35,164 bases of DNA. Origin: Prevotella sp. (lineage in GTDB: Bacteria > Bacteroidota > Bacteroidia > Bacteroidales > Bacteroidaceae). The notes under the pieces were generated by a model. The model saw only the letters and a list, made by a program, of their open reading frames with translations, was not told the DNA's origin and did not search any database. How positions within the stretch are numbered: the first letter of the stretch is position 1; each line of letters opens with the position of its first letter. Made by a program: the position numbers and the translations under genes. Below are positions 1 to 35,164 of this stretch, piece by piece. The stretch is taken from positions 1 through 35,164 of the forward strand of contig JAFYYV010000038.1 of assembly GCA_017557405.1 (NCBI GenBank), in the 5' to 3' direction.

Positions 1-103
1 AGATCAGGTCTCCTTGAGGGTCGTCCTAGACGAGGACGTCGATAGGGCGCAGGTGCAAAGACGGCGACGTCAAAGCCGAGCGCTACTAATTGCCCGAATC
101 TTC
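1..103 (+). rRNA. 23S ribosomal RNA, 3' end (partial)
   Basis: The first hundred bases match the conserved 3' end of bacterial 23S rRNA: a stretch rich in GAC and GGCG leads into GCCGAGCGCTACTAATTGCCCGA, here split by the line layout, which corresponds to the E. coli ending around GGTACTAATG. The gene enters from the left edge of the window, so only the tail is present. The exact 3' terminus is estimated to within a few bases. A 5S gene follows on the same strand, as expected for an rrn operon. Confidence 0.9.
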
Positions 104-191
104 CGCGCGGGGGCCGTATTCTCAGCCGCCGTTCCGGTTTTGAAGTTCTTCGGTGCGGTTCTTGTTTGTTGTCCGCGTGTCTCCCCCTTTT

Positions 192-301
192 GAGGTGGTT
201 ATCGCGGCGGGGCCCCACCTCTTCCCATCCCGAACAGAGAAGTTAAGCCCGCCTGCGCCGATGGTACTGCGATGCAATGCGGGAGAGTAGGTGGCCGCCT
301 T
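192..301 (+). rRNA. 5S ribosomal RNA
   Basis: The core CCCATCCCGAACAGAGAAGT followed by GGTACTGC and GGGAGAGTAGG is diagnostic of 5S rRNA. Helix I can be formed between GAGGTGG at the start and CCGCCTT at the end, which sets both boundaries to within about two bases. It is the last gene of the rrn operon whose 23S end opens the window. Confidence 0.95.
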
Positions 302-327
302 TTTTTTGAAGAAGCCGTGAAGGCTTG

Positions 328-370
328 TCCGCCCTGCTGCTCGGAAGAGTGGCGGGGCGGATTTGTTTTG
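328..370 (+). terminator. rrn operon terminator (hairpin and T-rich tail)
   Basis: A GC-rich inverted repeat, TCCGCCC at 328-334 and GGGGCGGA at 354-361, is followed by TTTGTTTTG. It lies just after 5S rRNA and resembles an intrinsic terminator. The loop is long and partly GC-rich, so the exact folding is uncertain. Confidence 0.7.
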
Positions 371-752
371 TACTTTTGTTACCTTATTATATATATAAAT
401 GATGGTTTGAATGGTGGTGAAATATGCAGGTTTTATGTTGTTTTCTGGATGCTATGAAGGGCTTATTTGAATGGCAAAAACAAGGTAAAATACCTGTATT
501 TTTAGGGAAATATGTTGATTTTCAATACTTTATATTTCTTAAAAATAATCAAATTAATTGTGTATATTTGGCAGATTCGATGTTTTTTTGTACTTTTGCA
601 TCGGATTATAATTTGGATAACAACTTTATGTGATTTCGAAGTTTGTTGTTAGTTATAACGGAGGCGAGATTCATGATTTGATTTTCTCTTAAGAAACATG
701 ATCGCGAGCATATCTGCTTTTTCTAGTGCTCAGTCTCCATAAATTTATTGTT
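371..752 (+). other. AT-rich gene-free stretch and long leader of the lysozyme-like gene
   Basis: No convincing gene is visible. Short open frames at 272-457 and 424-633 have no recognisable domain, and the second runs through a promoter. The stretch holds a Bacteroidetes-type promoter at 567-598 and then a leader of about 145 bases before the ATG at 753. I see no known riboswitch pattern in that leader. Confidence 0.6.
567..598 (+). promoter_or_regulatory. Bacteroidetes-type promoter for the lysozyme-like gene
   Basis: A TTTG at 567-570 (-33 box) and TACTTTTG at 591-598 (-7 box, TAnnTTTG) are separated by 20 bases, matching the sigma-ABfr consensus. Transcription would start near 604, giving a leader of about 150 bases. 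Confidence 0.75.
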
Positions 753-1193
753 ATGAAGAGAATTTTAAGAATTGTATTTATCAGTTTAACTGTAATGATG
801 GCGAACCCACATTCTGCTCTGGCAGCAGGCAATGGAAGTAGCAATGCGACTAAGAATTTTGATTGGAATCCGGTGATGGATGCGATAATCGAAGTAGAAA
901 GTAATGGTAACAAGAATGCAAGGAATGGCAATCAGATTGGCATCATGCAGATTACCCCTATTTTGGTTGCAGACTGTAATGAGATACTTAAACAGAGAAA
1001 AAGCACTAAACGTTTTAAGTTATCCGACAGATTCAGTGTTGCTAAGTCAAAAGAGATGTTTCTACTAATTCAGTCGTGGTACAACCCTCAAAATAATGTT
1101 GAAAAGGCCATTCGTTTGTGGAATGGCGGCGTGAATTATTCTGTAAAACGCACTCAGCGTTATTACGAGAAGGTTTTGAGGGCAATGAAGTGA
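753..1193 (+). CDS. Small secreted lysozyme-like / SLT-type transglycosylase
   Basis: This 146-residue protein starts with a Sec signal peptide (residues 1-24, positive MKR start, hydrophobic core, ALA cleavage site). The mature part carries the SLT/lysozyme pattern: AIIEVESNGN near residues 44-53, where E49 would be the catalytic acid, then IGIMQIT at residues 62-68, and an LWNGG motif near residue 122. The inferred role is cleavage of peptidoglycan glycan strands in the periplasm or at the surface. It is shorter than typical multidomain transglycosylases and has no LysM or other wall-binding domain. I chose the ATG at 753 because it begins the signal peptide; an in-frame GTG at 726 would add nine non-conserved residues. 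It is a single-gene unit with its own promoter and a strong terminator. Base composition looks more AT-rich than most genes here. Confidence 0.8.
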   Translation: MKRILRIVFISLTVMMANPHSALAAGNGSSNATKNFDWNPVMDAIIEVESNGNKNARNGNQIGIMQITPILVADCNEILKQRKSTKRFKLSDRFSVAKSKEMFLLIQSWYNPQNNVEKAIRLWNGGVNYSVKRTQRYYEKVLRAMK

Positions 1194-1211
1194 AAAAACT
1201 TTGGATTTATA

Positions 1212-1257
1212 AAAGTCCGGCCAGTTCTTCGATATGAGGTTCTGACCGGACTTTTTT
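1212..1257 (+). terminator. Intrinsic terminator after the lysozyme-like gene
   Basis: AAAGTCCGGCCAG pairs with CTGACCGGACTT around a loop of about 17 bases and is followed by a run of T. One G-U or mismatch position lies inside the stem. It separates this gene from lemA. Confidence 0.9.
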
Positions 1258-1285
1258 GTTTTTGTACTAATATTTCTTAATTTTA

Positions 1286-1315
1286 TTTGATATTGAAACT
1301 TTTATATTATCTTTG
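1286..1315 (+). promoter_or_regulatory. Promoter of lemA and the M48 protease
   Basis: TTTG at 1286-1289 and TATCTTTG at 1308-1315 fit the Bacteroidetes -33/-7 consensus with an 18-base spacer. The leader would be about 35 bases, ending at the lemA ATG at 1356. Confidence 0.75.
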
Positions 1316-1355
1316 TGATGTAATTATTAATTATTCATTTAAAACATCATTGATT

Positions 1356-1919
1356 ATGGCAGTTTTATTAGTTGTATTAGCAGTCGTTGTACTGTTGGGT
1401 TTATGGGGTGTTGGAATATACAACAACCTTGTGAAGTTAAGAAATAATCGTGAGAATGCATTTGCTAACATCGATGTTCAGTTGAAGCAGCGTCACGACT
1501 TGGTTCAACAACTTGTCGCTACTGTAAAGGGCTATGCTGATCATGAAAAGGAAGTCTTGACGCGTGTGACGGAAGCTCGTGCGGCTGCCATGAATGCCAC
1601 GACCATTAATGACAAAATCCAGGCAGAAAACGCTCTGACCAGTGCTCTTTCAGGCTTGAAGGTGGCCATCGAGGCTTATCCTGATTTGAAGGCTAACCAG
1701 AACTTCCTGCAGTTGCAAACTGAGATTGCTGACATTGAGAACAAGTTGGCTGCCGTTCGTCGTTTCTTCAACACAGCTACTCGCGAGCTGAACAATGCTG
1801 TGCAGACATTCCCATCGAACATCTTCGCTGGCTTGTTCGGATTCCACAAGGAGCCTATGTTCGAGGTGACTAAGGAAGAGCGCGCCGATCTTGACAAAGC
1901 TCCTGAGATCAAGTTCTGA
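1356..1919 (+). CDS. lemA: LemA family membrane protein
   Basis: This 187-residue protein has one N-terminal membrane anchor (residues 2-22) followed by the LemA signature: YNNLVKLRNNRENAFANIDV, then LKQRHDLVQQLVATVKGYA, and a helical domain ending in PEIKF. LemA proteins place their helical domain outside the membrane; their biochemical role is unsettled. In many bacteria lemA sits beside an HtpX-type protease, as it does here, eight bases upstream of the M48 gene, so the pair is probably co-transcribed and works in envelope protein quality control (inference). The ATG at 1356 was chosen because the upstream open frame overlaps the promoter and does not resemble LemA. Confidence 0.93.
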   Translation: MAVLLVVLAVVVLLGLWGVGIYNNLVKLRNNRENAFANIDVQLKQRHDLVQQLVATVKGYADHEKEVLTRVTEARAAAMNATTINDKIQAENALTSALSGLKVAIEAYPDLKANQNFLQLQTEIADIENKLAAVRRFFNTATRELNNAVQTFPSNIFAGLFGFHKEPMFEVTKEERADLDKAPEIKF

Positions 1920-1927
1920 CCTGCAGC

Positions 1928-2932
1928 ATGAAATATGTAGGAATACAAACCCAGATTCATCGCAACAACACGATGAGTATCGTGTTGTTGCTGATGTTCC
2001 CATTGATTATATTGGGAACCATTTGGGTGTTTCTTGCTTTGTTGGGACTCTTTGGAGGTGGTGAATACGATGAGTATGGCAACGTTGTCGTTTCCACCGA
2101 TTGGAATACGGTGAATTCGTATTTCATAAAGACGATTCCGTGGGTGATTATCTGTGTAGGCATTTGGTTTGCTATTGCCTATTTCTCCAATACGTCAATG
2201 GTACGTCGAGCCGTGGGTGCACGTCCGTTGGAGCGGCGTGAGAATCCTCGCGTGTACAACATTGTGGAGAACCTTTGCATGACGTGCAACATGGATATGC
2301 CGAAAATCAACATCGTTGATGATGCTCAATTGAACGCATTTGCCAGTGGAATCGATAAGAACAGCTATACTGTGACTGTTACAACGGGATTGTTGCAATT
2401 ACTCGATGATGAAGAATTGGCGGGTGTCATCGGACACGAACTGACACATATCCGCAACCGCGACACAAGGTTGCTTATCACAAGCATTGTCTTTGTGGGT
2501 ATTGTATCAACAGTCATGACGTTGGCAGTTCAGATGATTCGCCATGTGATGGTGTTCGGCCGATATGAGCGTAGCGATCGTAACGGGCGCGGACAGGGAC
2601 TCTCGTTCATCTTGATTCTGCTCGTGGCAGTAGTATGCTCCATCATCGCTTACATATTCACGTTGATGACACGTTTTGCTATCTCTCGAAAACGTGAGTA
2701 TATGGCCGATGCGGGTGGAGCTGAGCTCTGCGGAAACCCGTTAGCTTTGGCTTCGGCTTTGCGTAAGATCTCGGCCAATCCAGGTTTGGGACAAACACAA
2801 CGAGAGGATGTTGCCCAGTTGTTCATCATTCATCCTCAGAAACTCAGTTCAGGCTTCCAAGACTTCATGAGTTCACTTTTCAGTACTCACCCAGATACAG
2901 AAAAACGAATACAGATATTGGAGCAATTCTAA
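1928..2932 (+). CDS. M48 family membrane metalloprotease (HtpX-like)
   Basis: This 334-residue integral membrane protease has the zinc motif HELTH (in VIGHELTHIRNRDTR, about residues 163-177) and a downstream EYMADAGG segment that supplies the third zinc-binding glutamate. Two N-terminal membrane segments (about residues 19-42 and 69-87) precede the catalytic domain, and two more lie near residues 186-204 and 223-246. The family degrades misfolded membrane proteins, with the active site facing the cytoplasm in E. coli HtpX. It closely follows lemA with an 8-base gap and ends in a strong terminator, so the two form an operon. The C-terminal STHPDTEKRIQILEQF is typical of the family. Length and motif content appear intact. 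Confidence 0.93.
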   Translation: MKYVGIQTQIHRNNTMSIVLLLMFPLIILGTIWVFLALLGLFGGGEYDEYGNVVVSTDWNTVNSYFIKTIPWVIICVGIWFAIAYFSNTSMVRRAVGARPLERRENPRVYNIVENLCMTCNMDMPKINIVDDAQLNAFASGIDKNSYTVTVTTGLLQLLDDEELAGVIGHELTHIRNRDTRLLITSIVFVGIVSTVMTLAVQMIRHVMVFGRYERSDRNGRGQGLSFILILLVAVVCSIIAYIFTLMTRFAISRKREYMADAGGAELCGNPLALASALRKISANPGLGQTQREDVAQLFIIHPQKLSSGFQDFMSSLFSTHPDTEKRIQILEQF

Positions 2933-2937
2933 TAAAA

Positions 2938-2972
2938 GCCGCTTTTGAATCCTTCAAAAGCGGCCTTTTTTC
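2938..2972 (+). terminator. Intrinsic terminator after the lemA-M48 operon
   Basis: A perfect 12-base inverted repeat, GCCGCTTTTGAA and TTCAAAAGCGGC, with a three-base loop is followed by TTTTTTT. It begins a few bases after the stop codon. Confidence 0.95.
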
Positions 2973-2998
2973 ATTATAATATAAATAGGATTTCTGTC

Positions 2999-3108
2999 AG
3001 AGACCATCAATGACGTTGTCAAAGACCACAAATGAGGCGGTCAAAGCTATGCAATGACACGATGAAAGCTATGCAATGAGACGGTCAAAGACCATCAATG
3101 ACAAAAAC
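2999..3108. repeat. 22-base periodic dyad array, locus 1 (five units)
   Basis: Five consecutive 22-base units start at 2999, 3021, 3043, 3065 and 3087. Each has a 15-base conserved core followed by a variable 7-base linker. Units 1, 2 and 5 carry the AAAGACCATCAATGA type core and units 3 and 4 carry AAAGCTATGCAATGA. Including the preceding TC, most cores form an imperfect dyad with TCA at one end and TGA at the other. The array fills the space between the terminator of the M48 gene and the stop codon of the convergent aldo/keto reductase gene. It has no ORF and does not match a named repeat family that I recognise. Confidence 0.85.
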
Positions 3109-3128
3109 GCTTTTGCTCCCTTAGTTTT

Positions 3129-4538
3129 TTATTCCTCCGCCAAATCCAAACCTTGTTTCAGTCTCTCCACAAACTCGTCGATACGATGGAGTTCGTATGG
3201 TATGCGGATGTTTTGTGGACAGTGTGATTCGCATTGATGGCAGCCGATACAATGGCTTGCCTGTCTCAATTTGGGAACACTGTGGTCTTGTCCGATGAGG
3301 AACTGTCGGCGGAATTTCCGATAGTTGGGGTCTTGGTTGTCGTTGGGAAGAGTACCTTCGTTCTTACATTTATTATAATGTACGAAGATGCCAGGTATAT
3401 CCACCCCAAACGGGCAGGGCATGCAGTATTTGCAGTCGTTGCAAGGAATGTTCTCCAATCCTACGATTTTCCGAGCGATTTCAGTTTGCAGATATTCTTG
3501 TTCCTCCTGAGTCAAAGGTTGCAACGGGCAATACGACAATAGATTGTCTTTCAGGTGCTCCATGTAAGTCATTCCGCTCAATACGGTCAGCACACCCTCG
3601 GGTGTTCCAGCATAGCGGAAAGCCCATGAAGCCACCGATTTTTCGGGGTTACGCGTCTTGAGTTCCTTGGCAATATATTGTGGGAGTTTCGACAGTCGTC
3701 CTCCAAGCAGAGGTTCCATAATGACGGCAGGAATGCCTTTCTTTTGGAGTTCATCATATAGATAGCGAGCGTCGGTATTACTGTCATTGATCTCGTCAGC
3801 ATAGTCCCAATCGAGGTAGTTCAGTTCTATTTGCACGAAATCCCATTGATATTTGTCGTGGTTTTCGAGCAGGTGGTCAAACACGGCAATGTCGCCATGA
3901 TATGAGAATCCCAAGTTTCGGATTCGTCCTGCTTTCCGCTCCTCCAAGAGGTAGTCGAGCATTCCATTGTTGATGTAGCGGTTGTTGAATTCCTCAATTC
4001 CGCTTCCCCCGATGGCGTGCAGCAGATAGTAGTCGATGTAATCCACCTGCAGTTCCTTCATCGAATCGTGGTACATCTTGATGGCTTCGTCGCGATTCCA
4101 AACAGCAGGATTGAAATTCGATAGCTTTGTTGCCACGAAATAGTCTTTGCGAGGATGTCTGTGCAGAGCGATTCCCAAACAGCGTTCTGACTGTCCTTGA
4201 CAATAGACGGGAGCGGTATCGAAATAGTTCACACCGTGTTCGATGGCATAATCCACCTGCCGGTTGATCATTTCCTGGTCAAACACATCCTTCCCGTCGT
4301 CTCCAGGAGATGATGGCAGACGCATCATACCATATCCCAAGAGCGACACTTTTTCTTTCGTTTTCGGATTCGTACGATAGGTCATCTTCCCAACGGGGGG
4401 CTCCACCTGTCGACTATAGTCGTCTAGAATATCTTGGCTCGCAGGATTCTTGCATCCTGTCAAAGCGGCTGTGGTGGCTACAGTTCCTGCTCCGAAGAGT
4501 TTCAGGAATTTGCGGCGCGATATGTTTTTGTTGCTCAT
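3129..4538 (-). CDS. Tat-exported aldo/keto reductase with C-terminal 4Fe-4S clusters
   Basis: This 469-residue protein opens with a twin-arginine signal (SRRKFLK, residues 7-13), a hydrophobic stretch and a lipobox-like LTGC with C29, so it may be a Tat-exported lipoprotein. Residues about 50-350 form an aldo/keto reductase barrel with the expected tetrad D107, Y112, K138 and H174. The C-terminus has two iron-sulfur motifs: C366-C369-C372-C375 and C430-C433-C436-C440 followed by proline. The family reduces carbonyls with NAD(P)H or may take electrons from the clusters; the substrate cannot be read from sequence. It is last in the run tatA, tatC, polyferredoxin, reductase, 25 bases after the previous gene, which suggests that it receives electrons from the neighbouring polyferredoxin outside the cytoplasmic membrane (inference). 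A nicotinamide-dependent enzyme outside the cytoplasm would be odd, so a folded, cofactor-loaded Tat client is the likely explanation. Confidence 0.88.
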   Translation of the reverse strand: MSNKNISRRKFLKLFGAGTVATTAALTGCKNPASQDILDDYSRQVEPPVGKMTYRTNPKTKEKVSLLGYGMMRLPSSPGDDGKDVFDQEMINRQVDYAIEHGVNYFDTAPVYCQGQSERCLGIALHRHPRKDYFVATKLSNFNPAVWNRDEAIKMYHDSMKELQVDYIDYYLLHAIGGSGIEEFNNRYINNGMLDYLLEERKAGRIRNLGFSYHGDIAVFDHLLENHDKYQWDFVQIELNYLDWDYADEINDSNTDARYLYDELQKKGIPAVIMEPLLGGRLSKLPQYIAKELKTRNPEKSVASWAFRYAGTPEGVLTVLSGMTYMEHLKDNLLSYCPLQPLTQEEQEYLQTEIARKIVGLENIPCNDCKYCMPCPFGVDIPGIFVHYNKCKNEGTLPNDNQDPNYRKFRRQFLIGQDHSVPKLRQASHCIGCHQCESHCPQNIRIPYELHRIDEFVERLKQGLDLAEE

Positions 4539-4563
4539 GTTGATTCAGTTTTTAGTTTTTGTT

Positions 4564-6084
4564 TCAGACGGTGCTGTGTTGTTCACATCCTTCTACGTAG
4601 ATGGCGGGGAACGGACGAACAGGGCAGAGGTTCTCGCAAGCTCCGCATCCGATGCAGTAATCCTCATCGACCGCAGGAATCTTCGGTGATTTCTCATCAT
4701 TGGGGTCACTGGGAACCATCTCAATGGCGCCTGCAGGACAGTGTCGGGCGCAGTTTCCGCATTCCACTCCATCGGTTAGTGGCAGGCAGTTCTTTTTCAC
4801 CCACACGGCGTGTCCGATTTTCGTAGAAACCTTGTCGGCTTCGTCGATGGGTTTGATGGCGCCTGTAGGACACACTTGCGAGCAACGTATGCATTCAGGT
4901 CGGCAATACCCACGTTCGTATGACATCGTGGGTTGCATCAGATGTTGCCAGTCGGTAGAGGGACGTAGCACTTCATTCGGGCATTCCGCCACACAAAGTT
5001 GGCATCCCGTGCAGTGTCGGGCCATGTTTTGAGCACTCAACGAGCCAGGAGGTGTAATGGGCGTGTGGCGTTGAGGAATTGCTTTCTCTTCGATAGGAGC
5101 AAGTCCACCATCCACCTTCTTCTTTTCTTGCGCCAAAGCAGCAGTAGTCACCATAGCCGAAGCCAAAAGGAAAGCACGACGTGAGGTGTCGGGTTCAGAG
5201 GTGTTTGCTTCGCTTGATTTGTTGTCGTTGTCGGCATTACTTTTGTTCTTTGATTTGCTGGAAAGCTTCCCAGGAGCATATCTCAAAGCGCCAAACTTGC
5301 ACTTGTCTACGCAGTTTCCGCACACCACACAACGGCTATAATCCACCGAGTGGTTCTTGAAGTCGATGCACGAAGCCTTGCAATTCTTGGTGCAAAGGCC
5401 GCAATCGCGACATTTGTCAACATCAAATCTTACTTTGAACCATGAGAAACGAGACAAGAATCCCAACACGGTACCAACAGGACAGATTGTGTTGCAATAT
5501 GTGCGTCCACCTTTCCAAGCCAAAAATACGACGACAATGAATGTCACAAGGGCGATAATGAATGTGGGAAGGCTGCGCAACCACACTTCAGTATCATAAA
5601 AGGCATAGCTGTCAATCCGTTCTGCCAATGCAGCCAATGCATTGTTTCCCAACATCCAAATAGGTTGGAATAGATTGGTGGCGATGCGTCCATACGAACT
5701 ATAAGGTGCCAACAATGCAACGATGGAACCGATGCCCGTAATGAACGCCACTATCAGCACGGCAAGCATTGTGTTGCGAAGCCATGAGATGGCGGGCGAA
5801 TAGGTGTAACGGTTGCGTTTGCGCTTGTTATGCAACCAAGCTATGACATCTTGGAACACGCCCAAAGGGCAGATCACCGAGCAATAGATTCGTCCGAAGA
5901 TCAGCGTGAGAGCCACCAAAAGAATAATGACAACGGCATTGAGCGCCAACACAGCAGGTAGGAACTGCACTTTGGCCATCCAACCCAACCATTGGTGGAG
6001 CGCCCCCGTGAAATCGAGGAATAGCAACGTGATTCCGATGAAGAACACGGTTGCCAAGATGATTCTGATTTTCCTTAAATTCAT
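4564..6084 (-). CDS. Membrane polyferredoxin (NapH-like) fused to a Tat-targeted NapG-like ferredoxin
   Basis: This protein has 506 residues from the ATG at 6084. An N-terminal membrane domain has about four or five helices and two CxxxCP motifs (C68-C72 and C197-C201), as in NapH/NosR/CcoG-type proteins. Two 4Fe-4S motifs follow (C225-C235 and C252-C262). After a serine/asparagine-rich linker comes TSRRAFLLASAMVTTAALAQ (about residues 300-319), a convincing internal twin-arginine signal, then four further cysteine motifs (from C358, C394, C442 and C477). The arrangement reads as a NapH-like quinol-oxidising part joined to a NapG-like periplasmic ferredoxin. It lies directly after tatC and before a Tat-dependent reductase. 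The start is uncertain: an upstream ATG at 6132 overlaps the tatC stop as ATGA and adds 16 basic residues. I preferred 6084 because its A-rich leader resembles those of tatA and the reductase. Confidence 0.85.
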   Translation of the reverse strand: MNLRKIRIILATVFFIGITLLFLDFTGALHQWLGWMAKVQFLPAVLALNAVVIILLVALTLIFGRIYCSVICPLGVFQDVIAWLHNKRKRNRYTYSPAISWLRNTMLAVLIVAFITGIGSIVALLAPYSSYGRIATNLFQPIWMLGNNALAALAERIDSYAFYDTEVWLRSLPTFIIALVTFIVVVFLAWKGGRTYCNTICPVGTVLGFLSRFSWFKVRFDVDKCRDCGLCTKNCKASCIDFKNHSVDYSRCVVCGNCVDKCKFGALRYAPGKLSSKSKNKSNADNDNKSSEANTSEPDTSRRAFLLASAMVTTAALAQEKKKVDGGLAPIEEKAIPQRHTPITPPGSLSAQNMARHCTGCQLCVAECPNEVLRPSTDWQHLMQPTMSYERGYCRPECIRCSQVCPTGAIKPIDEADKVSTKIGHAVWVKKNCLPLTDGVECGNCARHCPAGAIEMVPSDPNDEKSPKIPAVDEDYCIGCGACENLCPVRPFPAIYVEGCEQHSTV

Positions 6085-6128
6085 ATTTGTTTTTTGTTTA
6101 GTTCTCGTCTTGCTTCCTTTGTTGGGAA

Positions 6129-6899
6129 TCATTTCTTCTCACTTCTTTTGACCACTAGAATGCTGGTTTCATAGAGCAACCAGATGGGCAATGACACAAT
6201 CAACAACGTAAAAATGTCGCCCGTAGGTGTGATAATGGCTGCGATGATGAAGATGGCCACAATGGCATGTCGGCGATAGTCGGTCATGAGATTGTGTTTC
6301 AGGATACCTATTCTTGCCAATACCCAACTGACAACAGGCAATTCGAATATCACCCCCATGACGAAGGTCATCGATAGCAGTGTTTCGATGTAGGATTGCA
6401 AAGTCAGCATGTTCTGCACGTCTTCACTCACTTGATAGGTTCCCAAGAAGCGGACGGCGAGTGGGAAAACGATGAAATAGTTGACCAGCGTACCAATGAT
6501 GAACATGAAGTATGCGCTGATAGTGGCTTGAGCCACATATCGCTTTTCGGTGTTGTAGAGGGCGGGTGCAATGAATCCGAAGATCAGGTAGAGCACGTAG
6601 GGCGATGCTGCCAACAGCCCTGCATACATGGCCGTCTTCATGTGAATCACGAACTGTTCGGTCAATCCCGTGTTCATCAGGTGAAGGCTGAACGGCTCAC
6701 CTCCCAAGAGTTTGTAGGTAATGAAATCACTGGAACGTGGTGCGAGCACGATGTTGAACAGTTCTTCCTTCATGATGAATGCCAACACGCCGAAAACCAC
6801 TACCACCACAATGGCCTTGATGATGCAAGACCGCAGTGCGTCCAGGTGATTCCAGAAAGTCATCTGTTCGCCCCGCCGCTCAGTTCCGTCATGTTTCAT
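6129..6899 (-). CDS. tatC: Sec-independent translocase TatC
   Basis: This 256-residue protein has six predicted membrane helices and TatC hallmarks: [11 protein letters not shown] near residue 13, an [21 protein letters not shown] segment in the first cytoplasmic region, and a [11 protein letters not shown] segment. TatC recognises twin-arginine signal peptides in the cytoplasmic membrane and recruits TatA. The gene begins inside the tatA stop codon (ATGA overlap at 6896-6899), so translation is probably coupled. A start at residue 13 (position 6863) is also possible, because homologs begin close to that point. The two downstream genes encode proteins with twin-arginine signals, making this a machinery-plus-clients cluster. 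Confidence 0.95.
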
Positions 6900-7105
6900 G
6901 CTTCTCTGTTCTCGTCGCTTGCCTCTTTCTTTTCGCCTTTTGCCTCGACCTTCACGTCATCGTCAAGCGGCTCGTTCATACCCTGTTTGAAGCTTTTCAT
7001 GCCCTTCCCAAGACCTTTCATCAGTTCAGGAATTTTCTTGCCGCCAAACAGCAGTAGGATGATGAGTGCAATGAATAGAATTTCTTGAGCTCTTAATCCA
7101 AACAT
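6896..7105 (-). CDS. tatA: Sec-independent translocase TatA/E
   Basis: This 69-residue protein has one membrane helix (about residues 8-21), the hinge [17 protein letters not shown] followed by an amphipathic helix, and a charged acidic/basic tail. This is the TatA/TatE form; no separate TatB is present in the window, consistent with minimal TatAC systems. The ATG at 7105 gives the canonical [18 protein letters not shown] start and follows an A-rich leader; an upstream in-frame start would lie within the promoter. It is first in the Tat operon and overlaps tatC by four bases. Confidence 0.93.
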
Positions 7106-7136
7106 AGTTGTTTTTGTTTTTAGTTGTTTCTGTTTG

Positions 7137-7162
7137 CAAATATACAAAAAAAAGGAGAACAA
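7137..7162 (-). promoter_or_regulatory. Likely promoter of the tat operon
   Basis: On the minus strand TATATTTG (plus-strand CAAATATA at 7137-7144) matches the -7 box. A TTG about 16 bases upstream is a poor fit for the -33 box, so the assignment rests mainly on the -7 element and on the distance of about 30 bases to the tatA start. Confidence 0.5.
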
Positions 7163-7268
7163 CCTTCATTTTATCCTTTATTTTGAGTTTTTTTTGTGGA
7201 AATCTTTTGTTCATCGTGTATTTTTCAAGGAATTTACGCAAAAAAATCGACTGCAAACCAGCATGAAA

Positions 7269-7308
7269 TAAGCCGTAACTCGTTGACATTCCAACTTGTT
7301 ACGGCTTA
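7269..7308 (-). terminator. Hairpin downstream of the initiator tRNA
   Basis: An 11-base perfect inverted repeat, TAAGCCGTAAC and GTTACGGCTTA, surrounds an 18-base loop just beyond the tRNA 3' end. On the minus strand only TTTC follows, so the T-run is weak. It could end the tRNA transcript or act as a processing or stabilising structure. Confidence 0.6.
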
Positions 7309-7313
7309 CTAAG

Positions 7314-7386
7314 TTGCGGAGGCAGGACTCGAACATGCGACCTCCAGGTTATGAGCCTGGCGAGCTACCAACTGCTCCACTCCGCG
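7314..7386 (-). tRNA. Initiator tRNA-Met (CAT anticodon)
   Basis: A full cloverleaf can be drawn on the minus strand: acceptor CGCGGAG with CTCCGCA, D-stem GAGC with GCTC, anticodon loop CTCATAA and T-loop TTCGAGT. The C1 x A72 mismatch at the end of the acceptor stem and the A11-U24 pair are hallmarks of the initiator rather than elongator tRNA-Met. CCA is not encoded. Two departures are visible: the anticodon stem has A29-U41 where most bacterial initiators have three G-C pairs, and the T-stem has a U52 x C62 mismatch. The gene has its own promoter and a downstream hairpin. Confidence 0.93.
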
Positions 7387-7406
7387 ATGTTTTTATTTTG
7401 CGAGTG

Positions 7407-7438
7407 CAAAGGTACTACCTTTTTTTTGATTATGCAAA
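7407..7438 (-). promoter_or_regulatory. Promoter of the initiator tRNA gene
   Basis: On the minus strand TTTG (plus-strand CAAA at 7435-7438) and TACCTTTG (plus-strand CAAAGGTA at 7407-7414) are spaced by 20 bases, an excellent match to the Bacteroidetes consensus. Transcription would start about 14 bases before the mature tRNA 5' end. Confidence 0.8.
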
Positions 7439-7505
7439 TAATATCCGCATTATTTTCCATTTTTAGTGTTTTTAGGACAATTTAGTGACGATTTTGACGA
7501 AATTA

Positions 7506-7537
7506 TTTGCATAAATGAAATAAAAAACCTAATTTTG
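7506..7537 (+). promoter_or_regulatory. Promoter of the TetR-fabG unit
   Basis: TTTG at 7506-7509 and TAATTTTG at 7530-7537 are separated by 20 bases, matching the -33/-7 consensus. The predicted start near 7544 makes the ATG at 7585 the first usable start codon and leaves a leader of about 40 bases. ATGTGTGTGCAT near the start is a small palindrome and could be an operator. Confidence 0.7.
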
Positions 7538-7584
7538 CACACGACACTATGTGTGTGCATTTTTTATTAGAGGAGGAGATTTAT

Positions 7585-8178
7585 ATGTCAATTTCGCAGA
7601 CCAGACAAGTGCTAGTAGATGTAGCGCGACAGCTTTTTGCCAAGAACGGCATAGCCAACACAACAATGAACGATATTGCAGTAGCCTCGGGAAAAGGTCG
7701 TCGCACGCTTTACACCTATTTTAAAAGCAAAGAAGACGTTTACACGGCCGTTATCGAATCCGAGCTTGAGCGTTTGAGCGACAAACTCGACGAGGTGGCT
7801 GCCAAGAAGATTCGTCCGCAAGACAAGATCATCGAGCTCATCTACACCCACCTCAGTTCCATCAAGGAGACGGTGGTGCGCAACGGAAACCTGCGCGCTG
7901 AGTTCTTCCGAAACATCTGGACGGTGGAGAAGGTGCGCAAGAACTTTGACGACGACGAGATACAGCTCTTCCGTAAGGTGTATTCCGAAGGAAAGGCCGA
8001 TGGCGAGTTCGACATCGACAATGTTGACCTTGTGGCCGATATCACCCACTATTGTATCAAAGGTCTTGAAGTGCCTTACATCTACGGCCGTATCGCCCAC
8101 GGAATGACCGAAGAGGCAACCAAACCACAAGTGGCCAAGGTGGTCTATGGAGCTTTGGGAAAGCGTATCAAATCCTGA
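7585..8178 (+). CDS. TetR/AcrR family transcriptional regulator
   Basis: This 197-residue protein has an N-terminal TetR helix-turn-helix: ARQLFAKNGIANTTMNDIAV, then GRRTLYTYFKSKEDVYTAVI around residues 13-57. The remainder is a helical ligand-binding and dimer domain without a clear ligand signature. The ATG at 7585 is preceded by GAGGAGGAG, an unusually strong Shine-Dalgarno-like stretch for this lineage, and an upstream in-frame start would lie at the transcription start. The next gene, 46 bases downstream on the same strand, is fabG, so regulation of fatty-acid synthesis or response to an acyl ligand is plausible but inferred from position only. Confidence 0.9.
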   Translation: MSISQTRQVLVDVARQLFAKNGIANTTMNDIAVASGKGRRTLYTYFKSKEDVYTAVIESELERLSDKLDEVAAKKIRPQDKIIELIYTHLSSIKETVVRNGNLRAEFFRNIWTVEKVRKNFDDDEIQLFRKVYSEGKADGEFDIDNVDLVADITHYCIKGLEVPYIYGRIAHGMTEEATKPQVAKVVYGALGKRIKS

Positions 8179-8224
8179 TAATCAAGCAAACATCAATCAA
8201 AAATCAATAATCATTAAAGAAAAA

Positions 8225-8962
8225 ATGGGATTACTACAAGGTAAGACAGCGCTCATCACAGGTGCTGCACGCGGCATTGGCAAGGCCATTGCATTGAAGT
8301 TCGCCGAAGAAGGCGCTAACGTGGCATTCACGGATTTGGAAATCAACCTCGAAACCGAGCAGGAGATCGCTGCCAAGGGTGTGAAAGCCAAGAGCTATGC
8401 ATCGAATGCCGCCGATTTCGCACAAACCGAAGAGGTTGTAAAGGCCGTTAAAGAGGAATTTGGTTCAATAGATATATTGGTCAACAATGCAGGTATTACG
8501 AAGGACGGCCTCATGCTTCGCATGACCGAACAGCAGTGGGATGCTGTCATCGCTGTCAACCTCAAGTCGGCATTCAACTTCATCCATGCTTGCGTACCCG
8601 TCATGATGCGCCAGCGCGGAGGTTCCATCATCAACATGGCCAGCGTTGTCGGCGTTCATGGAAACGCTGGACAAGCCAACTATGCCGCCTCGAAGGCAGG
8701 ACTCATCGCCCTCGCCAAGTCTATTGGTCAGGAAATGGGCCCCAAGGGTATTCGTGCCAACGCCATCGCTCCTGGATTCATCGACACCGCTATGACACAA
8801 GCCCTTCCCGACGATGTCCGTAAGGAGTGGTGCAACAAGATTCCTCTTCGTCGTGGTGGTACGGTCGACGACATCGCCAATGTGGCTACCTTCCTTGCCA
8901 GCGACATGTCCTCTTATGTCAGCGGACAGGTCATCCAGGTGGATGGTGGCATGAACATGTAA
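8225..8962 (+). CDS. fabG: 3-oxoacyl-[acyl-carrier-protein] reductase FabG
   Basis: This 245-residue short-chain dehydrogenase has the nucleotide-binding TGAARGIG (residues 13-20), the NNAG motif, catalytic serine in NMASVVG, the YxxxK pair in NYAASKAG, and a PGFIDTAMT segment. The C-terminus SSYVSGQVIQVDGGMNM is typical of FabG. It would reduce 3-oxoacyl-ACP to 3-hydroxyacyl-ACP with NADPH in the fatty-acid elongation cycle. The ATG at 8225 begins right before the Rossmann strand and follows an A-rich leader. It is probably co-transcribed with the TetR gene. Other short-chain dehydrogenase functions cannot be excluded, but the match to FabG is strong. Confidence 0.92.
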   Translation: MGLLQGKTALITGAARGIGKAIALKFAEEGANVAFTDLEINLETEQEIAAKGVKAKSYASNAADFAQTEEVVKAVKEEFGSIDILVNNAGITKDGLMLRMTEQQWDAVIAVNLKSAFNFIHACVPVMMRQRGGSIINMASVVGVHGNAGQANYAASKAGLIALAKSIGQEMGPKGIRANAIAPGFIDTAMTQALPDDVRKEWCNKIPLRRGGTVDDIANVATFLASDMSSYVSGQVIQVDGGMNM

Positions 8963-9033
8963 GCAATGAGTAATGCTTCGCTCGGCTTTGCCGCTTTTAC
9001 AAAGGCGTCAGCCGACTAAAAGAATGCATAATT

Positions 9034-9708
9034 ATGGAGGTCGTTTACGAAGACAACCATCTCATCATAGTCGCCAAGCGTAGCGGAGAGATTGTGCAAG
9101 GCGACAAGACGGGCGACACACCGCTCTCGGAAATCGTGAAACAGTACATCAAAGAGAAGTACGCGAAGCCGGGAGCGGTGTTCCTTGGTGTCGTACATCG
9201 ACTTGATCGTCCTGTCTCAGGGCTTGTTGTCTTTGCTCGAACCTCCAAAGCACTCGAACGTCTCAATCGAATGTTCGCCGAAGGGAAGGTGAGAAAGACC
9301 TATTGGGCGATTACCAAGAATCGTCCTTCCGAAGAATCGGCCACCCTCACCCATTGGCTTCGTCGGAACGAAAAACAGAACAAAAGCTACGCCAGCGAGA
9401 GTGAGAAGCCAGGTTCAAAGAAGGCGATGTTGAAATACAAGGCCATCGGTGCGTCCACCAACTACACCCTTCTCGAAGTGCAGCTCATGACCGGTCGCCA
9501 CCATCAGATTCGTTGTCAGCTTGCCGCCATCGGTTGCCCCATCAAAGGCGATTTGAAGTATGGTGCTCAACGTTCCAACCCCGATGGCTCCATCTCGCTT
9601 CTTGCCCGAAGCATCGAGTTCGAGCACCCTGTGTCGCACGAGCTCATCCGAGCCGTAGCACCGTTGCCCAACGACAATCTCTGGCACGACATCGCACCCA
9701 CCGAATAG
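9034..9708 (+). CDS. RluA-family rRNA/tRNA pseudouridine synthase
   Basis: This 224-residue protein has the RluA catalytic motif HRLDRPVSGLVVFARTSKA (about residues 55-73), whose aspartate attacks the uridine, and the later LMTGRHHQIRCQLAAIGCPI segment. There is no N-terminal S4 RNA-binding domain, so it belongs to the short RluA/TruC-like subgroup. It would convert specific uridines in structured RNA to pseudouridine; the target cannot be predicted. It lies 71 bases after fabG, on the same strand, and could be part of the same transcript. Confidence 0.9.
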   Translation: MEVVYEDNHLIIVAKRSGEIVQGDKTGDTPLSEIVKQYIKEKYAKPGAVFLGVVHRLDRPVSGLVVFARTSKALERLNRMFAEGKVRKTYWAITKNRPSEESATLTHWLRRNEKQNKSYASESEKPGSKKAMLKYKAIGASTNYTLLEVQLMTGRHHQIRCQLAAIGCPIKGDLKYGAQRSNPDGSISLLARSIEFEHPVSHELIRAVAPLPNDNLWHDIAPTE

Positions 9709-9768
9709 GCGTCATTCTCCGAGATAAACACATTTTTTGAACAAGCAAAACCCTTAAAACGAATCCTT

Positions 9769-10110
9769 ATGGCCAGCTCCACCGATTTTGTGCAATACGT
9801 TGCCGACCAATGTGCACCCGCCGGCGACATCATCGTCAAGAAGATGTTCGGCGACTACGGCATCTATTGCGACGGGAAGATATTCGGGCTCATCTGCGAC
9901 GACTGCTTCTACCTGAAGCCCACCGATGTCGTCCGTCCGCTGTTGCGCACCCTCGACCTGCGTCCTCCCTACGATGGCGCGAAGGATTATTTCTACATCG
10001 CCGACCTCGACGACCGCGATTATGTCGCCCAGTTGGTTCGCGAGACATGTAAGGTGCTGCCAGAGCCCAAACCCAAGAAGAAAGCCGCACCGAAACCCAA
10101 AAAGAAATAA
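9769..10110 (+). CDS. TfoX N-terminal domain protein
   Basis: This 113-residue protein matches the TfoX/Sxy N-terminal domain: VKKMFGDYGIYCDGKIFGLI (about residues 23-42), then YLKPTD and PPYDGAKDYFYI. It lacks the C-terminal helix-hairpin-helix of full TfoX competence regulators and ends in a lysine- and proline-rich tail, which could bind nucleic acid. Stand-alone TfoX-N proteins are common, and their function is unclear; a role in competence should not be assumed. It is 60 bases downstream of the pseudouridine synthase on the same strand. Confidence 0.85.
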   Translation: MASSTDFVQYVADQCAPAGDIIVKKMFGDYGIYCDGKIFGLICDDCFYLKPTDVVRPLLRTLDLRPPYDGAKDYFYIADLDDRDYVAQLVRETCKVLPEPKPKKKAAPKPKKK

Positions 10111-10229
10111 TGAGCCGACGCCCGGAAAGAAAGATAATAGAGAGCTTTGTTCCGAAGAAAAATGTTAAAGAAATAGGGAAATTGCGCCAGAAGTCATAAA
10201 ATATTGGCTTGAAGGTTTCGCGATTTCCT

Positions 10230-10250
10230 TTTTTTTTGTTTACTTTGCAC
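10230..10250 (+). promoter_or_regulatory. Probable promoter of the tamB-Omp85 operon
   Basis: TTTACTTTGCACC follows a T-run about 40 bases before the tamB ATG. It resembles the Bacteroidetes -7 region, although TA and TTTG are separated by one base instead of two and no clear -33 TTTG lies at the right distance. Confidence 0.45.
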
Positions 10251-10289
10251 CTCGTGAACATATCCGAATGTCTCCTTCGCTTCTGATAG

Positions 10290-13200
10290 ATGAAGAAGAT
10301 TCTTAAATATGGAGCATGGGCCACGGGCATCTTGGTAGGCCTTGTGGTGCTGTTTGCGGCATTGCTTTACTTCCCACCATTTCAGAATTGGGCAGTAAAG
10401 AAGGTGGCTGCGTATGCCTCCGAGAAGACAGGGATGGAGATCAGCGTCGGGCATGTTCGTTTGGAGTTCCCTTTGGATTTAGGTATCGACGACGTGAAGG
10501 TCATTCAGAAGAACGACTCTTCGCTCGGACAACGCGACACCATTGCCGATATCGAGCATGTGGTGGCGAGTGTGCGTTTTTGGCCGTTGCTGAAGAAGCG
10601 TGTCGAGATTGACGAGCTGACGTTCAAGCAAGCAAAGATCAACACCGTCGACTTCGTTGATGCCGCCCGCGTGAAGGGAACCATCGGGCAGTTGAGCCTG
10701 AAGAGTCACGGCATCGACCTTGGAGCCGAGGATATGCGCTTGGACGATGTCGAACTCTCCGACGCCCGCATCTCTGTGGCCTTGCCCGATAGTGTGCCTC
10801 CTGACACCACCGAGAGCACCAACCGATGGAAAATCAATGTGGACCAACTGGCCATCCATCGTAGCGATGTGGCCGTGAGCATGCCTGGCGACTCGTTGCG
10901 TGTGAACGCCCATCTGGGTGAGGCAAAGGCCCAAGGCGGCTTCTTCGATTTGGGAGAAGGCGTCTATGAGGTCATGAAGTTGGATGTGACCGACTGCCGT
11001 GTTACCTACGACAATCCATACGAGCCTTCCGTCGAAGGCCTCGACACCAACCATCTCGCACTCTCCGATGTCCATCTGCACGTCGATTCCGTGCGCTATA
11101 ACGCCGGCAGGTTGGACGCCAGCCTTCGCCAGGTGGCCTTCACCGAGAAGAGCGGACTTCGCGTCGACAGCCTCTCAGGAGGGTTGGCACTCGACTCCAC
11201 GCGCCTCTATGTACGCGACTTCCGCCTGAAGACGCCCGAATCGACCATGCAAGCCGACCTGAAGATGGATCTCAGCACGTTCGACATCCAGAATCCCGGA
11301 CGCCTGAACACCACCGTACATGCTTCGTTGGGCAAGCAGGACCTCATGAAGTTCATGGGTTCGATGCCCGCCGGACTTCGCCGACGTTGGCCCAACTATC
11401 CGTTGAAGATTGACGGAGTGGTGCGCGGCAACATGCAACACCTCAGCTTCGAGGGCTTGAATGTCGTGCTTCCCACCGCTTTCAAGGCGAAGGCGACCGG
11501 CTATGTGGAGAACCTCGACGATATGGACCACCTGCGTGCCGACATCGACCTCGACGCCACCGGCCACGACCTCTCGATGGTGAAGGAGCTCATGCCGCGC
11601 GACCTGCAACGCGAGGTGAACATCCCCAAGAACATCCGTCTGCGTGGCAACCTGAAGACCAAGGGCGACGAGCGCTACGAGGCTCGCTTCGTGGCCAACG
11701 AGGGTGGGGGAGAACTCAAGGGAGCCGTCGATTTCGATGCCCGACGAACTGCCTATACGGCCAGCCTGAAGGCCAATCGACTCGCACTGAAGCATTTCCT
11801 TCCGGGCTACGATATGGGGCCTCTGACGGGCGATATCGACCTCAAGGGAGTGGGTGTCGACCCGATGTCACCCTCCACGAAGCTCACCGCCAAAGCCAAG
11901 ATTCAGAAGTTCCGCTACGGCGACTACAACCTCGATGGCGTCTCGGGTAACGCCGAGATCAAGAACGGCCGCGCATTGGCTCGTGTGAACAGCAGCAACC
12001 CGCTCGTGAAAGGCTCGTTCAACGTCGACGCGTTGATGAGCAGCAAGCGCTTCAAGGGCACCATCTCGGGCGACATCGCCCACGCCGACCTCTTCCATCT
12101 GAACTTCACCGAATCGCCGATGACCGTGGCAGGCTGCGCCCATCTCGACATCGACACCGACATGAAGAACTACTACAAGGTGGACGGCATCGTGAGCGAC
12201 CTCACCGTGCGCGACGGCGAGCATGTCTATCGTCCGGGCGACGTTGTCCTCGACCTGCTCACACGCCAGGATACCACCCATGTGGTGGCTGATATGGGCG
12301 ACTTCCATCTCAACCTCGCGGCCGGCAGCGGATACGAGCAGTTGCTGAAGGTGGGCTCCGACCTCTACGACGAGGTTAAACGCCAATGGAAGAACCGCGA
12401 GATCGACCAGGTGGCGTTCCGCCAATGCCTGCCCGACGCCCGACTCTCGCTTACCAGCGGACAAGACAACTTCCTCATGGAGATGCTCGCTCGCGAGGGC
12501 ATCAACCTGCAGTCGCTCAACTGCCAGCTCCGTTCGTCGGCCACCTCAGGACTCAACGGCGACATGCACATCGAGCGGCTCATGGTCGACAGCATGCTGC
12601 TCGACACCATCAACTTCTCCATCAAGTCCGACGCCTCGCGCATGACCTACCAGGCTCAGGTGCGCAACAACGATAAGAACCCGCAATACACCTTCAACGC
12701 CCTCGTCGATGGCGTGCTCCGCGACCGCGGTACCGTGATGGGCGCCCGACTCTTCGACAGCGAGGGCAAGCTCGGCATGCGTCTCGGATTAGAGGCCACG
12801 ATGGAGGAAAACGGCTTCCGCTTCCAACCCTACGGCAAGAACCCCATCCTCGGCTACAAGGAGTTCACCACGGGCAAGGACAACTATGTGTTCCTCGCCA
12901 ACGACAACCGCGTGTCGGCCGACGTGGTGATGAAGGCCGACGACGGAACGGGATTGCAGATCTACACCAACGACGACAACGAGGAGGCTTTGCAAGACGT
13001 CACCCTCAGCGTCCACCGTCTGAACCTCGAGGAGCTGCTCTCCGTGCTTCCCTACATGCCCGACGTGAAAGGCATGATGAACGGCGATTTCCACGCCGTG
13101 AAGACCCCCGACGAGCTCTCCATATCCTCCAACCTCTCGGTCGACAAACTGGTCTACGAGAAGAGTCCGATGGGCAACCTCGGCACCGAGTTCGTCTATG

Positions 13201-14966
13201 TTCCCAAAGACGACGGCAGCCACTACATCGACGGCATTCTCATCCAGAATGGTCAGGAAATCGCCACCCTTCAAGGCACCTACAAGTCGGAGGGAGCCGG
13301 TTGGCTCGACGCCAAGTTGGGCTTGGAGCGTCTGCCTCTGTCGTTGCTCAACGGCTTTGTTCCCGACCAGATCATCGGCTTCCTGGGTAGTGCCGAAGGC
13401 GCTCTTGACATACGCGGCACGTTGGCAAAGCCACAGGTTGACGGCGAGGTCTATCTCGACTCCGCCTACCTCGTGAGCGTGCCCTACGGCGTGAAACTCC
13501 GCTTCGACAACGACCCCGTCACCATCAAGGGGAGCAAGCTGCTGCTCGAGAACTTCAACATGAACGCCAGCAACAACAGTCCGCTGACCACCTACGGAAC
13601 ACTCGACTTCAGCGACCTCGACCACATGCGGCTCGACGTTCGCATGCGAGCCCAGAACTTCCTGCTCATCGACGCGAAGGAGAACCCGCGTTCAGAGGCG
13701 TTCGGAAAGGCCTATGTGAACTTCTACGGAACCATGAATGGCGAGCTCTCACAACTGCGCATGCGAGGAAAACTCGACGTGCTGGGCACCACCGACCTCG
13801 TCTATATCCTCCGCGACTCACCCCTCACCACCGACAACCAGCTCGACGAGCTCGTGAAGTTCACCGACTTCAGCGATACCACCAAGACCGTGGTCAACCG
13901 ACCCGACCTCATGGGCTTCAACATGGACCTCACGGTGGGCGTCGACAAGGGAGCCCACGTCATGGCCTACCTGAACAGCGACAAGAGCAACTACATCGAC
14001 CTCATGGGCGGCGGCAACCTGCGCATGCAATACAACCCTGCCGAGAACCTCCGGTTGACGGGTCGCTACTCGCTCGACAACGGCGAGATGAAGTACTCGT
14101 TGCCCATCATACCGCTGAAGACCTTCACCATACAGGACGGCAGCTACATCGAGTTCACGGGCGACCCCATGAACCCCACGCTCAACATCACAGCCACCGA
14201 GGACATCCGCACCACCGTGTCGGGCGCCAATGGAGTGGGGCGTAGCGTCAACTTCGAGTGCGGCGTCGTCATCACCAAGACCCTCAACGACATGGGACTC
14301 GAGTTCACCCTCGACGCACCCGAGGACATGGCCCTCCACTCCGAGCTGCAGACCATGAGCGTCGAGCAGCGCGGCAAGCTGGCCGTCACGATGCTCACCA
14401 CGGGCATGTATCTCGCCGATGGCGACACCAACGGCTTCTCGATGAACAACGCCCTGAGCACGTTCCTACAGAGCGAAATCAACAACATCACGGGCAACGC
14501 ACTCCGCACGCTCGACTTCTCGGTGGGACTCGACAACACCATCGACGCCAGCGGCAACACGTCCACCAACTACTCGTTCAAGTTCGCCAAGCGCTTCTGG
14601 AACAACAAGCTGAAGATTGCCGTCGGCGGAAAGGTCTCCACAGGCGTCGAGATGCCCAACCAGAACCAGTCGTTCTTCGACAACGTCACCTTCGAATACC
14701 GCCTCGACAACACCGCCAACAAGTTCGTGAAGCTGTTCTACGAGAACAACGTCTACGACTGGCTCGAGGGCTACACCCAGGAGTATGGAGGCGGTTTCAT
14801 CTGGCGCCGTTCGTTGCAGCATTTCAAGGACATCTTCAACTTCAAGAGCGACAGCTCCACGATGCCCGGACTCCGACCCGACTCCACCCTGCGGCGTCCT
14901 ACGCTCCAGCCCTCAGTGTCCACACCCAACGATTCAACCCAGCGAAGCAATGAAACAACTCGATAG
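10290..14966 (+). CDS. tamB: TamB-like translocation and assembly module protein (AsmA/DUF490)
   Basis: This very large protein (1,558 residues) has an N-terminal membrane anchor (about residues 8-29), an AsmA-like segment (VKKVAAYASEKTGMEISVGH), and a long repetitive beta-strand body. The C-terminal quarter contains the TamB/DUF490 domain (about residues 1150-1480), including SLPIIPLKTFTIQDGSYIEF, PMNPTLNITAT and a block close to MSVEQRGKLAVTMLTTGMYL. The family forms a lipid-conducting groove across the periplasm and works with an outer-membrane Omp85 protein; here an Omp85-family gene follows with a 17-base overlap. Together they form a TAM-like pair for outer-membrane assembly or lipid transfer (inference from family and position). 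The gene is noticeably richer in G+C and in C-ending codons than the tat cluster. Confidence 0.9.
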   Translation: MKKILKYGAWATGILVGLVVLFAALLYFPPFQNWAVKKVAAYASEKTGMEISVGHVRLEFPLDLGIDDVKVIQKNDSSLGQRDTIADIEHVVASVRFWPLLKKRVEIDELTFKQAKINTVDFVDAARVKGTIGQLSLKSHGIDLGAEDMRLDDVELSDARISVALPDSVPPDTTESTNRWKINVDQLAIHRSDVAVSMPGDSLRVNAHLGEAKAQGGFFDLGEGVYEVMKLDVTDCRVTYDNPYEPSVEGLDTNHLALSDVHLHVDSVRYNAGRLDASLRQVAFTEKSGLRVDSLSGGLALDSTRLYVRDFRLKTPESTMQADLKMDLSTFDIQNPGRLNTTVHASLGKQDLMKFMGSMPAGLRRRWPNYPLKIDGVVRGNMQHLSFEGLNVVLPTAFKAKATGYVENLDDMDHLRADIDLDATGHDLSMVKELMPRDLQREVNIPKNIRLRGNLKTKGDERYEARFVANEGGGELKGAVDFDARRTAYTASLKANRLALKHFLPGYDMGPLTGDIDLKGVGVDPMSPSTKLTAKAKIQKFRYGDYNLDGVSGNAEIKNGRALARVNSSNPLVKGSFNVDALMSSKRFKGTISGDIAHADLFHLNFTESPMTVAGCAHLDIDTDMKNYYKVDGIVSDLTVRDGEHVYRPGDVVLDLLTRQDTTHVVADMGDFHLNLAAGSGYEQLLKVGSDLYDEVKRQWKNREIDQVAFRQCLPDARLSLTSGQDNFLMEMLAREGINLQSLNCQLRSSATSGLNGDMHIERLMVDSMLLDTINFSIKSDASRMTYQAQVRNNDKNPQYTFNALVDGVLRDRGTVMGARLFDSEGKLGMRLGLEATMEENGFRFQPYGKNPILGYKEFTTGKDNYVFLANDNRVSADVVMKADDGTGLQIYTNDDNEEALQDVTLSVHRLNLEELLSVLPYMPDVKGMMNGDFHAVKTPDELSISSNLSVDKLVYEKSPMGNLGTEFVYVPKDDGSHYIDGILIQNGQEIATLQGTYKSEGAGWLDAKLGLERLPLSLLNGFVPDQIIGFLGSAEGALDIRGTLAKPQVDGEVYLDSAYLVSVPYGVKLRFDNDPVTIKGSKLLLENFNMNASNNSPLTTYGTLDFSDLDHMRLDVRMRAQNFLLIDAKENPRSEAFGKAYVNFYGTMNGELSQLRMRGKLDVLGTTDLVYILRDSPLTTDNQLDELVKFTDFSDTTKTVVNRPDLMGFNMDLTVGVDKGAHVMAYLNSDKSNYIDLMGGGNLRMQYNPAENLRLTGRYSLDNGEMKYSLPIIPLKTFTIQDGSYIEFTGDPMNPTLNITATEDIRTTVSGANGVGRSVNFECGVVITKTLNDMGLEFTLDAPEDMALHSELQTMSVEQRGKLAVTMLTTGMYLADGDTNGFSMNNALSTFLQSEINNITGNALRTLDFSVGLDNTIDASGNTSTNYSFKFAKRFWNNKLKIAVGGKVSTGVEMPNQNQSFFDNVTFEYRLDNTANKFVKLFYENNVYDWLEGYTQEYGGGFIWRRSLQHFKDIFNFKSDSSTMPGLRPDSTLRRPTLQPSVSTPNDSTQRSNETTR

Positions 14967-17460
14967 ACTCATCCTCCTCTGCCTGGCGTTCACGCTGGTG
15001 GCATGCTCCACCACGAAGAACATCCCCGACGACGACCAGCTCTTCGTGGGGCTCTCCAAGATTGAATACGAGAATCCCGAGGGCGGCGCGAAATACAACG
15101 CCAGCGAACGCAAGAACCTCGAGACGGCGAAAGAGGAGGTCGAGGCGGCGTTGGCGACGGCTCCCAACGGGGCGTTGTTCGGCAGCAGCTTCTATCGCAC
15201 CCCCTTCCCCTACGGACTTTGGATTTGGAACGCCTTCTCGAGCAAGGAGGACAAGTTCTCGCGTTGGATGACCGAGTCGTTCGGCAAGCAACCCGTGCTC
15301 ATGAGTTGGGTGAACCCCGAGCTGCGCACGTCGGTCGCCCAGTCGCTCTTGCGCAACTACGGCTATTTCCACAACAAGGTCGACTACGACATCATCCCCC
15401 AACGCAACCCGAAGAAGAGCAAGATTGGCTATCAGATCAAGCTCGGACCGCTGCTCACCATCGATACCGTCTCCTACGTGGGCTTCACCGCTGAGGCCGA
15501 CAGTCTCATCCGAGCCACACAGGACAAGAGCCTCCTGCACGAGGGCGACCCCTTCACGGTGGCTTCGCTCGACGCCGAACGCAACCGCATCTCCAACCTC
15601 TTCCGCAACAACGGATACTATTTCTACCAACCCAGCTACGCCAGCTATCTCGCCGACACGGTGGCGGTTCCTGGCAAGGCGCAACTGCGTTTCCAGCTCG
15701 CCAACGACATCCCCGACGAGGCGCAACGCAAGTGGTATATCGGAAACATCACGGTCAACCTGCGCAAGACGTTCATGCAACCCCTCACCGACAGCATCCG
15801 CCGCCGCTCGTTCACCATCAATTTCAGTGGCAAGAAGTCGCCTTTGCGCACCCGCGTCATCATGGGAAGCATGAAGCTACGCCACCGCCAACCCTATAGC
15901 TACGACAAATATCTCGAGACGGTGAGCGCCATCAATGCCACCGGCCTCTTCTCCATGGTCGACTTCCAGTTTACGCCGCGACCCGCGGCGGCAAGGGAAG
16001 AAGGAATAGGGAATAGGGAAGAAGGTTTATCACTCCTCGAAAACGATTCTACAAACAATCCTTCATCTCTCATCCTTCATCCTTCATCTCTAAGGAGGAC
16101 TTCTCCGAAGGACTCCTTGGATCTTTTAGTCTCCTGCGTCTTCGAGCGCCCCTACGACTTCTATATCGAGTCCAACTTCATCAAGCGCACCATCGGCCGA
16201 CTCGGTCCTGAGCTCAAGATGGGTATCACCAAGCGCAACGCCTTCCGAGGAGGCGAGAAGTTCGACGTCAACGTCCACGGCTCCTACGAGTGGCAGACCC
16301 ACAGCTCCGCCAACGACATGAACTCCTACGAGTACGGCGCCGACGCCAGCATCGAGTTCCCGCGCATCGTAGCCCCCTTCTTTGGCGGCAACCGCACCAG
16401 CCGACGAACCGTCACCAACGCCGACGGCACCACCCGACGCGTTCCGCGACGACTCTTCTATGCGCCTCCCACCACGCTCGCAAAAGTCTCGAGCGACATC
16501 GTGCGACGCCCCGGCTACTACAAGATGCACATCGTGGGGGGCGAATGGACCTACCGCTGGCAGCCCTCTGCCAACAGCCGACACGAGTTCAGCCCCCTCA
16601 CCGTGAAATACCAGTTCATGAACAGCCACACCGAGAAGTTCGATGAGATCATCACCCAGAACCCCTACCTCTTGGCCACCATGAGCGACTATTTCATCCC
16701 ACAGATGCGCTACACCTACATCTACGGCAGCCCCGCCAACCTGCGCAACCCCATCCAGTTGACCGTCACCCTCTCCGAGTCGGGCAACGTCTCCTCACTC
16801 GGCTACATGGCATTCGGACGCAAGTGGAACGAGCGCGACAAGAAGATGTTCAAGAACCCCTACTCGCAGTTCCTGAAGATGGAGACCGACTTCACCAAGA
16901 CGTGGTCGCTATCCACCCATTCCTCCCTCGTGGGACACCTCGGAGCCGGAGTCGTCTACTCCTACGCCAACTCTGAGGCAACACCCTTCAGCGAGCTCTT
17001 CTACGTCGGAGGAGCCAACAGCGTGCGAGCCTTCCCCATACGAGGCATCGGACCTGGCGACTTCCCAGGACTCGACAACCCACAGGCGTCCTACCTCTTC
17101 CAGAACGGCGACGTGAAGTTCCTCGCCAACCTCGAATACCGCCAGCGACTCTTCGGGAACCTCCACGGAGCCCTCTTCCTCGATGCCGGCAACGTCTGGA
17201 ACATCGACCAGCTCAAGCTCGACGACGTCGAGCTCGACAACCTCCTCGCCAACACCCGCTTCAAGCTCAAGAGCATCTTCAACCAAGTGGCTGTCGGTAC
17301 GGGCGTGGGAATCCGCTACGACCTCGACTTCCTCATCCTCCGCCTTGACTGGGGTATCGGCCTCCACGTGCCCTACAAGACCGAGAAGAGCGGCTTCTTC
17401 AACCTCGACAGTTTCCGCCGCTACCAAACCCTCCACTTCGCCATCGGCTACCCGTTCTGA
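14950..17460 (+). CDS. Lipoprotein Omp85-family (BamA/TamA) outer-membrane protein
   Basis: This 836-residue protein begins with a lipoprotein signal (MKQLDRLILLCLAFTLVACS; lipobox LVAC, C19). POTRA-like segments follow, then a C-terminal 16-strand-type barrel that ends in a terminal phenylalanine (YPF). GGANSVRAFPIRGIGPG, about residues 687-703, corresponds to the conserved Omp85 loop region with its key arginine. The ATG at 14950 lies inside the tamB end, giving a 17-base overlap and likely translational coupling. The partner is the TamB-like protein upstream; TamA-like insertion of outer-membrane proteins is the likely role. Residues about 347-392 are an unusual low-complexity insertion made of intergenic-type repeats, located before the barrel. 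No transcription terminator is obvious after the stop. Confidence 0.9.
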   Translation: MKQLDRLILLCLAFTLVACSTTKNIPDDDQLFVGLSKIEYENPEGGAKYNASERKNLETAKEEVEAALATAPNGALFGSSFYRTPFPYGLWIWNAFSSKEDKFSRWMTESFGKQPVLMSWVNPELRTSVAQSLLRNYGYFHNKVDYDIIPQRNPKKSKIGYQIKLGPLLTIDTVSYVGFTAEADSLIRATQDKSLLHEGDPFTVASLDAERNRISNLFRNNGYYFYQPSYASYLADTVAVPGKAQLRFQLANDIPDEAQRKWYIGNITVNLRKTFMQPLTDSIRRRSFTINFSGKKSPLRTRVIMGSMKLRHRQPYSYDKYLETVSAINATGLFSMVDFQFTPRPAAAREEGIGNREEGLSLLENDSTNNPSSLILHPSSLRRTSPKDSLDLLVSCVFERPYDFYIESNFIKRTIGRLGPELKMGITKRNAFRGGEKFDVNVHGSYEWQTHSSANDMNSYEYGADASIEFPRIVAPFFGGNRTSRRTVTNADGTTRRVPRRLFYAPPTTLAKVSSDIVRRPGYYKMHIVGGEWTYRWQPSANSRHEFSPLTVKYQFMNSHTEKFDEIITQNPYLLATMSDYFIPQMRYTYIYGSPANLRNPIQLTVTLSESGNVSSLGYMAFGRKWNERDKKMFKNPYSQFLKMETDFTKTWSLSTHSSLVGHLGAGVVYSYANSEATPFSELFYVGGANSVRAFPIRGIGPGDFPGLDNPQASYLFQNGDVKFLANLEYRQRLFGNLHGALFLDAGNVWNIDQLKLDDVELDNLLANTRFKLKSIFNQVAVGTGVGIRYDLDFLILRLDWGIGLHVPYKTEKSGFFNLDSFRRYQTLHFAIGYPF
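15988..16125 (+). repeat. In-frame heptamer-rich insertion within the Omp85 gene
   Basis: A stretch of about 138 bases differs sharply from the flanking GC-rich coding sequence. It holds two direct heptamers GGAATAG (16003-16016), four heptamers of the type TTCATCY/CTCATCC (16062-16089), and an imperfect palindrome near 16092-16118 with arms AAGGAG and CTCCTT. It encodes a serine- and asparagine-rich loop and keeps the reading frame. It looks like an intergenic repeat that entered the gene. Confidence 0.65.
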
Positions 17461-17588
17461 TGTAAAACAAAAACGCTTCCTCTTTTCATTATTACTCGCA
17501 ATGCATTTATTGTATTGCAAATTTACTTATAATTTTTCAAACCTCCAAATTTCGAGGCCTGTAGCTCGCAAAAATTTGTTAAATTCTC

Positions 17589-17676
17589 AAAGATAATTCT
17601 TAATGTTGTCAAAGACCATCTTTGACCTGCTCATTGCATAGCTTTTAGCCCGTCATTAGTGGTCTTTCGCACAGGT
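17589..17676. repeat. 22-base periodic dyad array, locus 2 (four units, changing orientation)
   Basis: Units of 22 bases begin at 17589, 17611, 17633 and 17655. The second contains the fully palindromic core TCAAAGACCATCTTTGA. The third and fourth read as reverse complements (TCATTGCATAGCTTT and TCATTAGTGGTCTTT) of the two core flavours seen at locus 1, still separated by a 7-base linker. The first unit is degenerate. Confidence 0.75.
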
Positions 17677-17758
17677 AAAGCGATGCCAGCAGAAAAGGAA
17701 TAATTAAACGTGTTGTGTGAAAAGATGTTAATTACATAAGGGGCGAATCGGGGATTTT

Positions 17759-17990
17759 TGCAACATGCAACATTAAGCACCTTCCACATGTGCAGAAGTG
17801 TCCTCTCTACCTATAAGTTATTATAATATATAATAAATTATATATTATAATAAAATTAGTATTATTACACTCCATTAATTTTTACCCAATCAAATCTGTT
17901 AATTTAAAACACAAATTTCATCTGAATAATATGGAAACACCTTAATGTTGCATGTTGCATGTTGCATGTTGCGTTTTTGGGGTGTTTCCA
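17759..17990. repeat. Heptamer/inverted-repeat element, copy 1
   Basis: A 19-base perfect inverted repeat (17759-17777 and 17941-17959) bounds about 200 bases. The left end has GCAACAT heptamers, and the right end has four ATGTTGC heptamers (17945-17972), the reverse complement. The right end is itself enclosed by a 10-base inverted repeat, TGGAAACACC (17932-17941) and GGTGTTTCCA (17981-17990). Inside lies a block from 17774 to 17825 that is shared with the element at 35109-35160 (38 of 52 bases by eye). No transposase is present. It could be a MITE-like element or a structured regulatory element. Confidence 0.7.
17818..17853. repeat. AT-only 17-base palindrome inside the heptamer element
   Basis: TTATTATAATATATAAT and ATTATATATTATAATAA are perfect reverse complements separated by AA. 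The sequence could extrude as a cruciform or fold as an RNA hairpin. It lies directly after the conserved CTACCTATAAG block. Confidence 0.85.
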
Positions 17991-18050
17991 CCTAATTTTG
18001 AAAAACAGTGTCTATCCTTAACAAATTTTCACGCACTAGCGAGGGCAAAA

Positions 18051-18082
18051 TTTGGAAGTGTCAGTTTATTTTTGTACCTTTG
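18051..18082 (+). promoter_or_regulatory. Promoter of the nucleotidyltransferase operon
   Basis: TTTG at 18051-18054 and TACCTTTG at 18075-18082 are 20 bases apart, an excellent Bacteroidetes -33/-7 match. Transcription would start near 18088, with an A-rich leader of about 35 bases before the ATG at 18124. Confidence 0.82.
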
Positions 18083-18123
18083 CAGAGTAAAACAAAACAT
18101 ATAAAATAAAAAACAAAACGCTT

Positions 18124-19041
18124 ATGAAACCAACTCTTTTCTTATTGGCTGCGGGCATGGGAAGCCGCTATGGCGGACTGAAGCAGCTCGACGGACTCGG
18201 CCCCAATGGCGAGACTATCATGGACTATAGCATCTACGACGCTATTCAGGCTGGATTCGGCAAAATCGTGTGGGTGATTCGCAAGGACTTCGAGGAGCAG
18301 TTCCGCACGCAGATTCTCGCGAAGTATGAGGACAAGATTCCTTGCGAACTGTGCTTCCAGGCGCTCGACGCCCTGCCCGAGGGATTCTCGGTGCCTGAGG
18401 GGCGTGTAAAACCGTGGGGTACGAACCATGCCGTGCTGATGGGCAAGGACGTCATCAAGGAGCCGTTCTGCGTGATCAACTGCGACGACTTCTACGGCCG
18501 CGACGCTTTCATGCAGATTGGCAAATATCTGGCTGACCTGAAGGAGGGTGCGAAGAACGAGTATGCGATGGTGGGATTCCGCTGCTGCAACACGTTGAGT
18601 GAGAATGGTAGCGTGGCGCGCGGCGTGTGCGCATACGACGACAACCGCCATCTGACGGACGTGGTGGAGCGCACCGAGATCATGCGCATCGCCGAGAAGG
18701 GCAACGCCATTTGCTACAAGGACGGCGAGGAGTGGTTCCCGCTGGAGGAGAATGTGCCGGTGTCGATGAACATGTGGGGCTTCACGCCCGATTACTTCGA
18801 CTATAGCGAGGCTTACTTCAAGGAATTCCTGAGCGACCCGAAGAACATGGAGAACCTGAAGGCTGAGTTCTTCATCCCGTTGATGGTGAACAAGCTCATC
18901 ACGGAGGGAACAGCCACCTGCGAGGTGCTCGACACGACCTCGAAGTGGTTTGGCGTGACCTATGCCGCCGACCGCCAGGCTACGGTGGACCGCATTCAGA
19001 GCCTCGTGGAGGAGGGTGTCTATCCTGCCAAGTTGTTCTAA
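18124..19041 (+). CDS. Sugar-phosphate nucleotidyltransferase-like protein
   Basis: This 305-residue protein has the nucleotidyltransferase signature LLAAGMGSRYGGLKQLDGLG (residues 7-26) and a metal-binding INCDDFYGRDAF segment near residues 119-130. The fold transfers a nucleotide from an NTP to a sugar phosphate. The substrate is not clear from the sequence, and no C-terminal left-handed helix is present. It starts a close run with a DHH phosphoesterase (3-base gap) and a DUF4827 lipoprotein, all plus-strand, downstream of a clear promoter. The start is supported by the A-rich leader and by the motif lying right at the N-terminus. Confidence 0.82.
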   Translation: MKPTLFLLAAGMGSRYGGLKQLDGLGPNGETIMDYSIYDAIQAGFGKIVWVIRKDFEEQFRTQILAKYEDKIPCELCFQALDALPEGFSVPEGRVKPWGTNHAVLMGKDVIKEPFCVINCDDFYGRDAFMQIGKYLADLKEGAKNEYAMVGFRCCNTLSENGSVARGVCAYDDNRHLTDVVERTEIMRIAEKGNAICYKDGEEWFPLEENVPVSMNMWGFTPDYFDYSEAYFKEFLSDPKNMENLKAEFFIPLMVNKLITEGTATCEVLDTTSKWFGVTYAADRQATVDRIQSLVEEGVYPAKLF

Positions 19042-19044
19042 AGG

Positions 19045-20085
19045 ATGATGCTGAAGGATCTGCTGACCGAGGAGCAGCTGGGGCTGCTGAAATCGCTGAT
19101 TGACGAGAGCGAGAACATCATCGTCACCTGCCACATGAACGCCGACGGCGACGCCATCGGGGCGAGCATGGGATGGGCGGAGTATCTGAAGTCGGTGGGC
19201 AAGACGCCCACGATTGTGGTGCCCGACCAGTATCCCGACTACCTGAAGTGGATGCCGAACACGGAGAAGGTGATGCGCTACGACAAGCACAAGGAGCAAG
19301 CCGACCTGTTGTTCGGAGTTGCCGACTTGGTGTTCTGCCTGGACTTCAACGTGACGAGCCGTGTGGGCGACATGGAGGAGGCGCTCTGCCAGTCGAAGGC
19401 ACGGAAGGTGCTCATCGACCACCATCTGCAGCCCGACGTGGAGACGGCGCTGACGATTTCGCATCCGGAGCTGTCGTCGACGAGTGAGATTGTGTTCCGA
19501 CTGGTGTGGCAGCTGGGGGCTTTCGAGACGCTCACCAAGCACTTCGCGGCGCCCATCTACTGCGGCATGATGACCGACACGGGGGCGTTCACGTTCAACT
19601 CGAAGTCGCCGGAGATTTTCTTCATCATCTCGCAACTGCTCACGAAGGGCATCGACAAGGACAAGATATACCGCAACGTGTATAACAACTATTCGGCTTG
19701 GGCCATCCGCATGCGCGGCTACATGATGTGCCAGAAACTGAACGTGTTTGAGGACTTGCACGCTTCGTATTTCGCCATCAGCCGCAAGGAGATGAAGGAG
19801 TTCCACTTCGTGAAAGGCGATGCCGAGGGCTTGGTGAACGAGCCTTTGCGCATCAAGGGCATGAAACTCTCGATTTCGTTGCGCGAGGACGACCGGAAGG
19901 AGAACCTGGTGTGGGTGAGCCTGCGCTCGGTGGACAACTTCCCGTGCAACAAGATGGCGGAGGAGTTCTTCAATGGTGGCGGACACCTGAACGCCAGCGG
20001 TGGCAAGCTGAATTGCTCGTTGGCAGAAGCGGAGCAGATTGCGCGTCAGGCGATTTTGCATTATGAGGATATGTTGAAGATTTAA
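19045..20085 (+). CDS. DHH-family phosphoesterase (NrnA-like oligoribonuclease/PAP phosphatase)
   Basis: This 346-residue protein has the DHH-domain motifs HMNADGDAIGAS (residues 30-41), an LDFN aspartate motif near residue 98, LIDHHL near residue 131, and the C-terminal DHHA1 signature FFNGGGHLNASGG. Such proteins use two metals to hydrolyse short RNA fragments (nanoRNA), pAp, or in related forms cyclic dinucleotides. This stand-alone DHH-DHHA1 form without membrane or PAS domains fits NrnA best. It begins three bases after the previous stop with two consecutive ATGs, so either could be the start. Translation is likely coupled to the upstream nucleotidyltransferase. Confidence 0.9.
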   Translation: MMLKDLLTEEQLGLLKSLIDESENIIVTCHMNADGDAIGASMGWAEYLKSVGKTPTIVVPDQYPDYLKWMPNTEKVMRYDKHKEQADLLFGVADLVFCLDFNVTSRVGDMEEALCQSKARKVLIDHHLQPDVETALTISHPELSSTSEIVFRLVWQLGAFETLTKHFAAPIYCGMMTDTGAFTFNSKSPEIFFIISQLLTKGIDKDKIYRNVYNNYSAWAIRMRGYMMCQKLNVFEDLHASYFAISRKEMKEFHFVKGDAEGLVNEPLRIKGMKLSISLREDDRKENLVWVSLRSVDNFPCNKMAEEFFNGGGHLNASGGKLNCSLAEAEQIARQAILHYEDMLKI

Positions 20086-20100
20086 TTCATTTTACGCAAT

Positions 20101-20757
20101 ATGAGAAAATTCATTTATATGTTGATGGGCGTGGGGTGCTGGTTGCTGGCCGTGGGCTGCAACGACACCGAGACGTATGCCGAACAGAAGGAGAAAGAGG
20201 TGGCTGCCATCAACAAGTTCATCGCCGACTCGGCTGTGACGGTGATTTCGGAGTCGCAGTTCGCCGCTCAGGGCAACACGACGGATGTGAAGAAGAACGA
20301 GTTTGTGCTCTTTGACGCGTCGGGCGTGTATATGCAGATTGTGCGCAAGGGATGTGGCGAGAAGATCAAGATGGGCGAGACGGTGACCGTGCTCTGCCGC
20401 TTCACGGAGCGCAACTTGATGTTGGGCGCTGACTCCATCACCCTGACGAACGATGTGCTGACCTATGCCGCCATCGTGGACAAGATGTCGGTAACGAACA
20501 CGTCGGGCACCTTCCAGGGTAGCTTTGATACTTCGTCGAGCCTGATGTACTCGGTATATGGTATGTCGCAGGGCAACACGGCGGTTCCTTCAGGTTGGCT
20601 GGTGCCGTTCACCTACATCAACGTCGGTCGCCCGGTGAAGGAGACGGACGAGGTGGCGAAGGTGCGCCTGATTGTGCCGCATAAGCAGGGCACGCTGCGC
20701 GCCACGAGTGGTGTGTATCCGTGTTTGTATGATCTAACATTCGAAAGAGGGAGGTAA
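20101..20757 (+). CDS. DUF4827-type lipoprotein (FKBP-like)
   Basis: This 218-residue protein begins with a lipoprotein signal (lipobox LAVGC, C20) and is probably anchored to a membrane of the envelope. Residues about 70-215 resemble a degenerate FKBP-type fold, with FQGSFDTSSSLM, a tyrosine-glycine step and a PSGWLVPF segment at the places of the usual FKBP strands and flap. I assign it to the DUF4827 group on the basis of length, lipobox and this pattern, from memory. Whether it keeps prolyl isomerase activity is doubtful. It lies 15 bases after the DHH gene in the same presumed operon. Confidence 0.75.
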   Translation: MRKFIYMLMGVGCWLLAVGCNDTETYAEQKEKEVAAINKFIADSAVTVISESQFAAQGNTTDVKKNEFVLFDASGVYMQIVRKGCGEKIKMGETVTVLCRFTERNLMLGADSITLTNDVLTYAAIVDKMSVTNTSGTFQGSFDTSSSLMYSVYGMSQGNTAVPSGWLVPFTYINVGRPVKETDEVAKVRLIVPHKQGTLRATSGVYPCLYDLTFERGR

Positions 20758-20926
20758 AGCCTCACCCCCGACCCCTCATTCCCGAGCAAGGCTCGCCTAC
20801 CCGTAGCCTTTCCAAAGGGCGAGGGGAGAATAAAACGATTTATAATTTACAATTTATAAAAAAGAAAGGCCTCGAAATAGAGCCTCACCCTTTTGGGGGA
20901 GGATGGAGGGGGCTCTTAATTGGATT
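20758..20926. repeat. Intergenic inverted G/C-rich repeat upstream of glmM
   Basis: The stretch contains two similar pieces: GCCTCACCCCCGACCCCTC with a downstream AAGGGCGAGGGGAG, and AGAGCCTCACCC with GGGGGAGG and GGGGGCTCT. Each can form a partial stem, and they are joined by AT-rich sequence. It resembles the C-rich/G-rich dispersed repeats often found between Bacteroidales genes. No TAnnTTTG promoter is obvious, so how glmM is transcribed is unclear. Confidence 0.55.
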
Positions 20927-22345
20927 ATGACACTAATCAAGTCGATATCTGGTATTCGCGGAACCATCGGCGGTCGCACGGGCGACACGCTCAATCCGCT
21001 TGACATCGTGAAGTTCACAACGGCTTACACCACGTTCATCCGTCGGAATGGAGGACTGGGACAGGATGCCGATTTCAATCAGAACCGCCCGACGATAGTT
21101 GTCGGCCGTGATGCTCGCATCTCGGGTGTGATGGTCGATAATGTGGTGTGTGGCACCATCATGGGAATGGGCTACGATGTGGTGAACATCGGATTGGCCA
21201 CCACGCCCACCACGGAGCTGGCTGTGCAGTGGTTGGGCGCCGACGGTGGCATCATCATCACCGCCTCGCACAACCCACGTCAATGGAACGCCTTGAAGCT
21301 GCTGAACCGCAAGGGTGAGTTCCTGACGGCGAAGGACGGTGCCGAGGTGCTGAAGATTGCCGAGGAGGAGGATTTTGAATATGCCGACGTGGAGAGCCTG
21401 GGGCATTACATCAATTGCGATGAAGCCGACCAATGGCACATCGACGAGGTGATGGCGCTCAGTTTGGTGGACGAAGATTCCATCAAGAAGGCGCATTTTC
21501 GCGTCTGTGTGGACGCCATCAACTCGGTGGGTGGTGTCATCCTGCCCAAACTGCTCGACGAGCTGGGCGTGGAATACACGATTCTGAACGGCGAACCTAC
21601 GGGCGACTTCGCCCACAATCCCGAACCGCTCGAGAAGAACCTGCAGGGCATCATGGACGAGATGAAGACGGGCAAGTATGACCTGGGCATCGTGGTCGAC
21701 CCTGATGTGGACCGCCTGGCGTTCATCTGCGAGGATGGTACGATGTTTGGAGAGGAATATACGTTGGTCTCTGTTGCTGATTATGTATTGTCGCATACAA
21801 AAGGCAATACGGTTTCCAACCTTAGTTCCACCCGTGCTTTGCGCGATGTGACGGAGAAGCATGGAGGTCAGTATTCGGCTGCCGCCGTGGGCGAGGTGAA
21901 TGTGACCACGAAGATGAAGGAGGTGGGCGCCGTGATTGGCGGTGAAGGCAATGGTGGCGTTATCTACCCCGAGAGCCATTATGGTCGTGATGCCCTCGTG
22001 GGAATCGCCTTGTTCCTCTCGTCGTTGGCTCAGAAGGGCGTGAAGGTGAGCGAGCTTAGGAAGCAGTTCCCCAACTATTTCATCGCCAAGAACCGCATCG
22101 ACCTGACGCCTGAGACCGACGTGGACGCCATCTTGAAGAAGGTGAAGGAGATGTTCGCCGCCGACAAGGATGCTGTTGTCAACGACATCGACGGTGTGAA
22201 AATCGATTTCTCCGACCGTTGGGTGCATTTGCGCAAATCGAACACCGAACCCATCATCCGCGTCTATAGCGAGGCTCACACGATGGAGGAGGCCGACGAA
22301 CTGGGCAAACGCCTCATGCAGGTGGTGTACGATATGGCTAAGTAG
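20927..22345 (+). CDS. glmM: Phosphoglucosamine mutase (GlmM family phosphohexomutase)
   Basis: This 472-residue protein shows all four signature regions of the alpha-D-phosphohexomutases: the phosphoserine loop TASHNPRQWNALK (about residues 111-123), the metal-binding DPDVDRLAF, the sugar-binding GEGNGGVI, and the C-terminal phosphate-binding RKSNTEPIIRVYSEA. GlmM converts glucosamine-6-phosphate to glucosamine-1-phosphate for UDP-GlcNAc, peptidoglycan and lipopolysaccharide. The early SGIRGTIGG and the sugar loop favour GlmM over phosphomannomutase, although the families are close. The ATG at 20927 gives MTLIKSISGIRG; the in-frame ATG at 20903 lies in repeat sequence. A strong terminator follows. 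Confidence 0.88.
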   Translation: MTLIKSISGIRGTIGGRTGDTLNPLDIVKFTTAYTTFIRRNGGLGQDADFNQNRPTIVVGRDARISGVMVDNVVCGTIMGMGYDVVNIGLATTPTTELAVQWLGADGGIIITASHNPRQWNALKLLNRKGEFLTAKDGAEVLKIAEEEDFEYADVESLGHYINCDEADQWHIDEVMALSLVDEDSIKKAHFRVCVDAINSVGGVILPKLLDELGVEYTILNGEPTGDFAHNPEPLEKNLQGIMDEMKTGKYDLGIVVDPDVDRLAFICEDGTMFGEEYTLVSVADYVLSHTKGNTVSNLSSTRALRDVTEKHGGQYSAAAVGEVNVTTKMKEVGAVIGGEGNGGVIYPESHYGRDALVGIALFLSSLAQKGVKVSELRKQFPNYFIAKNRIDLTPETDVDAILKKVKEMFAADKDAVVNDIDGVKIDFSDRWVHLRKSNTEPIIRVYSEAHTMEEADELGKRLMQVVYDMAK

Positions 22346-22392
22346 CTACTTAGCCATAAGATATTGAGATATAAGATAAAAGATAAAAAGAT

Positions 22393-22428
22393 AAGGAGTG
22401 GAACCATTAAGTTTTCCACTCCTTTTTT
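22393..22428 (+). terminator. Intrinsic terminator after glmM
   Basis: AAGGAGTGGAA pairs perfectly with TTCCACTCCTT around a 10-base loop and is followed by TTTT. It separates the plus-strand operon from the convergent minus-strand genes. The stretch that follows, to 22539, is pyrimidine-rich with short direct repeats of CTACACTC. Confidence 0.92.
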
Positions 22429-22539
22429 ATGCTGTTAGTATTGTCTACACTACTACACTCCTACACTCCTTTCAACAATAGGTAAGGGCTTGTCCCTTTA
22501 AACTCCTACACTCCCCTTTAAACCCTTTAACCCCTTTTT

Positions 22540-23025
22540 TTAACTAAAAAGAATCGTTCCGAGCGACTTGGTGAGCCAGATGAGCACGAATATCATGAGG
22601 CAGATGCCAGCGAGCAGGGCGACCAAAACCAACGCCGCCTGCCAAGCCTTGCGGTTCACTTCGTGGGTGACAACTGGGTCGTTGTTGATGAATCCATCGA
22701 TGAGCGCCATATTCTTCACGTTGGCCTTGTGGAAGAAGTCGATGAGGTCGCCCACATAGAAGGGTATCATGCCGAGCAGGATGTCGCGCAGGGTGTTGTT
22801 GAGCACGGCCAGGGTGAGGGGGATGGAGTGCAGTCGGATGGCGCTGAAATAGACGTGGACGACCGACAAGAGGCCTGTGGCAGCATCGCCGATTCCGCCA
22901 GGCACAAGCCCCGCGAAGCCGTCGATGTTGTACCGGTCCAAGTATTGTGTGATGCGTTGCATCCACATGTAGATGCTGGACGACTTCAGTCTTTCCTTCT
23001 TGTCATTCAAAGGTTTTGAATTCAT
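22540..23025 (-). CDS. DUF4112 membrane protein
   Basis: This 161-residue protein has a central hydrophobic region and a C-terminal membrane segment (about residues 131-151). GFAGLVPGGIGDAATGLLSV, IPLTLAVLNNTLRDILLGMI and PFYVGDLIDFFHKANVKN match the DUF4112 family as I remember it. The function is unknown. It overlaps the end of the upstream polysaccharide deacetylase gene by 23 bases and is therefore probably co-transcribed and translationally coupled. It is last in its operon. Confidence 0.82.
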   Translation of the reverse strand: MNSKPLNDKKERLKSSSIYMWMQRITQYLDRYNIDGFAGLVPGGIGDAATGLLSVVHVYFSAIRLHSIPLTLAVLNNTLRDILLGMIPFYVGDLIDFFHKANVKNMALIDGFINNDPVVTHEVNRKAWQAALVLVALLAGICLMIFVLIWLTKSLGTILFS

Positions 23026-23614
23026 ATCCTTGTTCTTTCAGCCATTTGAGTGCTTCGGGAAGTGCAAAGCGAAGTTTGTCGATGCTTTTCAGGGAATCGT
23101 GGAAGGTGATGATTGAGCCGTTTCGTGCAAAGCGTTTCACGTTGTTCAGTACGTCTTCGGAGGTCATCCACTTCGAATAATCGCGTGTGACAAGGTCCCA
23201 CATGATGATTTTGTACTTCTTCGACATCCAATAATAAACACTCCGTCGCATCCAACCGTGAGGTGGACGGAACAGGTGGGTGTTGATGAGTTCGTTGGCT
23301 TTGTGGGTGTTGACGAGATAAGTGACCGTCCAATGCTTGAAGGCTCCCAGATGGTTGTAGGTGTGGTTGCCAACCTGGTGCCCTTCATCGATGATCTGCT
23401 GGAGCAGTTCGGGGTGGCGGTGCACGTTCTCGCCCACCATGAAGAAGGTGGCCTTGGCGTCAAACTCGCGAAGGGTCTTGAGGAGGAAAGGCGTGGATTC
23501 GGGGATAGGTCCGTCGTCGAACGTCAAATAGACTGCTCGCACCGACGGATCCATCCGCCAAATAGCCTTGGGGTATATCCATCGCAACCATTTGGATGGT
23601 TGTTCAATGATCAT
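23003..23614 (-). CDS. Polysaccharide deacetylase (NodB-like, CE4)
   Basis: This 203-residue protein is nearly all NodB domain. It shows TFDDGP (residues 31-36), the NHTYNH metal motif, RPPHG, a MWDLVTRDYS segment and ITFHDS, which together supply the metal-binding aspartate and histidines and the catalytic base. The family removes acetyl groups from peptidoglycan, chitin-like or other glycans. No signal peptide or membrane anchor is obvious, although the N-terminal tryptophan- and proline-rich region might associate with a membrane. It lies 19 bases after the DUF2723 protein gene and overlaps DUF4112, so the trio may act on one envelope glycan (inference). Confidence 0.9.
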   Translation of the reverse strand: MIIEQPSKWLRWIYPKAIWRMDPSVRAVYLTFDDGPIPESTPFLLKTLREFDAKATFFMVGENVHRHPELLQQIIDEGHQVGNHTYNHLGAFKHWTVTYLVNTHKANELINTHLFRPPHGWMRRSVYYWMSKKYKIIMWDLVTRDYSKWMTSEDVLNNVKRFARNGSIITFHDSLKSIDKLRFALPEALKWLKEQGYEFKTFE

Positions 23615-23633
23615 TCTTTATTGCATTCCTGCT

Positions 23634-26600
23634 TTATTCCAAACCTGGGAACTTGCCACCCTTTGCGTAGTAGAACTGGGTGTAGGCATCGAGCTCCTTT
23701 TCCATCTTCTCAACGCGCGCCTTGTCGATTCTCTCTTCAATCTGGATGAGTCTCTGCATGACGTAGAAGTGGCGGAGACAATCGGATTGCGAGGAGGCAA
23801 AGCGGCCAGAGCTGAGCGATGTGTAGTACTTCAAGTACTGAACGGAAGTCTTCCAAAGCTCATCCACAATCTTGCTGGCTTCGGCCTTCTTGCCCAACAA
23901 GGAGTAGGCGTGGGCAAGGTCGATGGAGCCGCTACGATAGTTGTGAGGCACGTTGTAGTCGGGAATCTCCTTCTGGCACTTCTCCAACACTTGCAGGGCC
24001 TTGTCGTTCTTTTCCTCGGCAATGAGGTTCATGGCGAGTGTACCCATCAGGTTGCGGTGAGTGTAGCACATGCGCATGACGGTCTCGTCGATGTAGAGGC
24101 CCTTCTGGTCGAGACCGCCATACTTATAGCGGTTCATTACGTTGTTGAAGGTCTTCTCGGTGTCGAGTTGCTTCACGCCAGGATTGGGAATCAGGTTGCC
24201 TTGCTGGTCGGTGTGGAAGGTGCTGAAGGGCGTGATGCGGTTGGCCAATCCCTCTTGCACGAAGTTCTCACCGAGGTTCATGTAGTTGTCCTGTCCGACG
24301 GTGGTAGCCACGTAGATGGGACGCACCCAGTTGGCTTGCGAGATGAGTTCGAGCATCATGAGGTCGCCCTTGTAGAGCGCGCGTTTGCCCACGAGCGAGA
24401 TGGCCATCTTGTCGGGGATGCTATCGGCGGCCATCAACATGCCACTCTTGCGCACGGCTTCCTTGTCGATGGTCACAAAGACGGTATCGGTGGGAATCAC
24501 GTGCATATCCTCGTCTTTCGAGCGCACCCAGTATTGCAAGATGTTCTTCAACTCGAAAGGCTCTTCGCCGAATTGCTTCTTGGCTTCCTCGGGATTCTGA
24601 CGGTAGAGCTCTTTCACCTGCTCCTTGAGGCTCGGCTGAACTTCCACATATTCGTTGGTACCCGAGCAGAAGTCGAGTCGGGGCCACGTGATAGGCAATG
24701 ACGGCGAATCGTAGGCAGGACGCTTCATCTGGTCGATATACCAGTCGGTTTGCAGATACGAAAGGTTGCAAACGCGGGCATCGGTGCGCACGCCTTCTAC
24801 GTCTTGGTTGTACCAGAGTGGGAAGGTGTCGTTGTCGCCGTTGGTGAAGATGATGGGGTTGCCCTCATCTTGCAAGGTCATCAGATAGTTCTGTCCGAAA
24901 TCGCGGCAGGTATAGCGACCTGAGCGATCGTGGTCATCCCATGTCTGCGAAGCCATCTGTATGGGCACAAGCAGGCAAATGGCTCCGATAGCGGCCGCCA
25001 CAATGGTTCCATGAAGCTTCAGGTATTTGCGCACGAGGTCGATGATGGCTGCCACACCGATGCCACACCAGATGGCGTAGGCGTAGAACGAACCAGCATA
25101 GGCATAGTCGCGCTCACGTGGCTGCTGGGGCGTCTGGTTCAGATAGATGACGATGGCCAGACCTGTCATGAAGAACAAGAAGAACACCACCCAGAACTGA
25201 CGGATTCCTCGACGTCCGCGCCAAGCTTGCCAGAAGAGGCCGATGAGACCGAGAATCAAAGGCAGGCAATAGAAGACGTTGTGTCCTTTGTTGTTTTTCA
25301 ACTCGTCGGGCAAGAGGCTCTGGTCGCCCAACATCTTATTGTCGATGAATGGGATACCCGAAATCCAGTTTCCATGCTCCAGTTCGCCATAGCCCTGGAT
25401 GTCGTTCTGACGACCGGCAAAGTTCCACATGAAGTAGCGCCAATACATGAAGTTGCATTGATAGGAGAGGAAGAAGCGGATGTTCTCCAATTGTGTGGGC
25501 ATCTTCACCGTCAATGGCTCGCCACAACGGTCGTAGGGCACTTCTGTTCCATCGACACCACCCATCCAATCTTCATATGCGGCTGCATGTCCGGAGTCGT
25601 ACATGCGTGGGAACAGCATGTTCTGGGCATAGACATAACGGTTCTTGTGGCTCACTACGAAGTAGGAGTCTTTCTCGTCTTGGCTGGCTTTCTCTTTGCG
25701 GCTGTAGATGGGAGCACCTTCGTTCATACGAGGACGGCAGATGTTGCCATCGACGTCCAATTTCACCTGCGAAGAGTAGGCCTGTCCATAAAGCAACGGA
25801 CGGTCGCCATATTGGTCGCGGCTCAGATAGTTGCCCAACGTGAAGATATCCTCGGGTGAGTTCTGGTCCATTGGTGGGTTGGCCGATGAACGAATCACGA
25901 TGACGGCATATGTGGAATAACCAATCATGAGCATCAACAGGCAGAGCAAGATGGTGTTCTTGACACGTGCTGTGATGAGCGGAATGGCTTTCTTATCAAC
26001 GGTCTTCGTGCGATTGAGAAGGAACCAGATGATGGCCAACACGACGATGCCGATGAAAACCGACGACCAACCATAACCATAGAAGGGGATACCCAGCATG
26101 GCGATGCTCAATATGAATGACAGGTTCTGACGGCGTTGGCTGCCACCCGTGTAGGTCTCGTAGATGGCCCAGATGACGGTGGCCACCAAGAGGATGATGT
26201 AGACGATTACACCCGTGTTGAACGGCATTCCCAACGTGTTGACAAAGAACAGTTCGAACCATCCACCCACGGTGATGATGCCTGGCACAACGCCATAGAG
26301 CACAGCTGCCACAATGATGAACGAGATGACGAGCGCCACGATGGAGCCTTTGGCTTCGATGTTGGGGAAACGGCGATAGCAGTAAACCAACACGATGGCG
26401 GGGATGCAAAGCAGGTTCAACAGGTGGACGCCGATGGAGAGGCCCGTCATATAGGCGATGAGCACCAACCAACGGTCGCTATGAGGCTCGTCGGCGTGGT
26501 CTTCCCATTTCAGGATGAGCCAGAACACGATGGCGGTGAAAGCCGAACTATAGGCGTAGACCTCACCTTCGACAGCCGAGAACCAGAAGGTGTCGGAGAA

Positions 26601-26996
26601 TGTGTAAATCAATGCGCCCACCAATCCGCTGGCTTCGATGGCAATCAACTTAGCCGTTGTCAACTCGCTCCAATCTTTCAGGATGAGTTTGCGCGTGAGA
26701 TGCGTGATGGTCCAGAAGAGGAACAAGATGGTGGTAGCTGAGAGCAGCGCGCTCATGATGTTCACCATTCGTGCCACCTGACTGGGGTCGCTGGCGAATT
26801 GTGAGAACAAGTTGGCCGTGAGCATGAAGAATGGAGCCCCCGGCGGGTGTCCCACTTCGAGTTTGTAACCTGTTGAAATAAACTCGGGGCAGTCCCAGAA
26901 GGAGGCTGTCGGTTCAATCGTGGAGCAATAGACGAAGGCTGCTACCAAGAAGGCAACCCATCCCATCACATTGTCCACTAATTTGTACTGTTTCAT
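23634..26996 (-). CDS. DUF2723 membrane protein (GT-C glycosyltransferase, GT117-type)
   Basis: This 1,120-residue protein has about a dozen membrane helices in its first half and a soluble C-terminal half. The N-terminus carries the DUF2723 signature: TASFWDCPEFISTGYKLEVG followed by HPPGAPFF, with the acidic residue of the first extracytoplasmic loop expected in GT-C enzymes. The C-terminal part (about residues 1000-1090) has short helical repeats resembling TPRs. The family is thought to transfer a sugar from a lipid carrier to an extracytoplasmic acceptor, possibly protein. The ATG at 26996 is preceded by an A-rich leader that also contains one of the 22-base arrays. It heads an operon with a deacetylase and DUF4112. 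Confidence 0.85.
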   Translation of the reverse strand: MKQYKLVDNVMGWVAFLVAAFVYCSTIEPTASFWDCPEFISTGYKLEVGHPPGAPFFMLTANLFSQFASDPSQVARMVNIMSALLSATTILFLFWTITHLTRKLILKDWSELTTAKLIAIEASGLVGALIYTFSDTFWFSAVEGEVYAYSSAFTAIVFWLILKWEDHADEPHSDRWLVLIAYMTGLSIGVHLLNLLCIPAIVLVYCYRRFPNIEAKGSIVALVISFIIVAAVLYGVVPGIITVGGWFELFFVNTLGMPFNTGVIVYIILLVATVIWAIYETYTGGSQRRQNLSFILSIAMLGIPFYGYGWSSVFIGIVVLAIIWFLLNRTKTVDKKAIPLITARVKNTILLCLLMLMIGYSTYAVIVIRSSANPPMDQNSPEDIFTLGNYLSRDQYGDRPLLYGQAYSSQVKLDVDGNICRPRMNEGAPIYSRKEKASQDEKDSYFVVSHKNRYVYAQNMLFPRMYDSGHAAAYEDWMGGVDGTEVPYDRCGEPLTVKMPTQLENIRFFLSYQCNFMYWRYFMWNFAGRQNDIQGYGELEHGNWISGIPFIDNKMLGDQSLLPDELKNNKGHNVFYCLPLILGLIGLFWQAWRGRRGIRQFWVVFFLFFMTGLAIVIYLNQTPQQPRERDYAYAGSFYAYAIWCGIGVAAIIDLVRKYLKLHGTIVAAAIGAICLLVPIQMASQTWDDHDRSGRYTCRDFGQNYLMTLQDEGNPIIFTNGDNDTFPLWYNQDVEGVRTDARVCNLSYLQTDWYIDQMKRPAYDSPSLPITWPRLDFCSGTNEYVEVQPSLKEQVKELYRQNPEEAKKQFGEEPFELKNILQYWVRSKDEDMHVIPTDTVFVTIDKEAVRKSGMLMAADSIPDKMAISLVGKRALYKGDLMMLELISQANWVRPIYVATTVGQDNYMNLGENFVQEGLANRITPFSTFHTDQQGNLIPNPGVKQLDTEKTFNNVMNRYKYGGLDQKGLYIDETVMRMCYTHRNLMGTLAMNLIAEEKNDKALQVLEKCQKEIPDYNVPHNYRSGSIDLAHAYSLLGKKAEASKIVDELWKTSVQYLKYYTSLSSGRFASSQSDCLRHFYVMQRLIQIEERIDKARVEKMEKELDAYTQFYYAKGGKFPGLE

Positions 26997-27033
26997 TGGT
27001 TCGTTTATCTATTATTTTGTTTTTGTTTCACTT

Positions 27034-27121
27034 CATTTTGTCATAGCATAGCTTTGACCGTCTCATATGCCATCTTTGACCTTGTCAAAGCATAGCTTTA
27101 ACCGACTCATTGCATAGCTTT
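27034..27121. repeat. 22-base periodic dyad array, locus 3 (four units, in a leader)
   Basis: On the minus strand four 22-base units run from 27121 down to 27034, with boundaries at 27100, 27078 and 27056. Cores include AAAGCTATGCAATGA, AAAGCTATGCTTTGA, AAAGATGGCATATGA and AAAGCTATGCTATGA. TAAAGCTATGCTTTGA is an almost clean palindrome. The array lies between the probable promoter at 27148 and the start codon at 26996, so it would be transcribed as part of the leader. Confidence 0.82.
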
Positions 27122-27147
27122 GGCAAATTTGTTTGCCATTTATCTTG

Positions 27148-27155
27148 CAAAGATA
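27148..27155 (-). promoter_or_regulatory. Probable promoter (-7 box) of the DUF2723 operon
   Basis: On the minus strand TATCTTTG (plus-strand CAAAGATA) matches TAnnTTTG. A good -33 TTTG is not visible at 18-21 bases. Transcription would start near 27142 and give a leader of about 145 bases that contains the repeat array. Confidence 0.5.
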
Positions 27156-27227
27156 ATAAAAAGATGGGAGTTGGCGGATATACAAGCCTCGTTTTTTAGA
27201 TTATATAACGTATTGATGGGTGTTCCA

Positions 27228-27680
27228 TCAGAAAATCAAGCTCATGCCGTAGATGATGAGCACGTATCGGAAGAATTTGCCGATGGTGATGCTGACGAAC
27301 GAGATGGCGAAGTTGGCGCGCATCAACCCCAATACGATGGTGATGGCGCTTCCAAGAACGGGCAGGAAAGCGAAGAATCCCATCCAAGCGCCTCTGCCCG
27401 CCATGAATCGTTCGGCTTTGGCAAGACTTTCGGGCTTCACATGCAGATAGCGTTCAATCCATTCTGGTTTTCCCAACCTACCGACTCCATAGTTGATAAG
27501 CGCCCCGAGCACATTGCCAACGGTGCCATAGATGGCCAACGTCCACGGTTCCAATCCAGCTGCCATCAAGCCCACCATCACGGCCTCGCTACTGAAAGGA
27601 AAGAAACTGCCAGCCATGAGCGAAGCCAGGAACATGCCCCAATAGCCGTAGCCGGTCAGAAAATCAATGATGGAATCCAT
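27228..27680 (-). CDS. YqaA/DedA-like (VTT domain) membrane protein
   Basis: This 150-residue protein has four hydrophobic segments and a SNARE-associated/VTT pattern: GMFLASLMAGSFFPFSSEAVMV, a GNVLGALINYGVGRLG segment, and FLPVLGSAITIVLGLMRANF with a later GKFFRYVLI. DedA-superfamily proteins are linked to membrane-lipid flipping and homeostasis; the short YqaA branch is less well understood. The ATG at 27680 was chosen because the open frame upstream is a shadow of the preceding gene. It overlaps that gene by 25 bases and ends the long minus-strand operon. Confidence 0.85.
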   Translation of the reverse strand: MDSIIDFLTGYGYWGMFLASLMAGSFFPFSSEAVMVGLMAAGLEPWTLAIYGTVGNVLGALINYGVGRLGKPEWIERYLHVKPESLAKAERFMAGRGAWMGFFAFLPVLGSAITIVLGLMRANFAISFVSITIGKFFRYVLIIYGMSLIF

Positions 27681-28591
27681 AAGTTGTAGGCGGTGATGAG
27701 CAAGACGACAATCACCATGATGATGAAGAAGATGTTGGTCAATCTTGTTCGTGTGAGGGCGATAAAATGGCCTATGAGCGGTGCGGAGTTCACAATCATG
27801 ATGTGGAGCACGCAATCATAATGCTGGGGTTGCAACACGATGAACACTATGCAACAGATGTCGATGGTGATGAAAATCTCATAGAGCATGCGTGTCCGGA
27901 TCTTGTCGTTGAAACTATGGCGGATGAAATGAATGATGCCCACCACAGAGACAATTACTAAGAAGGCGAACGTTACAATCTGATGCTCACCCACCAGCGA
28001 GTAATCGAACAATCGGGCGAATTTGGCGATGTTCGTGAAGTGTTGGATGAAAGGTGTGAAATCGTCTGTAATCACATAATAAGCCGCTATGAACCAATAG
28101 GGCGCGATGAGTCCGAGAATGGAAGCACAGAAGGTGCGGGCGCTGAATGCCAGGATGTTCACCGCCAAGAGTATCCATAGCACGGGAACAAAGAAGAATA
28201 TCTGCACGAATACCGTGCTGGCCATTCCGATGGCAAAGAAGGCATAGAACACCCAACCCGCCGCCGAGCGGTCTTGATAGGCATGAAAGAGCGACAGATA
28301 GAAAGCGATGAAACACAATCCCACAATGGCGCCAGGCATCAATGGCAACAAAAACGAGGCCATGACCGTCAGCGCCAGATAGGAGCACGAAACCATGCGG
28401 CTATAGATGCGAATGAGCGAGTTGGCGTTGTTCAGCTCGGCCATTAGCAAGGTGGAGACCACCAAGCAAATCGATTGAACCCACATCTGATGCTCGATGA
28501 AGCCAGCCGCCAAGCAAACCAACATGCCATACACGGCCGTAGAGGGCAGCGCATAACGGTTTTCCGCTATTCTATTCTGTAATCTCTTCAT
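27656..28591 (-). CDS. Multi-pass membrane protein of unknown function
   Basis: This 311-residue protein has about nine to ten predicted membrane helices and little soluble sequence. It resembles uncharacterised Bacteroidetes membrane proteins of similar size (possibly the DUF6427 group), but I cannot confirm that from motifs. One conspicuous segment is APYWFIAAYYVITDDFTPF, near residues 163-181, which might form a re-entrant or extracytoplasmic loop. It lies 24 bases after purD and overlaps the DedA-like gene by 25 bases, so it is co-transcribed with both. No function is assigned. Confidence 0.78.
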   Translation of the reverse strand: MKRLQNRIAENRYALPSTAVYGMLVCLAAGFIEHQMWVQSICLVVSTLLMAELNNANSLIRIYSRMVSCSYLALTVMASFLLPLMPGAIVGLCFIAFYLSLFHAYQDRSAAGWVFYAFFAIGMASTVFVQIFFFVPVLWILLAVNILAFSARTFCASILGLIAPYWFIAAYYVITDDFTPFIQHFTNIAKFARLFDYSLVGEHQIVTFAFLVIVSVVGIIHFIRHSFNDKIRTRMLYEIFITIDICCIVFIVLQPQHYDCVLHIMIVNSAPLIGHFIALTRTRLTNIFFIIMVIVVLLITAYNLWIPSLIF

Positions 28592-28615
28592 GTCAATGCG
28601 TTCAGAAGCCGATGA

Positions 28616-29884
28616 TTAAAGGTCGGCTCCGATATCCGAGCGGAAATATTGGTCGGTGAATTTTATCTTCTGTGCTTCAGCGAACGATTTCTTCAAAGCC
28701 TCCTCTTTGGTGGCTCCATAGCTGCTCACGGCAATCACACGACCGCCAGCGGTCACAACCTGACCATCCTTCAAGGCTGTTCCGCTATGGAAGACGATGC
28801 TGCCTTCCACGTCGTTGATGCCCGTGATGGGATAGCCTTTCTTGTAGGCTTGGGGATAACCGCCACTAACCAGCATCACACAAACGGCTGCACGCTCGTC
28901 GAAAGCAATCTCCCGCTTGTCTAAGTCGCCAGCTGCCACACCGTTGAACAAATCCACGATGTCGCTCTTCAGACGAAGCATGACGCTTTCTGTCTCTGGG
29001 TCACCCATACGACAGTTGTACTCGATGACCATCGGGTTGCCTTCCACGTTGATGAGACCGAAGAAGATGAAGCCTTTGTAGTCGATGCCCTCGGAAGCCA
29101 AACCCTCGACGGTGGGGCGGATAATGCGGTCTTCCACCTTCTGCATCCATTCTTTCGTAGCGAATGGAACAGGCGTCACACTACCCATGCCACCCGTGTT
29201 GAGGCCTGTATCGCCCTCACCGATGCGCTTGTAGTCTTTTGCTTCGGGCAGAATCTTATAGTGTTGGCCGTCGGTCAGCACAAACACAGAGCACTCGATG
29301 CCGCTCAGGAATTCCTCGATGACCACTTGCGAGGATGCGTTGCCGAACATACCGCCCAGCATCTCTTTCAATTCGCGCTTGGCTTCGTCAAGAGTGGGAA
29401 GGATGAGCACACCCTTACCGGCGCACAAACCATCGGCTTTCAGCACATAGGGAGCCTTCAATGTTTCCAAGAAGGCGAGACCTTCTTCCAGATGCTCACC
29501 GTCGAACGTCTTGTATTGGGCGGTCGGGATGTTATGGCGCATCATGAAAGCCTTGGCGAAATCTTTCGAGCCTTCGAGCACGGCACCAGCCTTCGAGGGT
29601 CCTATTACGGGGATGTTGGCGGTTTTCGGGTCGTTCTTGAATTCGTCGTAGATACCCTTCACCAAAGGGTCTTCAGGTCCTACCACCACCATATCCACAC
29701 TTTGTTCGAGCGCGAATGCTTTCAATGACTCAAAATCGTCGGCCTTGATGGCCACATTCTCACCACAATTGGCTGTTCCTGCGTTGCCAGGGGCAATGAA
29801 TAGTTTCTCAACTTGCTTGCTTTGCGCAATTTTCCACGCGAGAGCATGTTCGCGTCCCCCGCTTCCTAACAATAAGATTCTCAT
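28616..29884 (-). CDS. purD: Phosphoribosylamine--glycine ligase PurD
   Basis: This 422-residue protein starts with the PurD signature [18 protein letters not shown] and contains ATP-grasp elements: [42 protein letters not shown] and [17 protein letters not shown], in order. It catalyses the second step of de novo purine synthesis, joining glycine to phosphoribosylamine with ATP to give GAR. Length and motifs are complete. It lies 42 bases after the DPP IV-like gene and 24 bases before the membrane protein gene. The neighbourhood is functionally mixed; no purine-specific regulatory element is visible. Confidence 0.97.
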
Positions 29885-29926
29885 GTCTTTTTACTATGTT
29901 TTAAAAAGTCGGCGATGCCGTCTTGA

Positions 29927-32131
29927 TTATTTCAGATAGTTCTCAAAGTATTGCGTGATGCGCTCATGCAGATGCACACTCTGGTGTCCGCGCATGTTGT
30001 GGGGCTCACCCGGATAGACGAAGAAATCGGGTTGGGTACCCGCTTGTATGCAGGCTTCGATGAACGACAGGCAATGTTGGGGCACCACCGTTGCATCGTT
30101 GTATCCCGTGATGATCTGGAGTTTACCCTTCAGGTTCTTGGCTTGCTTGATGAGCGAGCATTTTTCGTAGCCCTCGGGGTTGGTTTGTGGTGTGTCCATA
30201 TAGCGCTCGCCATACATCACCTCATACCATTTCCAATCGATGACAGGACCTCCAGCCACACCCACCTTGAACACCTCGGGGTGGTTGGTCATCAGGGTGA
30301 TGGTCATATAGCCACCGAAGCTCCATCCGTGTACACCCATGCGATCTTGGTCAACGTAGGGTAGCGATTTCAAGAACTCCACGCCTTTCATCTGGTCTTC
30401 CATCTCAATCTGTCCCAACTGGCGGAAAGTGGCTTGCTCAAAATCGCGTCCGCGGTTCTCTGAGCCACGATTGTCGAGGATGAAGAGCACATATCCCTTC
30501 TGAGCCATATAGGTCTCCCACAACCTGCTGCAATAGTTCCAGCGCGCATCGACGTTGTGGGCATGCGGTCCACCATAGACATAGATGACCGTGGGATATT
30601 TCTTCGATGGGTCAAAGCCGTATGGCTTCACCATCCTATAAAACAAATCGGTTTGTCCATCGGCGGCCTTGATGGTGCCACACGAGAACTCTGGCACTTG
30701 GTAGTCTTTCCAAGGATTCTCTGAGGTGTAGAGCGTCTTAGTTGACTTCGCACCCTTCTGCGTGTTTGCAACGGTATATACGCGAGGCACATCGGGTTCG
30801 CTATAGCTGTCCACCATCCACTCTCCGTTGGCAGAGAGGTCTGCCGAGTGGTATCCACGACCGTTATCGAGCAACGTGCGCTTGCCGGTCTTCACATCGA
30901 CGGCATAGATGTTGCGCTGGATGGGACTTGCTTCGTTCGAGGCGATGATGATGGATTTGCTCTTCTGGTTGAAACCAACGACTTCCATCACCACCCACTT
31001 GCCACTCGTCAGCTGCTTGATGACCTTTCCATCTTTCGCGTTGCAGAGATACAAGTGGTTATAGCCGTCGCGTTGGCTTTGCATGATGTATTTCGAAGCG
31101 TCCCAAGGGAGAAATTCGATGGGATGCAAAGGCTCCACATATTTGGGGTTGGTCTCGCGGTCGAGCTCTGCTATACGTTCTCCTGTGACGGCATTGTAGC
31201 TGATGAGTCGGCAATCGTTCTGGTCGCGATTCAACTCGAACATATAAATCGTCTGTGCGTCAGGACTCCAAGCGATGTTCGTGAAATAACGATCGGTGGG
31301 GTCTCCAGCGTTCAGATAAATCGTCTTCTTCGTCTTCAGGTCATACACGCCCACAGTCACCTTATGGCTGGTTTCGCCCGCCATCGGGTATTTGTCGGGT
31401 TCGTGCGAGGCCACCCGCGTATCAATGTTCACTTGGGGGTAATCTGAAACCATCGACTGATCCATGCGATAGAAAGCCAATTTCTGTCCATCAGGACTCC
31501 AGAATGTTCCTTTCTCGATGCCAAACTCATCGCGATGGACGCTCTGTCCATAGACAATCTCACGCGAGCCATCGGTGGAAAGTTGTGTTTTCTCACCGTT
31601 GGCGTCCAACACATAGAGGTTGTTGTCAATCAGTATGGCAGATGCCTTGCTGGCACGGCAGTGCTCCAAACGTGAACTACCCTCAACGGTCGGCAGTTGG
31701 AAGAGCGTCTTCTTCTGTTTCCAATCAACCAACATACGCTCGCTACCTGCGTTCACTTGGGCAATGGTTTGCGAGGGAGTGGGGAACTGAACGGTGAAAA
31801 GGCTGCGCACCTTCGTATGTTCGTCGATGTCGCCAATGATTTCGTTCAGGTCATCGGCGGTGAAGAGCAGGGTTTCCTTCCCGTTCTGCTTGTCAACAAG
31901 ATAGCATTCTTCCACATCGAGGCGTACCAACTGCTCACCCCACCAAGTGAAATAGCGGCTCTTGGGCACCATGTTGCGGTAGTTGGTACCGCCATAGTTG
32001 AGGTCTTCGAGTGTGAAGAGTTTGTTTTGAGCCATGAGCGAGGTTAGGGTTGAGAACGAAGTGTTTGGTGCTATTGGGGCAAGAGCGCCCAGCATGACGG
32101 CCACAAGGGCGCCTTTAATCATCGTCTTCAT
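29927..32131 (-). CDS. S9 family prolyl dipeptidyl/tripeptidyl peptidase (DPP IV-like)
   Basis: This 734-residue secreted protease opens with a signal peptide (MKTMIKGALVAVMLGALAPI) and a beta-propeller N-terminal domain, followed by an alpha/beta-hydrolase domain. The catalytic serine is in HGWSFGGYMT, the aspartate in TGYNDATVV and the histidine in PGEPHNMRGH near residue 711. It resembles the Bacteroidetes enzymes that release dipeptides or tripeptides ending in proline, such as PtpA, and feeds peptide scavenging. I chose the ATG at 32131 because the longer open frame upstream is a shadow of the methyltransferase gene. The start overlaps the methyltransferase end by 17 bases. PtpA-like tripeptidyl specificity is an inference. 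Confidence 0.9.
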   Translation of the reverse strand: MKTMIKGALVAVMLGALAPIAPNTSFSTLTSLMAQNKLFTLEDLNYGGTNYRNMVPKSRYFTWWGEQLVRLDVEECYLVDKQNGKETLLFTADDLNEIIGDIDEHTKVRSLFTVQFPTPSQTIAQVNAGSERMLVDWKQKKTLFQLPTVEGSSRLEHCRASKASAILIDNNLYVLDANGEKTQLSTDGSREIVYGQSVHRDEFGIEKGTFWSPDGQKLAFYRMDQSMVSDYPQVNIDTRVASHEPDKYPMAGETSHKVTVGVYDLKTKKTIYLNAGDPTDRYFTNIAWSPDAQTIYMFELNRDQNDCRLISYNAVTGERIAELDRETNPKYVEPLHPIEFLPWDASKYIMQSQRDGYNHLYLCNAKDGKVIKQLTSGKWVVMEVVGFNQKSKSIIIASNEASPIQRNIYAVDVKTGKRTLLDNGRGYHSADLSANGEWMVDSYSEPDVPRVYTVANTQKGAKSTKTLYTSENPWKDYQVPEFSCGTIKAADGQTDLFYRMVKPYGFDPSKKYPTVIYVYGGPHAHNVDARWNYCSRLWETYMAQKGYVLFILDNRGSENRGRDFEQATFRQLGQIEMEDQMKGVEFLKSLPYVDQDRMGVHGWSFGGYMTITLMTNHPEVFKVGVAGGPVIDWKWYEVMYGERYMDTPQTNPEGYEKCSLIKQAKNLKGKLQIITGYNDATVVPQHCLSFIEACIQAGTQPDFFVYPGEPHNMRGHQSVHLHERITQYFENYLK

Positions 32132-33752
32132 TGTCGAATCTCTTTTTTTGTTTGAAGTCTCTTTTCTTGAAATCCCTTCCTTTGAAATCGCCACCACGAT
32201 TGAAGTCCTTGCCACGTTGCTCGCGGCCGTCCTTGCCTTTGAAGCCACGCTTGCGAGGTTCAGTATCACGGTCGTTGAAATCTTGGTCCGTACCGAAAAG
32301 GCGTTTGCGGCGTTCCATACGCTCTGTGCGACTCTCGTCGTTGCTTCTGCCTTTCCTGAATCCACCCTCTTTGCGTTCGCCACGCCATTCACCACGCTCT
32401 CCACGCCATTCGTTGCGGGCTTCGCGGCGTTTCTGGGCAGCTTCGCGTTGGCGTTCCAACGAGTGGAAGGTGAATGAGCGAATGTCGCCCTCTTCGTTTT
32501 CCTCCTGTTCATCGAGGCGTTTCTTGAAGTCGCGGTTCTGCTTGAAACGATGCTTCTCGGCCATCATCCGCTTCTCCTCTTCGGTCTTCACGATGCCACC
32601 CTCTTCGCGGAACTCGCGCATGCGACCTGTGAACATCGAGTATTTGCGGAACTCGCATTCCAGCGAACCATTGTAAACGGGAATCTTGATGGATGGTTTC
32701 AGACCTATCTGGTCGAAGCATTCTTCGCGATAGCTGAGCACCCAGGCGTCGTTTCCACTGAATTCGTGTTTCAACCGCTCGCCAATCATCTTGTAGGTGG
32801 CCAGCAGGTTAGGGGTCGAGATACGCTCACCATAGGGCGGATTGGTCACAATGATGGCCTTCTCGGCAGGTTTCGTGAAGTCCTTGAAGTCTTGCTGCTC
32901 CACAGTGATATCGCTCGACAATCCAGCCGCACGGGCGTTCAGACGAGCCGTGTTCACAGCCTTCATGTCAATGTCATAGCCATAGATGTGGTGCTCGAAG
33001 GGACGCTCCTGCGAGTCGTCGTTGTAGATGTTGTCAAACAACTCCTGATCGAAGTCGGGCCATTTCTCGAAGGCATACTCCTTCCTGAACACGCCCGGAC
33101 TCATGTTGTGGGCGATGAGTGCGGCTTCCACAAGCAAGGTGCCACTACCACACATCGGGTCGATGAAATCGGTCTCGCCATTCCATCCAGTCATCAGAAT
33201 CATGCCGGCTGCCAGCACCTCGTTGAGCGGAGCCTCCACCGACTCCTGACGATATCCGCGACGATGCAGGCTTTCACCACTCGAGTCGAGCGACAAGGTG
33301 GCATCATCCTCAGCCACGTGGATGTTCAATCGGATGTCGGGGTTGGTCACCGAGATGTTCGGACGTTCGCCCGTATTCTCGCGGAACTGGTCGACAATGG
33401 CGTCCTTCACCTTGTAGGTCACGAAGCGCGAGTTGCGAAACTCCTCGCTATACACCACCGAGTCAACCGAAAAAGTTTTTCCTTTCTCTATATATTGCGA
33501 CCAGTCGATTTTCTTCACCTCTTCATACATGTCGTCGGCTGAGCGAGCCTTGAAGTGTGCAATGGGCTTGAGGATGCGGATGGCCGTGTGCAACTGGAAG
33601 TTGGCACGATACATCATCTCCTTGTCGCCGGTGAACGACACCATACGACGGCCAATCTGCACGTTGTTGGCGCCCAGGTTCGTCAACTCCTTGGCCAAGA
33701 CGGGTTCCAGCCCCATGAAAGTCTTGGCTATCAATTCAAATTCCTGTTCCAT
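32115..33752 (-). CDS. THUMP-domain class I RNA methyltransferase (RlmL-like) with a charged tail
   Basis: This 545-residue protein has an N-terminal THUMP-type RNA-binding region (about residues 1-160), an S-adenosylmethionine-binding domain with DPMCGSGTLLVEAALI, and the NPPYGER motif of N2-guanine methyltransferases. The family methylates guanine in 23S rRNA or tRNA. After about residue 390 comes a 150-residue low-complexity tail full of R, K, E, D and G, with repeats such as GDFKGRDFKKRDFK that resemble RNA-binding basic tails. The ATG at 33752 gives MEQEFELIAKTF; the longer frame starts with TTG. It overlaps cysE by 17 bases upstream and the peptidase gene downstream. Confidence 0.9.
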   Translation of the reverse strand: MEQEFELIAKTFMGLEPVLAKELTNLGANNVQIGRRMVSFTGDKEMMYRANFQLHTAIRILKPIAHFKARSADDMYEEVKKIDWSQYIEKGKTFSVDSVVYSEEFRNSRFVTYKVKDAIVDQFRENTGERPNISVTNPDIRLNIHVAEDDATLSLDSSGESLHRRGYRQESVEAPLNEVLAAGMILMTGWNGETDFIDPMCGSGTLLVEAALIAHNMSPGVFRKEYAFEKWPDFDQELFDNIYNDDSQERPFEHHIYGYDIDMKAVNTARLNARAAGLSSDITVEQQDFKDFTKPAEKAIIVTNPPYGERISTPNLLATYKMIGERLKHEFSGNDAWVLSYREECFDQIGLKPSIKIPVYNGSLECEFRKYSMFTGRMREFREEGGIVKTEEEKRMMAEKHRFKQNRDFKKRLDEQEENEEGDIRSFTFHSLERQREAAQKRREARNEWRGERGEWRGERKEGGFRKGRSNDESRTERMERRKRLFGTDQDFNDRDTEPRKRGFKGKDGREQRGKDFNRGGDFKGRDFKKRDFKQKKRFDNEDDD

Positions 33753-34680
33753 TATTGAATTCTTGATCAAAATTGTCTATTGGTTCCTTGTTGTATTTTC
33801 TGGTGTTTGGCGCCATATTCTTCGTCACCCACACGTTGGCGCCCACCACGCAGTTGCGGCCTATCGTGATGCGGCCCAGGATGGTGGCGTTGGCATATAC
33901 CACCACGTTGTCCTCCAGGATGGGGTGGCGTGGAATGCCCTTGATGGGGTTGCCGTTTTCGTCGAGCGGGAAGCTCTTGGCGCCCAGCGTCACACCCTGA
34001 TAGAGTTTCACGTTGTTGCCAATCACGCAGGTAGCGCCGATTACCACACCCGTACCGTGGTCGATGGTGAAATGCTCGCCAATGGTGGCAGCGGGATGGA
34101 TATCGATGCCCGTCTCCGAGTGGGCCATCTCTGTCAGCATGCGCGGAATCAGGGGCACACCCAACAGATGAAGCTCGTGGGCAAGACGATAGTTCGTCAG
34201 CGCCTTGATGACCGGATAGCACGAGATGATCTCGCCGAAGCTGCTGGCTGCAGGGTCGCCATTGTAGGCAGCCTCCACGTCAGTAGCCAACGTGTGGCGC
34301 ATCTCGGGCAACTTTTCGATGATCTTCGTAGCCAGGTCGCTCGCGTTCTCTATGCAGATGTTTGACGCTACGTCCTCACACGGACAGTCGCCTGCCAACC
34401 CGAAGCACAGGCCGGCAAGAATCTGCTGTGTCAGGAGGTGATGCATTCGCTCCACGTTGACACCAATTTGATATTTGATGGTGTGGGTGTTAACCGATGA
34501 TTTTCCGTAGAAGCCCGGAAAAAGAATGGCACGTGCCAGTGTTACAATCTCTTCTAATTGCTTTGCCGAAGGCAGGGGATCGCCGTCGCGATGTTCATGA
34601 AATAACCCTCTCAGCGATTCACTCGCCGATAGTTTGTCCACTGCCTGTGTCAGGACATGAGTTGTATTCTCGCTACTCAT
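33736..34680 (-). CDS. cysE: Serine O-acetyltransferase
   Basis: This 314-residue protein has an N-terminal helical domain and a C-terminal left-handed beta-helix with hexapeptide repeats. GIDIHPAATIGEHFTIDHGT places the catalytic histidine in DHGTG, and RHPILEDNVVVYANATILG and VGANVWVTKNM follow. It makes O-acetylserine from serine and acetyl-CoA, the entry to cysteine synthesis. It is first in the long minus-strand operon. The ATG at 34680 was chosen because the longer frame starts with TTG within the promoter. No sulfur-responsive riboswitch is visible in the 20-base leader. Confidence 0.93.
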   Translation of the reverse strand: MSSENTTHVLTQAVDKLSASESLRGLFHEHRDGDPLPSAKQLEEIVTLARAILFPGFYGKSSVNTHTIKYQIGVNVERMHHLLTQQILAGLCFGLAGDCPCEDVASNICIENASDLATKIIEKLPEMRHTLATDVEAAYNGDPAASSFGEIISCYPVIKALTNYRLAHELHLLGVPLIPRMLTEMAHSETGIDIHPAATIGEHFTIDHGTGVVIGATCVIGNNVKLYQGVTLGAKSFPLDENGNPIKGIPRHPILEDNVVVYANATILGRITIGRNCVVGANVWVTKNMAPNTRKYNKEPIDNFDQEFNNGTGI

Positions 34681-34707
34681 TTTTTGTGTATCAGTAAAAT
34701 TCAGGTG

Positions 34708-34715
34708 CAAAGGTA
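34708..34715 (-). promoter_or_regulatory. Promoter (-7 box) of the cysE-to-DedA operon
   Basis: On the minus strand TACCTTTG (plus-strand CAAAGGTA) matches TAnnTTTG exactly and lies about 28 bases before the cysE ATG. No clear -33 TTTG lies at 18-21 bases; a TCTG at about 23 bases is a weak candidate. Confidence 0.6.
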
Positions 34716-34995
34716 CGAAAAATTTGATTAAGTGAGGACAGAATAAATAAATTTATTATGTCGAACGTGAAAATTTATTCAAAACCGAGCGAAAAATCAA
34801 CTTAAATATACCACTTACAATTTGAAACCCTTTTCCAATCTCGTTTTTCAGCTCCCGTATTTTGGCATTTTCCGTCCAAAAATCCTTGAATTCGCTCATT
34901 TGGTGAGTTCCTTTTGCCATTTTTCGCCCTGTTTTCGCCCTCTACACCCCCGTTTTTCACTCCGTTTTTTACCACTTACGATTTGTAACTTTGTC
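34716..34995. other. AT-rich intergenic stretch, no gene recognised
   Basis: A 62-codon open frame at 34822-35010 has no domain and runs into the repeat array, so I do not call it. T-rich sequences occur but no terminator or promoter can be supported. Confidence 0.55.
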
Positions 34996-35073
34996 AAAGA
35001 CCATCTTTGAGCCAGCCAAAAACCACAAATGAATGTCTTAAAGCTATGCAATGACAGGATTGAAGATGGTCGG
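34996..35073. repeat. 22-base periodic dyad array, locus 4 (three units and a partial fourth)
   Basis: Units begin at 34996, 35018 and 35040, each 22 bases. The first has the palindromic core TCAAAGACCATCTTTGA also seen at locus 2; the second is AAAAACCACAAATGA; the third is AAAGCTATGCAATGA. A degenerate fourth (GAAGATGGTC) follows at 35062 and leads into the heptamer element. Confidence 0.78.
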
Positions 35074-35084
35074 TGGGGGCAATT

Positions 35085-35164
35085 GCTACATGCTACATGC
35101 TACATGCTACATTAAGGTACCTTAGCATGTGCAAAAAGCGCCCCTCTACCTATATGTTATTATA
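35085..35164. repeat. Heptamer element, copy 2 (cut by the window edge)
   Basis: Four perfect direct heptamers GCTACAT (35085-35112) are followed by a palindrome TAAGGTACCTTA and a block that matches copy 1 from TAAG through CTACCTATATGTTATTATA. The window ends exactly where copy 1 has its AT-only palindrome, so the element probably continues to the right. Confidence 0.75.

Follow-up and report, generated by a model that had tools for sequence, protein, structure and literature searches.

The closest published system that we found is, in our judgement, the BrickBuilt MITE of Porphyromonas gingivalis, a member of the Bacteroidales. According to the accessible part of its description (PMC4596501), BrickBuilt is an intergenic element that occurs in many copies (19 in ATCC 33277) and consists of a leader, tandem short repeats and a tail. 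Its 23-nt unit is present as 1 to 22.8 direct repeats of one sequence per element and its ends are IS5-like; as far as this part of the paper goes, there is no internal transposase and the element is absent from Rfam (PMC4596501). The same text mentions 22-nt tandem repeats that had been reported earlier for strain W83, without locations (PMC4596501). REP sequences and BIMEs are, in the available sections of their description (PMC2817692), extragenic palindromic sites that number more than 100 in a genome, alternate in orientation and form clusters.

The window, i.e. the whole stretch of 35,164 nucleotides that was analysed, is contig 26 of the genome G000 (3.56 Mb, 54 contigs), which belongs to a rumen-type Prevotellaceae. 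Array 1 (2997..3101, no strand assigned) consists of five 22-bp units of the form TCA-N11-TGA-N5, whose starts at 2997, 3019, 3041, 3063 and 3085 are exactly 22 bp apart. The original prediction had recognized the five units and their exact period, but placed the limits at 2999 and 3108 and divided each unit into a 15-base core and a 7-base linker; the better cut is a 17-bp unit TCA-N11-TGA, which encloses an 11-bp word, followed by a 5-bp linker. TCA opens four of the five units and TGA opens unit four. The unit centres read ACCAT, ACCAC, CTATG, CTATG and ACCAT. They do not strictly alternate between two flavours, as had been proposed, and 34 distinct words were found in 85 perfect-frame units of 418 kb. 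The three further loci that had been assigned to the same family are arrays as well, again without a strand: array 2 (17609..17669) has three units, the third of which is degenerate, array 3 (27041..27123) has four and array 4 (34994..35054) three. The motif TCANNGMNNNKCNNTGA occurs six times in the window, compared to 0.27 expected from 100 shuffles, and at 226 sites in its own genome, compared to 5 for the reversed pattern.

Array 1 lies between two convergent genes. The upstream ORF (1928..2932, plus strand), for which relatives of the translation were found, ends 64 bp before the array and is taken by us to be an HtpX-like (M48 protease-like) gene; it is followed by a hairpin and a T run (2938..2971, plus strand) that by eye resembles a terminator and precedes the array. 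The ORF that lies 27 bp beyond the array (3129..4538, minus strand) presumably encodes an aldo/keto-reductase-like protein. In the genome G261, the gap between the htpX and reductase genes (L090 2770-4050) contains arrays with other words and an extra coding stretch, which we assume to resemble a D-Ala-D-Ala dipeptidase.

Like BrickBuilt, as portrayed in the accessible text, the arrays occur in Bacteroidales, are intergenic and exist in many copies; an arm-repeat-arm layout is found here in an armed subset only. In contrast to the 23-nt repeat there, the period here is 22, the words are interchangeable, and the armed form usually has six units; likewise, the IS5-type terminal inverted repeats GAGACCTTTGCA contrast with TTGTCA-type ends. 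The clusters resemble REP/BIME, as far as the available sections describe them, in being mosaics of near-palindromic intergenic units, and differ in that they have neither a GTAG-type tag nor a tie to RAYT, and in the fixed 22-bp lattice on which their 17-bp units are arranged. Operator and partition-site arrays (for example sopC and iterons) are also tandem dyads of regular spacing; each such system uses a single sequence at a small number of loci, whereas many words and dispersed arrays are found here. CRISPR arrays combine a repeating frame with variable inserts, with near-identical repeats of more than 20 bp and spacers of similar length. Here, by contrast, the constant part is TCA plus TGA, i.e. 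6 bp per 22, the linkers have 5 bp and the words vary. We noticed no description of the 22-bp frame in Prevotella in the literature searched, to which subscription papers mostly did not belong. We therefore place the family within a known kind of element, dispersed intergenic mosaic repeats. Bacterial dispersed repeats are usually recognized by a conserved sequence, whereas here it is the spacing pattern that is conserved, so that the family would tend to escape similarity searches across species. With moderate confidence, we interpret the arrays as MITE/BIME-like dispersed intergenic elements whose phased half-sites would bind a putative dimeric DNA-binding protein.

In 418 kb of G000, 26 arrays were found, which extrapolates to roughly 220 per genome. 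In this sequence, pairs of TCA-N11-TGA frames occur 52, 36, 21, 12 and 5 times at spacings of 22, 44, 66, 88 and 110 bp, respectively, and any other spacing (range 17-119) occurs once each among the top 15 listed. Four to six units are present in 40 of the 61 arrays of G000 and G261. The conserved part is the frame TCA-N11-TGA-N5 at 22 bp; the 11-bp words and the 5-bp linkers are conserved much less. The units of G000 (118) and those pooled from the other species (108) have similar position profiles. In both, the base before TCA and the base after TGA are mostly C or G, positions 4 and 12 are almost only A or T, position 6 is seldom T and position 10 seldom A. The G077 clade has a G+C content of 29% at positions 4 and 12, compared to at most 9% in G000, G261, G284 and a mixed set, and it obeys the A/T rule, like the C/G rule for linker ends, only weakly; this counts against our interpretation. 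Within words, base pairing exceeds the shuffled level for positions 5-11 and 6-10 but not for 3-13 and 4-12, and falls below it for 7-9. The share of half-sites taken up by the ten commonest half-words is highest in G000 (77%), followed by the G077 clade (66%) and G261 (57%). The arrays are intergenic: none of 27 lies within a predicted ORF, with ORFs covering about 91% of the sequence, and in four the overlap with the edge of an ORF is limited to 2-25 bp. A period of 22 bp puts TGA in all three frames of both strands within three units; this arithmetic consequence of the period may be incidental.

The frame recurs in related genomes with different words, among them G261, G284 and G141. Counting frame pairs only, G000 has 278 (0 in the reversed control), G261 332 (0), G284 149 (0) and G141 96 (4), followed by G038 (63), G077 (47), G028 (35), G225 (29), G364 (27), G275 (20), G363 (18), G085 (17), G243 (12) and G301 (11). 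Of the 398 genomes examined in this genus, 14 thus have at least 10 pairs, compared to 3 in the reversed control. These three control values are 42, 26 and 23, which means that a single tandem locus can yield at least 10 pairs; the listed words of G363 are nearly uniform, and its count may come from one such locus. In an order-wide sample of 392 other genomes, two of which are from the same genus, the maximum is three frame pairs. As far as sampled, the family therefore appears to be confined to one genus of Prevotellaceae. In viral contigs, the exact 17-mer occurs in two stretches, neither of which contains an array. The words form a species-level vocabulary, and the frame alone is common to all: many array-bearing species have words of their own (G284 TTTAACTGAAA, G028 GGAGATACTCC, G225 CTACGGCCTAA, G077 TCACGCCGAGA), and G364 has words in common with G000. 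A RecA match was obtained for 28 of 30 chosen genomes, and the resulting tree contains 28 genomes, 12 of them array-bearing. On the best tree these 12 do not form one clade and six changes are needed, a value that 13 of 500 shuffles also reach; well supported branches force at least two changes, on a tree whose support is weak and whose bootstrap has not settled. The array-bearing species are thus scattered on the RecA tree, which may alternatively reflect one origin followed by losses. For further study, the 14 genomes with at least 10 pairs, the richest of which contain hundreds, offer natural replicates.

The same two arms, about 100 bp long on the left and about 150 bp on the right, flank ten arrays of G000, G261 and G364. 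This armed element, a frequent form of the family, is mostly 375-387 bp long; a left arm containing CAATCTAGA is followed by 22-bp units, usually six in number, and then by the right arm, with TTGTCA/TGACAA-type motifs near the ends. By eye on the alignment, the ends are ...ACAAAnnnnTTGTC and ...TTGACAAA. Nine of the ten arrays measure 151 bp (six units) between the array start and the right-arm CGGAA, and the remaining one 129 bp (five units). The right-end pattern has 40 sites in the genome, compared to 3 in the control. A left arm was sought within 900 bp of 30 of the 40 sites; both arms are present at 25 of the 30 loci, in two of which the left arm matches weakly (E 0.008 and 0.02), and five are without a left arm. 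The lengths of the 25 two-armed loci are 352-439 bp, 20 of them at 374-386 bp, and these 20 copies align over 390 columns. In these copies, TCA/TGA is perfect in 74 of 120 units and at least five of the six bases are kept in 100 of 120, an imperfection that speaks against our interpretation. The copies are non-coding (longest closed ORF 25-48 aa, compared to a shuffled mean of 45.7) and show the general traits of MITEs: they are short, non-coding, dispersed and transposase-free (20 copies of 375-387 bp; both arms at 25 of 30 loci). Among six loci with armed elements or arrays, all outside the window, none has an Rfam match above the gathering score. A target-site duplication that is clean or consistent was not seen by eye in the flanks of the examined right-end loci; a single G261 insertion has sharp borders by eye, where no more than TTC is present on both sides.

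A profile of the right arm matches G141 (E 2.6e-14), G038 and G275 beside recA (1.7e-4) and a second G038 contig (3.4e-4); among 79 htpX loci of other species its best E is 0.0014. For the left arm, the best match outside G000, G261 and G364 (E 0.06) is not significant, although CAATCTAGA is recognizable there by eye. Both this result and the search for a transposase and an autonomous copy, which found none, count against our interpretation. The arrays of the window show no arm match up to E 10 and are the bare form of the family; they share words with the armed element and have a similar end motif (TTTTG-TCA ... TGA-CAAAA).

Words have been replaced in place while the frame was kept. Three orthologous loci with four units each were compared among the closely related genomes G038, G275 and G077, with a conserved palindrome setting the register. 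The pooled identity is 3862/4175 (93%) and 3381/3699 (91%) for the outer flanks, 61/66 for the palindrome, 63/72 (88%) for the frame, 562/701 (80%) for the arms (gap columns excluded), 71/132 (54%) for the words and 27/60 (45%) for the linkers, with the register unchanged. The word identity is 36% and 43% at two loci and 82% at the third, so that rewriting is not uniform. The first four units of six armed G000/G364 copies gave pairwise mismatches of 0.078 for the frame, 0.298 for words and 0.217 for linkers, with the left (0.184) and right (0.229) arms between frame and words. The third orthologous locus and two further comparisons point the other way and weaken our interpretation: in the three closest armed copies, words (0.040) hardly differ from the frame (0.037), and in the G261 pair L042/L170, the word mismatch (0.164) is scarcely above that of the arms (0.12-0.13). 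The frame could alternatively be kept because the source lineage is young, and not as a consequence of present binding. Arrays of the G077 clade often abut the conserved palindrome AAATTCTCTAGAGAATTT, which occupies the place of one 22-bp unit (L214, L215 and L216, near 1000-1120).

A dimeric protein is suggested by the exact 22-bp phase, the inverted TCA/TGA half-sites, the class-level base preferences and a frame conserved above its surroundings. The building block would be an 8-bp half-site (TCA plus five variable bases), and half-sites of alternating orientation would place a dyad axis every 11 bp and repeat the pattern every 22 bp, i.e. every two turns. The frame would be kept if a dimeric protein reads the TCA/TGA half-sites along one DNA face; this protein may contact TCA/TGA and follow DNA shape elsewhere in the unit. 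Arrays of dimeric-protein sites on one face, as originally predicted, are thus still the best mechanistic reading; binding is deduced from the arrays themselves, and the search for a binder came up empty. Dispersal, end motifs, common arms and lineage-specific presence argue for a mobile, non-autonomous element. Both readings would be linked if the binder is the mobilizer: it would most likely be a transposase or recombinase moving the elements, or else a host architectural protein. Words would change through tandem duplication and conversion between arrays. The family makes it possible to ask what rewrites tandem repeats in place, and which protein tolerates a change of letters but not of phase.

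It is possible, albeit unlikely, that the arrays are BIME-like sites of host chromosome architecture, i.e. phased arrays of about 90-130 bp past gene ends at which a topology protein (DNA gyrase, for example) would wrap or cut the DNA, or to which a nucleoid protein would bind. The 22-bp period, the four to six units in most arrays, and the alternation of G+C-rich and A/T-rich positions are consistent with this possibility, as is the binding of gyrase to E. coli BIME-2 reported in the available text of PMC2817692. Intergenic placement and conserved location would also fit. Synteny with G261 covers positions 208-34722 of the window, and for seven of the nine G000 arrays with a syntenic G261 interval, a G261 array is found in the same interval. 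In these pairs, unit order is unlike and most words are different (by eye); one pair has AAGACCACAAA in common. In a stricter set of 36 intervals, three contain arrays in both genomes, two in G000 only and one in G261 only (Fisher p 0.005). After gap matching, however, 465 of 5000 permutations reach the observed sharing, which is then not significant. Five of 12 G261 arrays sit in intervals that are array-free in G000; such differences in presence between syntenic genomes speak for our preferred interpretation. In the window, the G261 interval corresponding to array 2 has no array, a 7.7-kb stretch being present there. At 27.0-27.2 kb, where the flanks align well, each genome has an array that the other lacks: the position of array 3 is array-free in G261, whose own array in this interval lies at a distance of about 100 bp. 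In array 4, the altered first bases of two units (CCA, TTA) are identical to those of two units of the G261 array, which argues that some arrays were inherited. Further points against architectural sites are the lack of a general need, with only 14 of the 398 same-genus genomes reaching 10 frame pairs, and the lack of enrichment in convergent gaps (9/22 compared to 25/102, p 0.19). For this last comparison, gene orientation was taken from greedy ORF calls, which misassigned at least two neighbours in the window (at 17609 and 27041).

Somewhat less probable is a structured nucleic acid, i.e. a small RNA or single-stranded DNA hairpin element whose units pair mutually in a transcript or cruciform. 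In 20 G000 copies, units 2 and 4 covary as reverse complements (7.90/11 within a copy compared to 5.80 between copies, permutation p 0.001); none of the other 14 unit pairs falls below 0.05. In 14 copies of the G077 clade, from which one near-identical copy (G275 recA) had been dropped, units 1 and 2 are coupled (7.00 compared to 5.25, 0/1000 permutations), as are units 1 and 4 (5.86 compared to 4.68), with a p of 0.007 that fails correction for 36 pairs. The listed array places comprise at least 15 loci and 10 distinct arrays. A protein-only model does not need these couplings, which therefore count against our preferred explanation. They may come from paired strands or from template switching at inverted repeats; moreover, the coupled pairs differ by clade and the G000 copies form about two subfamilies, hence few events. 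Neighbouring units lie numerically above the baseline in reverse-complement similarity in the G077 clade (5.38 compared to 4.30) and the mixed set (5.70 compared to 4.10), both with armed copies still included; neighbours in bare arrays of G000 and G261, by contrast, are directly similar and show no reverse-complement excess. The consensus fold is weak (only -10.7 kcal/mol over 390 columns), and no Rfam family was recognized in the six loci. For strings of small RNA hairpins, the second option of the original prediction, half-words were compared within the unit, across the linker and mirrored, with comparisons between arrays as baseline. They show no clear excess in G000, G261, G284 and G141, and are numerically above the baseline in the G077 clade (2.41-2.55 compared to 1.91) and within units of G364 (2.14 compared to 1.48). 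RNA hairpins formed by single units are not supported as a rule.

A more speculative and quite unlikely extension of the preferred reading is an address code. The TCA/TGA lattice would be fixed, and the variable letters would be a species vocabulary rewritten in place, with the register kept, because a fast-evolving dimeric binder or a set of paralogues co-evolves with the arrays. The logic would be comparable to that of PRDM9 and its hotspots.

We consider it improbable that the arrays are a neutral minisatellite growing by replication slippage. Neighbouring units have the same word more often than in a pool shuffle, both in G000 (24/92 compared to 9.7) and in G261 (38/109 compared to 6.6), and L019 contains three identical units in succession; a shuffle within arrays is exceeded in G261 only (0/1000, compared to 85/1000 in G000). 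Slippage accounts for part of the structure, but not for the common frame: it explains neither why several lineages have the same frame filled with unrelated words, nor the usual six-unit block of armed elements, nor a frame conserved above the arms.

That the arrays are REP sequences mobilized by RAYT, a Y1 transposase, is extremely improbable: they are dispersed intergenic near-palindromes of species-specific sequence and G000 has one weak Y1_Tnp match (24.9 bits; 351-aa ORF, L025 1216-2271; the only match in this genome), but no GTAG-type tag is seen in the units, Y1_Tnp occurs in 7 of 13 searched genomes with at least 10 frame pairs and in 18 of 32 others, and its absence from G261, which is 99% complete and has the most frame pairs, rules out a standard RAYT as mobilizer there, unless an assembly gap hides the gene.

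Other repeats were observed as well. Two stretches of the window, 17759-17972 and 35084-35164, belong to a different dispersed element, which is AT-rich and has tandemly repeated heptamers close to its ends (TGCAACA / ATGTTGC, TGCTACA); similar stretches are present in L005, L009, L016, L019, L023 and L050. Short palindromic repeats of the TAAAATAATTTATTTTAC type lie by some G261 arrays (L174 about 15990-16117, L172 4898-5111, L012 14124-14213), and a similar stretch is found in G000. A further dispersed repeat of about 200 bp adjoins an array at L013 5114-5347 and has several partial copies in G261.
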